Assembly (NCBI RefSeq): GCF_032878975.1
Contig: NZ_CP043875.1
Span: 1,790,370-1,854,369 of the forward strand
Source: Methanoplanus sp. FWC-SCC4
GTDB lineage: Archaea > Halobacteriota > Methanomicrobia > Methanomicrobiales > Methanomicrobiaceae
Reading direction: 5' to 3'
DNA: 64,000 bases
The notes under the pieces are model-generated. The model was not told the origin of the DNA. It made no database searches and saw only the letters and a list, made by a program, of their open reading frames with translations. The first letter of the stretch is position 1. Each line of letters begins with the position of its first letter. Below are positions 1-64,000 of this stretch, piece after piece. Made by a program: the position numbers and the translations under genes.

Positions 1-575
1 AGCAAGACTGTGACCTGAACCTGCGGAAACGGCCGTAAATCCATTACCCACAGGAGCGTCACTGCACTGACCCCAACTGTCATCTCCCCACGCAAAAACA
101 GAACCATCAGAACTTAACGCAAGGCTGTGATAATATCCTGCAGAGACATTCGTAAATCCGATACCAACAGGAGCATCACTGCACTGACCGTTGCCATCAT
201 CCCCCCACGCAAAAACAGAACCATCAGAACTTAAAGCAAGGCTGTGAAAACCTCCTGCAGAAACATCCCTAAAGCCGATACCAACAGGGGCATCACTGCA
301 CTGACCGTTGCCATCATCCCCCCACGCAAAAACAGAACCATTGGAACTTAACGCAAGGCTGTGAAAAAATCCTGCAGAAACATCCGTAAAGCCGATACCA
401 ACAGGGGTATCACTGCACTGTTTCCAGTCATCATCTCCCCACGCAAAAACAGAACCATCAGAATTTAGCGCAAGGCTGTGAAAAACTCCTGCAGAAATAT
501 CCGTAAATCCGATACCAACAGGGGCATCACTGCACTGGTCCCTGCCATCATCTCCAAAGACCACAATCTCTCCTG
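1..575 (-). repeat. 117-bp tandem repeat array inside the RCC1 gene
   Basis: The word catcactgca or a one-base variant recurs at 57, 174, 291, 408 and 525, exactly 117 bases apart. This gives about five in-frame units of 39 codons inside the window. Adjacent units differ by only a few bases, which suggests recent duplication or gene conversion. The array continues past the left edge. Confidence 0.9.
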
Positions 576-672
576 ATTCTGCCGATACCGGTATTATCAG
601 AAAAATAAAGAACAGGACTAAAGATAACACTATCCTGATTGCAGTTTTACTGAAATCTGTTGATTTTCTCAT
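1..672 (-). CDS. Secreted RCC1/BLIP-II-type repeat protein (C-terminus outside window)
   Basis: The open frame starts with ATG at 672 and runs off the left edge after 224 codons without a stop. Residues 1-31 form a signal peptide: a basic start, a long hydrophobic stretch, then a cleavage site after PVSA. The rest is a tandem array of 39-residue units with the pattern CSDAPVGIGFTDVSAG, HSLALSSDGSVFAWGDD and a variable joint. This is the RCC1 / BLIP-II beta-propeller signature (GxxHSLAL and VxAWGD). A G-rich ribosome-binding site (GGGGGGT) lies about 5 bases before the ATG. The protein is probably exported and displayed at the surface. Propellers of this type bind proteins or ligands, but no specific partner can be read here. 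Units in the array are almost identical at DNA level, so the copy number may vary. Confidence 0.85.
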   Translation of the reverse strand, partial: MRKSTDFSKTAIRIVLSLVLFFIFLIIPVSAESGEIVVFGDDGRDQCSDAPVGIGFTDISAGVFHSLALNSDGSVFAWGDDDWKQCSDTPVGIGFTDVSAGFFHSLALSSNGSVFAWGDDGNGQCSDAPVGIGFRDVSAGGFHSLALSSDGSVFAWGDDGNGQCSDAPVGIGFTNVSAGYYHSLALSSDGSVFAWGDDSWGQCSDAPVGNGFTAVSAGSGHSLA

Positions 673-893
673 AAAATACCCCCCTGAAATAATCACAGTT
701 TTGACTTCCAGATATCCTGCATAATAGTAAGAGTTTGCATGGCAAAATTTTAAAAACCCGATTTTAAAGCAATCGTAAAATAAAAATCTGAAATGTAATA
801 AAACCGGAATAATCCCGAATCTCATAAATATAGAGAATTTAAGAGAAAATAACAAAAATCAAAAAAAGGGTAAATAATTATTTTCAGAATACC

Positions 894-1697
894 TTACTCA
901 AGTTTGTATTCTGCAATAAGCTCATTCCAGTACGGGTCAGCCATTAATTTGTCAAGACCTTCGTTCATTGTGTTTAAGAGCTCAGTGTCAGTCTTGCGGA
1001 TTGCAATACCGTATTCCTCATCGGTGTCGATAGTGCCGAGCTTGACTACGTCTTTGCCTTTGATAGAATCAATAAGGACAGGTGTGTCATACATTACAGC
1101 ATCTACACGGCCGTTCTCAAGTTCAGTTACTGCAAGCGGGAAGTTCTCGTAGAGTTTTAAATTGTCCTCGGGAAGTTTGCCTGTCTCAACAAGGTTTCTT
1201 GAGATCCAGTCGTGTGCAGTACATCCTCTCTGTACACCGAATACAACCTTTCCTTCAGTTACATCGTCCATTGTGACTGAGGAGCCATTCTTAACAGCTA
1301 CTGCCTGGTTTACAACCCAGTAAGGCTTTGAGAAGTTGACTTTGTCAAGGCGCTCGGGTGTGATTGTCATTCCGGAGTAAACCATGTCAATCTTTCCTGC
1401 CTCAAGTGCAGGGATAATACCGTCCCATGCCATCGGCTGGATTTTAACATTGAATCCCATCTCGTTTGCGATCCACTTCACTGACTCAACATCAAAGCCC
1501 TGTGCATTTCCGTCCTTGTCAATAAATGAATAAGGCGGATATTCCCCGTCAATACCAACAATGTATGTGACTTTTTCTTCCTTCACATCAGTGCCGTTGT
1601 CTTTTACAGCAGGCTGATCAGTACCTGTACAGCCTGCAAAAGCGACTGCCATTACAGCCATAACCAAAAGAACTGCAGCCAGAATTTTACTGTCCAT
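894..1697 (-). CDS. ABC transporter substrate-binding lipoprotein, amino acid (family 3) type
   Basis: This 267-residue protein is the extracytoplasmic binding component of a polar amino acid ABC importer. It starts with a lipoprotein signal peptide ending in the lipobox AFAGC (Cys23), so it should be anchored by a lipidated cysteine. Residues 45-265 match the SBP_bac_3 fold: a GEYPPYSF-type beginning, the FDVESVKWIANEMG and AWDGIIPALEAGKIDM blocks, and a late DAVMYDTPV block. The frame extends upstream to 1754, but the ATG at 1697 is preferred because the TATA box near 1717-1728 lies about 26 bases upstream and predicts a leaderless message. No permease or ATPase gene adjoins it, so its partners must lie elsewhere. 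The exact ligand is not readable. Confidence 0.9.
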   Translation of the reverse strand: MDSKILAAVLLVMAVMAVAFAGCTGTDQPAVKDNGTDVKEEKVTYIVGIDGEYPPYSFIDKDGNAQGFDVESVKWIANEMGFNVKIQPMAWDGIIPALEAGKIDMVYSGMTITPERLDKVNFSKPYWVVNQAVAVKNGSSVTMDDVTEGKVVFGVQRGCTAHDWISRNLVETGKLPEDNLKLYENFPLAVTELENGRVDAVMYDTPVLIDSIKGKDVVKLGTIDTDEEYGIAIRKTDTELLNTMNEGLDKLMADPYWNELIAEYKLE

Positions 1698-1716
1698 ATT
1701 GAGAATTTTGTGTTTA

Positions 1717-1728
1717 GTTAATATATAG
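1717..1728 (-). promoter_or_regulatory. TATA box of the amino-acid-binding lipoprotein gene
   Basis: On the minus strand the sequence reads CTATATATTAAC, centred about 26 bases before the ATG at 1697. That is the usual archaeal TATA-to-start distance, so transcription should begin at or next to the start codon. Confidence 0.6.
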
Positions 1729-1852
1729 AACTTCTGAAAATAAACCGCAATCATATTTTTTTAAAAATACAGGGATATCTGTCACAATCCTGAAAATTTA
1801 AAAAATCACGGCTTTAATTTACGCCGCATAAGATCAATCAAAATATTCATGA

Positions 1853-1866
1853 TATGCTATAGCATA
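1853..1866. promoter_or_regulatory. 14-bp perfect palindrome before the aryl-CoA ligase operon
   Basis: TATGCTATAGCATA is its own reverse complement and ends 15 bases before the ATG at 1882. An AT-rich element (AAAATATTCA, about 1840-1849) lies just upstream and could be the TATA box, which would put the palindrome around the transcription start. This is a typical place for an archaeal repressor operator. No regulator can be assigned. Confidence 0.45.
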
Positions 1867-1881
1867 ACATAGTAAGAGCAC

Positions 1882-3174
1882 ATGTTCTGGAACAAAGAGA
1901 TAGAAACACTAAAGGGAAAATCACTTGACGAGCTTCAGGGAAAACGTCTCCGCTGGACAGTAAAACAGGCGGAAAATGTACCTTTTTTTAAGAAAGCGCT
2001 AAAAGAAGCAGGTGTTTATGCAGACGATATCAAAACAAGGGAAGATATAACCAAAATACCATTCACAAAAAAAACAGATCTTCAGGCAGGTTATCCCTTC
2101 GGGTTTTTTGCAGTCCCGAAAAAAGAAATAGTAAGAATACACACAACATCCGGAACAACCGGTAAACCAACAGTAGTCGGATATACGAGAAACGACCTTG
2201 AAAACTGGTCGGAATTAATCGCCCGAAATATGACGATGATAGGACTTGACGAGAATGACACCTTCCAGAACGCTGTCAACTACGGTCTTTTCACAGGCGG
2301 ACTCGGATTCCATTACGGCGCGGAAAAAATAGGGATGACGGTCATACCAAGCGGAACAGGCAACACAAAACGCCAGATCGAAATGATAGACGATTTCGGC
2401 GTTACCGCAATGCACTGCACCCCGAGCTACGCAATGCACCTTGCAGAAGTTGCAGAGAGCATGGGAACAACTCTTGACACACTCAAAACAGGTATTTTCG
2501 GAGCAGAACCCTGGTCTGAAAATATGAGACACTCACTTGAAAACAAGCTGGGAGTAAAAGCCTATGACTCATACGGCATGAGCGAGATGTACGGCCCCGG
2601 CGCTGCTTTTGAATGCCAGGAAAGAGACGGACTACACTTCTGGCATGACTCCTATCTTATTGAAATTATCGACCCTGAAACAGGAGAACAGCTCGCACCC
2701 GGAGAAAAGGGTGAGCTTGTCGTAACTCCGCTTGTAAAAGAGGCAATACCGCTTTTAAGATACCGCACCGGCGACATTACAATGATACTTGAAGACGATT
2801 GCCCGTGCGGAAGAGGCCCACGTATTGCAAGGCTAACCGGCAGAAGCGACGATATGCTTGTCATACGCGGAATAAACGTATTCCCTTCACAGATAGAGCA
2901 TGTCCTCCATTCTATCCCCGAAGTGGGAGAACAGTTCATGGTATATGTTGACAGGGTAAACTACCTTGACGAGATGACAATCGAGGTTGAAGTCAAAAAC
3001 GAGTTCTTCAGGGGAGAAATTTCAGACCTTGAAAAAATCCAGAAAAAAATTATTCACTCCCTAAAAGAGATACTCAACCTCAGGACAAAAGTAATACCTG
3101 TCGAACCTGAATCACTTCCAAGATTTGAAGGAAAGGCAAAAAGAGTAATTGACAGAAGAGGAGATGACTTTTGA
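1882..3174 (+). CDS. paaK: Phenylacetate-CoA ligase family protein (first paralogue)
   Basis: This is a 430-residue adenylate-forming ligase of the PaaK family, which activates aryl-acetic acids (phenylacetate, indoleacetate and similar) to CoA thioesters with ATP. Visible motifs are the ATP loop TTSGTTGKPT (88-97), YGMSE (231-235), YRTGD (294-298), a CPCG metal-type cluster (307-310), and the C-terminal hinge block GRSDDMLVIRGINVFPSQ (320-337). The length is normal for the family. It is the first gene of a tight operon: its stop overlaps the next ligase by 4 bases, and an ACT-domain protein follows. In methanogens such genes often sit with indolepyruvate oxidoreductases and serve assimilation of aryl acids into aromatic amino acids, but no oxidoreductase is in this window. 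The substrate is therefore inferred. Confidence 0.92.
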   Translation: MFWNKEIETLKGKSLDELQGKRLRWTVKQAENVPFFKKALKEAGVYADDIKTREDITKIPFTKKTDLQAGYPFGFFAVPKKEIVRIHTTSGTTGKPTVVGYTRNDLENWSELIARNMTMIGLDENDTFQNAVNYGLFTGGLGFHYGAEKIGMTVIPSGTGNTKRQIEMIDDFGVTAMHCTPSYAMHLAEVAESMGTTLDTLKTGIFGAEPWSENMRHSLENKLGVKAYDSYGMSEMYGPGAAFECQERDGLHFWHDSYLIEIIDPETGEQLAPGEKGELVVTPLVKEAIPLLRYRTGDITMILEDDCPCGRGPRIARLTGRSDDMLVIRGINVFPSQIEHVLHSIPEVGEQFMVYVDRVNYLDEMTIEVEVKNEFFRGEISDLEKIQKKIIHSLKEILNLRTKVIPVEPESLPRFEGKAKRVIDRRGDDF

Positions 3175-4475
3175 GATCGTGGGACCCCAGAACTGAGGAG
3201 ATGCCGGTAGAAGAAATAAAAAAGATCCAGTACAAGAATCTGAAAACACTTGTATACAGGCTTTACAGTTTTTCCGAATTCTACCACAACAGGATGAAAG
3301 AGCAGAATGTCCACCCCGATGACATAAATTCACTCGAAGACATCACAAAGCTCCCGTTTATGTACAAAAGGGATCTTCGCGACAATTACCCTAACAAAAT
3401 ATTCACCGCATCAACAGAGGAGCTTGTCAGATATCATGTGTCATCAGGCACCACCGGTAAACCAACCGTTGTCGGATACACACAAAAAGATCTTGATCTC
3501 TGGACACAGTCACTTGCCCGCTCACTTACCGCCTGCGGTATAGGAAGGGGGGATGTGATGCAGGTTTCCTACGGATATGGTCTTTTCACAGGCGGTCTCG
3601 GACTTCATTACGGTGCTGAAAAAACAGGCGCAACAGTTGTCCCGACAAGTGTCGGAAACACAGAGCGTCAGATTGAGCTGATGCAGGATCTAAAGGTAAC
3701 TGCAATCGCCTGCACGCCGTCATACCTCAACCATATAATAGAAGTCGCAGAAAAGATGGGTATTTCAGTCAAAAACGACACTCTGCTCAAAACAGCAGTC
3801 CTTGGTGCCGAACCCTGGTCTGAACAGATGAGGGAATACATCCAGAAAGAGACAGGTATCAAAGCCTACAACATCTACGGAACATCTGAATTGTCTGGCC
3901 CGATGTTTACCGAATGTTCCGAACAGAACGGAATACACGTATGGGGAGACATTGCCTACACAGAGGTCATTGATCCAGAGACCGGAGAACAGCTGCCTGC
4001 CGGCGAAAAAGGGGAACTTGTAATGACAATTCTTCAAAAAGAGGCATTCCCGATGATACGCTACCGCATTGGTGATATAACCTCAATGGATGACTCGGTT
4101 TGTCCGTGCGGCAGAACACACCCGAGAATCGAAAGGATTAGCGGACGTGTCGATGACATGCTTATCATACGCGGAATCAATGTATTCCCCTCACAGGTCG
4201 AGCATGCCCTGATGAGCATTCCGGAAGTATCCGGCCACAACTTCATGATCATTGTTGACAGGAAAGGAACTCTTGACAACATGACAGTTCAGGTCGAGAT
4301 GAAACCAGAATCCTTCTCGGACAAGATCAATGACTTAATGAACATAAACAGGAAAGTATCACATACCCTCAAAAATTCACTGAATGTCAGTGTGGCAGTT
4401 GAGATAGCTGCCCCGAACTCACTCCCAAGGTTTGAGGGAAAGGCTAAAAGAGTAATTGACAGGAGGAATGTATAA
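3171..4475 (+). CDS. paaK: Phenylacetate-CoA ligase family protein (second paralogue)
   Basis: This 434-residue protein is a close paralogue of the preceding gene. It has the same ATP loop (SSGTTGKPTVVGYT), the FGAEP-like turn (LGAEPWSEQM), YGTSE, the CPCG cluster, and the same C-terminal block. Translation most likely begins at TTG 3171, which overlaps the upstream stop (TTGA) and follows a GAGGAG ribosome-binding site about 8 bases away. Beginning there keeps the family's N-terminal tryptophan segment; the next ATG at 3201 would remove it. Two adjacent ligases suggest different acyl specificities or a heteromer. The sequence does not decide between these. Confidence 0.9.
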   Translation: MRSWDPRTEEMPVEEIKKIQYKNLKTLVYRLYSFSEFYHNRMKEQNVHPDDINSLEDITKLPFMYKRDLRDNYPNKIFTASTEELVRYHVSSGTTGKPTVVGYTQKDLDLWTQSLARSLTACGIGRGDVMQVSYGYGLFTGGLGLHYGAEKTGATVVPTSVGNTERQIELMQDLKVTAIACTPSYLNHIIEVAEKMGISVKNDTLLKTAVLGAEPWSEQMREYIQKETGIKAYNIYGTSELSGPMFTECSEQNGIHVWGDIAYTEVIDPETGEQLPAGEKGELVMTILQKEAFPMIRYRIGDITSMDDSVCPCGRTHPRIERISGRVDDMLIIRGINVFPSQVEHALMSIPEVSGHNFMIIVDRKGTLDNMTVQVEMKPESFSDKINDLMNINRKVSHTLKNSLNVSVAVEIAAPNSLPRFEGKAKRVIDRRNV

Positions 4476-4476
4476 A

Positions 4477-4911
4477 ATGGACACTGAAGATTACATAATA
4501 AAACAGATTTCGGTTTTTTCAGAGAACAAACCCGGACGCCTTGCCTCGATTGCAAAGGCACTTGAAGAAGAGAAGATCAACATCTTTGCATTCTCCATTG
4601 CCGAAGCAAAGGGCTTTGGCGTTGTGAGGGTTCTTGTCGACAGACCTGAACCGGCACTGAAAAAACTCGCCGATATCGGCTTTATGGTTTCTTTCACAGA
4701 CGTTATCGCAGTCAACATGAAAGACGAGCCGGGCGGCCTTTACGAGACCGCAAGGATCTTAGGCGGGGCAGGCATAAACATCGAGTATGCCTACGCATAT
4801 TCAGGAAAAGATGCCGCCGTCCTGATTCTCCGTGTTGATCAGGTAAAAGAGGCCATAAAAGGCATCAGGGAAAACGGCGGAGAACTACTGAAAGCAGAGA
4901 TGTTTAAATAA
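4477..4911 (+). CDS. Tandem ACT-domain protein
   Basis: This 144-residue protein consists of two ACT domains, roughly residues 6-70 and 72-140. Both show the ACT signature: KPGRLASIAKALEEEKINI in the first and EPGGLYETARILGGAGINIE in the second. ACT domains bind amino acids. As the third gene of the aryl-CoA ligase operon it probably senses an aromatic amino acid or related product. An AGGAGG ribosome-binding site at 4461-4466 lies 10 bases before the ATG at 4477. An in-frame ATG at 4468 is too close to that site to be used. It has no catalytic or DNA-binding domain, so it must act through a partner. Confidence 0.88.
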   Translation: MDTEDYIIKQISVFSENKPGRLASIAKALEEEKINIFAFSIAEAKGFGVVRVLVDRPEPALKKLADIGFMVSFTDVIAVNMKDEPGGLYETARILGGAGINIEYAYAYSGKDAAVLILRVDQVKEAIKGIRENGGELLKAEMFK

Positions 4912-4976
4912 ACCAAATCTCTGCTGTCTTTTAAATACCAACTTATTTTACCATTGCAGGTCAAATAATAATGACC

Positions 4977-5048
4977 GGACCCATAGGGTAGAGGATATCC
5001 TTTTGGGCTTCGAACCCAAAGACGCGGGTTCAATTCCCGCTGGGTCCG
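4977..5048 (+). tRNA. tRNA-Arg(TCG)
   Basis: The acceptor strands GGACCCA (4977-4983) and TGGGTCC (5041-5047) pair fully. The anticodon stem TTGGG/CCCAA holds the loop CTTCGAA with anticodon TCG, and the T stem GCGGG/CCCGC holds TTCAATT. The discriminator base is G and no CCA is encoded. Confidence 0.95.
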
Positions 5049-5050
5049 CT

Positions 5051-5074
5051 AAAAAAAAGATTTTTTTGTTTTTA
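5051..5074. terminator. Bidirectional A/T-tract terminator between tRNA-Arg and the VWA gene
   Basis: An A8 run followed by T7 and T5 runs fills the 29 bases between the converging 3' ends. Each strand therefore carries a T-tract, which is what archaeal RNA polymerase needs for intrinsic termination. Confidence 0.6.
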
Positions 5075-5077
5075 TCT

Positions 5078-8000
5078 TCATTCTATCTTTATGTAAGATG
5101 CCGAGTGCTCTCCGATAAGCAGCTGCTCTTCTGTTTCGACTATTGAATCAGGTGTATCCGGGGCACTTGCATGTACCCTGATATAATAGCTTCCCGGGGG
5201 AAGACCTGATATACTGAGTCCTGCCGTCTCTGTTTTGTCCAGAGGGCCTGTAAGAGAGGGCATTGACTTGAAAGGTATCCATACGTTGTCACCGATCTTC
5301 ATGTAATACAGGTTCTGAGTAACCGGATATTCACCCGAATATTTGAGAGACCATTCAAGATTCAGGGTATCCACAATCTCTCCGGTGTTTGTTGCATGAA
5401 GACCGGACACCTCAAGGCCTGTGAATTCGATTCCTGTCATGTTCAGATCGGGAACGGCTGTGACATATGTTTTTGGCAGGGTCAGTACATCTGTTCCGTT
5501 GTTAAACGAGATTGTGGAACCGGGCCCGAATATGTTTATGTTTCCGGGTTTAAGCGCTTTCAACCTGAAATTTGTCTCCCACACCTGATTGAGCTTTATC
5601 GTTCCCACATCAAAGTTAAGTGAGAGATCATCAGTCCAGTCGCTGGTGTCATCAACAGTATTTCTCGGAATCACAATGCCTGTTTTGTCCCAGCTCTCGA
5701 TTGTTGTCGAAACATTGTCAAGATAGACATATTCCAAAACCGGATCAAGAGGATTGTTTGGGATTGAAACATTGTTGAGCTCAACATTGTCAAACTGAAG
5801 ATCCATTATTGTGTCAACACCGGCCTCTGTCTTCAGGTCGCCTGCAATATCACTGTAAATACCGGCAAGATCGTCTCCTGTCGGAGCGTAATAATAGGTT
5901 CCCCCGGTTCTCTCTGCAAGCTGTTCCAGAACGTATCTGCCGCCTGATGAAATACTGTCTCCAAAGGCGATCGAGTATATCTTAACATTATTTGAATTTG
6001 CATACTCGCTCATATCCTGCTGATCATAAGGCAAATCAGTAAACTTATAGTATGCCTTCGTAAGAGTGGAATAATCGTCAGGATGATACCATGTGTATCC
6101 GCTTCCCCTTGCAAGCGGGTCTCCGTACCAGTTATAGTCACCATCTGAAAGCAGGACTACTGCACGTACGGCATCAGAACGTGCATTCTCCGCTATCTCT
6201 TTTATTGAAAGATAAAGTCCGCCCCTCATAGGTGTTCCGCTCATTGGAACAATCCTGTCTACTTCATTTTCAACCATTGAATGATCAGTTGTCAGGGGAA
6301 GATCGAGTGTTGCATAATTGGCATACCACTTGCCGTTTCCAATATAATGACTGCTGATATATGAGGAATCATCCCAGGATGTTGAATCATATCCTGACCA
6401 GTATTTGTATCCGTATGCATAGATATCCGCAACACCCCTAACCCCAAATGATGTAATCCCCACCTGATCACGGCCTTCTGCCATCTCTGAGTTGAAAATC
6501 TTCAGAGCATCAATGAGTGAAACCATCCTGTCAGGGTTGTCTTTTAACATACTTCCTGAACGGTCCGCAGACAAAATCACATCAATAGGATCGGGTTGAA
6601 GAGCCCATCCGTCACCGATTAACCGGACTGTGACATCAACATCGCCACCGAGTTCTACTGTTTCAGGACTGACCGATGTCTCAACTGTGATGTAAGGATA
6701 GTTTTTCCAGCCAAGCTCAATTGTTCTTGTGCTCGTACTCCATTCAGCCCGAACACTGCATGATGCTGATGCGAGTTTTTCATAATTTGGATCATTCCAG
6801 TCTGTTATGAACGCACCCGGAATGAAGTTTACAATCGCCTGTCCGTCTTCATCTGTTACTGCAAAGTCTGTTTCAAGTGAGGGAGGGATCACCTGTGATG
6901 CCGGATATGTCCCGTGAATTATTGAAAAATTCACCATCTCATTCTTTACAGGGTTTCCTTTCTCATCAATAACTTTGGCACGGATTTTTGATTTGAATAG
7001 AGGTGCAACATCACTTGCCGGCATCATCTCGGGATTGGCAGTCAAAAGCATATCAACAGGTTCTGTGCTGTCAAATACAAGGTCTGTTGATACTGTCAAA
7101 GAAGGTGTGTCAACAGAATAGGCGGTAAGTGTAACAAGCCCTTTCTGGGAACGCGGACCATAGGTGATCATTACCTGCCCTGCTGAGTTTGAGGTTCTTT
7201 CAAACGGAAGATCAGTCGGATCTGATGAACTTATGTGAATAGTCCTGTTTCCTGCCGGATTTCCATATGTATCCTCCAGAATATAGGTTATGTAAAATTT
7301 TGTCTCTCCGTCTGCAGGTATAAAAGGCGGATCACCGGCATGGGGATTGACTCCGACAACTATCCTTTCCGGAACAGCATTTGCAAGGCCTATGACTGTT
7401 CTGTATTCTATTTCAATATCATTTGGGGGAACAATTGTCAGTACGTTGTTTCCCGCCGTTGCCGACACCTTGAAGTTTAATTCCGCATCTCCGTCATTGT
7501 TTACAAAGACCTGGACATCGTTTAGGTTATATCCGGTACCGTCCCAGAATCCGGAATCTTCCGGACTGCTGTACAGATAAACAGACTCAGGGATTCCGCC
7601 CAGAGCGTCCTCTTTTTTGCTGTCGATCAGGTTTCCGTATCTGTCTTCGAGTCTTATAATTACAGGAGTTACCTGATCTATGGTGACTTCATACTTGTAA
7701 CTGACTGATTTGAGTATATCAGGTGCTGCATGGTCTATCTTCTGCGTTACGGTTTTAGTCAGTGTTTTATCAACACCGTCCTCATTGTATCGCACAGTTG
7801 CTTCTATTGTTGCAGTACCGCTTTTTGTTGATGCAAATGTGGTCGTATAAGGCACAGATGAATCAGTGGCAGTCCCTGTATCTCCATAGACAAGAGGCTC
7901 TGTACAACTGAAATCAACGCCTGAAACAGTAACAGATGCATTTGAAACAACTGCCGTAATTGTTGCAGGGCTTCCTCCTGCAGTAATCCATTCACTGCCG

Positions 8001-8104
8001 GTTTCAAGATTTACCTCACTGTCTTCGAGGGCATATGCATGTCCGGCGAGAATTGCCGGAACGATCAATAATGCAATTAGCATCCGTAATATAACTGGTT
8101 TCAT
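5078..8104 (-). CDS. Large secreted surface protein with Ig-like repeats and a VWA domain
   Basis: This protein has 1008 residues. It starts with a signal peptide ending near AGHAYA, followed by several Ig-like/Big_1 (invasin-type) modules over about residues 30-490. Typical pieces are DRYGNLIDSKK, DTYGNPAGNRTI and DEKGNPVKNEMVNFSI. A von Willebrand factor A domain spans about 505-755, with the metal-site motif DRSGSM and a VVLLSDGD strand. C-terminal beta-rich domains of CARDB type follow. No C-terminal membrane anchor or PGF sorting signal is visible. ATG 8104 is chosen because AGGTGA lies 8 bases upstream; an in-frame GTG at 8116 overlaps that site. VWA surface proteins usually mediate metal-dependent adhesion. 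The neighbours are also surface proteins. Confidence 0.85.
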   Translation of the reverse strand: MKPVILRMLIALLIVPAILAGHAYALEDSEVNLETGSEWITAGGSPATITAVVSNASVTVSGVDFSCTEPLVYGDTGTATDSSVPYTTTFASTKSGTATIEATVRYNEDGVDKTLTKTVTQKIDHAAPDILKSVSYKYEVTIDQVTPVIIRLEDRYGNLIDSKKEDALGGIPESVYLYSSPEDSGFWDGTGYNLNDVQVFVNNDGDAELNFKVSATAGNNVLTIVPPNDIEIEYRTVIGLANAVPERIVVGVNPHAGDPPFIPADGETKFYITYILEDTYGNPAGNRTIHISSSDPTDLPFERTSNSAGQVMITYGPRSQKGLVTLTAYSVDTPSLTVSTDLVFDSTEPVDMLLTANPEMMPASDVAPLFKSKIRAKVIDEKGNPVKNEMVNFSIIHGTYPASQVIPPSLETDFAVTDEDGQAIVNFIPGAFITDWNDPNYEKLASASCSVRAEWSTSTRTIELGWKNYPYITVETSVSPETVELGGDVDVTVRLIGDGWALQPDPIDVILSADRSGSMLKDNPDRMVSLIDALKIFNSEMAEGRDQVGITSFGVRGVADIYAYGYKYWSGYDSTSWDDSSYISSHYIGNGKWYANYATLDLPLTTDHSMVENEVDRIVPMSGTPMRGGLYLSIKEIAENARSDAVRAVVLLSDGDYNWYGDPLARGSGYTWYHPDDYSTLTKAYYKFTDLPYDQQDMSEYANSNNVKIYSIAFGDSISSGGRYVLEQLAERTGGTYYYAPTGDDLAGIYSDIAGDLKTEAGVDTIMDLQFDNVELNNVSIPNNPLDPVLEYVYLDNVSTTIESWDKTGIVIPRNTVDDTSDWTDDLSLNFDVGTIKLNQVWETNFRLKALKPGNINIFGPGSTISFNNGTDVLTLPKTYVTAVPDLNMTGIEFTGLEVSGLHATNTGEIVDTLNLEWSLKYSGEYPVTQNLYYMKIGDNVWIPFKSMPSLTGPLDKTETAGLSISGLPPGSYYIRVHASAPDTPDSIVETEEQLLIGEHSASYIKIE

Positions 8105-8176
8105 CGCCGGAATCACCTGAAATTAAAAAGCATAATTCGAAAAATCCTATCCTAAAGTCCAGTGTTTGAAAATCAG

Positions 8177-8190
8177 ACTATATATATATT
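8177..8190 (-). promoter_or_regulatory. TATA box of the VWA surface protein gene
   Basis: AATATATATATAGT on the minus strand predicts a transcription start near 8158 and a leader of about 54 bases containing the AGGTGA ribosome-binding site. Confidence 0.55.
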
Positions 8191-8295
8191 CAGAATCAGA
8201 ATTTTGTTTGATAAAATATTCAAAAAATGTGGTTTTTATGAAATAATATTTTTATCAGGAATTATAATGAATCCCTATCTTTTCCGGACAGATAT

Positions 8296-9720
8296 TCAAA
8301 GCCCGTCATTGTTATATCTTATCGGCGGTCTTTTACCTTTCTTTCCGCCTCTTTTATTCCCCCTTGTGTAATTCATCGCAAGATATACCCCTCCTCCGAT
8401 GAGAACGATTGCTGCAATAACCCCGCCGACAAACAGAACATTAAACGATTTCTTTAAAACAAGGTTTATAGTAATTTCCTGACTCCCCAGAGGTACATCC
8501 CTTATCTCATTAAACGATTCATATTCTTTTGCCGAAACTTCAAATGAATACTGGGAGTTTGTAATAAGATCTGTCTTCAGTTTCCCCTGTGCATCAGTTA
8601 CGCCGATATTTTTTCCATTGACTAAAACCGCAGCATTAGGAACGAGTTTTTGATCATTGTCCTGAACAATGATTGTGGCCTTTGCAGTGGAAAATGCCAG
8701 TGTTGCAATGATGTTTTCATCGCTACCGTCAATATTCTTCTCCAGCTTCCAGGTATCATATCCGGTTTTTCTGACCTCAAATGAATGGATTCCGGAAGAG
8801 AGTTTGGTAACCGGACTTCTGCCATAGGTATCGGAACTTCCAAACAACTGGTCGTCGATGTAGATCTCTGCATTCTCAACAGGGACTTTTTCAGAGTTAT
8901 AAACTGAAACAGTTACCGGATAAAGACTCTTAGAGAGAGTTGCCGAATAGATGATGTCATCGCTTGCAAAGAAGTGATTCTCTTCAAATGTCTGGTATTG
9001 CGACTTTTCAATCCTTATATCATACGATCTTTCATGCTCAATGTAAAGGGTCACTTTCCCTTCAGAACCTGTCTCTCCTGCAAGTTTGTCGTCAATGTAA
9101 ATCTCCGCACCTGAGAGGGGTGCTTTTGTGGTACCTGTCGATTCCCCGTCTTTTATCTGAAAAATTACAAGATCGTTTCTTTTAAGGAGATAGTCCACCT
9201 TTTTGGAGGTTGTATCCACTTCAACCGACTTGATGATTGTTTCATAACGGGGCATCTGCACCTCAACATTGTATGTCGCACTAAGGGGAACTTCAAACTC
9301 GGCACTTCCCGTTGAATCAGTTGATTCACTGTCGGTTATGTCAGTTCCGGACACCTTTACAAGTGCATTTCCAATCGGTTCAAGGGTATCAGAGTCCATT
9401 ACGTTTATCTGAAGTATTCCTTTCTGTCTGATTACATCAGCAACTACAGAGCCTGTGCCGGGCGATATTAAATCGTTCCAGTATTTGTAACCGCTTTTTT
9501 CAACTCCAAGTCTGAAGTTTGAAGAAAACGAATGTGAGTAAACCAGTTTTCCAAGCGAGTTTGTGCTTCCGATGTAATTGCCGTCAATATATACGGATGC
9601 ACCGGTCACAGGAGACTGATCAATATTATCACGCACTGTTACGGTAAGTGTGGTTGCCTGAACAACACAGCAGATCGCTCCGAGTAATATTAAGAGTGCA
9701 AGAAAGCGACGAAGATCCAT
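8296..9720 (-). CDS. Surface protein with carboxypeptidase-regulatory/PEGA-like repeats and C-terminal anchor
   Basis: This 474-residue protein has a signal peptide (MDLRRFLALLILLGAICC...), then about five repeats of roughly 80 residues. Each repeat contains the pattern VTGASVYIDGNYIGSTNSLG or AEIYIDDQLFGSSDTYGR, the PEGA / carboxypeptidase-regulatory beta-sandwich seen in archaeal surface proteins. A single membrane helix at about 428-450 is followed by a very basic tail (RGNKRGGKKGKR), so the repeats face outward. The ATG at 9720 lies about 30 bases from a TATA box, which suggests a near-leaderless message. The role is probably structural or adhesive. No enzyme motif is visible. Confidence 0.85.
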   Translation of the reverse strand: MDLRRFLALLILLGAICCVVQATTLTVTVRDNIDQSPVTGASVYIDGNYIGSTNSLGKLVYSHSFSSNFRLGVEKSGYKYWNDLISPGTGSVVADVIRQKGILQINVMDSDTLEPIGNALVKVSGTDITDSESTDSTGSAEFEVPLSATYNVEVQMPRYETIIKSVEVDTTSKKVDYLLKRNDLVIFQIKDGESTGTTKAPLSGAEIYIDDKLAGETGSEGKVTLYIEHERSYDIRIEKSQYQTFEENHFFASDDIIYSATLSKSLYPVTVSVYNSEKVPVENAEIYIDDQLFGSSDTYGRSPVTKLSSGIHSFEVRKTGYDTWKLEKNIDGSDENIIATLAFSTAKATIIVQDNDQKLVPNAAVLVNGKNIGVTDAQGKLKTDLITNSQYSFEVSAKEYESFNEIRDVPLGSQEITINLVLKKSFNVLFVGGVIAAIVLIGGGVYLAMNYTRGNKRGGKKGKRPPIRYNNDGL

Positions 9721-9745
9721 AGAAGGTTATTTTGCTTTCATAGGC

Positions 9746-9755
9746 TTTATATTGT
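9746..9755 (-). promoter_or_regulatory. TATA box of the PEGA-like surface protein gene
   Basis: CAATATAAAG on the minus strand is centred about 30 bases before the ATG at 9720, placing the transcription start within a few bases of the start codon. Confidence 0.5.
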
Positions 9756-10076
9756 GCGGATATCAGGAGATTTCTAAATAATTAATACAAAATACTCTCA
9801 TCAGGAATTTATTTTTCAAATCCAGGACGTCAGGCAATGAAACATACAAATTTGGTTTTTTGCATTAAAGACTGATTAATTCAAATCAGGATTTTAAAGG
9901 CCAAAGGAATACAGGCGATACAAAACAATACAAAATAATCAGGTAAAACAAATTATTTAAACTGCATTAAAATTGTATTAAACAACCAAAAACAGCTTTT
10001 TTTGAATCTTTTCTTTTATTTTATTCAAAGATTCTGAATTTTCCGGATGATTTAATTGATTAATTTAAAAGTTTTC

Positions 10077-10084
10077 AAAAAAAA
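10077..10084 (-). terminator. T8 terminator after the S-layer gene
   Basis: The minus strand has an uninterrupted T8 run about 18 bases after the S-layer stop codon, followed by further T-rich sequence. No hairpin is needed for this archaeal type. Confidence 0.5.
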
Positions 10085-10101
10085 GATTTGATTTTGGAAA
10101 T

Positions 10102-12579
10102 TTAGTCCTTTCTAAGAACCAGTGCTGCTACTGCTCCAAGACCAATGAGTGCAACAAATGCGCCAAATCCTGGTGCTGCTGTTGGCTCGACAGGTGCTGT
10201 GGTTGCTGTAGGTTCAACTGGTGCTGTGGTTTCTGTAGGTTCAACAGGTGCTTCTGTTGGTTTTACAGGTTCGCCCTTAAGGACTGTGAATGTGGTGGTT
10301 GCTGTTGCGTCAGCTTCGATAGCTTCAACGTTTACGATGTAATCGTCTGGCTTGAATGCTGCTGCATCAACGTCCATTGACCATTCATTGAATGTTTCGC
10401 CTGCTGTGACCTTTACGGTCTCGGTCTTTCCTGAGAATTCGCCGCTCTGTGTCTTCTGTGTTGGGCTGAATGATGAAGATGTAACTTCAACAATCAGATC
10501 ATCATCGACTGCGAGGTTGGTTGTACCGGAGATCTTGAACTGGTCACCAACGTAGTGGTCACCAACTGAGTTGATCCTGATCCATGGCTCTTCTACGAGG
10601 AAGGTCAGTTTTGTGTATGTATCATCAATGTCAGGTGAGTTGATTGCATTGATAAGTGCTTCTGCAGCGTCTGAGCCCTGAAGCTTACCTGTACCTGCAA
10701 TAATGAACTGGCTGTTTGCTGTACCGGATACTGTTTCCTGTACGTATACAATGCCGCCAACGCCTGCTGATACATCTACATCAAATACATCATTGTACAT
10801 CGGGTGCTGAACAACTACAAAGTACTGTCCTGATGCCATGTCCTTTGTGGTTGCTGTTCCGACTTCGTACTCGAATGAGCCGTCATCGTTGACAGTCTCT
10901 GTTTCCATTGATGATGTTGCTGCTCCGTTCCAGTAGTTCTTTCCGAGAATCCAGATTGCAACACCCTGTGTTGGGTTGCCTTCTGCTGTTCCGCGGATGT
11001 AGAACTTGTCACCTTTTGCAACTGTTGATGCAGAGGTGGTTGCTGTTACGAATGGCTTCTTGACAACAATTGAGATTGTGTCATATTTTGTGCCTGAAAG
11101 GTGAGACTTGTCATATGGCTGGTTTACTGCATAGATAGTGTATGTACCTGCATCAAGACCAACTGTTGCTGTGTCCCACTTGTAGTCCCATGTGTCATCG
11201 GACTTTACAGGTCTTGAAATGAATGTACTTGCAACATTGTTTGTGACTGCTGTTGCAGGTGTAAGAAGCTGTCCACCAGCTACCGGCAGGTTTGGACCTG
11301 TGATGAAGAGGTATGTGTTGTCGCCGTCAGTGTTTGTACCTGAGAGTTCAACTTCTTCTCCAAGGTAGTACGAACCGTCACCGGATGCTGTGATTGTAAC
11401 TGCACCCTTCTCGACTGTAACCTTTACAGTGTCATACATGTTGTCTGCTGGAAGTCCTCTCTGGACACGGATCTTGTATGTTGAATCCTTTGTGTTTGTG
11501 TCTGTTGAGAAACCAACTGTTACTTTACCACTGGATGATGTTGTGACATTTGCACAGTATAACTCAGGGTTTGTTGTTGGTATATCCATTGAGACGTTTG
11601 TGCCTGTCTTATAGGTATAATTCCATGCACCTGCATTAAGAGTTACATCCTTCTGGTTTGCAATGATTACCGGTGGGAATTCTGTTGCACCAAAACTGTG
11701 TGTTCCGGAAACCCAGAGAATGTACTCTGTGGATGGCTTACCTTCAACTGTAACTGCAAACTGGTTGTTACGTACAACTGTTTCCTTGTCAGCAGTGAGT
11801 GTAATTGTTTCTTTGTCAAGTGTTACTTCCACTGTTGGTGAAACTGTCTTGCCAGATACACTGCCAAGGTTGTCCTTCATTGAGTTGACATTGGACTCAA
11901 CCCATACCTTGTAGGTACCTGAGGCATATGTGGAAATAGATGTGTCCCATATTGCATTTGCAGGAGCTGATGCGTCCCCACCGACATAGAATTTCTGTGC
12001 GGATGGCTGAATTGCTGTAAGAGGTGTTGAAGCAGAACTGTTCACAAGTGCTGTGAGTGTAATTCCATCAGGAGTCTGAACTTTTACAGTAAGTCCTCCG
12101 ACTGCACCAGCACGCTCATTGAAGATGCTGTACAGATTTGACTGGAATGCAATGTTAAGCAGATCGTCTGTAATTGCAGTTTCGCCTGTAATATCTTCAT
12201 TGCCAGCTGTTACATCATAAATCTGGACATTTGAAATGCTTGGGTACTGTACGTTGAATACAGCTTCCTTGTCAGCATAAACAGATGTGTTATACCAGAA
12301 ACCGGTTCTGGTTCCAAAGTCTGATTCACCAATAATGACACTTGAATTGCTTCCAAGGTCTAATGGGAAAGCTGTTGAAGTTGAGTCTTTAAACCAATAG
12401 ATGGTAGTTGAAGCTCCGTCTATACATTGTGAAATATTGAGGCCTTCTTCCCCAACAAACACTGTATCGCCCTTCTGAATGGATTTAATAGCATCAGTTG
12501 ATGCCATTGCTGGCGCAACTGCGAAAAGTGCCATTACAAGAAGTGCAAAAAGTGCAATTCCGAATTTTTTACTTGTCAT
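10102..12579 (-). CDS. S-layer glycoprotein with PGF-type C-terminal sorting signal
   Basis: This 825-residue protein is very probably the main surface-layer protein. It has a signal peptide (MTSKKFGIALFALLVMALFA...APAMA) and a long, Ser/Thr-rich, beta-strand body made of repeated domains. A Thr/Pro/Glu stalk follows (PVEPTETTAPVEPTATTAPV). The C-terminus has PGFG, a hydrophobic helix, and RKD. This PGF-CTERM layout is recognised by archaeosortase, which cleaves and lipid-anchors the product. ATG 12579 is preceded by AAGGAGG with a 5-base gap, so the in-frame extension toward 12633 is leader sequence. The stalk is encoded by imperfect DNA repeats. The protein resembles methanogen S-layer proteins, and many N-glycosylation sequons (NxS/T) are present. 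Confidence 0.9.
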   Translation of the reverse strand: MTSKKFGIALFALLVMALFAVAPAMASTDAIKSIQKGDTVFVGEEGLNISQCIDGASTTIYWFKDSTSTAFPLDLGSNSSVIIGESDFGTRTGFWYNTSVYADKEAVFNVQYPSISNVQIYDVTAGNEDITGETAITDDLLNIAFQSNLYSIFNERAGAVGGLTVKVQTPDGITLTALVNSSASTPLTAIQPSAQKFYVGGDASAPANAIWDTSISTYASGTYKVWVESNVNSMKDNLGSVSGKTVSPTVEVTLDKETITLTADKETVVRNNQFAVTVEGKPSTEYILWVSGTHSFGATEFPPVIIANQKDVTLNAGAWNYTYKTGTNVSMDIPTTNPELYCANVTTSSSGKVTVGFSTDTNTKDSTYKIRVQRGLPADNMYDTVKVTVEKGAVTITASGDGSYYLGEEVELSGTNTDGDNTYLFITGPNLPVAGGQLLTPATAVTNNVASTFISRPVKSDDTWDYKWDTATVGLDAGTYTIYAVNQPYDKSHLSGTKYDTISIVVKKPFVTATTSASTVAKGDKFYIRGTAEGNPTQGVAIWILGKNYWNGAATSSMETETVNDDGSFEYEVGTATTKDMASGQYFVVVQHPMYNDVFDVDVSAGVGGIVYVQETVSGTANSQFIIAGTGKLQGSDAAEALINAINSPDIDDTYTKLTFLVEEPWIRINSVGDHYVGDQFKISGTTNLAVDDDLIVEVTSSSFSPTQKTQSGEFSGKTETVKVTAGETFNEWSMDVDAAAFKPDDYIVNVEAIEADATATTTFTVLKGEPVKPTEAPVEPTETTAPVEPTATTAPVEPTAAPGFGAFVALIGLGAVAALVLRKD

Positions 12580-12623
12580 ATAATCCTCCTTAACATACGA
12601 TTTAAGGATCAGGCAGTCAACAA

Positions 12624-12643
12624 TATTCGACACATGTCGAATA
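12624..12643. promoter_or_regulatory. 9-bp inverted repeat in the S-layer leader
   Basis: TATTCGACA and TGTCGAATA are perfect inverted repeats separated by 2 bases (CA). The element lies 45 bases before the S-layer ATG and downstream of both candidate TATA boxes, so it is transcribed. The 2-base gap suits a DNA operator better than an RNA hairpin, although an RNA stem of 8 pairs with a 4-base loop is possible. Confidence 0.5.
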
Positions 12644-12703
12644 AAGATTCACCTTGCCCCATACTCCGAACGACGGAATATACAGCACTATTTGTAGAAC
12701 ACT

Positions 12704-12712
12704 TAATATATC
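12704..12712 (-). promoter_or_regulatory. Probable TATA box of the S-layer gene
   Basis: ATATATTAA on the minus strand predicts a start near 12682 and a leader of about 100 bases. A second candidate, GTATATTCC at 12677-12685, would give about 75 bases. Long leaders are common on highly expressed S-layer messages. Confidence 0.45.
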
Positions 12713-13166
12713 CTTTGTGGTCGAAAGGACGCATCCATCAATATAAAGAAGGCTAAATTAAAAGCCTCAGAGGCCTCATTTTACCAGCAAAGAGTAAGTC
12801 GGGTAAAACAGACCCATCGTTATATTACGCATATCAATAAATCCGGCATTTTATTGCCTTGTCGACAATGCCTGAAATCCACCCCGATGATAGAACAGAT
12901 TGTGGATAATTAATACAGGCATATGCGCCCACACTGCAGACAGAGCAGGTGATAAAAAGCACTGACTTTCGGAGGAGAGACTGAAACTAAATTTTCAAAA
13001 ATCACCCGTATATCCAGATATTTTTTACATGCCTGACTTTTTTTCACTGCATATACAAAGACAGACCAGCCTCCCCGGTTTTCACCTGCCCGCCACGAAC
13101 GTTTCGTCAGATTAATTAATCATTACAGACAGATAAAGTAGTGCAAGTTCTGATAAGAACAAAAGA
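12713..13166. other. Intergenic region between S-layer gene and tRNA-Gln
   Basis: I see no supportable protein gene. It holds the upstream part of the S-layer promoter, a short inverted repeat AGGCT/AGCCT near 12750-12768, and a 10-bp palindrome TTGTCGACAA at 12859-12868 whose core resembles the GTCGA of the S-layer leader repeat. Near 12970 a GGAGGAGAG run looks like a ribosome-binding site, but no start codon and open frame follow. Confidence 0.4.
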
Positions 13167-13239
13167 AGTCCGGTAGTGTAGCGGTCAATCATGTGGGACT
13201 CTGGATCCTGCGACAGCAGTTCGAATCTGCTCCGGACTA
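13167..13239 (+). tRNA. tRNA-Gln(CTG)
   Basis: The acceptor AGTCCGG (13167-13173) pairs with CCGGACT (13232-13238), and the discriminator is A. The T arm is AGCAG-TTCGAAT-CTGCT. The anticodon loop CTCTGGA gives CTG; its stem includes wobble pairs. The D arm matches that of the tRNA-Gln(TTG) at 50595. No CCA is encoded. Confidence 0.9.
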
Positions 13240-13689
13240 TTACATTTTTTGTCGAGCATTTAATACGATCTTTTCTTTGCGTCTATGGCAATTCATGACT
13301 TATTTGAGATTTGGTAATTAAGTCACTCTTTAGATCTTTTAAATTTGGATCTTTTAGATCTTAAAAAATGGTATATGACACCAGGGATTCCGGTAATCAG
13401 TTTACAGAAATCCCCAGTACCAAACCACACAATGAACATTTTTATCCATTTTAATGCCCTTCTTTCAAAGATACCACATTATTTTGGATAATAGAGATAT
13501 TCTGGACATTAGCCAATACAAAAGAGTAAAAGAAACTATCAAACTAAAAAGTTAGTTTAAATTTATATTAGAATTTATCTCAATATCTAAAATAAAGAGA
13601 AATATTATCCGGGAATCTTTCAGAATAACAGCATCATTTTAGCTTTTTTCAGATTCCGGATTATAAATTATGGTAAAAACCGTCTCCTT
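13240..13689. other. AT-rich intergenic region with short repeats
   Basis: I see no gene on either strand. Between 13331 and 13365, GATCTT recurs three times in a mirrored, AT-rich arrangement (TTTAGATCTTTTAAATTTGG, then ATCTTTTAGATCTTA). At 13541-13558 the arms AAACTAA and TTAGTTT form a 7-bp inverted repeat with a 4-base gap. Either could be the remains of regulatory DNA. Confidence 0.4.
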
Positions 13690-14394
13690 TCAGGCCAGAA
13701 ATGCAGCAATAATCCCTGTTAAAAAAATACCATCAAAAGTTCCGGCACCGCCTATGCTTGCAACAGGAGCCCCAAGCTCCCCGAGCTTTTTAAGATTTAA
13801 GATATCTGCACCCACAAGTGTCCCGATTGTGCCGGCGACGTAAGCTATCACAGGCGCTGCAAGGGGAATACCCCACGAGAGCACAATACCACAGATAAGT
13901 GCACATAAAGGCGGGATTAAAAGCGGTGTTGCAATCCCAAGCCCCTGAACAGGTTTTGCCGACAGGTGCACAACTATTGTGACAATCAAAATCCCGATTA
14001 ATGCAGATGACAGGATAAGAGTGCTTCCCGGGATAAATGCAATCTTTAGCAGGAGAACCAAAGATACGAGAACAGGTATTACCGCACCTCCGAGATTTAT
14101 CGCAACTGTGGTCTCGGATGAAAATTCAGGCACCTTGTACATTTTGCTCATCAGATGGCCGTGCGGGACCCGGACAGTCGAATACTCGTTTTTTATACGG
14201 GTTACAGGAATGTTGATGAAACTTCCGACTATCATTGCAACCACCAGAAAGATGACCTGCCATGTCTCAAACCCAAGCTTATGCAGTGCTCCGCCGATTA
14301 TTCCAAGGAACAGGAGAGGCAGCATAATGATTAATGCCAGAATCAAAAACAGCAAAAGAAATACCGAAAACGGATTGAAAAAGTATCTCTGCAT
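13690..14394 (-). CDS. DUF1614 family multi-pass membrane protein
   Basis: This 234-residue protein is almost entirely membrane spanning, with about six to seven helices. Its glycine-rich segments (GGAVIPVLVSL, SIGGAGTFDGIFLTG) match DUF1614, a family of unknown function common in methanogens. The frame can be extended to a TTG at 14418, but ATG 14394 starts at a natural N-terminus (MQRYFFNPFSVFLLL). It is transcribed in the same direction as the flpA-nop5 pair but is separated from it by 83 bases, so it may have its own promoter. Transport of a small solute is a guess only. Confidence 0.75.
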   Translation of the reverse strand: MQRYFFNPFSVFLLLFLILALIIMLPLLFLGIIGGALHKLGFETWQVIFLVVAMIVGSFINIPVTRIKNEYSTVRVPHGHLMSKMYKVPEFSSETTVAINLGGAVIPVLVSLVLLLKIAFIPGSTLILSSALIGILIVTIVVHLSAKPVQGLGIATPLLIPPLCALICGIVLSWGIPLAAPVIAYVAGTIGTLVGADILNLKKLGELGAPVASIGGAGTFDGIFLTGIIAAFLA

Positions 14395-14477
14395 AACTAA
14401 AGAGAAATTTACAGACAAAAATAGTTATAGGTATCGATAAAAACAAAACCAAAAATCACAGTTAGAAATATGAAAAT

Positions 14478-15089
14478 TTAGTTTTTGGAGACCTTTTCAC
14501 AGATGATGCATGCATGATCGTGATGATAGGGCTCAAGCCAGCATGTGTCTTTTATGATAAGACCTGCATCCTCAAGTTCAGCAAGTGTGTTTTCAAAAAC
14601 ATCCTTCGGAACAAGGGTTACGTCAACACTACGGGTTTTTAGCATAAGTATGACTTCTCCGCCCAATTTGAGGAAAGGCAGATTTGCTATTGCAATCTCG
14701 GCCTGATTCGGCTGTGCAACATCCTGATAGATCAAATCAACTTCCTCTACAAAGGGTGCATACTCTTCAGGCCTTGTAGCATCCCCCATTATCGGTATTA
14801 TATTCTTCCTCCTTCCTGCGACAACGATTAAATCCTGCATTGGCCGTGGTGCAAACTCAACGGCGTAAACGCATTCGACATAATCTGCAAAGTGGGAAAC
14901 GGTTGTTCCGTTCGCAGCCCCGAGATAAAGAACCTTTTGTGATGGAAGCAGATCGACATCTTTCCTGATCATTGCAAGTGCGGCAAACTTGCTCCTGTAC
15001 GGATCCCATACACGATGGCCCTTAATCATCTTCTCGCTGTAAACGCCACCCTGACCTTTTGAAACCAGAATTCCCTCAATTCTTATCAT
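14478..15089 (-). CDS. flpA: Fibrillarin-like rRNA/tRNA 2'-O-methyltransferase
   Basis: This 203-residue protein is the methyltransferase of the archaeal C/D-box RNP, which methylates ribose 2'-OH groups in rRNA and tRNA under guide-RNA direction. The SAM-binding motif VLYLGAANGTTVSH is at about 53-66. GDATRPEEY and DLIYQDVAQPNQAE follow, as in fibrillarin. It overlaps the end of the upstream nop5 gene by 14 bases, which fits translational coupling of two proteins that form one complex. ATG 15089 (MIRIEG) is used; longer starts would intrude further into nop5. Confidence 0.95.
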   Translation of the reverse strand: MIRIEGILVSKGQGGVYSEKMIKGHRVWDPYRSKFAALAMIRKDVDLLPSQKVLYLGAANGTTVSHFADYVECVYAVEFAPRPMQDLIVVAGRRKNIIPIMGDATRPEEYAPFVEEVDLIYQDVAQPNQAEIAIANLPFLKLGGEVILMLKTRSVDVTLVPKDVFENTLAELEDAGLIIKDTCWLEPYHHDHACIICEKVSKN

Positions 15090-15966
15090 CTGTTTTTTCC
15101 TCCGCGACAGGCTCTCCAAGAGAGAATACATAGTCTATCCTCTCCTGTGCTTTTTCAATAAATTCAGGAACCGGCTCACCGCGATAGTAGTCAAGCTTAG
15201 CTGCAATAGAGAGTTTGCCGCCCAAAACCCTTGCAACCTTTCCCCTCACAGACGGTTTTGCATTGTGAATCCTCCTGTGCTGAAAAATAATTCCGTGTTT
15301 TGGGGAGGGTGTTCCCCCCCTCAGGTGTGTAAAAAGAGCACTTTCGGCACCAAGAACCTGTATTGTGGAACCAGGCATTCTTGATATCTGCATAAGACTG
15401 CCTGCACGGGAGATGAGTCTTGCAGCGACAAGGCCTCCGACAAGTGCACTACAGTTTGGTGCGATTATATCAGCACGGGATGATATCTCTTTCATAAGCC
15501 TCGTCCTCTCGGATGAGAGGCGATCTATCTCATAGCCAATCCGGCCAAGAGAGGTCTTGTCCCTTTTTATTATCCCAATCATCTTCTTTGCGTTAAGGGA
15601 CTTGTATTTCCGGGAAAACTTTGGATCGCGTACAAGATACCATTCGGTTGCACGCTCTATAAGGAGATTTATCACATGATCCATCTCATCAAGCATCCTC
15701 ACCATCTGGACAAGCTCAACATCGCCGCTTGTGTAATGCACTTTTATCTTTTTTTCCGCGATATTGATGCATATGTTCCTTAAAAGCCCGAAATATTCCT
15801 GACGATCCTTTGCAACACCGCATTTTAGTGCATCTTCGACACTAAGCGGAGTGAATGTTTTCATATCAGTATGAATCCGCACCGCCCGCTCTGCGAATGC
15901 ATTATTATCTCCTTTATAAGGGGTGCAACTGCCGTCTTCACCCACATCGCCGAACCAGTATTGCAT
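15076..15966 (-). CDS. nop5: NOP5/NOP58 C/D-box RNP scaffold protein
   Basis: This 296-residue protein bridges guide RNA-bound L7Ae and fibrillarin in the C/D-box methylation complex. The coiled-coil region lies around 85-165. The Nop RNA-binding domain spans about 165-290, with the core IAPNCSALVGGLVAARLISRAG and PGSTIQVLGAE. It is shorter than many archaeal homologues (often over 350), mainly at the N-terminus, and it lacks the lysine-rich tail. ATG 15966 follows GTGA four bases upstream; an in-frame GTG at 15975 is the alternative. It is followed by flpA with an overlap. Confidence 0.93.
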   Translation of the reverse strand: MQYWFGDVGEDGSCTPYKGDNNAFAERAVRIHTDMKTFTPLSVEDALKCGVAKDRQEYFGLLRNICINIAEKKIKVHYTSGDVELVQMVRMLDEMDHVINLLIERATEWYLVRDPKFSRKYKSLNAKKMIGIIKRDKTSLGRIGYEIDRLSSERTRLMKEISSRADIIAPNCSALVGGLVAARLISRAGSLMQISRMPGSTIQVLGAESALFTHLRGGTPSPKHGIIFQHRRIHNAKPSVRGKVARVLGGKLSIAAKLDYYRGEPVPEFIEKAQERIDYVFSLGEPVAEEKTDDKN

Positions 15967-16151
15967 AAAATTCACTTTTAAATCGTCTGCAATTGCACAT
16001 TAAATGTTCAGTTGTCAGAATTTTAAAATGGAAATACAGGATTATCAATTAATGCGAATTTGAGAGAGTAAGAGGTTCGTTATCAGGGAATTATTTGTTA
16101 AAAACATGAACCCTTATTACCAGCATTATACTAAATGTTAGGAAGCATCTG

Positions 16152-16180
16152 ATCTGATGATCAGATTTATAAAAAATATA
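16152..16180 (+). promoter_or_regulatory. Odd palindrome joined to the TATA box of the exchanger gene
   Basis: ATCTGAT-G-ATCAGAT (16152-16166) is a perfect inverted repeat with a single central base. It abuts TTTATAAAAAATATA (about 16166-16180), the likely TATA box, which predicts a start near 16198. A dyad immediately upstream of, or overlapping, the BRE/TATA is a typical position for a regulator. Confidence 0.45.
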
Positions 16181-16210
16181 TGTTGAACGGAGATTTCCGA
16201 CCTGGTAAAT

Positions 16211-17134
16211 ATGATATCTGAAATTTTTTTATTTGTTTTGGGGCTTGTTCTCCTCGTAAAAGGTGCCGACTACTTTGTCGAAGGGGGTGGCGGTCTTGCA
16301 TCAAGATACGGCGTTTCACCCACAACCATCGGAATAACCGTTATTGCATTCGGGACATCACTGCCTGAATTTGTCGTGAGTATTAACGCGGTTGCAACCG
16401 GAAATCAGGGCATTGCACTTGGAAATATTCTTGGAAGCAATATCGCAAATATTGCCCTTGTCCTTGCATTGTGCGCACTGATAAAACCGGTTATGTTTTC
16501 TGGAAAGCTTAGCAGGGGCAATGTCCTGACAGAGATGGTTTTAATGCTCTTTGCAACTGCCGTCTTTTCAATCCTTGCACTCAGGGGAACTCTTGACATC
16601 CTTGCAGGAATTGTATTTTTAATATTCTTCTCCGCAATTCTGATTTATTTATGGAAGAGCGGTGCAGTAAACAATGAAAAGATAGAGTCCCACGGAAAAG
16701 CGGACTATATTTTCATTGCCGGAGGTCTTCTTGGGGTAACAATAGGCTCTCAGTTTCTGCTAAACAGCGCTGTTTCCATTGCAACATTCCTCGGAATACC
16801 TGCATTTGTCATAGGAATGTCAATGGTTGCTATCGGAACATCACTTCCGGAACTTGCAACATCACTCGTGGCTATCCTGAAAGACCAGGGAGGTATTTCG
16901 GTTGGAAACATTCTCGGGAGCAATATATTCAATCTTCTCCTTGTCCTCGGCACAGGTGCCCTGATAAGACCGCTTGAGATTCCAGGGATAACAGACGTTC
17001 TGATAATGGCAGGGTTTTCTGTTGCCGCGATTGCATTATTCTATAAATCAAAAAAAGGAACAAGATTTTTTGCAGCGATGCTCCTTGCGGCTTATTTTGC
17101 CTATATGGGATATCTGTTCATTGCAGGGAATTAA
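16211..17134 (+). CDS. Sodium/calcium exchanger (CaCA family, YrbG type)
   Basis: This 307-residue membrane protein is built from two homologous halves of five helices. Each half carries the alpha-repeat signature GTSLPE (about residues 56 and 216) followed by GNILGSNIxN. These conserved acidic and polar residues form the ion-binding site of the Ca2+/cation antiporter family. The protein should exchange Na+ or H+ for Ca2+ at the cytoplasmic membrane. Length is normal and there is no regulatory loop. It stands alone and faces the divergent flpA-nop5 pair. Ion specificity cannot be read from the sequence. Confidence 0.92.
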   Translation: MISEIFLFVLGLVLLVKGADYFVEGGGGLASRYGVSPTTIGITVIAFGTSLPEFVVSINAVATGNQGIALGNILGSNIANIALVLALCALIKPVMFSGKLSRGNVLTEMVLMLFATAVFSILALRGTLDILAGIVFLIFFSAILIYLWKSGAVNNEKIESHGKADYIFIAGGLLGVTIGSQFLLNSAVSIATFLGIPAFVIGMSMVAIGTSLPELATSLVAILKDQGGISVGNILGSNIFNLLLVLGTGALIRPLEIPGITDVLIMAGFSVAAIALFYKSKKGTRFFAAMLLAAYFAYMGYLFIAGN

Positions 17135-17232
17135 TCTGACTTTTTTTCGTTAAGAACTGAAATATCAGGGTAAACAGTCAGGCTCCGCCATTTTTTATCC
17201 CAATTTTTAAAAAAACTCACATCGTTTTTTAA

Positions 17233-18441
17233 TCAGAGTATTGAGAATGACCAGAGTATAACCGGCAGCATTACAGCACCCATACAGTATATTCTCCTGA
17301 TGTTGACAATCTGCGGGACAATGCCGGTAACCGATGCAAGTATCAAAATTAGTATCCCAAACGGGCCTGTAAGTGCAAATGTCAGAATAGTCATAAAGGC
17401 AATTATTCCATAACTTAAGTTCCTGACATTTATGCCGGCAAATATCCGTCCTGTCTTTGAGAAGAGAATTGTCAGAATAAACCCGGAAACTGCCGCACAA
17501 AATCCGAAGAACAAAAGGAAAGTTATGGGAGGCATCTGCTCCGATTCAGCTATTGCTGCCATCACGCCGTTTCTCATTCTGGATACGGCATAAAGCGCTG
17601 CAAGAGAGATGAATGCATTTGAAGTGTTTGCAGCGCTTGTTGCGGCTATGAACCCTTCCCTGTCTTTTTCAAGGTGAATGAGTGAGCCCAGGACTGCATT
17701 TGCAGAGGCGTTTGAAAGACCCGGAAGCCACCCTACAACCGAACCTGCAACTGTGCCTGCTATGCCGGTTTTAATAATCTCCCTTCGGCTCATCGTTATC
17801 CCGGAATGTGTCTGCTCAGGCATCTCCCCCGGAGATGACATGATTAAGACAGATATTCCAAACAGACCTGTTAATAGCGGCATTAGTATGGATGAATTTC
17901 CAAGACTGTGCCACGCAAGATAAGAGTGCTGAAAAGCAAAAAGTCCGAGGGCACCTGAGACAATGAATACGGCAAAAGACCATTCAGGAGATTCCGAATA
18001 TACTATCAGAGCACCTGCAACCCCGATTAATATGATTCCAATCCACCAGTCGACATATGGCTGCAGTGCAGGGAGGATTACTAAAAAAAGGGCGAATACC
18101 GGAAGGCTGAATACCGCACCCCATGCACTCCCGACAGCGGAAATCCTGACAGCCTCTTCCCCGCGTCCCTGAAGACAAAGACTGTGTGCCGGAAGAACGG
18201 AAAGGGCGGTGTCTGCATCGGGTATCCCGAAGAATGTTCCGGGCACTATATCAAGGAAGGTATGGACTATCAATGCTGACAGGAGTGAAACTGCCATTGC
18301 GGTTTCCCCAAAAACAGCAAGTATTACGGTCTGAACTGAAAGCAAAATTCCTGCCATCGTGTTTGCGTGAATGCCGGGGATGAGACCGCTCACTGTTCCA
18401 AGAACTACCCCAAGCAGAAAAACGGCGATTAACTCAGTCAT
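17233..18441 (-). CDS. TctA/DUF112-like membrane protein
   Basis: This 402-residue protein has about ten membrane helices and belongs to the archaeal branch of the TctA (tripartite tricarboxylate transporter large subunit) superfamily. The start SGLIPGIHANTMAG and the second-half GWLPGLSNASANA are the two inverted-repeat signatures of this fold. The small TctB and periplasmic TctC partners are absent nearby, which is usual for this archaeal group, whose substrate is unknown. The gene is convergent with the exchanger and divergent from the pilin gene. Confidence 0.82.
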   Translation of the reverse strand: MTELIAVFLLGVVLGTVSGLIPGIHANTMAGILLSVQTVILAVFGETAMAVSLLSALIVHTFLDIVPGTFFGIPDADTALSVLPAHSLCLQGRGEEAVRISAVGSAWGAVFSLPVFALFLVILPALQPYVDWWIGIILIGVAGALIVYSESPEWSFAVFIVSGALGLFAFQHSYLAWHSLGNSSILMPLLTGLFGISVLIMSSPGEMPEQTHSGITMSRREIIKTGIAGTVAGSVVGWLPGLSNASANAVLGSLIHLEKDREGFIAATSAANTSNAFISLAALYAVSRMRNGVMAAIAESEQMPPITFLLFFGFCAAVSGFILTILFSKTGRIFAGINVRNLSYGIIAFMTILTFALTGPFGILILILASVTGIVPQIVNIRRIYCMGAVMLPVILWSFSIL

Positions 18442-18579
18442 TGTCAGTTAAAATTTTAATTTGCACCCCATACAAGAATAAAATAATTATTTGATCCTGA
18501 ATTTTAGCTCAAAACCGGAAATAATCTTCAAAAAAAATACATCATTTGCAAAGAATATTTTATTTTCAAATTTTTTCAT

Positions 18580-18590
18580 AATATATATAA
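18580..18590 (+). promoter_or_regulatory. TATA box of the pilin gene
   Basis: AATATATATAA predicts a transcription start near 18612 and a leader of about 85 bases that includes the hairpin at 18650-18683. Confidence 0.55.
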
Positions 18591-18649
18591 GAGAATTTTG
18601 CAAACTCTTTTTTGTATAATTCAATTTAAATTTTTGATTTTCAGCCTTA

Positions 18650-18683
18650 TGTGAAAATCTATGCATACAATAGATTTTTCACA
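18650..18683 (+). promoter_or_regulatory. 13-bp leader hairpin before the pilin ribosome-binding site
   Basis: TGTGAAAATCTAT (18650-18662) pairs with ATAGATTTTTCACA (18670-18683), with one bulged T and a 7-base loop. The stem ends immediately before GGGATGTG, the likely ribosome-binding site, 15 bases upstream of the ATG. An RNA switch or a transcript-stability element are both possible. Confidence 0.55.
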
Positions 18684-18698
18684 GGGATGTGCATTTGA

Positions 18699-19103
18699 AT
18701 GAGCAGGTATAATAAAATCAATACTATCAAAGATGAAGAGGCTGTATCCCCGGTTATCGGAGTTATACTAATGGTTGCAATAACAGTTATTCTGGCGGCA
18801 GTCATCGCGGTATTTGTCTTCGGACTTACAGGAGATATGGACAGTAGTGTACAAAAGGATGTCAAACTTCAGGTTTCGACAAACAATACAGGTTTTGTTG
18901 AGTTCATTGTTTTTTCAGGAAATGATGTCAGCGAACTTGTAAATATTACAATCAGCAACGGTTCGGCAGGCAGTGATCAGTCATATCAGCATAATTTCAA
19001 AATAGGGGAGACTCTTACATCGCCTTTCAGGAAAACAGAAGGAGCGGTTGTTGCCACAGGAACTTTTGCTGACGGGAGCCGGCAGGTTCTTGCCAGGACC
19101 TGA
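18699..19103 (+). CDS. Archaeal type IV pilin
   Basis: This 134-residue protein has the archaeal Pilin_N (DUF1628) signature: a short charged leader ending in DEEAVSPVIGVILMVAITVI, followed by a continuous hydrophobic helix (VSPVIGVILM...VFVFGL, about 16-45). The class III signal peptide should be cut by the prepilin peptidase before the AVSPV segment, and the helix then forms the filament core. The remainder is a small beta-rich head with several Asn residues. Assembly ATPase and platform genes are not in this window. The gene is followed by a strong terminator, so it is probably a single-gene transcript. Confidence 0.9.
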   Translation: MSRYNKINTIKDEEAVSPVIGVILMVAITVILAAVIAVFVFGLTGDMDSSVQKDVKLQVSTNNTGFVEFIVFSGNDVSELVNITISNGSAGSDQSYQHNFKIGETLTSPFRKTEGAVVATGTFADGSRQVLART

Positions 19104-19110
19104 AAAATTA

Positions 19111-19142
19111 AGGGGTAAATTCTAGCCCCTGAACTTTTTTTT
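19111..19142 (+). terminator. Hairpin plus T8 terminator after the pilin gene
   Basis: AGGGG (19111-19115) pairs with CCCCT (19126-19130), and a T8 run follows at 19135-19142. This is a bacterial-looking intrinsic terminator, 7 bases after the pilin stop. Confidence 0.65.
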
Positions 19143-19217
19143 GATGATTTTTAATTTCCGGATTGCCGGGGTTTTAGTGCTATCATTTATCTGAATAACG
19201 CTACATATTTTGTGGCA

Positions 19218-19913
19218 ATGAAGATCGCAATAACCCGCCTGAAAGAAAAAGCCAAAAAGGATGCAGAGCTTTGCAAAAAATACGGGCATGCCTGCTATGC
19301 CGTATCTCCCATGGAGGCGTCTGTTTACGAAGATGCCGTCACTTCTTTTGCAGCACGTACAAATGAAGGTGAGTTTGACTGCATCTTTTTTACAAGTGCT
19401 CTTCCGGCAGTGCAGGTTGCGCCGCTTCTTAAAAAATGGCCGAGGGTTATTGCAATAGGGCCCCAGACAGCAAAGACGCTTGAGAGTTTCGAAATTTTGT
19501 GTGAGACTCTTCCGGCTTTTTATTCAAGGGATTTTGTACCTTATCTCGGCGACTGGATTGCCGGTAAAAAAATAGGGATTCCAAGAGCGGACGTTCCAAA
19601 TCCCGCCCTTATCAGCGCAATAGAGGAGAAGGGAGGAATTGTATGTGAAGTCCCGATATATTCGCTTGTTCCGACAAAAGAGGAGCTTTTGCTTGATGAT
19701 GCGGATGCAATAATATTTACAAGCGCAAATTCCTTTTCCTATGCGGTCTGGGACAAGAAAACGGACATCATTCCGGTGGCGATAGGCGATATCACGGGAG
19801 AGAGGATGAGAGAGGGTGGTGTGTCACCGGCGGTTACCGGGGATGGATCACTAGAAGGGACTCTTATCGCACTGAATGATTATATCGGAAAAATTTCCGG
19901 GGAAACTGATTAG
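19218..19913 (+). CDS. hemD: Uroporphyrinogen-III synthase
   Basis: This 231-residue protein is HemD, which closes and inverts ring D of hydroxymethylbilane to give uroporphyrinogen III. That is the common precursor of coenzyme F430, cobamides, sirohaem and haem. It has the two alpha/beta lobes of the family with weak overall conservation; visible pieces are FTSALPAVQVAPLL (first lobe), GKKIGIPRADVPN (linker) and DAIIFTSANSFSY (second lobe). ATG 19218 is preferred to the in-frame GTG at 19212. Its stop codon directly abuts the ATG of cbf5, so the two are probably co-transcribed. Confidence 0.85.
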   Translation: MKIAITRLKEKAKKDAELCKKYGHACYAVSPMEASVYEDAVTSFAARTNEGEFDCIFFTSALPAVQVAPLLKKWPRVIAIGPQTAKTLESFEILCETLPAFYSRDFVPYLGDWIAGKKIGIPRADVPNPALISAIEEKGGIVCEVPIYSLVPTKEELLLDDADAIIFTSANSFSYAVWDKKTDIIPVAIGDITGERMREGGVSPAVTGDGSLEGTLIALNDYIGKISGETD

Positions 19914-20843
19914 ATGAATTCTTTTGAGAATGATGATGAACTAAAAAAACTTCTTGAGTGCGGCATTATCGCAGTTGACAAACCACAGGGACCGACAAGC
20001 CATCAGGTTACCGCGTGGGTCGGCGAGATGCTCGGCGGCGATATAAGGATAGGTCACGGAGGAACTCTTGATCCGATGGTTTCAGGTGTTCTGATTATTA
20101 TGCTTGGCCGTGCAGTCCGTCTTGCTCCTGTTATCCTGAAGCACAGAAAAGAGTATATCGCGATTATGCGTCTTCACGGCGATGTTCCAAGGAAGGAGAT
20201 CGAGAGGGTTGCTGAGGAGTTTAAGGGCAGAACATACCAAAGACCCCCGAGGAAGAGTGCTGTCAGAAGACAGCTTAGGATAAGGTCAATTTACGATATT
20301 GAAGTTCTGGATGTCGATAAAAGACTTGTTCTTCTCCGTGTTGACTGTGAGGCGGGGACATACATAAGATCGCTTTGCATACACATGGCGCTTGCACTCG
20401 GTGTCGGAGGACAGATGGAGGAGCTTAGGAGGTCTAAGTCAGGCGGACTCGGACTCCCGGACATCTGCACTCTTCATGACCTCAAAGATGCCTGCGAGTT
20501 TGCAAAGGAGGGAGACGCTGATCTTTTGAAGTCCTTTATCTATCCGGCAGAGAGGCTTATTAGCGAGATTCCGGTTGTGACTATTAGAAACAGCGCTGTT
20601 GATGCAATATGCCACGGTGCACAGCTTGCCGGTGTCGGCATTATTGCAAGGGATAATTACAAGAAGGGCAGCCGCGTTGCGGTCATGACGGAAAAATCCG
20701 AGCTTGTATGTCTCGGCGAGGCCCTGATATCATCCGAAGAGTACAAACCCGGCGATACCGGAATTGTAATTGATCCAAAAATAGTCGTGATGAAGCCCAA
20801 AACATACAAAAAAGGCTGGACGAAGCACGAAAAATCGGAATAA
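19914..20843 (+). CDS. cbf5: RNA-guided pseudouridine synthase Cbf5 (archaeal TruB)
   Basis: This 309-residue protein is the catalytic subunit of the archaeal H/ACA RNP, which isomerises uridines in rRNA. It can also make Psi55 in tRNA. The catalytic motif GHGGTLDPMVSGVL contains the nucleophile Asp53. IIAVDKPQGPTSH, the KEYIAIMRLHGD block and RSKSGGLG follow in family order. Residues about 225-305 form the PUA domain. It begins directly after the hemD stop. Partners Nop10, Gar1 and L7Ae are not in this window. Confidence 0.95.
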   Translation: MNSFENDDELKKLLECGIIAVDKPQGPTSHQVTAWVGEMLGGDIRIGHGGTLDPMVSGVLIIMLGRAVRLAPVILKHRKEYIAIMRLHGDVPRKEIERVAEEFKGRTYQRPPRKSAVRRQLRIRSIYDIEVLDVDKRLVLLRVDCEAGTYIRSLCIHMALALGVGGQMEELRRSKSGGLGLPDICTLHDLKDACEFAKEGDADLLKSFIYPAERLISEIPVVTIRNSAVDAICHGAQLAGVGIIARDNYKKGSRVAVMTEKSELVCLGEALISSEEYKPGDTGIVIDPKIVVMKPKTYKKGWTKHEKSE

Positions 20844-21122
20844 TTTCCGGATTGTCAACAAATTATATCTAAAATAATTTTTAACTAATTTCTAAATAAT
20901 TTTCAAATAAATTTTTGTTCAGGGCATTAATTTTCCCGAATTACAGGGACTTATAAGAGATTTAAAAGAATATCAGGGGATTTTTATGATATTGGAATGC
21001 TCCTTTTCGGATAATAGTTTCCAAACCATTTCAAAAGAATTTATGACAACCCCGATGCCGGCATCAAAAGGATACCATTAATAGAAAAGGAATCTAATAT
21101 TTTGAGGCACTAGAACATTTTT

Positions 21123-21208
21123 GCTGAGGTAGTCTAGTCTGGAAGGGCGCAGGCCTGGAAAGCCTGTGGGGCGCAAGCCCCTCGGGAGTTCAAATCTCCC
21201 CCTCAGCG
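21123..21208 (+). tRNA. tRNA-Ser(GGA)
   Basis: The acceptor GCTGAGG (21123-21129) pairs with CCTCAGC (21201-21207), and the discriminator is G. The anticodon stem CAGGC/GCCTG holds CTGGAAA with anticodon GGA. The long variable arm GGGGCGCAAGCCCC is typical of class II tRNA. The T arm is GGGAG-TTCAAAT-CTCCC. No CCA is encoded. Confidence 0.95.
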
Positions 21209-21297
21209 CTTTGATAACTACTTGGAATTTTCATGTAATTTTTTTATGACAGAAAAATATATAGGGTTATTAGTCTAATATAAGCAATGTATATTCT

Positions 21298-21325
21298 CTA
21301 TCGTTCTGAAAAATCAGGACGATAG
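21298..21325 (+). promoter_or_regulatory. 12-bp hairpin upstream of the NYN-domain gene
   Basis: CTATCGTTCTGA (21298-21309) pairs with TCAGGACGATAG (21314-21325) through 11 Watson-Crick pairs and one G-U pair, closing an AAAA loop. A TATA-like ATATATAGG near 21256-21264 places the hairpin in the transcribed leader, 33 bases before the ATG. Confidence 0.55.
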
Positions 21326-21358
21326 ATTAATTTTCAGCAATTCTATATTTGTTGTATA

Positions 21359-21889
21359 ATGATTAATAGATCAGCCTTATTCATCGATAATGCCTATTTG
21401 CATAAATGTACTCCCCAAAATATTCAGATCGATTTTGAAATTTTATCTGACTATTTGTGCAGAGATACTCAGAAACTAAGAACATATTTCTATGACTGTA
21501 TGCCTTACCAGAGCAATCCATCTACAGAAAATGAAAAAATAAAATATTCACAATATAGCAAATTTATCTCTGTTATTGAAAAATTACCCCGATTTCAAAC
21601 GAGATTTGGGAAACTAAGCAAAAGAGAAGATGGCTCCTTTGAACAGAAAAGAGTTGATATTTTACTGGCGGTTGAACTTGTAAGGCTGAGCTGGTCAAAA
21701 CAAATAGGTCATGCGATAATTATTGCCGGAGACAGTGATTTCGTACCTGCCATTGAAGCCGCCAAAGATGCAGGTGTTATCGTATCTCTGTATTATTCAA
21801 ACCAGTCTATTCACAACGAATTATTATCCTCAGTTGATGAGAGATATTTAATGGGTGAAGATTTTTTTAACACTGTGAAAAGGCAATAA
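21359..21889 (+). CDS. NYN (PIN-like) domain protein, LabA/DUF88 family
   Basis: This 176-residue protein has the NYN-domain pattern of a PIN-like nuclease fold. The first strand carries the acidic residue (ALFIDNAYL, Asp10), followed by KRVDILLAVELVRLS with a central Asp, and then IIAGDSDFVPAIEAAKDAG with the GDSD cluster. These acidic residues normally bind Mg2+ for RNA cleavage. There is no extra nucleic-acid-binding domain. It is transcribed alone after tRNA-Ser. The lower GC content than its neighbours and the structured leader set it apart, and recent acquisition is possible. Targets are unknown. Confidence 0.85.
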   Translation: MINRSALFIDNAYLHKCTPQNIQIDFEILSDYLCRDTQKLRTYFYDCMPYQSNPSTENEKIKYSQYSKFISVIEKLPRFQTRFGKLSKREDGSFEQKRVDILLAVELVRLSWSKQIGHAIIIAGDSDFVPAIEAAKDAGVIVSLYYSNQSIHNELLSSVDERYLMGEDFFNTVKRQ

Positions 21890-22393
21890 ATCTGAATTCC
21901 AAACTCTTATACTTTGAACATTTGAGACAATTTTTTCATGACCGCCTTTACCCACACACAAAAAAACCCCGATAAGGCCTCCTTTCCGGCAGCAACCATC
22001 CACCTCAAATAATTTTTAAAAATCTCAGATAATCAAGGTTTTTCAGCCAAAATATCCGCATATTACAAAGATATAATGGCCTCTAAATTCAGGGTTTTTT
22101 TCAGAGGATGGATTGTATCAGGGTTGTCAAAAAAAACAGATACAAAGACAATATGAGCGTCTGAAAAACCGCAATAAAGGCTTAAAAACATATTATATAA
22201 CCTCTTCTTTACCGGATTTACAAAAATTATTAAAGTTGAAAATTGTAAAAGTTTAAAATTGTAAAAGTTGAAAAAATTCTAAAATTTATAAAAGTTATAA
22301 AAAATTTAAAAAAATCAAAAAGACCAATGATTATTCAGATTTCAGATATCCCCCGGGAATAATATTCAGCAAACAGCACACACCCCTGGTTTA
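21890..22393. other. AT-rich intergenic region
   Basis: There are no supportable genes in these 500 bases. The region contains several T- and A-runs and a low-complexity repeat at 22231-22316. Confidence 0.5.
22231..22316. repeat. Low-complexity tandem repeat, period about 16
   Basis: AAAATTGTAAAAGTT occurs at 22239-22253 and again at 22255-22269. It is flanked by degenerate copies made of the words TAAAGTTG, TAAAATT and TATAAAAGTT. It is nearly pure A/T with scattered G. Confidence 0.6.
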
Positions 22394-23080
22394 TCATTTT
22401 ATCCTCATGTTTCTTCTCACATCCTCAGCCGAAAATGGTCCGCAGTGCCCACCGTAAATTCTGGCCGGAGAATAATTAAGCACCTTTTTTACACTTTTTA
22501 ATACCTCTTTTTTGTTGTCAGCCCAGTATGGCATATGCGGCCTGCCTGAGAGCATTGAGGGAAAAATCAGATCACCGACAAAGGCATCACCGCTTTTCAA
22601 AACCACAGATACACTCCCCTGCGTATGACCGGGTGTCGGGATAACAGTTCCAGCCACTCCGAAATCCTCAAGACTATAAGAAGCACTGATGAGAATGTCA
22701 GGCTCAAACGGCGGGAAAATAGTATTCTCCCTTTCAAAACGGCTGGCAAGAAGTTTACCCGAAAGGCATGCAGGCTTAAGCTTACCCTGGTGCCCGCTCC
22801 TCACCCTGTTTAGATCCAGATGATGCATCAGAACCTTCGCTCCGGTTTTTGACCTCAACCCAAAAGCACTCCCGGCATGATCAGGATGACCATGGGTTAC
22901 AATAATCAGGTCCACATCCTCGGGACTCTTCCCAACAGCCGCAATTTTATCCAGTATATCATGTTCAGACCCCGGATACCCTGTATCTATTACAATCGTC
23001 CCTTCTTCACTGACAATATAGGAGGAAACAAAAACACTGTTCATAATATTCCATGAAACAGGAATTATATGATCCGTCAT
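22394..23080 (-). CDS. MBL-fold metallo-hydrolase
   Basis: This 228-residue protein has the metallo-beta-lactamase fold. The motif THGHPDHAG (62-70) gives the HxHxDH dinuclear metal site. Other ligands are the later His in TPGHTQGSV and an Asp in DAFVGDLIF. The final GGHCGPF carries the last His. This arrangement fits the glyoxalase II-like hydrolase branch. It is cytoplasmic with no signal peptide. The substrate cannot be assigned. It is divergent from the DUF2178/HTH operon. Confidence 0.87.
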   Translation of the reverse strand: MTDHIIPVSWNIMNSVFVSSYIVSEEGTIVIDTGYPGSEHDILDKIAAVGKSPEDVDLIIVTHGHPDHAGSAFGLRSKTGAKVLMHHLDLNRVRSGHQGKLKPACLSGKLLASRFERENTIFPPFEPDILISASYSLEDFGVAGTVIPTPGHTQGSVSVVLKSGDAFVGDLIFPSMLSGRPHMPYWADNKKEVLKSVKKVLNYSPARIYGGHCGPFSAEDVRRNMRIK

Positions 23081-23183
23081 ATCCCCGATAACACCCCTTT
23101 ACAAATCACAGATTTTCCTGCTGAGAATGGCTACCCGAATATAAATATTTATCCGGAACCAGCAATGCAGGAAATGAACCTGA

Positions 23184-23203
23184 TGTCAAACAAATTTAAC
23201 ATA
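23184..23203. promoter_or_regulatory. Putative operator shared with the ABC export operon (copy 1)
   Basis: TGTcAAACAAATTTAACATA lies 27 bases before the DUF2178 start. It lies downstream of the TATA-like TATAAATATTT near 23139-23149, so it falls around or just after the transcription start. The same 20 bases, with one difference, recur at 27185-27204. TGT-N12-ACA gives an approximate dyad. Confidence 0.5.
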
Positions 23204-23230
23204 TTTGCCTGAGATTTAATAATAACGAAG

Positions 23231-23662
23231 ATGAAACGCAATACATATTTCATAATAGTCGCAGTGATTGCCTTTCTGGAGTTATACCTTCTCTGGTGGG
23301 CTCTTAATTACTCAAGACCACCTGCAATGGAGATAACCGGAATCGGGATTGCCGCCGGAATAATTACCGCTCTTATATTAAAAGGAAAAGTGGAGGATGC
23401 ATCTATTGGCGGTGATGAAAGGCTTCATTTAATTAATGAAAAATCCGCAATGAAGACACTTCAGATAACCTGGATCCTGCTTTTTTCCTTTTCTGTATCA
23501 GCCCTTGTAATAATTGTTGAAAGGGGAGACATTTTCAGAAGACATTTTCTTGGATTCCCTTTCATTCAGATGATAATTTTATTTACGGCAATTCTTATTT
23601 TTGTCGCCTGCAGAATATATTATTCCAATAAATACGGGGGATACATCTCCGATGAAGAATAA
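23231..23662 (+). CDS. DUF2178 small membrane protein
   Basis: This 143-residue protein has four predicted membrane helices arranged as two pairs around a cytoplasmic loop. The loop carries the family signature GGDERLHLINEKSAMKTL. DUF2178 proteins are typically encoded with a small HTH regulator, as here: the next gene overlaps the end of this one by 11 bases. The partnership suggests a membrane sensor or anti-regulator, but its biochemical role is not known. Confidence 0.85.
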   Translation: MKRNTYFIIVAVIAFLELYLLWWALNYSRPPAMEITGIGIAAGIITALILKGKVEDASIGGDERLHLINEKSAMKTLQITWILLFSFSVSALVIIVERGDIFRRHFLGFPFIQMIILFTAILIFVACRIYYSNKYGGYISDEE

Positions 23663-23843
23663 GATCAAGGTTTTTCGTGCAATTAATGATATGACACAAG
23701 AAGACCTTGCAAAGGAAGTAGGTGTAACAAGACAGACAATACTTGCAATTGAAAAAGGAAAATATGACCCCTCACTTAGCCTTGCATTTAAAATATCAAG
23801 GATATTCGGGGTAAATTTAGAAGAAGTATTCATCTACGACTAA
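23652..23843 (+). CDS. Small HTH (XRE/Cro-type) transcriptional regulator
   Basis: This 63-residue protein is a single helix-turn-helix domain: IKVFRAINDMTQEDLAKEVG, VTRQTILAIEKGKYDPSLSL, FKISRIFGVNLEEVF. It belongs to the YgzD/HTH_3 group that accompanies DUF2178 membrane proteins. ATG 23652 overlaps the upstream stop (23660-23662), so translation is probably coupled. A 20-bp element found before its own operon and before the convergent ABC export operon is a candidate binding site. It has no ligand-binding domain, so the signal probably comes from DUF2178. Confidence 0.9.
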   Translation: MKNKIKVFRAINDMTQEDLAKEVGVTRQTILAIEKGKYDPSLSLAFKISRIFGVNLEEVFIYD

Positions 23844-23877
23844 AATTTTAGTTAACAAATATAATAAAAAATTATTT

Positions 23878-25098
23878 TTATTCGGCCCTTAACGCCTCAA
23901 TTGGATCAAGATTTGATGCCTTCCATGCAGGATATATTCCGGAGAGAATACACACAATTACACCGATAACAACCCCGAACGGAATATAAATCAGACTATC
24001 CGGCAGGAAAAAATAATCCATAGTTCCTATCATCCCAAATGTCAGTGTATATCCGCCGATAAAACTCAGCACTGCACCTATTAATGATCCAATGACTCCC
24101 AAAAGCAAAGACTCATAGAGAAACATTCTCCGAATTTCTCTCCTCTTTGTTCCAATGCTCCTTAATATTCCAATCTCCTTAATCCTCTCCGTAACTGACA
24201 TCATCATAACATTGAAGATGGAAACGGCTGCAACAAGAAGAGAAATTGCACCAATAGCTGTCATAAACGAAGTAATTGTTCCCAAAGACTCGCTTATATT
24301 CTCAAGCATCGAACCGGAATCCTGAATTTTAACCTCATCATCACGGTAATTTAACTGCCTGTCGAGTTCATCCTCAAGTGCTTCGATAGTGTCTATGTCT
24401 TCAACAACGATATTTACCTGGTCATATTCACCTTCTCCACCATAAAATGAAGTAAACCACTTCTCATCGGCAAGAATGGCATTATCGGAATTTAAGTCCA
24501 TGGACATTCCCTTCTCTTCTAAAATGCCATTTACCTTAACAGTGCTCTGACCCTCTTCCTCATCTCCAATCTTAATTTTGCTCCCGATTTTTAGATCATA
24601 CCTCTCAGCAAGTGAAGGACCGACAACAACACCGCTGGTGCTTACAGGATAACTGCCCTGTGCAACATCTACAAGCCCGGGTATTACCGCTGTATCAAGA
24701 CCATATATTGTTGCCCTTCCATCCTCACCGGCAACACTTATTGTATCGGATTCCGAATATATGGCAACAACAAGATTTTCAGCCCCGGAGATTTTTTCAA
24801 TATCCCTCAGCTGGCTGTTATCAAGATACTCATCACCAGACGAACCAGATTCGGAACCACCGTGTCCCATACCAATATTGCCACCGCCACCCCCTCCGCT
24901 GTCCGGAGTTATCATAATAACATTGCCGCTCTCAGACAGCTGCTGGGTTACTGACATTGTCATATTGGCACCCATTATCCCGATAGAAGTAATTGCAACC
25001 ACTCCGATTACAATGCCTGTTGCAGCAAGAAGTGACCTTAGAAAATTAAGCCTGATGTTCCTGAGTGAAAGCTCAAAAAATATATCCTTAATTATCAT
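23878..25098 (-). CDS. MacB/FtsX-type ABC transporter permease
   Basis: This 406-residue permease has one N-terminal helix (about 20-42) and a large extracytoplasmic MacB_PCD domain with a Gly/Ser-rich stretch (about 70-90). Three C-terminal helices form the FtsX domain: SVTERIKEIGILRSIGTKRREI, then two hydrophobic segments. The end WKASNLDPIEALRAE is the family hallmark. Such exporters work by mechanotransmission rather than classical transport. It overlaps the upstream ATPase gene by 11 bases and is the last gene of a three-gene operon. Confidence 0.93.
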   Translation of the reverse strand: MIIKDIFFELSLRNIRLNFLRSLLAATGIVIGVVAITSIGIMGANMTMSVTQQLSESGNVIMITPDSGGGGGGNIGMGHGGSESGSSGDEYLDNSQLRDIEKISGAENLVVAIYSESDTISVAGEDGRATIYGLDTAVIPGLVDVAQGSYPVSTSGVVVGPSLAERYDLKIGSKIKIGDEEEGQSTVKVNGILEEKGMSMDLNSDNAILADEKWFTSFYGGEGEYDQVNIVVEDIDTIEALEDELDRQLNYRDDEVKIQDSGSMLENISESLGTITSFMTAIGAISLLVAAVSIFNVMMMSVTERIKEIGILRSIGTKRREIRRMFLYESLLLGVIGSLIGAVLSFIGGYTLTFGMIGTMDYFFLPDSLIYIPFGVVIGVIVCILSGIYPAWKASNLDPIEALRAE

Positions 25099-25774
25099 CT
25101 ACAATCCTCCCGTCAGAAATTACAATTTTCCGGTTCGCATATTCGGCAATATCATCCTCATGGGTAACCATTACAATGGTTCTCCCCATCCTGTTTAATT
25201 CCGTTAAAATATCCATAATCTGTGCACTGGTCTTTGAATCCAGATTTCCGGTGGGCTCATCACAGAGAAGAATAGCGGGGTCGTTTACAAGTGCCCTTCC
25301 AACCGCAACCCTCTGCTGCTGTCCCCCGGAAATTTCAACAGGTTTGTGCTTAAATCTCTTATCTTCAAGGCCAACCATCCGGAGAAGCTTTGCAGGATAG
25401 CCGGATTCATCTCTTTTTTTGTGTTTCAGGACAAGTGGATATTCAACATTCTCCCGGAGATCAAGAAGGGGAATTAGATTGAATTTCTGAAAGATGTAAC
25501 CGATTTTATCCCTCCTGATTTCCGTTAGTTCATCATCATTGAGTTCCCGGATGTTTTTTCCGTCAATGAAAAGATCACCTGATGTCGGAACATCAAGACA
25601 TCCTATCTGATTCATAAGCGTTGACTTACCAGATCCTGAAGGACCCATTATCGCCACAAATTCCCCTTTGTAAATATCAAGAGAAATATCATCCAGCGCC
25701 AAAACCTCATCAGACGGAAGAACATACACTTTGGTCACATTACAAAGACTGATTACAGGTTCCTGAGTCATTCT
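25088..25774 (-). CDS. MacB/LolD-type ABC transporter ATPase
   Basis: This 228-residue ATPase has Walker A GPSGSGKST (43-51), a Q-loop in IFQKFNLIPLL, signature SGGQQQRVAVGRAL, Walker B AILLCDEP followed by TGNLDS, and a switch His in VTHE. It powers the FtsX-type permease encoded downstream. ATG 25774 starts at the usual family position (MTQEPVISLCNVTKVY). An in-frame ATG at 25792, overlapping the upstream stop as TGATG, is the alternative and would add six residues. The operon order is surface protein, ATPase, permease. Confidence 0.93.
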   Translation of the reverse strand, partial: RMTQEPVISLCNVTKVYVLPSDEVLALDDISLDIYKGEFVAIMGPSGSGKSTLMNQIGCLDVPTSGDLFIDGKNIRELNDDELTEIRRDKIGYIFQKFNLIPLLDLRENVEYPLVLKHKKRDESGYPAKLLRMVGLEDKRFKHKPVEISGGQQQRVAVGRALVNDPAILLCDEPTGNLDSKTSAQIMDILTELNRMGRTIVMVTHEDDIAEYANRKIVISDGRIVDDN

Positions 25775-25791
25775 GTTGCACTCTCCCGGCA

Positions 25792-27066
25792 TCACTTCTT
25801 CCCATTCGTGATCTTTTTCTTAAGAGCTTCAGAACCTTTCTTTACGTAGCCCTTCCTCCATGCGATTACAAGAACCAGACCGGCAATGATGATGACAATT
25901 ATCTCAAATACAGGGATCTGTGAGAAACCTCCCCCAATGCCGCCCATCATACCACCTCTGGACGCTTTATAAACTCCAGGAGAATCTGATGAAGGAGAAT
26001 CCTGAGAAATGCCTGCCCCTGAATTTACTGATACCTGATACTCTTTTTCATAGTTATTTCCCTTCTCATCCCTGTATGAGATAATTACAGGAATATCTCC
26101 GGAATTTTTAATCCCGGATATCTGATATGTAACATCAAAACTTGAGAAATCATCAGGCTCAAGGGAACCAATCACATACATCTTGTAAGGGTCAACAGCA
26201 ACTGCCGGAGAACCGACAGTAACAACTATTGACTTTGCATCCTCAAGTCCGGCATTGGTAATGTCACCGGACAGCGTGTAGTAGCTCCCGGACATTGAGG
26301 ATTTCACATTGTTTAAAAGAGGATCAGCACCGGTTTTGTCATCCCCATATGTTATGGGAATTGAAACTGACGATGTATGCTTATTTATTCCATTTCTCCA
26401 CGAAGCATCAAATTCTATGAATTCTGCATCCGCAGGGGTGATATCAAATGTTATCTCCCTCGATTCATCCGGTCCGAGAGTTCCTATAAAATAGCTTGTC
26501 TGGGCAGAGGTGATTCCTTCCCCTTCAGCCGATATTTCAACTCCGTTCACTGCATTTTCTCTCGGATTTCCAACCAGAAGAGTAATTTCATCCTCATTCC
26601 CCTCCTGCCATGTACCGGGAGAGTCAGTTACAGAAATCGAAAGTCCTGTGCTCTCAATCTTTACAGGTATATTATATGAAAAACTGCTTGATCCTGTGTA
26701 ATCAAGGTAAAACCTCGGGTAATATATCCCGTCCGGAGCATCGGCATCCACAGTAAATGAAAACTGCATCTCATTACCCGCACCAATCGGAGTGAGAGTA
26801 TCATAGGCATCATCATTTGCAATCTTTAAATCCTTTGAGTATAATTCCGCACGGTTTACTGAAACAGCTTCAGAACCTGTATTCTCCACTGTAACCGTAA
26901 TTACTCCTGTATCACCCTGTACGAAAACACCGGGATCAAGTTCGACATTCTTAACAGCAATCTGAGTGTATGCATCATCTGAAGGGGCATCTGCTGATAC
27001 AATCCCACAGAATGATACCAAAAACATGAATACCAGTATTCCTGTGATTATTTTTTTTCCGGTCAT
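25792..27066 (-). CDS. COG1361-type membrane-anchored surface protein of the ABC export operon
   Basis: This 424-residue protein has a signal peptide (MTGKKIITGILVFMFLVSFCGIVSA). It then has three CARDB/NPCBM-like beta-sandwich repeats, each with a VENTGSEA, VGNPRENA or ITNAGLEDA motif and SGxLxPDES-like turns. A Ser/Gly-rich linker leads to a C-terminal membrane helix (PVFEIIVIIIAGLVLVIAW) and a basic cytoplasmic tail. COG1361 proteins regularly precede MacB-like ABC pairs in archaea, where they may be an accessory for lipoprotein or peptide export. GGTGA six bases before ATG 27066 fixes the start. Confidence 0.85.
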   Translation of the reverse strand: MTGKKIITGILVFMFLVSFCGIVSADAPSDDAYTQIAVKNVELDPGVFVQGDTGVITVTVENTGSEAVSVNRAELYSKDLKIANDDAYDTLTPIGAGNEMQFSFTVDADAPDGIYYPRFYLDYTGSSSFSYNIPVKIESTGLSISVTDSPGTWQEGNEDEITLLVGNPRENAVNGVEISAEGEGITSAQTSYFIGTLGPDESREITFDITPADAEFIEFDASWRNGINKHTSSVSIPITYGDDKTGADPLLNNVKSSMSGSYYTLSGDITNAGLEDAKSIVVTVGSPAVAVDPYKMYVIGSLEPDDFSSFDVTYQISGIKNSGDIPVIISYRDEKGNNYEKEYQVSVNSGAGISQDSPSSDSPGVYKASRGGMMGGIGGGFSQIPVFEIIVIIIAGLVLVIAWRKGYVKKGSEALKKKITNGKK

Positions 27067-27135
27067 TAATTTCACCACATTTTAATTTTTGCCACTGACG
27101 AAATATTCCAGAAATCCGAATATAACGCCAAAATA

Positions 27136-27156
27136 CCAATATATCCAGCATATTGG
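27136..27156. promoter_or_regulatory. 7-bp inverted repeat in the ABC operon leader
   Basis: CCAATAT (27136-27142) and ATATTGG (27150-27156) are perfect inverted repeats with a 7-base gap, lying within the predicted leader of the export operon, about 70 bases before its ATG. Confidence 0.35.
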
Positions 27157-27184
27157 CTTACATATCTCCCAAATATCGGGACAG

Positions 27185-27204
27185 TGTAAAACAAATTTAA
27201 CATA
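27185..27204. promoter_or_regulatory. Putative operator shared with the HTH/DUF2178 operon (copy 2)
   Basis: TGTaAAACAAATTTAACATA matches the element at 23184-23203 in 19 of 20 bases. On the minus strand it sits just downstream of TTTTATAACAT (27206-27216), the likely TATA box of the export operon. The predicted transcription start near 27186 therefore lies inside the element. Binding there would block transcription. Confidence 0.5.
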
Positions 27205-27517
27205 ATGTTATAAAAATGATACTAATTGTATAGGTTCAATCACTTGAAGTAAAAGTATGCCTTACAAATATTACGTTCTAAAAAACAAAAGGGTGCGATA
27301 ATCTCTGAGGGATAACAACAGATATGTCAGTAAAAATGTTTAACGTCAAAAATATCTGATTTTTATTTTTAGTTTATCTTTTCCGGACGCTATTGAACCT
27401 TCAAAAGATAATATATCCGGCAACAACCGGTAAACCCCCACAAAAGTATCATCAATTCTTCAGACAGGATGGCTATCGGGGCAATATTTATTTATCCGGA
27501 AAAAAACAGGGGCGGAT
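27205..27517. other. Intergenic region upstream of the ABC operon
   Basis: It contains the ABC operon TATA box at its left end. I see no supportable gene: both strands lack a credible start with a ribosome-binding site followed by an open frame. Confidence 0.45.
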
Positions 27518-28114
27518 CTATTCTTCAGAAAGAAGATCAACCGCACCGTCAATCATTGAGCGTGAAGCCTTGATTTTGGTTCGTGCAGAAGAATAATCCT
27601 TGTCGCTGCACGAAGACTCGGCCTCGCTGTAAAGCCGCTCCGCCCTTTGTGCACGGCTTTTTGCCTTTTCCACATTTTTACCGTCTTCTTCGAGAAAATC
27701 TATCTCCTCTTTCAGAGCCAGAAGATCTCCAAGAACATCTTCAAGTTCGCTTCTGATCTCCTGCTCCTTCTCCTCATCAATCGCACGCCTTTCAAGGCTT
27801 TTTTCCTTCAGTGCCTCCCCTGCCTCTCTCTGTGCCTCAATTATCTCCATAATCTCATTCTGTGCCTCAGAAACCTTCTCTGCAAGAAGTGCGGCAAAAG
27901 CAGTCCTGTTCTCACGGGATTCCTCATAACCCCTGTATCCTTCAAAGGCGCCTCCGACAGCAGCACCGCCAATAGCTCCCCCGATGGCATCTGTTATGCT
28001 CCCTTCCTCACGACCTAAAATTCCGCCGAGGACACCCCCGATGCCTCCGCCGGCAAGTGCTCCCATAAGCCCCCTTGAGACCTCCTTTTTCTCCCTTTTA
28101 ACAGTGTAAATCAC
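27518..28114 (-). CDS. Glycine-zipper and coiled-coil protein, function unknown
   Basis: This 198-residue protein has two parts. Residues about 15-60 are rich in Gly and Ala (GALAGGGIGGVLGGILG and IGGAIGGAAVGGAFEG), the glycine-zipper type that inserts in or packs on membranes. Residues about 70-195 are highly charged helix, likely coiled coil, with many Glu, Lys and Arg. The gene overlaps the end of the S24e-like gene by 4 bases (ATGA), so the two are translated together. I do not recognise a specific family for the whole protein. Confidence 0.75.
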   Translation of the reverse strand: MIYTVKREKKEVSRGLMGALAGGGIGGVLGGILGREEGSITDAIGGAIGGAAVGGAFEGYRGYEESRENRTAFAALLAEKVSEAQNEIMEIIEAQREAGEALKEKSLERRAIDEEKEQEIRSELEDVLGDLLALKEEIDFLEEDGKNVEKAKSRAQRAERLYSEAESSCSDKDYSSARTKIKASRSMIDGAVDLLSEE

Positions 28115-28368
28115 CTTTCATACTTCTTCAGGGTTTTAACATCCTCATAAATCCTTGCTCTCCCGTTCGCCATTTTTTTGCCCCTGACGGTTCTCAGTTT
28201 CTCAAGAAACACAAGTTCAGGTGAAGAGCCGTAGCAGACGGAGATTTCATTTAAGATGTCCTTTCGTGACGGTATCGAACCTTCAAAAGAGAGACAGAAT
28301 TCAATCTCCTTTCTCTTAATATCCTCATCCTCTTCATATTTTTTAAACTCAATATCAATCGCACCCAA
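28111..28368 (-). CDS. rps24e: Ribosomal protein S24e-like protein
   Basis: This 85-residue protein matches the S24e pattern: a first strand (IDIEFKKYEED), RKEIEFCLSFEGSIPSRKDI, SPELVFLEKLRTVRGKK and NGRARIYED. It stops about 12-15 residues earlier than most archaeal S24e, losing the basic tail. Archaeal rps24e is normally beside rps27ae and translation genes. Here it lies between a glycine-zipper gene and a membrane protein, so it may be a relocated gene or a second copy. Whether a canonical rps24e exists elsewhere decides this. Confidence 0.7.
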   Translation of the reverse strand: MGAIDIEFKKYEEDEDIKRKEIEFCLSFEGSIPSRKDILNEISVCYGSSPELVFLEKLRTVRGKKMANGRARIYEDVKTLKKYER

Positions 28369-28494
28369 TTTTAAACACCCGGCCTGAATACAGTATTAAA
28401 AACAGCAGTCCTCTGATTTATTCATTCTGTTCCGGTCACCTGAATAACAGCATCGTGATCCACAAAGTCCCCCTGGATTATCCAAATGGAAAAT

Positions 28495-28517
28495 ATTACC
28501 GGTAATTACGGTAATTA
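28495..28517. repeat. Short TAATTACCG direct repeat/palindrome
   Basis: Directly after the stop of the following membrane-protein gene (minus strand), TAATTACCG occurs twice and then degenerates. GGTAATTACC is also palindromic, so the element can act as a protein site or a small hairpin. Confidence 0.4.
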
Positions 28518-29372
28518 CCAGTAAATACCATCTCCTGTAATCAAAACACCCTTAACCGGACAGGGAGTGCCATTGTATGAACCCTTAAACTCATGCCTTA
28601 TCCTCTCATGGTATGAATTTGACTGCCATCCAAGCACCCAGCGCTGATTTATTCCCTCAAATTCAGTGGAGATACTCAGGATATTCTCATCGCCGGAATC
28701 ATAGGAGAGGATAAACGGCACTTCAACAGCATAAGAGGAAGTTCCCCCGCTTATATAGTAATCCTCATACATGAAACCTTCAGGCTCGCTGAAAGTCTCA
28801 AGAATTCTGTACGGCATAAAAAGGGGCTCTTTACCGGCGGGATCTTTTGTGTCAATGCGGGGGCTGATCCCGCTTTGATAGAAGTGAATCTCCATAGGAA
28901 CAGACACAGGCGTCTCCTCTGAATATCTGTCAGAATAGATATGTGTCGGTTCTGGCAGTTCTGATACATTTTGTTCCGGCGTAATCATGATCGGTTCGAT
29001 TCTGTTTTTATATACAGGAATAATCCTCGCTGCGGAGATATTCATCATGGGAACACCGTCTTTGTACTCAATCTTCACAGAGATATTGTCTCTGTCAAAA
29101 TTACGGAAACCGACCATAGAAATATCCAGCACGGTTTCATTTCTCCCCGAAACGGAATTATAATAAGAAGGAACGGGAATCAAAAGAACAGGATTTAAAA
29201 CAGGTTCTGAAGTTGAAATCGACAGACTGTATCTGTATACAGAATCTGAATTGTCATGAACAGTTGTAATAAAAAATCCGATAATGGATACAGTCGCAAT
29301 TACCGCAACCAGGGCACCAATTATTAAAAGAGTAATGATCTTAACGGTTATTTTTAGAATATTCCCCATCAT
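28515..29372 (-). CDS. Membrane-anchored protein of unknown function
   Basis: This 285-residue protein has one N-terminal membrane helix (about 9-35: KIITLLIIGALVAVIATVSIIGFF) and a beta-rich outer domain of about 245 residues with many Tyr, Pro and Asn. I do not recognise the family. The longer frame to 29387 is less likely: a TATA box TTTATATAAA at 29391-29400 predicts a transcription start at about 29370, that is a leaderless message starting at the ATG at 29372. The topology suggests an extracytoplasmic domain, with no lipobox and no catalytic motif visible. Confidence 0.7.
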   Translation of the reverse strand: MMGNILKITVKIITLLIIGALVAVIATVSIIGFFITTVHDNSDSVYRYSLSISTSEPVLNPVLLIPVPSYYNSVSGRNETVLDISMVGFRNFDRDNISVKIEYKDGVPMMNISAARIIPVYKNRIEPIMITPEQNVSELPEPTHIYSDRYSEETPVSVPMEIHFYQSGISPRIDTKDPAGKEPLFMPYRILETFSEPEGFMYEDYYISGGTSSYAVEVPFILSYDSGDENILSISTEFEGINQRWVLGWQSNSYHERIRHEFKGSYNGTPCPVKGVLITGDGIYW

Positions 29373-29405
29373 CAGAGATGTCCGCACAGATTTATATAAA
29401 CATAT

Positions 29406-29984
29406 TTATTTTCCTTTCCGGGATACCTTTCCAAACCCTCTCAAATGAGTTTTTGTCTCGCTGTCAAACATAGGCCCCCCGGCACTCCTGACATCCTCAA
29501 TTGTGTAAAAGGCTTTAGGGTTAAATCTGTTTACAATCTTTAAAACCCTCGATATATCCTTTCTTTTAACGACAGTGTAAATTATACTGACTTCCCCGAA
29601 CTGTCCGTGTGCATCTGCAACAGTCGTCCTAAATCCCGACTCCTTTAGGTAATCAATAAGATTCTGGCCACTTCTGGTTGTAATGACTCTTATCACCGAG
29701 ATGCCGATAGCCATCTTCTCTTCAATTATAATCCCTGCAAAATTACCAAATGCAAACCCGAGTGCATATGCCAGAAAAGCAAGAGGCATTGCATCGTCTT
29801 TTAAGACCTGGCTTATTGCAACAAGCCATATGCTAATCTCAAAAAAACCTACAAGCGGGGCAAGATACTTCATACCGCGTGATATGAAGATAATCCTGAG
29901 CGTACCAAAGGATACATCCGCAACCCTTGCAAAAAAGATCAGGGCCGGGAAAAGAATATACCCTGTGATAAACGGATCAGTCAG
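29406..29984 (-). CDS. UPF0316/DUF2179 membrane protein, probably with a CTG start
   Basis: The family has three N-terminal helices followed by a cytoplasmic DUF2179 domain. The first ATG is at 29873, but that start would cut off the family's first helix. The frame stays open upstream to CTG 29984 and encodes FITGYILFPALIFFARVADV and SFGTLRIIFISRG, which fit the UPF0316 N-terminus closely. No ATG, GTG or TTG occurs in frame in that stretch. A GGGGTG ribosome-binding site lies about 10 bases before the CTG. The resulting protein has 192 residues. The DUF2179 part includes VITTRSGQNLIDYLKESGFR. Function is unknown. Confidence 0.72.
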   Translation of the reverse strand: MTDPFITGYILFPALIFFARVADVSFGTLRIIFISRGMKYLAPLVGFFEISIWLVAISQVLKDDAMPLAFLAYALGFAFGNFAGIIIEEKMAIGISVIRVITTRSGQNLIDYLKESGFRTTVADAHGQFGEVSIIYTVVKRKDISRVLKIVNRFNPKAFYTIEDVRSAGGPMFDSETKTHLRGFGKVSRKGK

Positions 29985-30147
29985 TCAAAACACCCCCAGA
30001 TAAATATTATGCCGGTTTTTACCATTACACTCATATAACATCAAAATAGTTGCGATCAAAATAATCCAAAACGAAAAATCAGACAAAACAAATATATGCT
30101 TTTAAGTCAGCCTGAAAATAGAATCATGAATATATGGGGGAATATAA

Positions 30148-30642
30148 ATGACAAACAAATCTGATTTTACCAAAGATGAGTGGGACGACATCATAACATG
30201 TGCAGGGATGGCAGGACACAGCATCCTCCTCTCCACTAAAGACGGGATATTTGAAACATTAAAGGAAAAAATGGCGATCATCTCCTCATTTGAGAAGGCG
30301 GCCTCCAAATATCCGGACAACGAACTGATAAAATCCGCTATAGGAGACTCTGAGACAGCAGCCGGAAAGGAAGCAGGAATATCAGTTATTGAAAACAACA
30401 GGGAGGCCTACATAGAAGACACCCTCGGACTGTGCAGTGAGGTTGCAGAGATTTTAAAGGCAAAGGCGGATGAAAGGGAGGCTGAAGAGTTTAAAAGATG
30501 GATTGTCTCAATTGCAGAAGATGTAGCACTTGCAATTGCTACGAAAAAGGAAGAAAAGATGATAAGCAAAGATGAAAATCTCACACTAAGAGAGATTGCC
30601 GGCGAACTTGGCATTGAGGGGTACATCCCGCCCGACAGATAA
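30148..30642 (+). CDS. Helical cytosolic protein, function unknown
   Basis: This 164-residue acidic protein is predicted to be all helical with no signal peptide or membrane segment. It begins with FTKDEWDDIITCAGMAGHSILLS. A strong ribosome-binding site (GGGGGAAT, about 4-5 bases upstream) and a TATA box (AAATATATGC, near 30089) support the gene. I do not recognise a family with confidence. It lies upstream of the arginine deiminase genes with a 123-base gap, so a functional link is possible but not shown. Confidence 0.7.
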   Translation: MTNKSDFTKDEWDDIITCAGMAGHSILLSTKDGIFETLKEKMAIISSFEKAASKYPDNELIKSAIGDSETAAGKEAGISVIENNREAYIEDTLGLCSEVAEILKAKADEREAEEFKRWIVSIAEDVALAIATKKEEKMISKDENLTLREIAGELGIEGYIPPDR

Positions 30643-30765
30643 AGGGCACATTTTCAGGATGAAAGCCGCGGCAAAACCAAAAATATTTTGTATTTATCAA
30701 AAAAACGGTATAATCTTCAGAGAAGCATATCCTCACGGATTTTTAAAAAGAGGTAATCATAAAAA

Positions 30766-31821
30766 ATGTCAGTTCAGATAAGCGAAAAAAACGGCAAAAA
30801 AATTACTGAAATTGTGCAGAAACGAAACTTCACAAAGATTCTTGATTTCTCGGCAGAAGAGATCAAAAACCTGATAGCTCTTTCAAAAAAGCTGAAAGCA
30901 GCAAAAAAAGCACGTAAAGAGAAAAAATATTTAAAAGACCGTGAGATCGCACTCATATTTGAAAAGGCATCTACAAGAACAAGGTGTTCCTTTGAAGTCG
31001 CCGCATACGATCAGGGTGCACATGTAACATATCTCGGACCGGAAGGGACACAAATCGGCCATAAAGAGTCTATGAAAGACACTGCAAGAGTTCTCGGACG
31101 ACTCTATGATGCAATAGAATACCGGGGCTTTTCACAGGACAATGTGGAAATACTCGCACAATATGCAGGTGTTCCTGTATATAACGGTTTAACTGACGAA
31201 TTCCACCCGACACAGATACTTGCTGATGTTATGACAATGACAGAAGCCTGCGATAAAAACCCTGAAGAGATCAGTTTCTGCTACCTTGGTGACGGCAGAA
31301 ACAACATGGGAAACTCATTAATGGCAGGTGCCGTCATACTCGGAATGGATGTCAGAATCTGCGGACCAAAGAATCTCTGGCCCAAAGAGGAGCTTGTTTT
31401 AAAGTGCAGGGAGATTGCAGAAAAGTCCGGAGCAAAGCTCACCCTTACAGAAGATCTCAAAACAGGTGTATCAGGCGTTGATTTTGTATATACTGACGTA
31501 TGGGTTTCAATGGGAGAGCCTGAAGATGTCTGGGACAAACGGATAAAGCTTCTTTTGCCATACCAGGTCAACATGGATGTCATAAAAATGACGAATAATC
31601 CCGAGGTTAAGTTCATGCACTGCCTGCCTTCATTTCACAACCGCGACACAAAAACAGGCGAAGAGATTTATGAAAAATTCGGTCTCGAAGCACTTGAGGT
31701 AACAGATGAAGTCTTTGAATCAGACTTTTCAGTGGTTTTTGATCAGGCCGAAAACCGCATGCACACCATTAAAGCAATAATGGTAGCCACACTTGGTGAT
31801 TTAACCATACCGGCAGAATAA
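30766..31821 (+). CDS. arcB: Ornithine carbamoyltransferase
   Basis: This 351-residue enzyme interconverts citrulline plus phosphate and ornithine plus carbamoyl phosphate. The carbamoyl-phosphate motif STRTR is at 69-73, HPTQ near 147-150, and the ornithine-binding HCLP near 285-288. It is longer at the N-terminus than biosynthetic ArgF. The gene is the first of arcB-arcC-arcA, so the catabolic direction (phosphorolysis of citrulline) is likely, although it could also serve arginine synthesis. Only 8 bases separate its stop from arcC. Confidence 0.93.
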
Positions 31822-31829
31822 GGCATAAA

Positions 31830-32747
31830 ATGAGAATTGTTGTGGCGCTGGGGGGAAACGCCCTTATAAAAAGAGGGCAGCCGCTAACAGCAGAAATTCA
31901 AAGGGAGAATATAAGGACAGCCGCTTTAGCCCTTGCACCTGTTGCAGAGAAGCACGAACTTATAATATCGCACGGAAACGGTCCGCAGGTCGGCCTTCTG
32001 GCACTTCAGTCATCATGTTATACGGAAGTTGAATCATACCCTCTTGACGTTCTTGACGCCCAGACAGAGGGGATGATAGGATACATGATAGAGCAGGAGC
32101 TTGGAAACATTCTGCCCGAAAACATTCCTTTTGCCACCGTTTTAACAATGGTCGAAGTTGACTTAAATGACAAAGCCTTCAAAAACCCGACGAAGTTTGT
32201 AGGGCCGGTTTATACTCAAAATGAAACAAAAAAGGCTGAGTTCGAAAAGGGCTGGACTTTTAAAAAAGACGGAAATTTCTGGAGACGGGTGGTTCCGTCA
32301 CCGGAACCAAAACGAATCTTTGAGATAAGGCCGATTAAGTGGCTTCTTGAAAAGGGAACTGTCGTCATATGTGCAGGGGGAGGGGGAATTCCAACCGCAT
32401 TTGAAGAAGGAAACCAAAACATCCTCAGAGGAATCGAGGCGGTAATTGACAAAGACCTTGCAAGTGCCCTCCTCGCATCAGAAACAGGTGCGGATCTTCT
32501 GGTAATGGCAACCGATGTCGACGGAGTCTATCTTGACTGGGGGACGGAAAAGCAGAAATTGATTAAAGACATAACACCCGAAGAACTTAAAAAATTCAGC
32601 TTCCCGGCAGGTTCGATGGGGCCAAAAATAACCGCTGCATCCAATTTTGGAGGACAGAAAGGTAAAAGGGCAGTGATTGGAGCTCTAAGCGACATCGAAA
32701 AAATGGTTGAGGGAACTGCCGGTACAAATGTAAAACTTCAGGATTAG
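31830..32747 (+). CDS. arcC: Carbamate kinase
   Basis: This 305-residue amino-acid-kinase-fold enzyme makes ATP and carbamate from carbamoyl phosphate and ADP. The motifs [14 protein letters not shown] (start), [18 protein letters not shown] and ATDVDGVY are those of carbamate kinase rather than acetylglutamate or UMP kinases. It follows arcB closely and precedes arcA, so the trio can convert arginine to ornithine with ATP gain. Confidence 0.95.
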
Positions 32748-32775
32748 GATTCTGAAGCTTGGGGGGAAATTAAAT

Positions 32776-34038
32776 ATGAATAAAACAGGTGTTTTTTCAG
32801 AAACCGGAAAGCTAAGAAAAGTTATTGTCCACAGGCCCGACTTAAGTTTAAGGAGACTTACTCCTGCAAACCACAATGAATTTCTTTTTGACGACGTGCT
32901 CTGGGTGGACAGAGCCATAGAAGAGCACAATGCATTTACTGACATAATGCGGGAGCACGGCGTATCCGTATATTATCTCTCTGATCTTTTGTCAGAAACA
33001 TTTTCTGAAAGTCCGAATGCAAAAATAAACCTGATTGATGGTATAATCAGTGAAAAAACAGTAGGGGTATCGCTTTCTGAGAGGATTAAAAATGAAATGT
33101 ATGAAATGGACCCAGAAACTCTCTCCCATCACCTTATTGGCGGGATGACACTCTCTGAAGGACTTTCATCCGAAACTGACTCCATCTTTAGAAGATCTCT
33201 TACCGCCGCAGCAAAAAGACCTGATGATTTCATACTCACACCTCTGCCAAACACCATTTACACAAGGGATTCTTCTTCATGGATTTATAATGGTGTGAAT
33301 TTCAACATGATGTACTGGCCCGGAAGACAGCGTGAGGTTTTAAATTCAGAAATCATCTGTAAAAATCATTCCATGTTTAAAGGAGCGGATTTTGAATACT
33401 GGAATCTGGAAAGCGGCACAGGATGCACTTTTGAGACAGGAAAACATCCTTATTCATCAATAGAGGGGGGGGATCTGATGCCTGTCGGAAAAAAAACATT
33501 GCTGGTCGGACTCAGCCAGAGAACCAAACCTGAAGCCGTTGAATGCCTGGCAAAAAAACTCTTTTTGAATAATGCGGCTGAAAGGGTTATCGTCTGCCAG
33601 ATTGGAAACGACAGATCACATATGCACCTTGACACCGTTTTTACGATGCTTGACAAAGACATCGCAACACTCTACCCTGAAGTATTCAAAAATTCCCTGA
33701 CTTACAGCCTGATACCCTCGGAAAATGATGAGCATTTCAAAGTCAGGGAAGAGGCCTCATTTACAGATGCCATCGAAGATGCCCTTGATATTGACAGGCT
33801 CCATATAATTCCGACAGGAGGAAACAGTTATGAAGCCGAAAGGGAGCAGTGGGATGACGGAAACAATATCCTTGCAATACGCCCGGGAGTTGTGATAGCA
33901 TATGAACGCAACACCTATACAAACAGAAATATGGAATATGCAGGAATTGAAGTGATAACGATAGAAGGCTCGGAACTTGGAAGGGGAAGAGGCGGAAGTC
34001 ACTGCATGACATGCCCGCTTTTAAGGGATGCCAATTAA
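32776..34038 (+). CDS. arcA: Arginine deiminase
   Basis: This 420-residue enzyme hydrolyses arginine to citrulline and ammonia. The active-site Cys is in the C-terminal motif [14 protein letters not shown]. The other catalytic residues are seen in [16 protein letters not shown] and [10 protein letters not shown], with GLSQRT after them. It has the normal length of the family. A GGGGGGAA ribosome-binding site lies about 6 bases upstream. No arginine/ornithine antiporter (ArcD) or ArcR regulator lies next to the cluster, so uptake must use another gene. Confidence 0.94.
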
Positions 34039-34098
34039 ATAACCAGATAAATTCTTTTAAAATGGGATATCTGCAAAAATTCTTTTTAAAAACCAAAA

Positions 34099-34305
34099 TC
34101 AACAGGCAAAACCCCGAGGATGCCGCACCCTTTTGCAGCACAGACGTTTGATAAGGTATAAATAAAACATACAATATTCACCATAAAAGCCAAACCTAAG
34201 AGGACAATATTCCAAAAAAGCCAATATCAAAACCACACCGCACATAATAACGATAAATACAGGGTATTTCAAAGGCCATACAGGGCACTGCCACCACACA
34301 TTCAT
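34099..34305 (-). CDS. Small Cys-rich membrane protein, function unknown
   Basis: This 68-residue candidate gene has a membrane helix of about 20 residues (YPVFIVIMCGVVLILAFLEY) and a C-terminal part with several Cys and basic residues (RLCCKRVRHPRG). Support comes from AAGGTGA at 34314-34320, eight bases before ATG 34305, and from AT-rich promoter-like DNA further upstream. No family is recognised. It is convergent with arcA. Confidence 0.5.
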   Translation of the reverse strand: MNVWWQCPVWPLKYPVFIVIMCGVVLILAFLEYCPLRFGFYGEYCMFYLYLIKRLCCKRVRHPRGFAC

Positions 34306-34495
34306 TTTGCGCGTCACCTTCGTATTCTCTAAAATATTTATTGGAATAATCCGGAATTTCCAGGATTTTGTATCAAATCATATGTTTATGTCAAGACCCT
34401 GGATCACCTTTATCTCTTACCCTGCAAACCTTGTGTTTATACAAAAAAAGAAGGTATGAGAAACGTTCGGAATTGCAAATGTTGAAATCATTGGT

Positions 34496-34756
34496 ATGCT
34501 CTTTGGAATCTCAGGAGCAATACTTGTAACCAGCCTCAGTTGTGGCATAAGGTGCATGGGATTTTTCCTTGCACTGCTTGGGAATATAACCTGGATATTC
34601 ACGGCAATTACAATCAGTAATGTCTGTATTCTGACACTTTTCTCTGTTTACTTCATTTGTAACATTAAAGGAATCGGAAACAACATTAACCGTGATAAAA
34701 TAATGAATTTCCTTGAAATGAAAAAAATACGGCTGAAATCAATAATTTCAGCATGA
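34496..34756 (+). CDS. Small multi-pass membrane protein, possibly N-terminally broken
   Basis: This 86-residue product has two to three helices with patterns (GFFLALLGNITWIF) like small PnuC/YgjV-like membrane proteins of unknown role. The same frame continues upstream of the ATG through ETFGIANVEIIG to a TGA at 34457-34459, and beyond that stop to an ATG at 34382. The true start may therefore be a non-ATG codon, or a nonsense or frameshift mutation has removed the beginning. No ribosome-binding site precedes ATG 34496. Confidence 0.45.
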   Translation: MLFGISGAILVTSLSCGIRCMGFFLALLGNITWIFTAITISNVCILTLFSVYFICNIKGIGNNINRDKIMNFLEMKKIRLKSIISA

Positions 34757-34843
34757 ATACCTCTTTTAAAAATATTTTTTAATCTGGTTTTAAACGGTTT
34801 AGTTAAAGTGCAGAAAATAATTTTTCAGTATTTTTTATCATAT

Positions 34844-35485
34844 TCACCTGTTTTTTTCATCTTCGCCGTATGATATCAGATTCATGACATAATCTGCGGC
34901 TGAGTTTAGAAAACCTGAATTTTCCATAATCTCAGACATTATTGATAGTGGCATAAAGTCATGCATGCCAAACTCTGATTCTGCAAAGTCTTTCATCCTG
35001 CCGGTTATCCTTGAGTTGAACCTTCTTTCGTTTTTAAGGATGGCATTATCCAACAGAAGCGACTTTTTCTCGCAGACATAATCCCAGTCAACAGAAGGCT
35101 TTGAAAATGCGGTGTTCAGCGTCTCTATCCTAAACCAGTCGGCACCAAGGGACTCTTTTAAACTGCCCTTTCGGGAGTTGATTGCGTCAAGAAGCATTCT
35201 GAAATCCGTTACAAAATTATGATAATTCTGTTTAAACTCTTCAAAAATTGCATCAGCACGTTTTTCGGCATCAGGGGGCTCTGAAACCATACTGATTACA
35301 GATGAACCAAAAATAAGGAGAAAACTCTTCAGGAATTCATCAAAAGACCTCTCGGTTTTTGAAATCAGAAACAGAATTGAATCGTCCGTTTCACACGTAG
35401 AAGACTCACCGTAGAGTTTCTCATGCAAAAGACCAAGAAATGCAGGCAGTGAAGCCATCATTGAAAAGAATGACAGAATCCTCAT
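34844..35485 (-). CDS. Helical protein, function unknown
   Basis: This 213-residue protein is mostly helical and begins with a hydrophobic segment (MRILSFFSMMASLPAFLGLL). The rest is charged, with patterns such as DAIFEEFKQNYHNFVTDF. No family is recognised. The frame extends to 35650, but the first 55 residues of that extension look unlike protein and contain a dyad (35538-35562) that suits a promoter. ATG 35485 is therefore used. Nothing in the neighbourhood suggests a role. Confidence 0.6.
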   Translation of the reverse strand: MRILSFFSMMASLPAFLGLLHEKLYGESSTCETDDSILFLISKTERSFDEFLKSFLLIFGSSVISMVSEPPDAEKRADAIFEEFKQNYHNFVTDFRMLLDAINSRKGSLKESLGADWFRIETLNTAFSKPSVDWDYVCEKKSLLLDNAILKNERRFNSRITGRMKDFAESEFGMHDFMPLSIMSEIMENSGFLNSAADYVMNLISYGEDEKNR

Positions 35486-35537
35486 ATTAACAGATAGGTA
35501 TCCCCTGTTAAAATGTTTAATCTTGGCAGCGGCGCTA

Positions 35538-35562
35538 CCATAAACCAATATACGGTTTATGG
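35538..35562. promoter_or_regulatory. 9-bp inverted repeat around a TATA-like core
   Basis: CCATAAACC (35538-35546) and GGTTTATGG (35554-35562) are perfect inverted repeats with a 7-base gap. The gap plus flanking bases read GTATATTGG on the minus strand, a possible TATA box for the gene starting at 35485. The right arm contains the ATG of a 36-residue frame on the plus strand. Confidence 0.45.
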
Positions 35563-35669
35563 ACAAAATCAGGGATTTCAGAGCAGATCTCCATACAGAC
35601 AAAGAAGAGGTTGCAAATAGCGTCAAAAGAGAGGCAAAATTAAAATTCAAAGAATATACAGAGAAATAA
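35559..35669 (+). CDS. Possible 36-residue charged peptide
   Basis: The frame MDKIRDFRADLHTDKEEV... encodes a very charged amphipathic helix, as real small proteins often do. Codon use resembles its neighbours. The ATG lies in the right arm of the inverted repeat at 35538-35562. There is no clear ribosome-binding site, so a leaderless message would be needed. Confidence 0.3.
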   Translation: MDKIRDFRADLHTDKEEVANSVKREAKLKFKEYTEK

Positions 35670-35926
35670 AAATCATCAGAAAAGGCATGACTGAATGATA
35701 TTTACCATTGCCGGCTATCCGTTGTCGCTGTAAATATGAAAATGAATTTACAGACATCAAAGGAAACCAAAGGGTGGATTTATTGCATGAAGAGAAGAAC
35801 CACTATTCGTTAATCTTTAATTACGGATGAATTTCCTTAAAAAATATCATTTAAAACGGAAAAAATAGAAATATTTTTTGGGATTTTTTAATATTTCCCG
35901 TTGTTTGTCAGCATTTAATTTCTGAT

Positions 35927-37513
35927 TTAGATATGAGCATATTTTGCTGTGAAAACGCCTTCAATCTTCAGGATTTCATCCATTGCTTCCTGAGGAACAG
36001 CAGAATCCACATTCAAAACCATGATTGCTTCTTCACCGGGCTTGTTTCTTCCAACCTGCATTCCTGCAATGTTGATATTGTGCTGACCGGTTATTGTTGC
36101 AAACCTGCCGATTACACCAGGAACATCATGGTGGCGTGAAATAATCACATCCCCGCCTGGAGTCATATCAGTCATGTATTCGCCGATTTTAACGATTCTG
36201 ATCTTTTCAGGTGATGAAACATTTCCGCTTACACTCTCAGCCATCTTGTCTGTTGTGATCTTTATTGTGACAAGATTTGCAAATCCTTCGGATTCCTTTG
36301 TGATTGTTTCTGAGACTTTGATACCGCGTTCTTTTGCGGCAAACTCAGCGTTTACAATGTTGACAGGAGTCTGGAGAATAGGATCAAGAATGCCCTTTAA
36401 GGCAAGCCTTGTGACATACTTTGAACCGCGTCCGAGATCAGCAGCTTTTCCGCCGTATTCAATCTCAACGGATTCAATCCTTCCTTCAACAAGCTGAATC
36501 AGAAGTTTTCCCATCTTCTGTGCAAGTCTTGCATACGGCTCGATCCTGTCCTGCTGGTCAGGAGGAACCATAGGTGCGTTTACCACAAACTTTGCAGAGC
36601 CGCCCTTTAATACCTCTATGCACTGCTTTGCAACCGAAACAGCAACATTCTGCTGTGCCTCGACTGTTGAAGCACCAAGGTGAGGTGTTGTAATGACCTG
36701 GTCAAGTGTGACAATCTTTGAGCTGTGCGGAGGCTCTTCCTCGTACACATCAAGTGCCGCACCTGCGACCTTTCCTGCCACGATTGCATCGTAGAGGTCA
36801 TCCTCATTGATAATTCCACCACGTGCACAGTTAATAATTCTGACTCCGTCCTTCATTTTAGAGATTGAATCGGAATTGATCATGTGGCGTGTCTCTTTAA
36901 TGAGAGGTGTGTGCACTGTAATGAAGTTGGCAACAGGAATAAGCTCTTCAAGTGTCTTTACCTCAACACCAAGCTCCTTTGCCCTTTCAACATTAATGTA
37001 AGGATCATATGCAACAACCTTCATCTCAAGTGCATTTGCACGCTTTGCAAGTTCCTGTCCGATTCTTCCAAATCCGACAATTCCCAGAACCTTCTCGTTT
37101 AACTCAACACCCATAAATGCAGAGCGCTTCCACTCACCCTTCTTAACAGACGCTGTCGCCTGTGGAATATTGCGGGAAAGGGACATCATCATTGCAAGAG
37201 TGTGCTCACATGCCGCAAGAGTATTTCCGGCAGGAGCATTTGCAACAATAATTCCGCGCTTTGTTGCCGCATCAAGATCAATATTGTCCACACCGGCACC
37301 GGCACGCCCGATGAATTTGAGTTTGTCTGCTGCCTCAATCACCTTTGCAGTGACCTGAGTTCCGCTTCTGACCAAAAGGCCGTCATATTCGCCGATAATC
37401 TTGATGATCTCGTCTTCATCAAGTCCGGTCTTAACATCTACTTCGCAAAAACCGCGAAGAATATCCACTCCCTCTTCTGCAAGAGGGTCGCTAACAAGCA
37501 CTTTATAGCTCAC
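35927..37513 (-). CDS. serA: D-3-phosphoglycerate dehydrogenase
   Basis: This 528-residue enzyme catalyses the first step of serine synthesis, oxidising 3-phosphoglycerate with NAD+. Substrate-binding GRAGAGVDNID is near 90. The Rossmann motif GIVGFGRIGQELA is near 145, NCARGGIINEDDL near 230, and TTPHLGAST near 280 carries the catalytic His. An intervening ASB domain (about 320-450) and a C-terminal ACT domain (about 455-528, GVIGRFATITGQHNINIAGMQVG) give serine feedback control, as in the long type-1 enzymes. The start is GTG 37513 with GGGGA seven bases upstream. It is divergent from ppsA. Confidence 0.96.
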   Translation of the reverse strand: MSYKVLVSDPLAEEGVDILRGFCEVDVKTGLDEDEIIKIIGEYDGLLVRSGTQVTAKVIEAADKLKFIGRAGAGVDNIDLDAATKRGIIVANAPAGNTLAACEHTLAMMMSLSRNIPQATASVKKGEWKRSAFMGVELNEKVLGIVGFGRIGQELAKRANALEMKVVAYDPYINVERAKELGVEVKTLEELIPVANFITVHTPLIKETRHMINSDSISKMKDGVRIINCARGGIINEDDLYDAIVAGKVAGAALDVYEEEPPHSSKIVTLDQVITTPHLGASTVEAQQNVAVSVAKQCIEVLKGGSAKFVVNAPMVPPDQQDRIEPYARLAQKMGKLLIQLVEGRIESVEIEYGGKAADLGRGSKYVTRLALKGILDPILQTPVNIVNAEFAAKERGIKVSETITKESEGFANLVTIKITTDKMAESVSGNVSSPEKIRIVKIGEYMTDMTPGGDVIISRHHDVPGVIGRFATITGQHNINIAGMQVGRNKPGEEAIMVLNVDSAVPQEAMDEILKIEGVFTAKYAHI

Positions 37514-37713
37514 GTAAAAGTCCCCGTATTCATTTGAGCATAAGAGCTATTCATTGTTTTTACAACATTACCCAAAATTAATGTATTTTGTCAGACATTT
37601 TCATCCTGACATCATTAAAAAAAACCCTTCAGGTACGGACACTTTTGACAAACATAATTTAGACTAATAGTAATAGATAGTACACAACCTTATACAACAG
37701 GTGGTTTTTTAGC

Positions 37714-39987
37714 ATGAGTAATATGCCAGACATTCTGTGGCTTGCAGATATCAAAAAAGAAGATATACCTTCAGTTGGTGGAAAAGGAGCATCACTTGGT
37801 GAAATGACATCAGTCGGACTCCCTGTCCCTCCGGCATTTGTTGTGACAGCACAGGCATTCCGCCGTTTCCTTATCGAGAGCGGAATCGAAGATGAACTCT
37901 TCGAAAAGCTCGAAGAACTCGATGTTGATGATGCCGAAAAACTTGAGGCAACAGCACAGGAAGTCATGCGCTTTGTAAGAGCGGCAAAGATGCCCGACAC
38001 AATAAAAGAGAACATCCTCGCGTCTTACAAGGACATGGGCGACAACACCGTGGTTGCAGTCCGTTCAAGTGCAACAGCCGAAGACCTGCCCGATGCAAGT
38101 TTTGCCGGCCAGCAGGAGACATACCTTAACATAAAAGGGGAAAAGGCACTTCTCCAGGCTATTCAGGACTGCTGGGCATCCCTCTATGGTGCACGCGCCA
38201 TTTACTACCGTGCAAAGCAGGGATTTGACGACCGCAGTGTTGATATTGCAGTAGTTGTCCAGAAACTTGTTTATTCCGAAAAGGCAGGCGTTATGTTCTC
38301 CTCACACCCCGTTACCGGAGAGTCAACAACAATAATCGAAGGGTCCTGGGGTCTTGGTGAAGCAGTAGTATCAGGAATCGTTTCACCGGACAACTATGTG
38401 TTTGACCAGAAATCAAAACACGTGGTAGACCGCTACATCGCAAACAAGGTTGTTGAAATCATCCCTGACGGTGAACACGGAACAAAGGAAATTGAGGTTT
38501 CAAAAGACAGACAGGACGCACCTGTGCTTTCTGATGAAATGATTGCAAAGCTGGCAAAATATGCAAAGATTGCAGAAGACCACTATGAAAACCCGCAGGA
38601 TGTCGAATGGGGAATTGTCGGCGACACAATATACATTCTCCAGTCACGTCCGATCACCACCATAAACAACAATACATCAAAAGGAGCTGTGAAAGTGGAA
38701 GGAGGAGAGAATATTCTTCTTGAAGGACAGGGTGCATCACCTGGTATCGCAACCGGAGCAGTTGTAATCGTAAACACGATTAAGGATCTTGCAAAGGTTA
38801 AGGAAGGCAACATCATGGTTGCAAAGATGACCAACCCTGACATGGTGCCTGCAATGAGAAAATCCGCTGCAATCATCACTGACGAGGGAGGTATGACCTG
38901 CCACGCCGCAATTGTCAGCCGTGAACTTGGAACACCGGCCGCAGTCGGAACAAAGAAGGCAACAACCATTCTTAAAGAAGGTCAGATTGTAACAATCGAC
39001 GGAGAAAAGGGTCTTGTCTTTGAAGGCAGCATTTCAAGAAAACAGGAGGCACAAACACCTCAGGCAGTCACAGGAGGATTTGCTCCTGCACCAATCATCA
39101 CTGCAACAAGCATAAAAGTCAACGTCTCACTCCCTGAAGCTGCAAAGCGTGCGGCTGCAACAGGTGCAGACGGTGTAGGACTTTTAAGAATCGAACACCT
39201 GATCTTAGGCCTTGGTAAAACTCCTGGATGGTTCATCAGAAACAAAAAAGAGGATGAATTCATAAACGAGCTTTACACAGGCATAAAAACAGTAATGGAC
39301 GAATTCAACGGAAAGCCTGTATGGGTAAGAACTCTTGACGCACCGACCGATGAGTTCAGAAACATGAAGGGCGGAGAGGATGAGCCGGATGAGCACAACC
39401 CGATGCTCGGATGGAGAGGTATCCGTCGTGATCTCCAGAGCAGGGATCAGTTCAGGCTTCAGGTTGAGGCATTCAAAAAACTCTGGGATGCAGGATACGA
39501 CAATCTCGGAATTATGTTCCCGCTTGTAGGACACCCTGACGAGTTCATCGCAGCAAAGGAGATGATGAGAGAGTTTGGTGTGGATGTGGATAACAGAACT
39601 CTCGGTATTATGATTGAGATCCCAAGCAGTGCAATACTTGTTGAAGACTTCATAAAGGCAGGAATCAACTTTGCATCATTTGGAACAAACGATCTTATCC
39701 AGTACACTCTTGCAATCGACAGAAACAACCAGAATGTTGCAGAGATGTACAATCCAAAACACCCTGCAGTCTTAAAACTCATCAAATACGCAATCGAACG
39801 CTGCCGCATGGGAGGAGTCGAGTGTTCAATCTGCGGCCAGGCAGGAAGCGATCCTGAAATGGTCAAATGGCTAATTGAAACCGGCATCACAAGCGTTTCC
39901 GCAAATATCGATGCAGTACCAAAAATCCGTGAAACAGCAGCAAAAACAGAGCTTAAAATGATTCTGGATGCTGCAAGAAGAAACTAA
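37714..39987 (+). CDS. ppsA: Phosphoenolpyruvate synthase
   Basis: This 757-residue enzyme makes PEP from pyruvate, ATP and water, the first gluconeogenic step in methanogens that fix acetyl-CoA carbon. The N-terminal ATP-binding domain starts with VGGKGASLGEMTSVGLPVPP and contains VRSSATAEDLPDASFAGQQE. The swivelling His domain has GGMTCHAAIVSRE with the phospho-His near residue 397. The C-terminal TIM barrel contains ASFGTNDLIQYTLAIDR and the catalytic Cys region ECSICGQAGSDPE near 704. AGGTGG lies about 10 bases before the ATG. It is followed closely by mfnA. Confidence 0.97.
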   Translation: MSNMPDILWLADIKKEDIPSVGGKGASLGEMTSVGLPVPPAFVVTAQAFRRFLIESGIEDELFEKLEELDVDDAEKLEATAQEVMRFVRAAKMPDTIKENILASYKDMGDNTVVAVRSSATAEDLPDASFAGQQETYLNIKGEKALLQAIQDCWASLYGARAIYYRAKQGFDDRSVDIAVVVQKLVYSEKAGVMFSSHPVTGESTTIIEGSWGLGEAVVSGIVSPDNYVFDQKSKHVVDRYIANKVVEIIPDGEHGTKEIEVSKDRQDAPVLSDEMIAKLAKYAKIAEDHYENPQDVEWGIVGDTIYILQSRPITTINNNTSKGAVKVEGGENILLEGQGASPGIATGAVVIVNTIKDLAKVKEGNIMVAKMTNPDMVPAMRKSAAIITDEGGMTCHAAIVSRELGTPAAVGTKKATTILKEGQIVTIDGEKGLVFEGSISRKQEAQTPQAVTGGFAPAPIITATSIKVNVSLPEAAKRAAATGADGVGLLRIEHLILGLGKTPGWFIRNKKEDEFINELYTGIKTVMDEFNGKPVWVRTLDAPTDEFRNMKGGEDEPDEHNPMLGWRGIRRDLQSRDQFRLQVEAFKKLWDAGYDNLGIMFPLVGHPDEFIAAKEMMREFGVDVDNRTLGIMIEIPSSAILVEDFIKAGINFASFGTNDLIQYTLAIDRNNQNVAEMYNPKHPAVLKLIKYAIERCRMGGVECSICGQAGSDPEMVKWLIETGITSVSANIDAVPKIRETAAKTELKMILDAARRN

Positions 39988-40004
39988 AAAAGTGAATTTT
40001 AATT

Positions 40005-41096
40005 ATGCATAAAAAGGGTTGTTCTGAAGAAGAACTCTTCTCTTTTCTCTCTTCAGTCAAGGAAAACGACAGAGCCTACAACAAAGTTCTAAGCTCGATG
40101 TGCACAATTCCCCACCCCGTTGCCGTCCGTGCCCACAATATGTTTATTGAAACAAACCTCGGAGACCCGGGTCTTTTCATGGGCACAGCCTCAATTGAGG
40201 AGATGCTTGTTGAAAGGCTGGGAACACTTCTCCACCACAAAAAGGCATGCGGATATTCAACATCGGGAGGGACAGAATCAAATATTCAGGCATTAAGGAT
40301 TGCAAGAAAACTCGGCAATTCAAAATGCCCTAATGTAGTTGTTCCGGAATCCGCTCATTTCTCCTTTGATAAGGCGGCTGATATTCTTGCAATGGAGATT
40401 CGGACAGTCCCTTCGGATGACAAATTCAGAATGGATGCGGAAAAAATTGAGGAGAAGATAGACAAAAACACCGTCTGCCTCGTCGGAGTTGCAGGCACAA
40501 CAGAATACGGTGTAGTTGACCCGATTGAAGCCCTTTCTGACATCGCATCTGACAGGGATATTTTCCTCCATGTTGACGCTGCATTCGGAGGTCTTGTTCT
40601 CCCCTTTGTCCCGCACACATCAAAGTTTGACTTTGAACTCGCCGGTGTGTCGAGTCTTTCCGTAGACCCCCATAAGATGGGTATGTCAACAATTCCAGCA
40701 GGGTGTCTTCTTGTCAGGGATCCTTCATACTTTCACTCAACCGAGGTTGACACCCCCTATCTGACTGTTCAAAAGGAGTGCACACTCTGTGGCACAAGAC
40801 CCGGAGCCTCAGTTGCAGGCGCCCTTGCAGTACTTGATTTCCTCGGAGAAGAGGGAATGGCAAAGATCGTTGATTCATGCATGGAAAACACCCGGAGAAT
40901 CATAAAGGGAATGGAAAATGCAGGGTACCCTGTTGCAACAATGCCTGAGGTAAACGTCGCATCATTCTGCTGTGATGAAACACCAAAAGGCTGGCAGGTC
41001 TCAAGAACAAGGCTCGGCCATATGAGAACAGTGTGCATGCCGCACGTTACCAAAGACACAATTGACGAATTTTTAACAGCAATCGGAGAAATGTAA
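40005..41096 (+). CDS. mfnA: L-tyrosine/L-aspartate decarboxylase MfnA
   Basis: This 363-residue PLP enzyme decarboxylates tyrosine to tyramine for methanofuran, or aspartate to beta-alanine for coenzyme A, in methanogens. The PLP Lys is in SVDPHKMGMST (near residue 222). STSGGTESNIQALRIAR, HFSFDKAAD and HVDAAFGGLVLPF are the other group II decarboxylase blocks. It lies 17 bases after ppsA and its stop abuts the next ATG, so the genes form an operon with hpt, dph2 and the methyltransferase. Confidence 0.95.
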   Translation: MHKKGCSEEELFSFLSSVKENDRAYNKVLSSMCTIPHPVAVRAHNMFIETNLGDPGLFMGTASIEEMLVERLGTLLHHKKACGYSTSGGTESNIQALRIARKLGNSKCPNVVVPESAHFSFDKAADILAMEIRTVPSDDKFRMDAEKIEEKIDKNTVCLVGVAGTTEYGVVDPIEALSDIASDRDIFLHVDAAFGGLVLPFVPHTSKFDFELAGVSSLSVDPHKMGMSTIPAGCLLVRDPSYFHSTEVDTPYLTVQKECTLCGTRPGASVAGALAVLDFLGEEGMAKIVDSCMENTRRIIKGMENAGYPVATMPEVNVASFCCDETPKGWQVSRTRLGHMRTVCMPHVTKDTIDEFLTAIGEM

Positions 41097-41649
41097 ATGT
41101 TTGACAGACTTGTAAATTCACTTGAAACATGCCCCATCGTAAAGAGGGGAGAATACAATTATTTCATACACCCAATAAGCGACGGAGTCCCTGTAATTGA
41201 CCCGGCACTCTTACGTGAGGTAGCAACCCTTATGATCAGAAACCTTGATCTAAAGGACGTTGACAAAATCGTTGTCGCAGAGGCGATGGGGATTCACATA
41301 GGAGTGGCTCTCTCCTTTTATGACAGATATCCCGATGACAATCATCAGAAAACGCGAATACAAACTCCCGGGAGAAATTGCACTCCACCAGACAACCGGA
41401 TACTCAAAAGGCGAGCTCTACTTAAACAGCATTAAGGAAGGCGAAAAGGTTGTTGTAATCGATGACGTGTTCTCAACAGGCGGAACAATGAAGGCAATCC
41501 TGAAGGGACTTGAGCAGAAAGGCGCTGATGTGAAGGATGTTTTAGTCGTCATTAAACGAGGCGAGTGTGATATCGGCAGGGACTACAAGTTCCTTGTCGA
41601 GATTGAAGTTACGGAATCCGGAGTAAATGTCCTCAAAACCAACTTCTGA
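41097..41649 (+). pseudogene. hpt: Hypoxanthine phosphoribosyltransferase with a +1 frameshift
   Basis: Two frames together encode the full archaeal Hpt, which salvages hypoxanthine or guanine with PRPP. The first (from 41097) gives [20 protein letters not shown] through [14 protein letters not shown]. The second resumes with [20 protein letters not shown] at 41320 and carries the PRPP motif VVVIDDVFSTGGTMK. The two differ by one base at the T4 run 41316-41319: removal of one T restores one reading frame over the expected family sequence. The cause may be a sequencing or assembly error, a real mutation, or +1 slippage of tRNA-Phe on TTT-T. The gene is otherwise intact and well placed in its operon. 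Confidence 0.82.
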
Positions 41650-42574
41650 TATTTTTTTAAGGCTTGAAAAAACAGGAGCTAAAAAAGTCGCCCTCCAGTT
41701 TCCAGAGGGCCTCAAAAGGAAAGCCTGCTCTTTTGCCACAGATTTAAGAGAACGCGGATATGAAGTTATAATTTCAGGCGAACCATGCTGGGGTGCATGC
41801 GACCTTGATCTTGATCTCTTAAAAGATGCCGACATCCTGATCCACTACGGTCATGCACCGGTTGACAGCCGTGAGGATGTTTTGTATGAATATCTCAGGA
41901 GAGATATCGATATTGAAGCATTAGAAGAAGTCCTGCCACACCTGACAAAAAAAGAGGTAGGGCTTGTGACAACGATTCAGCATGTCCATCAGCTCCCTGA
42001 GATCAAAGAATTTCTAAAAAAACACGGCATAACAGGTCTGATTGCAAAGGGCAGCGAAAGAACCCCGTATGACGGCCAGGTCCTTGGATGCACGTTTGAG
42101 TCGGCAAAAAACACAGGGGCAGATGAGATACTGTTCATAGGAACAGGCGTTTTTCATCCGCTCGGAGTTCGGCTTGCAACAAAAAAGCGTGTGGTGGCAT
42201 TTGACCCGTACACGAAAAAAGCAGAGATTGTTGATGCCTCTAAACTTTTAAGGCAGAGATTTGCAAGGATTGAAAAGGCTAAAGAAGCCGAATCCTTTGG
42301 AATCATTGTCAGCAAAAAGTCAGGCCAGAAAAGACTTGATATTGCAAAAAGGCTTGAGAGCCTCTCTGATAAGGCTTTCATTGTATTCATTCATGAAGTG
42401 ACACCGGATGCCCTTTTAAATCTCGGTTTTGACGCATACGTAAATACAGCATGCCCCCGTCTTGCATATGACGATCAGGCAAGATTTCCAAAACCCATGC
42501 TCTCACCGCAGGAGTTTGAAATCGTCTGCGGTGTTCGTGACTGGGAAGATTACGAGATAGACCAGATTATCTAA
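41627..42574 (+). CDS. dph2: 2-(3-amino-3-carboxypropyl)histidine synthase (diphthamide synthesis)
   Basis: This 315-residue radical enzyme transfers the 3-amino-3-carboxypropyl group from SAM to the elongation factor 2 histidine, the first step of diphthamide formation. The three Cys that hold its unusual [4Fe-4S] cluster can be seen in GEPCWGACDL, VLGCTFESAK and NTACPRLAYDD. The start ATG overlaps the end of hpt by 23 bases. It is followed by a METTL5-like methyltransferase gene. Confidence 0.94.
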   Translation: MSSKPTSDIFLRLEKTGAKKVALQFPEGLKRKACSFATDLRERGYEVIISGEPCWGACDLDLDLLKDADILIHYGHAPVDSREDVLYEYLRRDIDIEALEEVLPHLTKKEVGLVTTIQHVHQLPEIKEFLKKHGITGLIAKGSERTPYDGQVLGCTFESAKNTGADEILFIGTGVFHPLGVRLATKKRVVAFDPYTKKAEIVDASKLLRQRFARIEKAKEAESFGIIVSKKSGQKRLDIAKRLESLSDKAFIVFIHEVTPDALLNLGFDAYVNTACPRLAYDDQARFPKPMLSPQEFEIVCGVRDWEDYEIDQII

Positions 42575-42594
42575 AAAATTAGGATGTGTAAAAC

Positions 42595-43194
42595 CTGAAA
42601 CTCAGACAGCTTGAGATAAAGCTTGAAAGCCTCGAGGGATTTGAAAAACCGGATGTCTCACTTGAGCAGTACAAAACTCCCGCTGTTGTTGCGGCAAGAC
42701 TTTTGTTCCATGCCTTCATGAAAGGGGATATTGAAGGTCTCAGTGTATATGACCCGGGATGCGGCACAGGCGTTTTGTCAGTCGGCGCATCTCTACTAAA
42801 GGCCGATTATGTTCTCGGAGTAGACATTGACAGATCGGCAATAGAAATTGCTGAGAGGAATGCAAAAAAGCTTCATGCCGATGTGGAATTTCAGGTTGCA
42901 GACATCAATACATTTGAATGCACACCCTTTGACACCGTTGTCATGAATCCGCCTTTTGGTGCACAGAACAAATATGCCGACAGGCCTTTTATTGACGCTG
43001 CCTTAAGATGCGGGGATGTTGTCTATGGTATATTCAACAAAGGCTCACTGAAATTTTTAGAGTCATACACAAAGGGCAGGGCTGAAATTGACGAGACCAT
43101 ATCATGCAGTTTCCCGATGAAACACACATATGCCCATCATACAAGGGAGTGCGTCGATATAGAGGTTGAAATAGTCAGGATGATAAAAATATAA
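42595..43194 (+). CDS. METTL5-like RNA N6-adenosine methyltransferase, probable CTG start
   Basis: The protein has a SAM-binding motif VYDPGCGTGVLSVGA and the catalytic NPPF (VVMNPPFGAQ), as in METTL5/COG2263 RNA methyltransferases. The first in-frame conventional start is TTG 42703, which would leave only 163 residues and cut the conserved N-terminus. The frame is open upstream to CTG 42595, giving KLRQLEIKLESLEGFEKPDV and SLEQYKTPAVVAARLLFHAF; this is the N-terminal pattern of the family. A weak AGGATG lies about 9 bases upstream. The full product would have 199 residues. The previous stop is a TAA just before the CTG. Confidence 0.85.
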   Translation: MKLRQLEIKLESLEGFEKPDVSLEQYKTPAVVAARLLFHAFMKGDIEGLSVYDPGCGTGVLSVGASLLKADYVLGVDIDRSAIEIAERNAKKLHADVEFQVADINTFECTPFDTVVMNPPFGAQNKYADRPFIDAALRCGDVVYGIFNKGSLKFLESYTKGRAEIDETISCSFPMKHTYAHHTRECVDIEVEIVRMIKI

Positions 43195-43204
43195 ACGATA
43201 TTCA

Positions 43205-44386
43205 ATGGAAGAGAAAGTTAGGTCAATTCTGGGCCTGTCATCCGCACACCTTGTTAATGATATATATTCACCTGTTCTTCCTGCAATTCTTCCGCTTTTA
43301 ATCATTCAAAACGGATATTCATATTTTCTTGCAGGACTTTTAGTAACCGTTTACAATCTCTCCTCTTCCTTTACGCAGCCTGTTATCGGATGGCTGTATG
43401 ATAATAAAAACATAAAAATTCCGGTTACAGTGGCAATTCTTTTTTCCGCCTTTTTTATGTCGTTTGTGGGGCTTGTCCAGAGTAATTATTATATGATTCT
43501 GCTCTTTGCAGTAGGAGCAGCTCTCGGACATGCATTCTTTCACCCCGGAGCCCTTGGGCTTGTAAGCCGTCTTGCAGAAGGAAAGGACAGAGGAAAACTT
43601 ACATCGCTTTTTGTTGTAGGCGGAAACCTAGGTTTTGCAATCGGCCCGCTTCTTGCAGGATCTGCTGTTGCCCTTTTCGGACTAAAAGGCCTTGTACTTC
43701 TCTTCATCCCGGGATTGCTGACTGCTCTTATGCTTAAGAGGATACTCTCGCCCGTATCTTTGCCGGAAAACCGGAATTGTGATGAAAAAAGCAAAAGCCC
43801 GGATGAAAATAAAAAGTTTCCGTATCTGCCTGTATCCCTCCTTGTGATAGCATCGGCATTTCGCTCGTGGGTAATTTTTGCATCGATTGCATACCTTCCG
43901 ACATTCCTTCACAGCCAGGGATTCTCACTTGTGACTGCAAATATAATCACTTCAATGATGCTCATCGCAGGTGTAATCGGCCAGGTTGTCGGGGCAGGCC
44001 TGTCTGACAGGTATGGAAGAAAGGAGTACACGCTTTTTGGACTTATTGCATCAATTCCTGCATTCTTCCTCTTCCTTGGAACAAAAGGTTTAGTGTCGGT
44101 TCTTGCACTGTTTGCATTTGGCTATCTGCTCTGGTCGACATTCTCGGTAACGATTGCAATGTCGCACGAACTTGCACCAAAGGGAACCGGAACTGTATCC
44201 GGTCTGATGCTCGGATTTGCCGTAGGGGCAGGGGGTCTTGGTGTTGCCATCACAGGATATATTGCAGACCTGACATCAGTTATTGAGGCACTTTCATACC
44301 TGATTATCCCGATTGTGATTGCAATCGCACTCTTTATAATCGTCCCGTACCCGTGGAAGATTATCGGAAAAAAGCATAAGTTATAA
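43205..44386 (+). CDS. MFS transporter, fosmidomycin-resistance (Fsr) type
   Basis: This 393-residue protein has 12 predicted membrane helices in two six-helix halves joined by a charged loop (about 178-205, DEKSKSPDENKKFP). The family A motif appears as GWLYDNKNIKIP after helix 2 and GLSDRYGRKEY in the second half. HAFFHPGALGLVSR is typical of the Fsr-like subgroup, which exports small drugs or metabolites with protons. It starts 10 bases after the methyltransferase stop and ends the plus-strand operon. Confidence 0.88.
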   Translation: MEEKVRSILGLSSAHLVNDIYSPVLPAILPLLIIQNGYSYFLAGLLVTVYNLSSSFTQPVIGWLYDNKNIKIPVTVAILFSAFFMSFVGLVQSNYYMILLFAVGAALGHAFFHPGALGLVSRLAEGKDRGKLTSLFVVGGNLGFAIGPLLAGSAVALFGLKGLVLLFIPGLLTALMLKRILSPVSLPENRNCDEKSKSPDENKKFPYLPVSLLVIASAFRSWVIFASIAYLPTFLHSQGFSLVTANIITSMMLIAGVIGQVVGAGLSDRYGRKEYTLFGLIASIPAFFLFLGTKGLVSVLALFAFGYLLWSTFSVTIAMSHELAPKGTGTVSGLMLGFAVGAGGLGVAITGYIADLTSVIEALSYLIIPIVIAIALFIIVPYPWKIIGKKHKL

Positions 44387-44403
44387 AAGAAATTCAGTTA
44401 TTT

Positions 44404-44460
44404 GTCCGGGGATTTATCCGGACCATCAATCATATTTCAGGTTCTTTTTTTGGATTTTTT
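44404..44460 (+). terminator. Hairpin and T-tract terminator after the MFS gene
   Basis: GTCCGG (44404-44409) pairs with CCGGAC (44418-44423) around an 8-base loop. Two T7 runs at 44445-44451 and 44454-44460 follow. A second inverted repeat, TAAAACCG (44460-44467) with CGGTTTTA (44475-44482), occupies the rest of the convergent gap. Confidence 0.55.
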
Positions 44461-44504
44461 AAAACCGGAAATCACGGTTTTAGAAACGCAACACAAGAAA
44501 TGGT

Positions 44505-45788
44505 TTATTCATTCAGGTAATCCTCAACAATTTTCCGAATCTCGGCATTGGGATCTTTTCCTGCAACCTTTATCGCCTCATATGCAGCAGGAGTGCCGAT
44601 CATGCTGAGGGATTCAATTACCCTTTCCCTGACTTCAGGATCTTTTTCATTGGTGTAAAGTGATAACAGATCAATGACTGCCTTGTCATCTCCGATTCTC
44701 CCGAGTGCAGTCACAGCCGCAAGCCGGACCCCCCTGAATTCATCAAAAAGAACATCGCAGAGGAGATCCGATACACTCCTGTCCCCTATTCTTCCAAGTG
44801 ATTTGGCAGCCTCCTTTCTGACATAGTGGTTTTCATCAGCGAGAAGAGCCGCAATCTGATTGATTCCCTCCCTGTAACCGATTATCCTTAAGGCTGCAAG
44901 ACTTCCGGCACGTATCTTCCATCTTTTGTCAAACAGAGAATCCAGAAGTGAATCAGTTGCCGGCATTCCAATCTTTGCAAGTGCCTGTACGCATGCATTG
45001 TGAACTTTCTTTGAAGGATCGTTCATTGTCTCAATTAAGCTGCCGACAGCATCCACAGACTGAAAAATGCCCAGGATTTTTGCTGAATTCTCTCTTATCG
45101 GAAGTGAATCGCTTAAAAGACCGTCTATTAGATATGGTTCGGCCTGGATACCAACCGCCTCAATTGAGAGGCATGTCTTTGCAATGATATCCTTTTCATT
45201 TACACGTAAAGATTCAATTAATGCAATTATTCTCTCAGGGGGAATTTCAGCCGTTTTTTCGGCACCGGGAACTGAAACTTCCAAAACAGGCTGGTGTAAA
45301 ACAGTTTTGGATACCGGGGCGGTGCTTATTAGATCTGCTTTTTGATTTTCTTCCCTTAAAAGTCCGTCAATATTTTTTATTGGTTTATCCGCAGTTCTTT
45401 TTTCACCTGCATAACGTATACGCGGGATTACCAGTATCGCAAAATAAACCCACATATAAATAAAGGAAGTAAAAATGGTGAACATCAGGTCGAGACTCCA
45501 GCCTCTTAAAATAAAACCTGTACACAAAAACGCAAATATTACCAGGAATATGAACACATGTGCTATTTTCTGCTTGGGATACCAAAGAGCGGTCAGAACA
45601 AGCGGTATGTACATAAGATGCGGAGTCATTCTTGCAAGAATGTATCCCATTTCACCGCTTAAAGGGGAAAAGGCAAAAACCGCAAGGATACCGACCAGCA
45701 AAAAATATGCAGCGAGTATATAGACCTGCAGAAAACCCGAACTACGCGTATCATCAGGTATTTCCTGATGAAAGTCACTGATTTTCAT
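44505..45788 (-). CDS. Membrane protein with C-terminal HEAT repeats
   Basis: This 427-residue protein has four to five membrane helices in the first 125 residues (LQVYILAAYFLLVGILAVFAF; LIYIPLVLTALWY-type; YMWVYFAILVIPRI). A linker follows, then about six HEAT/PBS-lyase repeats from about 185 to the end. The repeat pattern is VDAVGSLIETMNDPSKKVHN, then ALxxIGxxxVxxLL. HEAT arrays bind proteins, so the cytoplasmic face probably docks a partner. No enzyme domain is visible. It is convergent with the MFS gene. Confidence 0.82.
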   Translation of the reverse strand: MKISDFHQEIPDDTRSSGFLQVYILAAYFLLVGILAVFAFSPLSGEMGYILARMTPHLMYIPLVLTALWYPKQKIAHVFIFLVIFAFLCTGFILRGWSLDLMFTIFTSFIYMWVYFAILVIPRIRYAGEKRTADKPIKNIDGLLREENQKADLISTAPVSKTVLHQPVLEVSVPGAEKTAEIPPERIIALIESLRVNEKDIIAKTCLSIEAVGIQAEPYLIDGLLSDSLPIRENSAKILGIFQSVDAVGSLIETMNDPSKKVHNACVQALAKIGMPATDSLLDSLFDKRWKIRAGSLAALRIIGYREGINQIAALLADENHYVRKEAAKSLGRIGDRSVSDLLCDVLFDEFRGVRLAAVTALGRIGDDKAVIDLLSLYTNEKDPEVRERVIESLSMIGTPAAYEAIKVAGKDPNAEIRKIVEDYLNE

Positions 45789-45894
45789 TTAACTTCCATA
45801 TCCTCAGAATTAGAGATTTTTATTCTGTCTTCACCAAAAGCCGGCATAAATATTATCCTGATAATGCAATAAACAGTCTGCCATATTATCTGAT

Positions 45895-45906
45895 ATAAGT
45901 ACTTAT
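45895..45906. promoter_or_regulatory. 12-bp palindrome in the divergent region before the PAS gene
   Basis: ATAAGTACTTAT is a perfect palindrome about 107 bases from the HEAT gene start and 202 bases from the PAS gene start, next to TATA-like AATATATC at 45908-45915. A regulator site is possible. Confidence 0.3.
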
Positions 45907-46107
45907 GAATATATCATTTTAATCAGGCCTAATTATTAATTTTGAAAATTGTTACTGACAAAACAGTTTTTAACACCAAAAATCAATTCAGAATATAGAA
46001 GCTGAAATTATAAGCAGACATTTTTGAGTGGGATATCAGCAGGAGTCAGCGATGTCCTCAAAAAACCAGTAATCCCGATATATTTTCCTGACTGGAATGG
46101 TGAAATA

Positions 46108-47139
46108 ATGACTTTATCAAAAAGTATTGAAGAACTAAGGGAGTGGGCAAAAAATCAGAGGCAAAGCCCCGACACAATATGGCAGATGACCTACAATGCA
46201 ATTGAAGACCCGGTATTTCTTTTGACACATGAAGGTGAAATACTGCTTGCAAATGAAGCTTCGGCAAAACTTCTCGGCATGTCTGTTGAAGAGATACTTG
46301 ACAGTCATCACTGTTATGAGATTGTTCACAAAACAACCGCTTTCATTGAAGGGTGTCCATTTGTAAAAGCGATGGACTCCAAAAAGAGAGAGAGCTACAA
46401 GCTTAAAATGGATGAAAAATGGTACCTTGTAGCTGTTGATCCAATAAATGATGAAAACGGGAATGTTATCGGTGCAATCCACATTATTACCGATATTGAT
46501 GATTTAATCAAAACAACTGCCAGAAAAGCCCATTTGGGAGAGATCATTGAAAACACCCTTGATGCCATATTTAGTGCAACAGGGAATGGAAAAATCGATT
46601 TCTGGAATAAGAGTGCAGCGGCTCTTTTTGGATATACGGAAGAAGAGATTTTAGGAGAGGATATCGGTATTCTGATGCCTGAAAACAGGAAAGATGAATA
46701 CAAAAAAGTTTTTGAGGAAATCGTCTCCGGCATCGCTCTTGAAAGATATGAAACAATAATTCTCAAAAAAGACGGAACAAAGATGGAGGTTTTGATGAAT
46801 GCACAGCCGGTATATGACGAGAGAAAGATAATAAAAGGTGCCTCCTTCATGCTTCACGATCTAACCCCGCAAAGAAAAACGGAAAGAGAGCTTTTAGCAT
46901 ATGTAACGGAGAGTGCACTGAGGCTTAAAAAACCGGTTGAAATAATCAAAAACAATCTTGATGATATTAGCAGACTTTTAGAGAAGGGCGATATCGGCAT
47001 TGAAGAGACAAAGTTGCTCCTTTCAGTTCAGGCATCAAACGCTGAGAAGGTTATTGAAAATTTAAAAGACCTGAATACGGCGGTTGTTGAAAAACAAAAG
47101 GGAATTCCGAATATATATATGGAATTTTTATCAAAGTGA
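46108..47139 (+). CDS. Double PAS-domain sensor protein without kinase domain
   Basis: This 343-residue soluble protein has two PAS domains, about 20-135 (TYNAIEDPVFLLTHEGEILL, ASAKLLGMSVEEIL) and about 140-265 (ENTLDAIFSATGNGKIDFWN, ALFGYTEEEILGEDIGILMP). It ends with a helical region (about 268-340) that resembles a dimerisation domain without the phospho-accepting His or an ATPase domain. ATG 46108 is preceded by GGTGA seven bases upstream; the in-frame TTG at 46024 is not needed. The next gene, 15 bases on, encodes a RecA-like protein, so the two are probably a signalling pair. Confidence 0.86.
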   Translation: MTLSKSIEELREWAKNQRQSPDTIWQMTYNAIEDPVFLLTHEGEILLANEASAKLLGMSVEEILDSHHCYEIVHKTTAFIEGCPFVKAMDSKKRESYKLKMDEKWYLVAVDPINDENGNVIGAIHIITDIDDLIKTTARKAHLGEIIENTLDAIFSATGNGKIDFWNKSAAALFGYTEEEILGEDIGILMPENRKDEYKKVFEEIVSGIALERYETIILKKDGTKMEVLMNAQPVYDERKIIKGASFMLHDLTPQRKTERELLAYVTESALRLKKPVEIIKNNLDDISRLLEKGDIGIEETKLLLSVQASNAEKVIENLKDLNTAVVEKQKGIPNIYMEFLSK

Positions 47140-47154
47140 GAGGTGTTTTCAATC

Positions 47155-47700
47155 ATGGATTTCTCGATTCCTGCTAACGGCGATTCGCTCATAATTCTGT
47201 ATTTGTCAGATCCACGTGAGGTCAGGGCGAGCAACACAAAAATCATTCAAAAGGCAGAAGAGGCAGGCTATAATATAATCGTGTTAACCACCAATTTCCC
47301 GGCAACAGTGCTTGAAAAGATATACAACAAAAACGGAATAGACCATGACAATATTTATTTCATCGACTCCATCACAAGATATTCTATCGGGGGAAATCCG
47401 GGAAAGGATGAACATCATGTATACACTGCAAGCCCTTCCGATCTGACCGGACTCTCAATTGCACTATCGGAATGCATTAATCAGGTAAAAGGTGATAAGA
47501 CTTTCATACTTTTGGATTCGATAAGCACGATGCTGATTTATCTGCCGTCTGACAAGATTTCAAAGTTTGTTCACCAGACCGTGAGCAGACTCCGTCAGAC
47601 TGAAGACAGCGGTGCTATTCTTGCAGTTGACGGTGGTCTTGATCCAATGCTTTTTGCCCAGATGAGTTCTTTTGTAGACGAAGTTGTCGGACCGGAATAA
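47155..47700 (+). CDS. RecA/KaiC-like protein lacking a P-loop (DUF7504/DUF835-like)
   Basis: This 181-residue protein has the strand order of the RecA-type fold: SLIILYLSD, NIIVLTTNFPATVLEKIY, DNIYFIDSITRYS and KTFILLDSISTMLIY, the last a Walker-B-like strand. A Walker A lysine loop (GKT/S) is missing, so ATP hydrolysis is doubtful. Such proteins partner PAS sensors in methanogens and haloarchaea, though their role is unclear. ATG 47155 follows AGGTG nine bases away; an upstream GTG at 47143 overlaps that site. It is co-transcribed with the PAS gene. Confidence 0.7.
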   Translation: MDFSIPANGDSLIILYLSDPREVRASNTKIIQKAEEAGYNIIVLTTNFPATVLEKIYNKNGIDHDNIYFIDSITRYSIGGNPGKDEHHVYTASPSDLTGLSIALSECINQVKGDKTFILLDSISTMLIYLPSDKISKFVHQTVSRLRQTEDSGAILAVDGGLDPMLFAQMSSFVDEVVGPE

Positions 47701-47811
47701 AATAATACATATTTTCCATTTTTGTGCCGTATCTGAGGTTTTCAAAAGTTCCGGGTCAATGCTATATACTATCAGATACATCGGATTTTCTAATGACGGG
47801 GGATATCTGAT

Positions 47812-48462
47812 TTGGGTCCTAAAATTTTTGTTGTGTACTATTCGATGACAGGGCATATGCACAAACTTGCCGAGGCTGTTTGTGAGGGTATACGGGATGC
47901 CGGGTGCACTCCGCGGATGTACAGGGTGCCGGAGACTCTGCCGGAAGAGGTTTTGGTTATGACGGGTGCAAAAGCATTTCAGGAGGATTTTTTAAAAATT
48001 CCCGAGATTAAACGGGATGAACTCTCCAGAGCAGATGCTGTCATATTCGGAACCCCGACACGGTTTGGGAATATGTGCGGGCAGATGAGGCAGTTTCTGG
48101 ATTCAACAGGCGGTCTGTGGAAGACAGGCGGCCTTACTGGGAAGGTGGGTTCCGTGTTTACCTCTTCTGCCACACAGCACGGCGGACAGGAGTCAACCAT
48201 ATTAACAACGCAGATCACTCTTCAGCACCACGGGATGATTATTGCAGGCCTTCCGTATCTTTTTGAAGGGCAGTCAAAAATGGATGAGATTACAGGGTGT
48301 TCACCATACGGTGCATCAACGATTACAGGCAGTGCAGGAGAGAGGATGCCTTCAGAAAACGAGCTTTCAGGTGCACGGACACAAGGTAGATATGTGGCGG
48401 AGATTGCAAAGGCACTTGCACCAAAGCGGGATGAGATACTTAAGATTTTTTCGTCCTGTTAG
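47812..48462 (+). CDS. wrbA: NAD(P)H:quinone oxidoreductase, WrbA type
   Basis: This 216-residue flavodoxin-like protein has the FMN phosphate loop YSMTGHMHKLA (near 10-20). It also has the WrbA segments FGTPTRFGNMCGQMRQFLD, FTSSATQHGGQESTI and YGASTITGS. It reduces quinones by two electrons and protects against redox stress. The only start is TTG 47812, with GGGGGAT about 8 bases before it. A TATA box TGCTATATACT lies near 47760. Runs of T follow the stop. Confidence 0.93.
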   Translation: MGPKIFVVYYSMTGHMHKLAEAVCEGIRDAGCTPRMYRVPETLPEEVLVMTGAKAFQEDFLKIPEIKRDELSRADAVIFGTPTRFGNMCGQMRQFLDSTGGLWKTGGLTGKVGSVFTSSATQHGGQESTILTTQITLQHHGMIIAGLPYLFEGQSKMDEITGCSPYGASTITGSAGERMPSENELSGARTQGRYVAEIAKALAPKRDEILKIFSSC

Positions 48463-48465
48463 GTT

Positions 48466-48481
48466 TTTTTCTCTTTTTTTA
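48466..48481 (+). terminator. T-tract terminator after wrbA
   Basis: Two T7 runs separated by CTC follow the wrbA stop within 4 bases. This is a plain archaeal T-tract terminator. Confidence 0.5.
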
Positions 48482-48642
48482 CGTAACCGGGGGATTCCAG
48501 GAGATTTTACGAATTCTTTCAGTTCTGATTATATTTATAGGGGATTTTTTGCAGGTAATGTTCAAAAAAACCTTAAAAATACATTTTCATTACGGATAAA
48601 TAAAAAAGAAATTATTTAACTAAAAACCCGAAATTAAACATA

Positions 48643-50502
48643 ATGGAAGCAGGACAAGGCGAACTGGATAAATATATAAATGAAATATCCGCCTTTTTTT
48701 CCGGTTATCGTTCCCTGTTAAAATCATGGATGACCTGTTCATTGAAATATGCAGTTCTTTTTGTATTTGTCGGCGCTCTGGTTTTTCTTATCTTCGGAGT
48801 CACTGGTTTTTCACAAACAAATATCGATAACGCAAGATACATGTTAAGTGCTCTCGTTCAGGGGCAGGCAGCGATAATATCCATAGTAATTACCCTGACA
48901 CTTGTTGCAGTCCAACTGAGTGCAGGTTCATATTCACCGCGTGTGATTGACATAATGAAAAAGAATCCTGATATGTGGATTCTTCTTTTCATTTACGCTG
49001 TTCTCATATGTTACGGGCTTTTCATCCTCAAGTCACTGGAAATATCGTTTTATGAGATTTCTGTCGGAACTGGGGTCTTTTCATATGGAACTGTAAACAG
49101 CAGTCCTGCTTTTTTAGGCCTCTCTTTTGAGGAACTTGTATATTTTGCATATGTTTCAGGGGTTTTTTCAGTATTCGCATTGATTCCCTATATGTTAAGC
49201 ACCATTTCACTTCTGAAACCTGAAACAATAATTGAGAAACTTGCAGATGAGATAAATGAATCTAATATCCTAAATGAGAACAAAAGCCCTTTTCAACCGG
49301 TTTTTGATATAATTCATTCCGCAATCGCAAAATATGATATTACCACTACAAGAGCCGGACTTAATGCAGTGGAAAAACGCGTTGAGGCTATAATGAATCA
49401 GGCCGGTGAAAACAGGAGTAATGAAATATCTAAAATATTCTGCTCTTATCTTGAGAGGTGTGCTGTTGCCGCCATCAATAATGATGATGAGGAAATTGTA
49501 GGTTTTCTCGCACATACGGCAGGAAATTTTGGAGTTTTTGCAGCTGAGAGGGGATTTGAAGACGCGATATCGAACTTATCAGATGTACTTCAAAATATTG
49601 GTGTGAAATCCGCAGATAAGGGTCTTAAAGATGCAACATTAAAAGTAATAACTACAATCCGCATTGTTGGACTGGAATCTGCAAAAAAAGAGTTTAAAAA
49701 CTCAACGGCAGAGTTATTACTTGCTCTTGAAAATATCAGCGAATCCACATACTTATGTCTTGCAGAGGTAACAAACAGAATAATACTTTCAATTGGAAAG
49801 ATTGGAATGTTATCGATAGCGAAGACCCTCACATTAGCAGCATCAGAAGTAGTATTTGCACTTGAAAATATCGCAATCAAATCTATAGAAAATGAAAATG
49901 AAGATGCAACATCAAATGCAATATATATTCTCAAAATAATTGGGGAGATATCTGCCAAAGAAGGACTTGAAGATGAAACATCAGATGTAATAAATGCGCT
50001 TCGAAATATTGGCGAATCATCTGGAAAGATGGGTTTTGAATTAGGGACAACAAATGCAGTATTATCAATTCTGGAGATCTATGAAAAAACAACCAATGAA
50101 AAGGATCTTTCCAAGGTACCCACATTAGTATCAAATGCATTCGCATATATTCATGAAATGACTACTGGTTTGAAACTTGAGAAAACAGAATTAATTGTAA
50201 AATATGTAATTGCAAATGTGTCTCATAAAACTGCTCAAAAAGAGCTTGAATATACAACATCAAAAGCTGTAAATGCTTTATTGAAAATAAGTATTACGTC
50301 CAGAAAAATTTCTGAAAACATATATAATTACTATATTTTTGCAGAATTTCTGGCAAAGATGAGAGCCAGTACAGGAGAAATTGTTCAAGATGCAATTGAC
50401 AAATACGAATCAGAAATTTCTGAAAATGAGAAAAAATCATTCAGTCTATTCATTTTAATATATGAAAACGAATATGAGATGTTGACTAAATATAATTTAT
50501 GA
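48643..50502 (+). CDS. DUF2254-like membrane protein with a long helical repeat domain
   Basis: This 619-residue protein has four membrane helices in the first 190 residues (YAVLFVFVGALVFLIFGV; AAIISIVITLTLVAVQL; WILLFIYAVLICYGLFIL; SVFALIPYML). SAGSYSPRVIDIMKKNPDMW is the DUF2254 signature. From about 200 to 560 is a cytoplasmic, helical array of roughly 33-36-residue repeats of the form LxxIGxxSAxxGLEDATSxVIxAL. Such repeats are not part of ordinary DUF2254 proteins, so this is an unusual fusion or a lineage-specific type. Function is unknown. Confidence 0.78.
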   Translation: MEAGQGELDKYINEISAFFSGYRSLLKSWMTCSLKYAVLFVFVGALVFLIFGVTGFSQTNIDNARYMLSALVQGQAAIISIVITLTLVAVQLSAGSYSPRVIDIMKKNPDMWILLFIYAVLICYGLFILKSLEISFYEISVGTGVFSYGTVNSSPAFLGLSFEELVYFAYVSGVFSVFALIPYMLSTISLLKPETIIEKLADEINESNILNENKSPFQPVFDIIHSAIAKYDITTTRAGLNAVEKRVEAIMNQAGENRSNEISKIFCSYLERCAVAAINNDDEEIVGFLAHTAGNFGVFAAERGFEDAISNLSDVLQNIGVKSADKGLKDATLKVITTIRIVGLESAKKEFKNSTAELLLALENISESTYLCLAEVTNRIILSIGKIGMLSIAKTLTLAASEVVFALENIAIKSIENENEDATSNAIYILKIIGEISAKEGLEDETSDVINALRNIGESSGKMGFELGTTNAVLSILEIYEKTTNEKDLSKVPTLVSNAFAYIHEMTTGLKLEKTELIVKYVIANVSHKTAQKELEYTTSKAVNALLKISITSRKISENIYNYYIFAEFLAKMRASTGEIVQDAIDKYESEISENEKKSFSLFILIYENEYEMLTKYNL

Positions 50503-50594
50503 GTGACTGGAATATTCCTGTAAACAAAATCTCTTAGAAAAACTTCATTTCAGATCTTTAAAACAAAAATAACCACACTTTTTAATTAAAATGG

Positions 50595-50667
50595 TACCCC
50601 TGGGCGGATTCGAACCGCCGTTTCCGGCTCCAAAGGCCGGAATGATTGACCGCTACACTACAGGAGT
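50595..50667 (-). tRNA. tRNA-Gln(TTG)
   Basis: On the minus strand the acceptor ACTCCTG pairs with CAGGGGT (one G-T pair), and the discriminator is A. The anticodon stem CCGGC/GCCGG holds CTTTGGA with anticodon TTG, and the T arm is GGCGG-TTCGAAT-CCGCC. The three bases after the discriminator (50592-50594) read CCA in the genome, unlike the other tRNAs here. Confidence 0.94.
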
Positions 50668-50873
50668 CCTCAAGAACTGGATTATAGTATTTCTTTTATG
50701 ACTTAAAATTTCTTCTCATACATCACTCATCAGCGTATGGATTATCACAACTGACAAAATGAATTACAGGTGGATAAGGCCGCTGATTTTAAACATGAAA
50801 GGAAGAGTGAATTAAAAGTTAAAATCCTGAAGCGGAATTTTTTAAAATTATTTTGGTAACATGCAAATAATCG

Positions 50874-51680
50874 ATGAATACAAACTATGATATATATTTA
50901 CAGACAGGAAACTCAGGACAAATGGATCCATCAGAAAACAAAAGACCGGAAATTGCAGTCATTTTAATATTCCTGATTATAATCACGGCATTCATCTTCA
51001 GAGGAGCACTCTGGAGTCTCGCAACAGGAAATGTCCATTATTTTGTCCCTGTTGAAGACAAAATATATCTTTCAGGCAACAGCAGCGATCTCACAGACTA
51101 CTGGGCCAAAATAACAAAAGAAGCCGGATTTGAAGAATCATCCGCTGCAATTGAAAGTTTTTCACTTCACAAAAACCCCGACGGAACCATTGAATCACTT
51201 TTCATGTTTTTTTACGCTCTTAAAAACGGCAAAGATTACAGATATTCAGTATCCTATAATGCAGGCGAAGCAAGCGGGCAGAACAGGATCACCATTTACA
51301 GCAGAGAGGGTAAACCTCCAATGCCAAAATTTACAACCAGACAGTCATATTCGCCGGCGGATTTCCTTCGTGAAACGGAAAAAATAAATCTGACGGATCT
51401 GGGCTGTCAGAACAATACTGTATCCATAAGGGCTGACAGTAACCACGGCGGAGGATCTTACGTAAGCGGCAACTACAGGATTTTTTTGCAGGAAAACGAC
51501 ACACTGATACCTCTTGAAAGGATAAGTCTGAATAACGATTGCCTAACTCCGTTTCCGATAATGATCAGTCTGATGCACTGTTCAGAATTTTCAAAAGGGA
51601 CTTCATGCTCTTCATTTGAAAATTTGGTTATTTTCCCGGAGAAATGTACCGCAGGAGCTGAGATCTCCTATTTAACCTGA
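50874..51680 (+). CDS. Membrane-anchored protein, function unknown
   Basis: This 268-residue protein has a single membrane helix near residues 26-50 (PEIAVILIFLIIITAFIFRG) and an outer domain of about 215 residues, rich in Ser, Asn and beta strands. I do not recognise the family. It has four Cys in the last quarter. ATG 50874 may be followed by a better start inside, but the N-terminal region is too short of signals to decide. The neighbours are a tRNA and a convergent sensor gene. Confidence 0.65.
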   Translation: MNTNYDIYLQTGNSGQMDPSENKRPEIAVILIFLIIITAFIFRGALWSLATGNVHYFVPVEDKIYLSGNSSDLTDYWAKITKEAGFEESSAAIESFSLHKNPDGTIESLFMFFYALKNGKDYRYSVSYNAGEASGQNRITIYSREGKPPMPKFTTRQSYSPADFLRETEKINLTDLGCQNNTVSIRADSNHGGGSYVSGNYRIFLQENDTLIPLERISLNNDCLTPFPIMISLMHCSEFSKGTSCSSFENLVIFPEKCTAGAEISYLT

Positions 51681-51787
51681 AAAAAAGTTTTAGAACCTGC
51701 ATCATCAGTTACAATGATTTTCCGCAGGATAATACATGACGAGTTATAGTGAATTTAAACACTATACAAATCTCATAAGGGTGAAGA

Positions 51788-53725
51788 TTACTTCTTATCC
51801 ATGTTCCTCTTCTCATCCTCAATTCTATAGTACTTCCTCATAAATTCCCTGATCTTCTCAGACTCAACCCAGGCCTGATCAAGCCTGTTTATCAGTTTGT
51901 CAATTACATCAGCCTGTTCAAAGATTTTGTCGGTATAAGGACCCTGTTCGAGATCAGTGTAGCCGACAATAACCGCAAGCGGATTTCTGATCTCATCGTT
52001 TAATGCCGCCATCTTAACAAGATTCTCTTCAATCTGCCGTATTGCCTCAAACTCGCGTTTCATTGAGGCTTTCTCTTCTGTCATATCACGCATGAAGGAG
52101 AGAAGGTAATCATCATTTCCAAGTCGTATAATCCTGGCACTAACATAAACGGGCATAAATATGCCTTCCTTCCCGGCCAGCCACCCTTCAAAATAATCCT
52201 CACGCTTAATAATCAGCCTTTCAATCACCAGGGGAACTGACGACCCGGGTTTTTCAGGCACAACATCGGCAAGTTTCATAGACAGAAATTCCTGACGGCT
52301 GTATCCCAATTTCCGGCAGGCAATATCATTCACCTCAACAAAACCCGGATTTTTGATATTTTCATCGTTCAGCCTGTTTAAGAAGATAAGATCATTTACG
52401 TTGTTGAAGATTTCACGAAATTTATATTCATTCTCACGCAAGGCCTCTTCAAATGCCTTTCTCCTGGATATATCAAGGAATGAGCCGTGCAGACCCGCAA
52501 CCTCGCCTGATGAATCAAGAACAGGCGAAATCGAACCATAAACAGGAAACAGTTCCCCCTCTGCCCTTATTCCCTCGAGCTCACCTGTCCAGCTTTTATT
52601 CTCAGAAACCCGGTCCGGCAGGCATTTGGTATCATCAGAAATGCTAAAAATATCCGAAATGCAGAGATTGGCAATATCCCTCTCTTTAAAACCCCAAAGC
52701 TTCCTTGCAGAATTATTCATATAGAATATTTTACCGTTTTTGTCTGAGAGAAAAACAGGACTTACCGATGAAGCAATGGCAGACTCCTTAAACAGCAGAT
52801 CCTCCCTTGCTTTTTTCAACTCCGATGTCCTCTCGTCAACAGCAGCATCAAGCCCGAGCTGGGTGTATATTACATAACCACCAAAGACACCGGAAAGAGT
52901 GATTATAAGAAGGTATATGCCCATAAACCAGTTCACCCTGTCCTTTACAAGGGATACCCAGCCGCCTTTTGGGATCATTGCAATCTCCCACTGTTCATAT
53001 CCGATTTGCATCATCTGAACAACCGGTTCATCCAGATATACATCCTCACTGCCATAAAAGACACCGTAATCATCATTTTTTATTGCATAATCATATTTTG
53101 TATCTCCCGGAATACCGCTCAGCTCATACATAGAAGGCATATTAATTACGATTTCCACAAAGCCCCAGAAATCTCCGTTCTCATATGTTCCGTTGAGGAA
53201 TATGGGTTTTATTATGATAACGCCCTCTCCACCCTGTATCAACCGGACCGGACCGCGTATAACCGTGGGCTGACCTTCAAACAATACCTTATTCTGCCGT
53301 ATAACTTCAGGACGTGCGTCGTTTAAAATATTATAGTCTATTATCGCTTCATTCCCCTCAAGAGGATATACATAATGCCTGATACCCCCCGGACTTGCCG
53401 CAAGGTTTCGAAGACCGTTAAAACTGTTATAAATACCGGATGCAAACGGATCAAACTCGGCATCCAGTCTTTCTTTTGAGGGATTGGTTTTTATAAAGGA
53501 ATAAAGGGCTTCTATAAGGCCAAGGCGCTCATTTAAGGCATAAGTGAAATAGTTGCTGTGAATTGCCAGAGTAGTTCCTGCATCTTTTTTTTCGAGATCA
53601 ATAAGATGCTCCTGATAATTTGCACCAAGATCAAACCAGAAGGGCAGCAGAACTAATATTATCAAAAGTCCGGTCAGTATGCCGGTTCTCTTCGGGCATT
53701 TTCTCAGTTTTTCAACCAGTTTCAT
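51788..53725 (-). CDS. CHASE-PAS-PAS sensor with a degenerate kinase end
   Basis: This 645-residue protein has two membrane helices (about 15-35 and 265-290) around an outer CHASE domain (about 60-210), followed by two PAS domains (about 310-420 and 430-550). The final part resembles a HisKA dimerisation domain. At the position of the usual phospho-accepting His, the sequence reads LNDEIRNPLAVIVGY with Asp-Glu instead, and the HATPase domain is absent. It therefore cannot be a classical histidine kinase. Many methanogens encode similar proteins. ATG 53725 follows GGGTG by about 9 bases. Confidence 0.85.
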   Translation of the reverse strand: MKLVEKLRKCPKRTGILTGLLIILVLLPFWFDLGANYQEHLIDLEKKDAGTTLAIHSNYFTYALNERLGLIEALYSFIKTNPSKERLDAEFDPFASGIYNSFNGLRNLAASPGGIRHYVYPLEGNEAIIDYNILNDARPEVIRQNKVLFEGQPTVIRGPVRLIQGGEGVIIIKPIFLNGTYENGDFWGFVEIVINMPSMYELSGIPGDTKYDYAIKNDDYGVFYGSEDVYLDEPVVQMMQIGYEQWEIAMIPKGGWVSLVKDRVNWFMGIYLLIITLSGVFGGYVIYTQLGLDAAVDERTSELKKAREDLLFKESAIASSVSPVFLSDKNGKIFYMNNSARKLWGFKERDIANLCISDIFSISDDTKCLPDRVSENKSWTGELEGIRAEGELFPVYGSISPVLDSSGEVAGLHGSFLDISRRKAFEEALRENEYKFREIFNNVNDLIFLNRLNDENIKNPGFVEVNDIACRKLGYSRQEFLSMKLADVVPEKPGSSVPLVIERLIIKREDYFEGWLAGKEGIFMPVYVSARIIRLGNDDYLLSFMRDMTEEKASMKREFEAIRQIEENLVKMAALNDEIRNPLAVIVGYTDLEQGPYTDKIFEQADVIDKLINRLDQAWVESEKIREFMRKYYRIEDEKRNMDKK

Positions 53726-53925
53726 CAAAAAAGCACCCTTTCATTTCAGTTAGATAACCAATAAATCAAAAAGGATCTAAAGCTCCCCCGAAATGTTACT
53801 TTTTTTCTAATAGATAACCTGATTTTAAATAATCATTGTGGTGATTTATTTTTTTAAACAAAACGGGGTTAATTAAACCCCCCATAAAAAAAAATTTTAA
53901 TAAAAAATATTTGGAAAAGGCTAAT

Positions 53926-54837
53926 TCAGGAAGTTTTATCAAGCCATTCATTTACAAGTTCAGGATTATTATCAACCCATTTTTGTGCGGCATCCTCAGC
54001 ACTCATTCCCTCATTCATGTCAAGCATAATAGACTCCATGTCAGATGTTTCCCAGTGGAATCTTTCAATAAACGAGTAAAGGTCAGGCATATCCTCTTTT
54101 AATCCTTTACGGGTATATGAAGCGATATATTCCTCACCGCCATAGACATTTTCAGGATCATCAAGGTACTTCAAATCCCATTTAACAAACATCCAGTGAG
54201 GAGACCATGCAGTAACAACTATCGGTTCACCGGAGTCAATGGCGGATTTTAGTGCAGTGCACATACCTACTTCACTGCCTGTCAGCAGATTGTAATCAAG
54301 ACTGTAGCTCTCAACCGCATCCTCTGTTCCCTTCATGATCCCTGCACCGGGTTCTATACCAACAATTTCCGAGTCAAAAAGCTCTTTGTTTGCATTCATT
54401 TCTGCAATAGAGTTCACTTTTACATAATCCGGAACTGCCAGGCCACATCTTGTACCCTCAAGATTTTTTCTGACAAAAACAATGTCATCCCCGAATTTCT
54501 CGAGATACTGACCATGACAGGTAGGAAGCCATGCACCTACATAAAAGTCTCCTGAGCCCGATGACAGACCCTGCCATGCAATACCCACATCAACTGTTTT
54601 TATCTCAATATCATATCCTGCCTCCCTGAGAACAATTTTTAAAACATTTGCACTTGAAAGCTCGGTATCATAAGGAATTGCAATCAGAACAGCCTTTTTT
54701 AATTCTTCACCGGATGCTGAATCCTTGTTTATTTTTCCGGCACTTTCATCCCCGGAACCTGTGCATCCCGCAGCGATAACAAAAGCAAAAAACAGAACAA
54801 CCAGAATCAGATAAATTTTTTTTCTTTTAATACTCAA
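53926..54837 (-). CDS. Glycine betaine/choline ABC transporter substrate-binding lipoprotein
   Basis: This 303-residue protein has a lipoprotein signal peptide with lipobox AAGCTG (Cys about 25) and an OpuAC domain over about 45-300. Diagnostic segments are VDVGIAWQGLSSGSGDFYVG, WLPTCHGQYLEKFG and VTAWSPHWMFVKW, with Trp residues for quaternary amine binding. Osmoprotectant uptake is likely. The only in-frame start is TTG 54837 after a GTGA, with no ATG. The ATPase and permease genes are not adjacent, so this is an orphan component. A TATA box lies at 54925-54938. Confidence 0.88.
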   Translation of the reverse strand: MSIKRKKIYLILVVLFFAFVIAAGCTGSGDESAGKINKDSASGEELKKAVLIAIPYDTELSSANVLKIVLREAGYDIEIKTVDVGIAWQGLSSGSGDFYVGAWLPTCHGQYLEKFGDDIVFVRKNLEGTRCGLAVPDYVKVNSIAEMNANKELFDSEIVGIEPGAGIMKGTEDAVESYSLDYNLLTGSEVGMCTALKSAIDSGEPIVVTAWSPHWMFVKWDLKYLDDPENVYGGEEYIASYTRKGLKEDMPDLYSFIERFHWETSDMESIMLDMNEGMSAEDAAQKWVDNNPELVNEWLDKTS

Positions 54838-55331
54838 AATTTCACAACCTCTTAAAAATCTCTAAATAAACGTCTAATTCCATAATTAAACGACAAAAGA
54901 CAATCTGACTTTTTAATCCAATATTATATATTTCTTTTTAATACATATTATTTTTAAAAGTCCCTGAACGCAGATATTTTTAAAAAAACACAGATTTGAA
55001 GAGATTAATATGAATTTAAAACTGACATATCAGAACAATCCAGAAAACATCTTCATTGTAAGAGCCTTTTTGAAATTAATGCATTATATAAGACCAATAT
55101 GAATTTTTAAGCAAGCAAAGAGATTTTATAACCATTAAAGCCTTTATTTTCAGCCATATCAGCAATAACGATCAAAATGGAGGCATTATTGGCATATATC
55201 ATTCTTTTAATCTTTAAAATCTCTTTTAGGCGACAAAAGATTAAATAATTATTTTTAAATAAAAACATATTCTTTGGGAACGCATAAAAAAAGTTTATGA
55301 GGGTTGCTTTGTTTTTTTATTTTTGGCCGGT
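54838..55331. other. AT-rich intergenic region upstream of the betaine-binding gene
   Basis: No supportable gene is present. It contains the TATA box AATATATAATATTGG (54925-54938, minus strand) and a leader of about 70 bases. The word CGACAAAAGA appears near 54888 and again near 55230. A 30-residue frame at about 55010 has no supporting signals. Confidence 0.45.
54925..54938 (-). promoter_or_regulatory. TATA box of the betaine-binding lipoprotein gene
   Basis: AATATATAATATTGG is an AT-rich element on the minus strand. It predicts a transcription start near 54905 and a leader of about 68 bases. Confidence 0.5.
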
Positions 55332-55997
55332 TCAATAGGATATCTTATACACAAGATGAACGATGCCGTTCTTCACCTGCTCAACAACCACAAGTTTTAG
55401 ATTTACTCCTGAGTCAATCCCCTCAAAAAATTTTCTTTCCCGATTTCCGGCAATCAACGGGTTTACTAAAAGACTGATTTCGTCAGCAAGTTTATCCCTG
55501 ATTAATATGCTGTTTAAACGTGCTCCTCCGTCTGAAACAATCATTTTTATTTCGTATTCCTGCCTTAGTCTTTCAAGAGCACCCTTTATGTCCACATGAT
55601 CGCTGCCGGATACAATATACGGATAATCCCTCTCCCGGAGATATTCAAGATAATCCTTCGGAGTCTTTTTTGAAACCAGGATGATTACATCCTTTACATA
55701 TTCAAGCCTTCGGAAAAGGTGCAAAAGGTCTTTTAATTGTCCCCTGCTGTCCGCAATTACTTCCACCGGACGTCTGTCAGAGGGATCTCTTACAGGTCTT
55801 ATAAAATCTGATTCCTCTTCGACTGGGATCTCATCCAGATAATTGTCAATGCCAGATCTTGCAGTGGCAGAACCGGCTAAAACGGCATCAGGTTCAAATT
55901 CCAAAAGCTTACCATAATGCGTCTCAAGATCAATATCAAAGCCGGTAAATGCATTGTCAAGACTTAGTGAATTGTGTATCACCACTTTTGGAATCAT
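55332..55997 (-). CDS. arfC: 2,5-diamino-6-(ribosylamino)pyrimidinone 5'-phosphate reductase
   Basis: This 221-residue enzyme reduces the ribosyl side chain of the archaeal riboflavin intermediate with NAD(P)H. In archaea, reduction comes before deamination. The fold is RibD-C/DHFR-like: VVIHNSLSLDNAFTG at the start, LAGSATARSG, the central VSDGGARLNSILI, and DEISLLVNPLIAGN. It has no deaminase half, as expected for archaea. It feeds FAD and coenzyme F420 synthesis. ATG 55997 is the only good start. No riboflavin genes are adjacent. Confidence 0.9.
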   Translation of the reverse strand: MIPKVVIHNSLSLDNAFTGFDIDLETHYGKLLEFEPDAVLAGSATARSGIDNYLDEIPVEEESDFIRPVRDPSDRRPVEVIADSRGQLKDLLHLFRRLEYVKDVIILVSKKTPKDYLEYLRERDYPYIVSGSDHVDIKGALERLRQEYEIKMIVSDGGARLNSILIRDKLADEISLLVNPLIAGNRERKFFEGIDSGVNLKLVVVEQVKNGIVHLVYKISY

Positions 55998-56244
55998 ATC
56001 CCTTGAATTGCGATTACCCTGATATATTCTTTATCCATGAATTGTGAAAATAAAATTCCCAAACATAAGTGAAAAAGAATATCAAAAAAACACATTCTGA
56101 TAATTTTAGAGGGACTTTTTCCTTAGGGGTGCTTTTAAATTATTTTTCAGACAATAATTTTCTAAAACACCATGTGATTTTCATAAAAATTTGTTGTTTT
56201 GTTTAGTATGACTGATTTTAGATTAAATATTGAATAAATACGGA

Positions 56245-57003
56245 TCACTTCTTCCCATAACTCATTGCATCAAATTTATTACAACTCTCAAGGCATCTGC
56301 CACACATGAAGCACTCTGCCCTTTTGTCATCCGGTTTTGCCTCATCAACGGGACAGACACTCTCACAGTTCCGACAGCTGACACATGAATCCGTTCTTCT
56401 GATTTTAAAGACGCTGAAAGCCGCAGGAATTAACAGAAGTGTGCCGTACGGACAAATCAGACGGCAGAAAGGACGGTAGAAAAATACCGATACAATCAGT
56501 ATTGCAATGAAAATAACTGTCCCCGTAGTAAGAATCAGGTGGAAAAAGTCACTTATTCCAAGCATCTTCACAGTTTTAAACGAATAAAACCACGCAGCGG
56601 CAAGAATTCCAAAGAATACAACAACCCTTACTGCAATAGTCTCTTTTTTCAGGGTCCTTCCGAATTTTTTGCAGGGAATCAGATAAACCAGTTCCTGAAC
56701 CGCTCCTGCTGGGCATAAATGCCCGCAAAATATCCGGCCAAACAAAAAAGTCAGAACAAAAATTATCGCCAGTCCCCATGCCGCAACTGTCAGGGAAGGA
56801 TTTAATCCGCTCACAATCATGCTCTGGAAATTATGCGGGGCAAGAGGAGCAAGTGTTATAAACCCAACAATGGTTGTCAGAACAAGAACCGGAATTGTCT
56901 GTTTACGTGTGATCTTTTTGCTGTACCAGAGATATGCAAGCAGGAGAACTAAAATCACCGCATATGCATATCCAATTTCTCTGAGAATTATCTGACTGAC
57001 CAT
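56245..57003 (-). CDS. NapH-like 4Fe-4S membrane protein (first paralogue)
   Basis: This 252-residue protein has about five membrane helices. The two membrane-embedded motifs FCGHLCPAGAVQE and CRLICPYG are as in NapH and NosR. A C-terminal pair of [4Fe-4S] motifs, CVSCRNCESVCP and CFMCGRCLESCN, faces the cytoplasm. Such proteins move electrons between a membrane carrier and soluble ferredoxin-like clusters. ATG 57003 (MVSQIILREIG) aligns with the start of its paralogue. A TTG at 57036 is the alternative. It sits 230 bases downstream of the paralogue with no gene between. Confidence 0.9.
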   Translation of the reverse strand: MVSQIILREIGYAYAVILVLLLAYLWYSKKITRKQTIPVLVLTTIVGFITLAPLAPHNFQSMIVSGLNPSLTVAAWGLAIIFVLTFLFGRIFCGHLCPAGAVQELVYLIPCKKFGRTLKKETIAVRVVVFFGILAAAWFYSFKTVKMLGISDFFHLILTTGTVIFIAILIVSVFFYRPFCRLICPYGTLLLIPAAFSVFKIRRTDSCVSCRNCESVCPVDEAKPDDKRAECFMCGRCLESCNKFDAMSYGKK

Positions 57004-57234
57004 AAAAATCACAAAATCCCATGCTAAAACCGGCAAAATGCAATCCTCATATCAGATTAACAAAAGGCTGGGGCTCTTACCAGGATTATATTATATCATA
57101 TCAAAGGAATCTCATAAATTTCTTATCTAATATTTTTGCAAAGTTAATTAAAATTGGTTTACAAAATGATGTGTTCAAAAAAAATTAGAAAAAACGCCTG
57201 AATATCTAAAAAATCCATAAAAGATTTAGAATCT

Positions 57235-58011
57235 TTATTTTTTATCCTCCCGTCCGTACCTTATAGCACCCGAATACCCGCATTTTTCAATGCACCTCCC
57301 GCACATAAAGCACTCCGCCCTTTTGTCACCAAATTTAACCTCATCCACAGGACAGACCTTTTCGCACCTTCCGCAGTCAGTGCAGTAATCAGTCCGCCGG
57401 ATTTTATAGACGCTAAAAGCAGCCACAATCGCAAGAATGAGTCCAAAAGGACAGATAAACCGGCAGAACGGGCGGTAGAAAAATACAGAGATCAAAAGAA
57501 CGGCGACAAATATTCCCGATGCAGTTGTAATGGTAAGGTGGAAAAAGTCATTTATCCCGAACAGATCAACGACTCCAAAGGAATACAAAAGGGCAGCTGC
57601 AACCGTGATTACGAAAACAACGCTTCTTATGGCAAGTGTCTCTTTTTTTAATTTCCTTCCGTACTGTTTCACGGGCAAAAGAGACACAAGCTCCTGAACT
57701 GTCCCGACAGGACAGATATGCCCGCAGAATATCCTTCCAAACAGAAAAGTCAGCACCAGTAATATGCCCATCCCAACAGCCGCTGCAAGAAGGGGTGCAC
57801 CGATTCTCTCAGTGCTCTTTAAAAGAAGACTCTGAAAATTATGCGGGGCAAGAGGTGAATAGATTAGAAAACCGAGAAGAGTTGAGAAAATAAGAACAGG
57901 TATCGTATTTTTTCGTGTGATTTTTTTACTGTGCCATAAATATGCAAGAATAAAAATTACTATTACAGCATATATGAATCCGTACGCCCTTGGAAAGATT
58001 GAGGAAGGCAT
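57235..58011 (-). CDS. NapH-like 4Fe-4S membrane protein (second paralogue)
   Basis: This 258-residue protein is a near duplicate of the downstream gene. It has the same CGHICPVGTVQE and CRFICPFG membrane motifs and the two terminal cluster motifs (CTDCGRCEKVCP, CFMCGRCIEKCG). Most helices align one to one. It probably forms a redox complex with its paralogue or replaces it under different conditions. A CxxC protein and a cupin are encoded immediately upstream in the same direction, so the four genes look functionally linked. Confidence 0.9.
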   Translation of the reverse strand: MPSSIFPRAYGFIYAVIVIFILAYLWHSKKITRKNTIPVLIFSTLLGFLIYSPLAPHNFQSLLLKSTERIGAPLLAAAVGMGILLVLTFLFGRIFCGHICPVGTVQELVSLLPVKQYGRKLKKETLAIRSVVFVITVAAALLYSFGVVDLFGINDFFHLTITTASGIFVAVLLISVFFYRPFCRFICPFGLILAIVAAFSVYKIRRTDYCTDCGRCEKVCPVDEVKFGDKRAECFMCGRCIEKCGYSGAIRYGREDKK

Positions 58012-58158
58012 AAAACTTACACTCCGATAAGCTATACAGACCGTTTATGTTTTAAAAAACTATTCCAAAAAATTGCATTAAGCCGGTTATTCAGACACCC
58101 TTATAATAAAATTTACAGAGTGGCACAGCCTGTCTGCAAGGGAAACCTGAAATATTTA

Positions 58159-58428
58159 TCAGGCTTTATTTAGATATTCAGAAAACAATGCATCCGCATA
58201 ACTTTCCTTTTTCTTTGTCGGAATGTAATTAAACTGACATGCCCTTTTCATCAGCTCTTCTTTTGCATCCTGTTCACTCATCTCTCCAATCTTTAATACT
58301 TCATCAATGATGAAATCCAGGCGGCTTATCCCGACCGGTTTTCCGTCAACCATAATCTGCCTGATTTCTCTATCCCCTGATACAACACCTCCACAGATTG
58401 TGCAGTAATCCCCGTCTTTTTCTGCCAT
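58159..58428 (-). CDS. Small CxxC protein (annotated as NAC-family in methanogens)
   Basis: This 89-residue protein begins with a zinc-ribbon-like motif DYCTICGGV and then a helical part with the pattern QIMVDGKPVGISRLDFIIDEV and FNYIPTKKKESYADALFSEY. Proteins like it occur in methanogens and are sometimes annotated as NAC-family transcription factors. The pair of Cys could bind a metal or act in thiol chemistry. ATG 58428 is used; the next Met upstream (58446) is also possible. It lies between the NapH-like genes and the cupin gene. Confidence 0.75.
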   Translation of the reverse strand: MAEKDGDYCTICGGVVSGDREIRQIMVDGKPVGISRLDFIIDEVLKIGEMSEQDAKEELMKRACQFNYIPTKKKESYADALFSEYLNKA

Positions 58429-58470
58429 AAAATACTCCCTTTTCAAATTTTTTCTATATATTTTTATGTT

Positions 58471-58806
58471 TTATTCCTTAATCATGGTCAGAGACATCTT
58501 AAACTTTGTAACCGCTGAGAGTGCATGCGGTACATTTGCAGGAAATATTATGCTGTCCCCTTCCTTCATCCCGAAAGTCTCACCGGCAACCCAGACCTCA
58601 CACTCACCGTCAAGGATGCTCACAACCGCATCAAAAGGTGCGGTATGCTCTGAAAGGCCCTCATTCTCATCGAATGAAAAAATAGTGATGCTTCCGGATT
58701 TATTGTTTATAACCATCCTGCTTGCAACTGTTCCTTCCTGGTACTCAACAAGATCTTTTAAGCTGAGAACCTTTCCCTTAAGCTCACTCCGGTTTTCATC
58801 TGTCAT
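58471..58806 (-). CDS. Single-domain cupin protein
   Basis: This 111-residue protein has the cupin fold. The His of the first motif is in EHTAPFDAVVSILDGE, and the second motif follows in KEGDSIIFPANVPHALSA with another His. It lacks some metal ligands of the strict motif. AGGAG lies 9 bases before ATG 58806. Cupins of this type are often metal-dependent sensors or enzymes. It is divergent from the signal peptidase gene and heads the run of genes toward the NapH-like pair. Confidence 0.85.
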   Translation of the reverse strand: MTDENRSELKGKVLSLKDLVEYQEGTVASRMVINNKSGSITIFSFDENEGLSEHTAPFDAVVSILDGECEVWVAGETFGMKEGDSIIFPANVPHALSAVTKFKMSLTMIKE

Positions 58807-58937
58807 TATCAAAACTCCTGATTTATCTCTCTGGTACTCTTTGGTATTTATTGCCTTTGAAAGACAGAGGCAAAAAAAATCAATAACTCCAAAACCTTTC
58901 TATTCTAAAAAACAAAACCTAAAACCTAAGGATAAAA

Positions 58938-59594
58938 ATGAAAGGTGCAAAACAAAAAACAAAAAAAGAGGAAAAAAGCCCTATAAGAAAATTTCTAGAT
59001 ACAGAAGAGCCCTTATTAGGATTTGTTCGCGACATGGTCTGGGTGCTTTGTGCAGTAGGCATCATAGCACTCGGGCTTGTGGTATTTTCAGGCACATGGC
59101 CTGCGGTTGTTGCGATTGAATCCGAAAGTATGGTTCCTAACATGAATGTGGGCGATCTCGTTTTTGTTGTTGCACCTGACAGATACGGCGATCTTCAGAC
59201 ATGGGAAGAAGGGATTGCAACAGGTTATGGTAAATTCAACGAATACCCTGACAGACAGGGCAACCAGGTCTTTGGAGATGTAATAATATACCGCCCGAAC
59301 GGAGACGATAAGGTCCACCCGATCATTCACAGGGCTGTCGGGTGGTATGAAGGGGACCCAAACAACGGATATATCACAAAGGGTGACAACAACCAGATCC
59401 CTGACCAGTTAAGCGGTATCCAGAGTGTCGGGGCAATAAAACCGGTAAAACCGGAATGGGTTGTCGGGAAAGCCCTGTTTTCAATTCCATATATCGGTTA
59501 TGCACCTCTCCACCTCTTTGAATTTGCAATAATTCTGATTTTAATAATGATCCTGCATGAAATCTACCTGAGAAGACGTGAGGGCAAAAAATGA
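58938..59594 (+). CDS. Archaeal signal peptidase I (Sec11, S26B)
   Basis: This 218-residue membrane peptidase removes signal peptides from exported proteins. It has an N-terminal helix (about 30-55) and the Ser in IESESMVPNMNVGD. The His in HPIIHRAVGW replaces the bacterial Lys, as in archaeal and eukaryotic types. The later TKGDNNQIPD carries an Asp. A C-terminal helix (LHLFEFAIILILIMIL) is present. Its stop overlaps the cofH start (ATGA), so the two are translated together. The link between the two functions is not obvious. Confidence 0.92.
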   Translation: MKGAKQKTKKEEKSPIRKFLDTEEPLLGFVRDMVWVLCAVGIIALGLVVFSGTWPAVVAIESESMVPNMNVGDLVFVVAPDRYGDLQTWEEGIATGYGKFNEYPDRQGNQVFGDVIIYRPNGDDKVHPIIHRAVGWYEGDPNNGYITKGDNNQIPDQLSGIQSVGAIKPVKPEWVVGKALFSIPYIGYAPLHLFEFAIILILIMILHEIYLRRREGKK

Positions 59595-60679
59595 CAGACA
59601 GAACTGATACACTCCTTAAAGATGTCCTTGAAGGATACAGGATGAAACCTGAAGAAGCAGTTTTCCTTCTGAAAACAAAGGACAGAAAGGTATGGGACAT
59701 AGCGAAAGCCGCCGACATGATGCGTGAAAAAAAGGCGGGGAACAGTGTAACTTATGTAAGAAACCAAAACATCCATGTTACAAATATCTGCAAAAACCTT
59801 TGTGCTTTCTGCGGATTTGGTAAACCCAAAAATGATCCTGAAGCCTACATCTACAGTGATGATCAGTTCAGAAAAAGTGCTGAAATTGCAAAAGAAAGGA
59901 ATGTAACGGAAATCTGTTTCCTCTCAGGTGTTCACCCAGACTTTGATGCAGAACGGTATTGTGAAATTATCAGAATGGTCCGTGATATAGTTCCCGATGC
60001 CGACATCCACACAATGAGTCCTGATGAGATATCATACGCCGCCAAAAAAAGCGATATTACATCCGAAGAAGTGATCAGAATGATTAAAGACGCAGGTCTT
60101 GGGACACTTCAGGGAACGGCAGCTGAAATGCTTGTCGATGATGTCAGAAAAATAATCTGCCCCTCAAAAGTCTCAACTTCCGAGTGGATCAGAATCATTA
60201 AGGAAGCTCACAATATGGGCATAAAATCAACATCCACAATCATGTACGGCTCTGTTGAAACAGAGGAGGACAGGATAAAACACCTTTCAATACTCCGTGA
60301 CATTCAGGATGAAACGAACGGGTTTACAGAGCTTGTTCCTCTATCTTTCCTCCATATGAATACAAAACTATACCAAAAAGGCCTTGCTCCCGCCGGTGCC
60401 ACAGGCAGAACCGATATTCTGCTCTTTGCGGTTTCACGACTATTTCTGGATAACTTTGACAACATTCAGATCCCCTGGGGAAAGGTTGGAAAGAAATTTA
60501 CACAGCTCGGCCTTCTGGCAGGCGGAAACGATCTCGGGGGAACAATGTTCTGTGATGCTGTTTCAACCGAGGCCGGCGGCGAGGACTCAGACTTCTTTGA
60601 CCCGGGCGAGATGGAAAGAATTGTAAAAGACATCGGAAGAGAGCTCAGACAAAGAACAACCAAATATGAACTAATCTAA
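59591..60679 (+). CDS. cofH: FO synthase subunit 2 (tyrosine hydroxybenzyl transfer)
   Basis: This 362-residue radical SAM enzyme builds the 5-deazaflavin core of coenzyme F420. It joins the 4-hydroxybenzyl part of tyrosine to the diaminouracil ribitol precursor. The CX3CX2C cluster motif is CKNLCAFC (near 58-65), and SGVHPD, TMSPDEISYAAKKS and LQGTAAEMLVDDVRKI are typical of CofH rather than CofG. The start overlaps the signal peptidase stop. CofG is not in this window. Coenzyme F420 is central to methanogenesis. Confidence 0.95.
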   Translation: MTDRTDTLLKDVLEGYRMKPEEAVFLLKTKDRKVWDIAKAADMMREKKAGNSVTYVRNQNIHVTNICKNLCAFCGFGKPKNDPEAYIYSDDQFRKSAEIAKERNVTEICFLSGVHPDFDAERYCEIIRMVRDIVPDADIHTMSPDEISYAAKKSDITSEEVIRMIKDAGLGTLQGTAAEMLVDDVRKIICPSKVSTSEWIRIIKEAHNMGIKSTSTIMYGSVETEEDRIKHLSILRDIQDETNGFTELVPLSFLHMNTKLYQKGLAPAGATGRTDILLFAVSRLFLDNFDNIQIPWGKVGKKFTQLGLLAGGNDLGGTMFCDAVSTEAGGEDSDFFDPGEMERIVKDIGRELRQRTTKYELI

Positions 60680-60735
60680 AACCAAAAATACATCCACTTT
60701 TTTCAACAGGAAGAGATATTATTTGATAAATTTAA

Positions 60736-61245
60736 ATGATATCTGATATGAATTCAAAAGAGAAATTTGGATACTTTGCTTTTGCAGCCGCTGCAATAGC
60801 TTTTGGATTCATAGCCGGACTTGCACTCACAAGTTTTGACTTTCCTCTGGCGGAAGATAAAAGAGTTGTAATTTATCTTGACAATGATCCGGGGATACTT
60901 GGAAACTGGACATGGGAGTCCAAAAAAGATTTCAGACGGATATATTTTGCAGAAGACAACACATTTGAGTATGAGGAGTGGACTGCTGAAACCCTCACAG
61001 TCCATATGACATTTCATGGCAGGTGGGATGAGATCTCCAAAAACACCTACAAGCTAAACCTTGAGCTTATAAGGCCTGACATAGAAGGATTAAATTCGCT
61101 TTACAAATTTTTCAGGGCTGAAAAAGGGATCTATATCTACGACACACTCACTGACAAAAACAACAGGGTCTATAAAAGAGCTGATTTCAAAAGCCTGACA
61201 GGTAACAATAATACTTTTAAATTTGACATTTACAAAAAATTATGA
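60736..61245 (+). CDS. Secreted or anchored beta-barrel-like protein, unknown function
   Basis: This 169-residue protein has a hydrophobic N-terminal segment (FGYFAFAAAAIAFGFIAGLAL) that could be a signal anchor. The beta-rich body has NWTWESKKDFRRIYFAEDNT and FHGRWDEISKNTYKLNLEL, similar to small lipocalin-like domains of unknown role. ATG 60736 or 60748 may be the start; no clear ribosome-binding site decides. It is convergent with recQ and transcribed in the same direction as cofH, 56 bases away. Confidence 0.65.
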   Translation: MISDMNSKEKFGYFAFAAAAIAFGFIAGLALTSFDFPLAEDKRVVIYLDNDPGILGNWTWESKKDFRRIYFAEDNTFEYEEWTAETLTVHMTFHGRWDEISKNTYKLNLELIRPDIEGLNSLYKFFRAEKGIYIYDTLTDKNNRVYKRADFKSLTGNNNTFKFDIYKKL

Positions 61246-61332
61246 CTATGGAGATTTTTTATTCAAAAACTCCCTATAAACTCTCCTAAACCAAAAGACA
61301 CAATAATTTTTTTAGGCTTCTTTTTGACAAAA

Positions 61333-63495
61333 TCAGTTTTTGCCCGGGTTTTTCTTATCCCAAAATGCCTTTATAAGCCTAATCTCATTGTAGGAAACAG
61401 CTTCTCCCAGAAGAATTCTGATATCCCTTACTGGTATGTCAAAGTTATCAGAAAGTACTGAATATACAAGATCACGTTTTTTGGAAGATACAAGATCGGA
61501 TAGATCAATTGCCGCACCGGATTTTATCATCTCTTCAAGATGAACGCACACAATATCTTCCGTAAGACTCCTCTCTTCTGCAATCTGTTTCACCGTGTAT
61601 CCCCTGCAATAGAGATCATATGTCTGAACAGAGCTTTTTGGGGATTTTTCCAATACTCCCTGGTTCTTTTCCTGATTCACGGGGATTTTTTGAAAATCCT
61701 TAATTCGTCTTAGAAAAGTTGCTCCGAACTTTTCAACCTTGTACTCGCCGACACCTTTTATCGAGAGCATCTCAGCAGGAGTAAGGGGCATTTTTTCCGC
61801 CATCACGGCAAGAACGGCGTCTGAAAATATCTGATAGGGAGGAATATTTTCACTCTCGGCAACAATCTTGCGGAGTCTTTTGAGAGTTTCATAAAGCGCT
61901 GTATTATAAACCGCCTCTGCTTTTTTCGATCCCGGTTTTACTCCTTTGGGCCTTGTCAGATATACAGTAATTTTGCCTGAAACCACATCGGCACTGGTCT
62001 CATTTAATACGATTACAGGGTATTTTCTTCCTTCCCTTGAAAGATATCCAAGATGGACCATCTCTCTTAGAAAAGAATTCCACTCATCCTTTTTGTACAT
62101 TCTGCCCTTACCGTACAGAGGAAGTTTGTCATGCCCTCTTTCCTTAACCCGGGCAGACGATGAACCCCACAAAATATCAGCAATATAACCTATTCCAAAA
62201 GGCTGTTTTAGCATTTCAATGCATTTAATGGCAGTCTTTGCAGGTTCTGTGCCATCAAAAAGCTCACGTGGATTTATACAGTTGTCACATACACCGCATC
62301 TGAAATCACTGTTTGTCTCACCAAAATATTCGAGAAGGGTTTTAAAACGGCACGAATTGCTTTCACAGTATTCAGTCATCGCCTCAAGTTTCTTCTCTGC
62401 AACACCCCGAAGTGTCCTGCTGTCGAGTTTATCAATGAAATACTGTATCTTTGCCCTGTCGCCCCTGCTGTAGAAGAGAATGCAGTCGCCGCGTCCTCCG
62501 TCACGCCCGGCACGTCCGGTTTCCTGATAATAAGCCTCGGGACTCTGTGAGAGATCATAGTGAATTACGAATCTTACATCAGGCTTGTTTATTCCCATCC
62601 CGAATGCGACGGTTGCAACAATCACCGGTATGTCATCTTTTATGAATTTATCCTGAGTCTTTTCACGGATTTTTTTGGAAAGCCCTGCATGATAGGGAAG
62701 AGCCGGAACATTGGCAAGGTTCAGCTTTTTTGAAAGTGATTCGGCACTGTTTCTGCTGTTGCAGTATATTATTCCCGAATCACGCGGGTGATCTTTTATA
62801 TAGGCAAGAATCTGTCCAAAGGCATCTTTTTTTGGAAGAACCTGGTAATGGAGATTTTCCCTGAAAAAAGTCCCCACATATGTATATGGCAGCTTTAACC
62901 TGAGCTGCTTTAAGATATCATCCCTTACAACCGACGTTGCCGTTGCAGTGAGAGCAATAACCGGTATTTTTGGAAACTCTTTTTTAAGTATGCTCAGCTT
63001 CCTGTATTCCGGCCGGAATTCATGTCCCCACTGGGATATGCAGTGGGCTTCGTCAACTGCAAACAGGGAAACATCGAACTGTTTTAAAAGAGCTCTGAAA
63101 GAAGGGGTAACCGCTTTTTCAGGAGATACATAAAGAATATCAAGTTTCCCGCTTTTAAGCCGGCTTACAGTCATCAGATATTCGGAATAGTCCTGGGTGC
63201 TGTTGAGGCACCCGGCAGGTATTCCGTTTGCCAAAAGACCGTCCACCTGATCTTTCATTAAGGCAATAAGAGGCGATATTATAACAGCAGTGCCTTTCAT
63301 CATAACCGCCGGAAGCTGATAACATATGGATTTCCCGCCTCCTGTTGCGATGACTGCAAAAACATCCCTGCCTGTAAGGATATTTCTTATAATCTCCTCC
63401 TGATACGGATGAAAAGAAGAGTACCCGAAATACTTCCGGAGATAATATTTTGCAGTCGTTATTTTATCATCAGAATTTTCGGGAGTAACAGTCAT
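61333..63495 (-). CDS. recQ: RecQ-family DNA helicase
   Basis: This 720-residue 3'-5' helicase has motif I ATGGGKSICYQLP (near 54-66), DEAH (near 152), ISQWGHEFRPEY, and motif VI QETGRAGRDG (near 335). A RecQ-type zinc-binding segment follows (CESNSCRFKTLLEYFGE, CGVCDNC), then RQC and HRDC regions (about 400-640). A C-terminal tail with a helix-turn-helix-like end (YDLYCRGYTVKQIAEERSLT) follows. It acts in repair and restart of replication forks. It is the full length of the bacterial-like form. The gene is minus strand, with an unknown gene convergent. Confidence 0.95.
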   Translation of the reverse strand: MTVTPENSDDKITTAKYYLRKYFGYSSFHPYQEEIIRNILTGRDVFAVIATGGGKSICYQLPAVMMKGTAVIISPLIALMKDQVDGLLANGIPAGCLNSTQDYSEYLMTVSRLKSGKLDILYVSPEKAVTPSFRALLKQFDVSLFAVDEAHCISQWGHEFRPEYRKLSILKKEFPKIPVIALTATATSVVRDDILKQLRLKLPYTYVGTFFRENLHYQVLPKKDAFGQILAYIKDHPRDSGIIYCNSRNSAESLSKKLNLANVPALPYHAGLSKKIREKTQDKFIKDDIPVIVATVAFGMGINKPDVRFVIHYDLSQSPEAYYQETGRAGRDGGRGDCILFYSRGDRAKIQYFIDKLDSRTLRGVAEKKLEAMTEYCESNSCRFKTLLEYFGETNSDFRCGVCDNCINPRELFDGTEPAKTAIKCIEMLKQPFGIGYIADILWGSSSARVKERGHDKLPLYGKGRMYKKDEWNSFLREMVHLGYLSREGRKYPVIVLNETSADVVSGKITVYLTRPKGVKPGSKKAEAVYNTALYETLKRLRKIVAESENIPPYQIFSDAVLAVMAEKMPLTPAEMLSIKGVGEYKVEKFGATFLRRIKDFQKIPVNQEKNQGVLEKSPKSSVQTYDLYCRGYTVKQIAEERSLTEDIVCVHLEEMIKSGAAIDLSDLVSSKKRDLVYSVLSDNFDIPVRDIRILLGEAVSYNEIRLIKAFWDKKNPGKN

Positions 63496-63587
63496 TTATT
63501 TTGCCACATATCTGTTTGTAGCTCACAGGTCAAAAACAAGACTAAAAAAAAGATTGGTTATTTATTGGGGGGGATTTATTGAAAAAT

Positions 63588-64000
63588 TCATTCTGTCTTG
63601 AAATTGTCCATATTCTTTCTGAGAACGCCTGCCATCTCATTTACCTCATGTATGGCACTGCCGATCTCCTCTACTGAAGCGCTTGACTCTTCTGCAAGTG
63701 CGGCAAGTTCTTCGACTTCTCTCAGGTTCGCTTCGGTCTCGGTTGTTCCATGTTCTGCCGAGCTTACGACATTGTTTGCGATATTTGCCTGGTCCTCAAT
63801 CGCACGTGCAATCTCGCCCATATCGGTTGATACCTGAAGTGACTCGCGAACAATATTATTTAGACCCTCAATTGTTGCATTCACACTTTCAACAGCGCTG
63901 ATGACCTCGACATTTGCCTTGTGAATGTCCTCTGCCGTGTTGTCACTCTTCTTCTGAATAGAAGCGATGACTTTTTCGATATGATCTGTTGCGCCTCTTG
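63588..64000 (-). CDS. Methyl-accepting chemotaxis protein, C-terminal part (start outside window)
   Basis: The frame enters from the right edge and ends at 63588, giving about 137 residues. It is helical with the heptad pattern of a chemotaxis receptor signalling domain: DHIEKVIASIQKKSDNTAED, ANVEVISAVESVNATIEGLN, IARAIEDQANIANNVVSSAE, EELAALAEESSASVEEIGSA. It lies downstream of the receptor hairpin, on the CheA/CheW-binding side or near it. The sensor and membrane parts are outside the window. Chemotaxis signalling is likely. Confidence 0.9.
   Translation of the reverse strand, partial: RGATDHIEKVIASIQKKSDNTAEDIHKANVEVISAVESVNATIEGLNNIVRESLQVSTDMGEIARAIEDQANIANNVVSSAEHGTTETEANLREVEELAALAEESSASVEEIGSAIHEVNEMAGVLRKNMDNFKTE

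Follow-up and report, generated by a model that had tools for sequence, protein, structure and literature searches.

The window, as we call the whole 64-kb stretch of DNA that was analyzed, carries a pilin gene flanked on one side by a TctA-family permease gene, which is encoded on the other strand, and followed downstream by hemD and then by a truB-like gene (named from a reading of its translation). The pilin gene and the elements of its leader are the following.

18582–18589, forward strand: TATATATA, the best TATA-box candidate (score 7.2, ad hoc matrix)
18625–18632, forward strand: TTTAAATT, the second TATA-box candidate (score 7.1), at −59 from the ribosome-binding site
18645–18647, forward strand: CCU, which in predicted folds may pair with GGG at 18684–18686 and so lengthen the stem by three pairs
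18650–18683, forward strand: leader hairpin, closed by T18650–A18683, with 13 Watson-Crick pairs, a single T bulge in the 3′ arm and the 7-nt loop GCATACA
18684–18691, forward strand: GGGATGTG, a weak ribosome-binding site (−7.2 kcal/mol predicted for its duplex with the 16S tail)
18699–19103, forward strand: pilin gene, 134 amino acids with a Pilin_N domain (PF07790, E 3.1e-18), ATG at 18699

The hairpin is made up of TGTGAAAATCTAT as the 5′ arm, the loop GCATACA and ATAGATTTTTCACA as the 3′ arm, and in isolation its predicted fold has an energy of −10.7 kcal/mol. The original prediction had described a strong 13-bp stem with one bulged T in front of the pilin ribosome-binding site, ending one base before it. 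Both the sequence and a stem scan confirm the stem; the spacing had to be corrected, as the hairpin foot abuts GGGATGTG with 0 bases between them. The stem is followed directly by GGGATGTG and not by the T run of an intrinsic terminator.

Scanning of the 64-kb window for Watson-Crick stems of at least 12 bp with no more than one 1-nt bulge and a loop of 3–10 nt yielded a single stem, the hairpin at 18650–18683. Ten block-shuffled windows contained 0–2 such stems each (11 in total, of which 6 reach 13 bp or more). About one stem of this class is thus expected per 64 kb, and the bare existence of the hairpin is not above chance. Over its full length of 116 nt the leader is likewise of ordinary stability (z −0.66; 55 of 200 shuffles fold equally well), and among 6910 overlapping 40-nt segments of similar G+C, 47, counting that of the hairpin, match or exceed its stability. 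The z score is −5.2 for the 36 nt that end at the ribosome-binding site and −3.1 (p 0.01) for the 45 nt that end there. The unusual aspect of the hairpin is its placement at the ribosome-binding site, which it has in common with the leaders of relatives described below. Two other places in the window were recorded on the way. A stronger hairpin, CTATCGTTCTGAAAAATCAGGACGATAG, at ~21289–21330 on the forward strand (~−18 kcal/mol in 40-nt segments) lies some 40–60 nt upstream of an NYN-domain gene at 21359, and an 825-amino-acid open reading frame at ~12579 on the reverse strand, with a secretion-signal-like start, lacks a notable hairpin in its leader (z −1.0).

In 28 family members, which include the window's own genome, a protein search detected the pilin 26 times, and within the order it was detected in 159 of 232 genomes, representing 31 of 40 genera (E ≤ 1e-10). 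From the pilin loci, among them the best 80 kept in a scan of named genomes, and from 60 short stretches, 109 plus 47 distinct leaders were taken, with 118 on the Methanomicrobiales side; most counts refer to 117 or 118 of these, one leader with an N being excluded. Loci gave no leader if the pilin motif was absent, if fewer than 110 nt lay upstream or if the leader was a duplicate. The Methanomicrobiales group comprises all loci outside a hand-made list of 27 loci from other archaea, and it includes one locus titled as a Paludibacter bin (L036) and some "Euryarchaeota" bins. Genus averages use our own working labels, with 6 leaders outside any genus, and the pilin leader sets of the 45-nt, sliding, gene-class and per-genus tests overlap.

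In the 117 Methanomicrobiales pilin leaders, 36-nt segments ending at the ribosome-binding site had a mean z score of −1.85 ± 0.14. Segments of the same leaders ending 18–78 nt upstream gave values from 0.09 to −0.21, reaching down to −0.39 further up, and 38 leaders of other archaea gave −0.13 at the site itself. When averaged by genus, 17 of 20 means were negative and 14 were below −1 (p 2.7e-5), compared with −0.08 for the segment 39 nt further upstream; three of the 20 genera (g10, g17 and g36) showed no signal. Segments of 45 nt gave a mean z of −1.78 for 71 Methanomicrobiales pilin leaders (p ≤ 0.05 in 38 of 71) and of +0.19 for 38 control genes from the same loci and the window (1 of 38). 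Leaders of the Methanosarcinales, ANME and Archaeoglobi type had a mean of +0.41, with none of 15 at p ≤ 0.05, and haloarchaeal leaders one of −0.12, with 1 of 23. A loose geometric count found hairpins in 86 of 117 leaders and in 1127 of 2340 shuffles (48%), and is only a moderate discriminator. A second well-folding region of Methanomicrobiales pilin genes, 66–78 nt after the ribosome-binding site (−0.83 to −0.92), sits within the conserved codons of the membrane segment.

The constant feature of these leaders is a stem-loop that ends, on its 3′ side, at the ribosome-binding site or a few nucleotides upstream of it; the sequence of the stem-loop changes from genus to genus. Our preferred reading, at about even odds, is that the window hairpin is one member of a pilin-leader class that runs through most sampled Methanomicrobiales genera. 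Even with a real class, the window copy could be a chance inverted repeat. The shuffle counts and the unremarkable whole-leader score given above speak for such a repeat, and the window leader stands without an orthologous leader among the relatives. Neither tctA nor hemD nor truB was present in the flanks of 28 relative loci (L004–L031; flanks of ~1.5 kb at most, some ending at contig ends), and no orthologous leader of the window pilin was seen among these loci. An alignment of the window leader with 13 near leaders (A4) was too divergent to be used. A transcription start near 18655, to which we return below, would moreover cut the stem. Against a chance origin, the window stem occupies exactly the position of the relatives' stems, where its z score of −5.2 is reached, and the other pilin gene of the genome also scores −3.3 at its site. 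We consider a chance repeat improbable.

Within the genes compared, the element is a specific feature of those for filament subunits. Free leaders were available for 135 genes of the fetched loci. Among these, the 46 pilin-like genes had a mean z of −1.73 with 20 at p ≤ 0.05, and the 23 archaellins one of −1.35 with 11 at this level. The mean was −0.08 for 61 other genes, with 1 at p ≤ 0.05, these controls being impure (three pilin-like and two mcrB genes among 25 read), and 0.02 for five mcrB genes, with none. A separate count gave −0.75 ± 0.17 for 64 archaellins, later operon genes included, and −0.58 ± 0.20 for 18 mcrB genes, so that mcrB leaders may carry a weak signal at most. Since strong expression is expected of mcrB too, expression level by itself does not account for the element. 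Pilin and many archaellin genes are preceded by it, and most of the other genes examined are not. Strong hairpins before the ribosome-binding site occur in the leaders of first-gene archaellins of Methanomicrobiales (L206, L207, L208, L222, L224, L228 and others), with loop regions that in some families read TTGGAGGGATCCAA or similar. The archaellin of the window's own genome (L216) has a weak hairpin, TTTCAT...ATGAAA, upstream of its site (z −1.11).

A covariance model (R1) built on the element of one subclade returned 25 matches up to E 1 in 18 genomes, with 150 of 377–865 candidates scored per genome. The 12 strongest matches (E ≤ 0.0021) all lie directly before pilin genes, as does one at 0.04, several of these 13 being in the training set; the remaining 12 (E 0.03–0.9) do not. 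Rfam produced no convincing family for the window region, the only match being mir-255 below its gathering score (E 0.32), and no match up to E 0.5 for 14 related loci.

Compensatory base changes in relatives, which had been proposed as a check on the stem, were found in one subclade. Alignment A3 consists of 28 leaders of one sequence type, hand-chosen from 30 with two L080 leaders excluded. Its 7-bp stem is paired in 91.3% of cells, compared with 26–45% for slid partners; 27 cells are altered on both sides, compared with 8.5 in shuffles (reached by 0 of 500), and five of the seven pairs show double-sided change (reached by 5 of 500). The number of further pair types is unexceptional, being reached by 71 of 500 shuffles. 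At one stem position 14 of the 28 leaders have U-G and 12 have C-G, and in family f5 one position reads, by eye, U-G, C-G, A-U or G-C in different leaders. The Methanoculleus alignment (A2; 4 consensus pairs) showed no covariation gain, leaders L006 and L014 differ by one-sided changes only, and alignments across genera were poor. Maintenance of the stem by compensation thus holds for the 28-leader subclade, and the window stem itself has no alignable homologue. In the A3 set (from L037, L041, L044–L048, L056, L057, L063 and L164–L180), most leaders have the motif ACA(G/T)TGTC directly 5′ of the stem; this motif may belong to the start region or serve as a binding site.

The same leaders bear on whether the element acts as RNA or as DNA, for instance as a palindromic binding site for a transcription factor close to the transcription start. 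In favour of a palindrome, the pairs of the window stem are mostly Watson-Crick, its position is close to the promoter, and over the class the antisense strand also folds well (z −1.36). The sense strand folds somewhat better beyond composition, however (z −1.79, p 0.001; lower in 72 of 117 leaders), it holds 140 G-U pairs compared with 79 on the antisense strand, and U-G is frequent at the A3 position given above. The register of the stem is, in addition, tied to the ribosome-binding site, and its sequence is not conserved across genera, so that neither the strand symmetry nor the conserved sequence of a DNA operator is seen in the class. The sense-strand bias points to RNA rather than to a DNA operator, and we consider a DNA palindrome very improbable.

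As to how such an RNA stem might work, the original prediction had suggested that it could block or expose the adjacent site, depending on temperature, a protein or a ligand, or protect the message end. In the 117 leaders the ribosome-binding site pairs slightly less with the upstream leader than in shuffles (0.36 vs 0.43, p 0.007), its total pairing being not reduced (0.578 vs 0.585, p 0.85), and the start codon is also less paired (0.40 vs 0.47, p 7e-5). In most leaders the site lies downstream of the stem; in the fold predicted for the window it is covered, with a pairing above that of shuffles (0.90 vs 0.56). A functional RNA stem next to the site is thus supported, and of the roles proposed for it protection of the message end is the most likely; blocking or exposing of the site is not supported as a general rule.

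A regulatory switch, in which a protein, a small RNA or another signal masks or unmasks the site and thereby sets the output of pili (and archaella), nevertheless deserves to be weighed. In the window the GGG can be covered by the CCU, the predicted pairing of AGGG being 0.93 for a transcription start at 18640 or further upstream and 0.23 for one at 18648; masking of the site is thus possible in this gene. In the f5 leaders, read by eye, the 3′ arm reaches into the site and overlaps its first GG. In the Methanospirillum-type leaders (L068, L072, L084, L131 and L179) the site itself appears to be enclosed in a small hairpin of the sequence CGCAC-TCAGGAG-GTGCG or a G-U variant. Judged from these sequences, both families would speak for partial masking in their lineages. 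The restriction of the element to filament-subunit genes would also suit a switch, and masking stem-loops have been predicted in archaea before, according to excerpts of two reports (PMC4292770, PMC5378194). Class-wide, however, the reduced upstream pairing of the site runs counter to masking, and stem and loop sequences vary between genera, contrary to what one conserved binding sequence would require. Melting is also not predicted at 45–55 °C: the pairing calculated for the window stem is 0.97 at 45 °C, 0.95 at 55 °C and 0.91 at 65 °C, and that of AGGG is 0.90, 0.85 and 0.78, respectively. A site held in structure, as in a thermometer, is predicted for the window GGG and is no rule over the 117 leaders. 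With the stem predicted to stay folded at 45–55 °C, the exposure by temperature that had been proposed is unlikely in the form of a plain thermometer. Overall, we consider a switch rather unlikely, and our analysis favours a constitutive 5′ shield over it.

The position of promoter-like boxes in relatives is what suggests such a shield. These TATA-like boxes cluster 61–70 nt upstream of the ribosome-binding site, where those of 54 of 115 leaders lie, and the stems start at a median of −33 and end at a median of −5 relative to it. The usual spacing between TATA box and start would put the transcription starts of relatives ~34–38 nt before the site. Taken together, the box peak, the usual spacing and the stem position would make for a typical leader that consists of little more than the stem-loop, the site and the start codon. 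Because the promoter-like boxes would thus set the start close to the stem foot, we propose, at about even chances, that the stem-loop is a constitutive, cis-acting RNA leader element that shields the pilin mRNA and presents the ribosome-binding site. At this position the stem would slow decay of the mRNA from its 5′ end and would keep upstream sequence off the start region. A stable and accessible message would suit a filament subunit made in many copies.

The window gene may depart from this typical layout. With the usual spacing, TATATATA would presumably direct a start near 18612, and the leader would then hold the whole hairpin. TTTAAATT, whose distance from the ribosome-binding site is close to that of the relatives' boxes, would presumably direct a start near 18655, inside the stem; a start downstream of the stem is what the original prediction had named as speaking against its proposal, and a start near 18655 would be such a case. 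The duplex of GGGATGTG with the 16S tail (a pattern found at 4 places in the genome) ranks 91st of 118 leaders, the median being −9.8 kcal/mol. The second pilin gene of the genome (L003, 1208005–1208403, reverse strand; 57% identical) has a leader hairpin of its own (z −3.3 for the 36 nt ending at its ribosome-binding site) and a strong site of −11.5 kcal/mol. Because the window stem can be extended by three pairs over GGG and its site is weak, translation of the window copy may be weaker than that of its paralogue. The weak site, the longer than usual leader implied by the best TATA box and the ability of CCU to cover GGG are consistent with a window pilin that may be the weaker or more regulated copy.

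Stabilizing 5′ stem-loops are known from the leaders of E. coli ompA and papA and of B. subtilis aprE. The likeness lies in a short leader, a stem-loop upstream of the ribosome-binding site and an abundant surface protein, papA being also a pilin gene. In those cases bacterial decay enzymes are involved, whereas the element considered here belongs to archaea, lies on mRNAs with predicted 5′ ends and extends over most sampled genera of an order. To our knowledge, few gene-specific leader structures have been described in archaea beyond reports on Halobacterium salinarum and Methanolobus psychrophilus. The leader of H. salinarum pil-1 (pilB1) resembles the present ones in that it belongs to an archaeal pilus locus and has a predicted stem-loop near the ribosome-binding site; it differs in that, as far as excerpts of the report go, a single locus is treated on its own, relatives not being compared, and both the site and the start codon lie inside the structure (PMC4292770). 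The haloarchaeal pilin leaders in our set showed no folding excess (1 of 23), unlike those of Methanomicrobiales. In M. psychrophilus, a methanogen whose leaders likewise have predicted stem-loops, these mask the sites in longer leaders, and long leaders were linked to mRNA stability; excerpts of that report concern another order and other genes (Hsp20, mta), with temperature-dependent starts and the site buried in the stem (PMC5378194). A search of the open-licence literature found no description of the pilin-leader structure class, in agreement with the earlier remark that structured leaders of archaeal pilins are little described.

Structured mRNA leaders are a known kind of element; the pilin-leader class across a methanogen order appears, as far as the open-licence literature goes, to be new. 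It is conceivable, though decidedly doubtful, that in Methanomicrobiales the type IV filament mRNAs, those for pilins as well as those for first-gene archaellins, share a leader class that is read by a common trans-acting factor and so form a post-transcriptional regulon for archaeal surface filaments. If true, such a regulon would couple filament output to growth or attachment. The leader structure can be predicted in most sampled genera, with compensatory change in one subclade, which makes its role in archaeal mRNA decay or translation initiation directly testable in culturable species.
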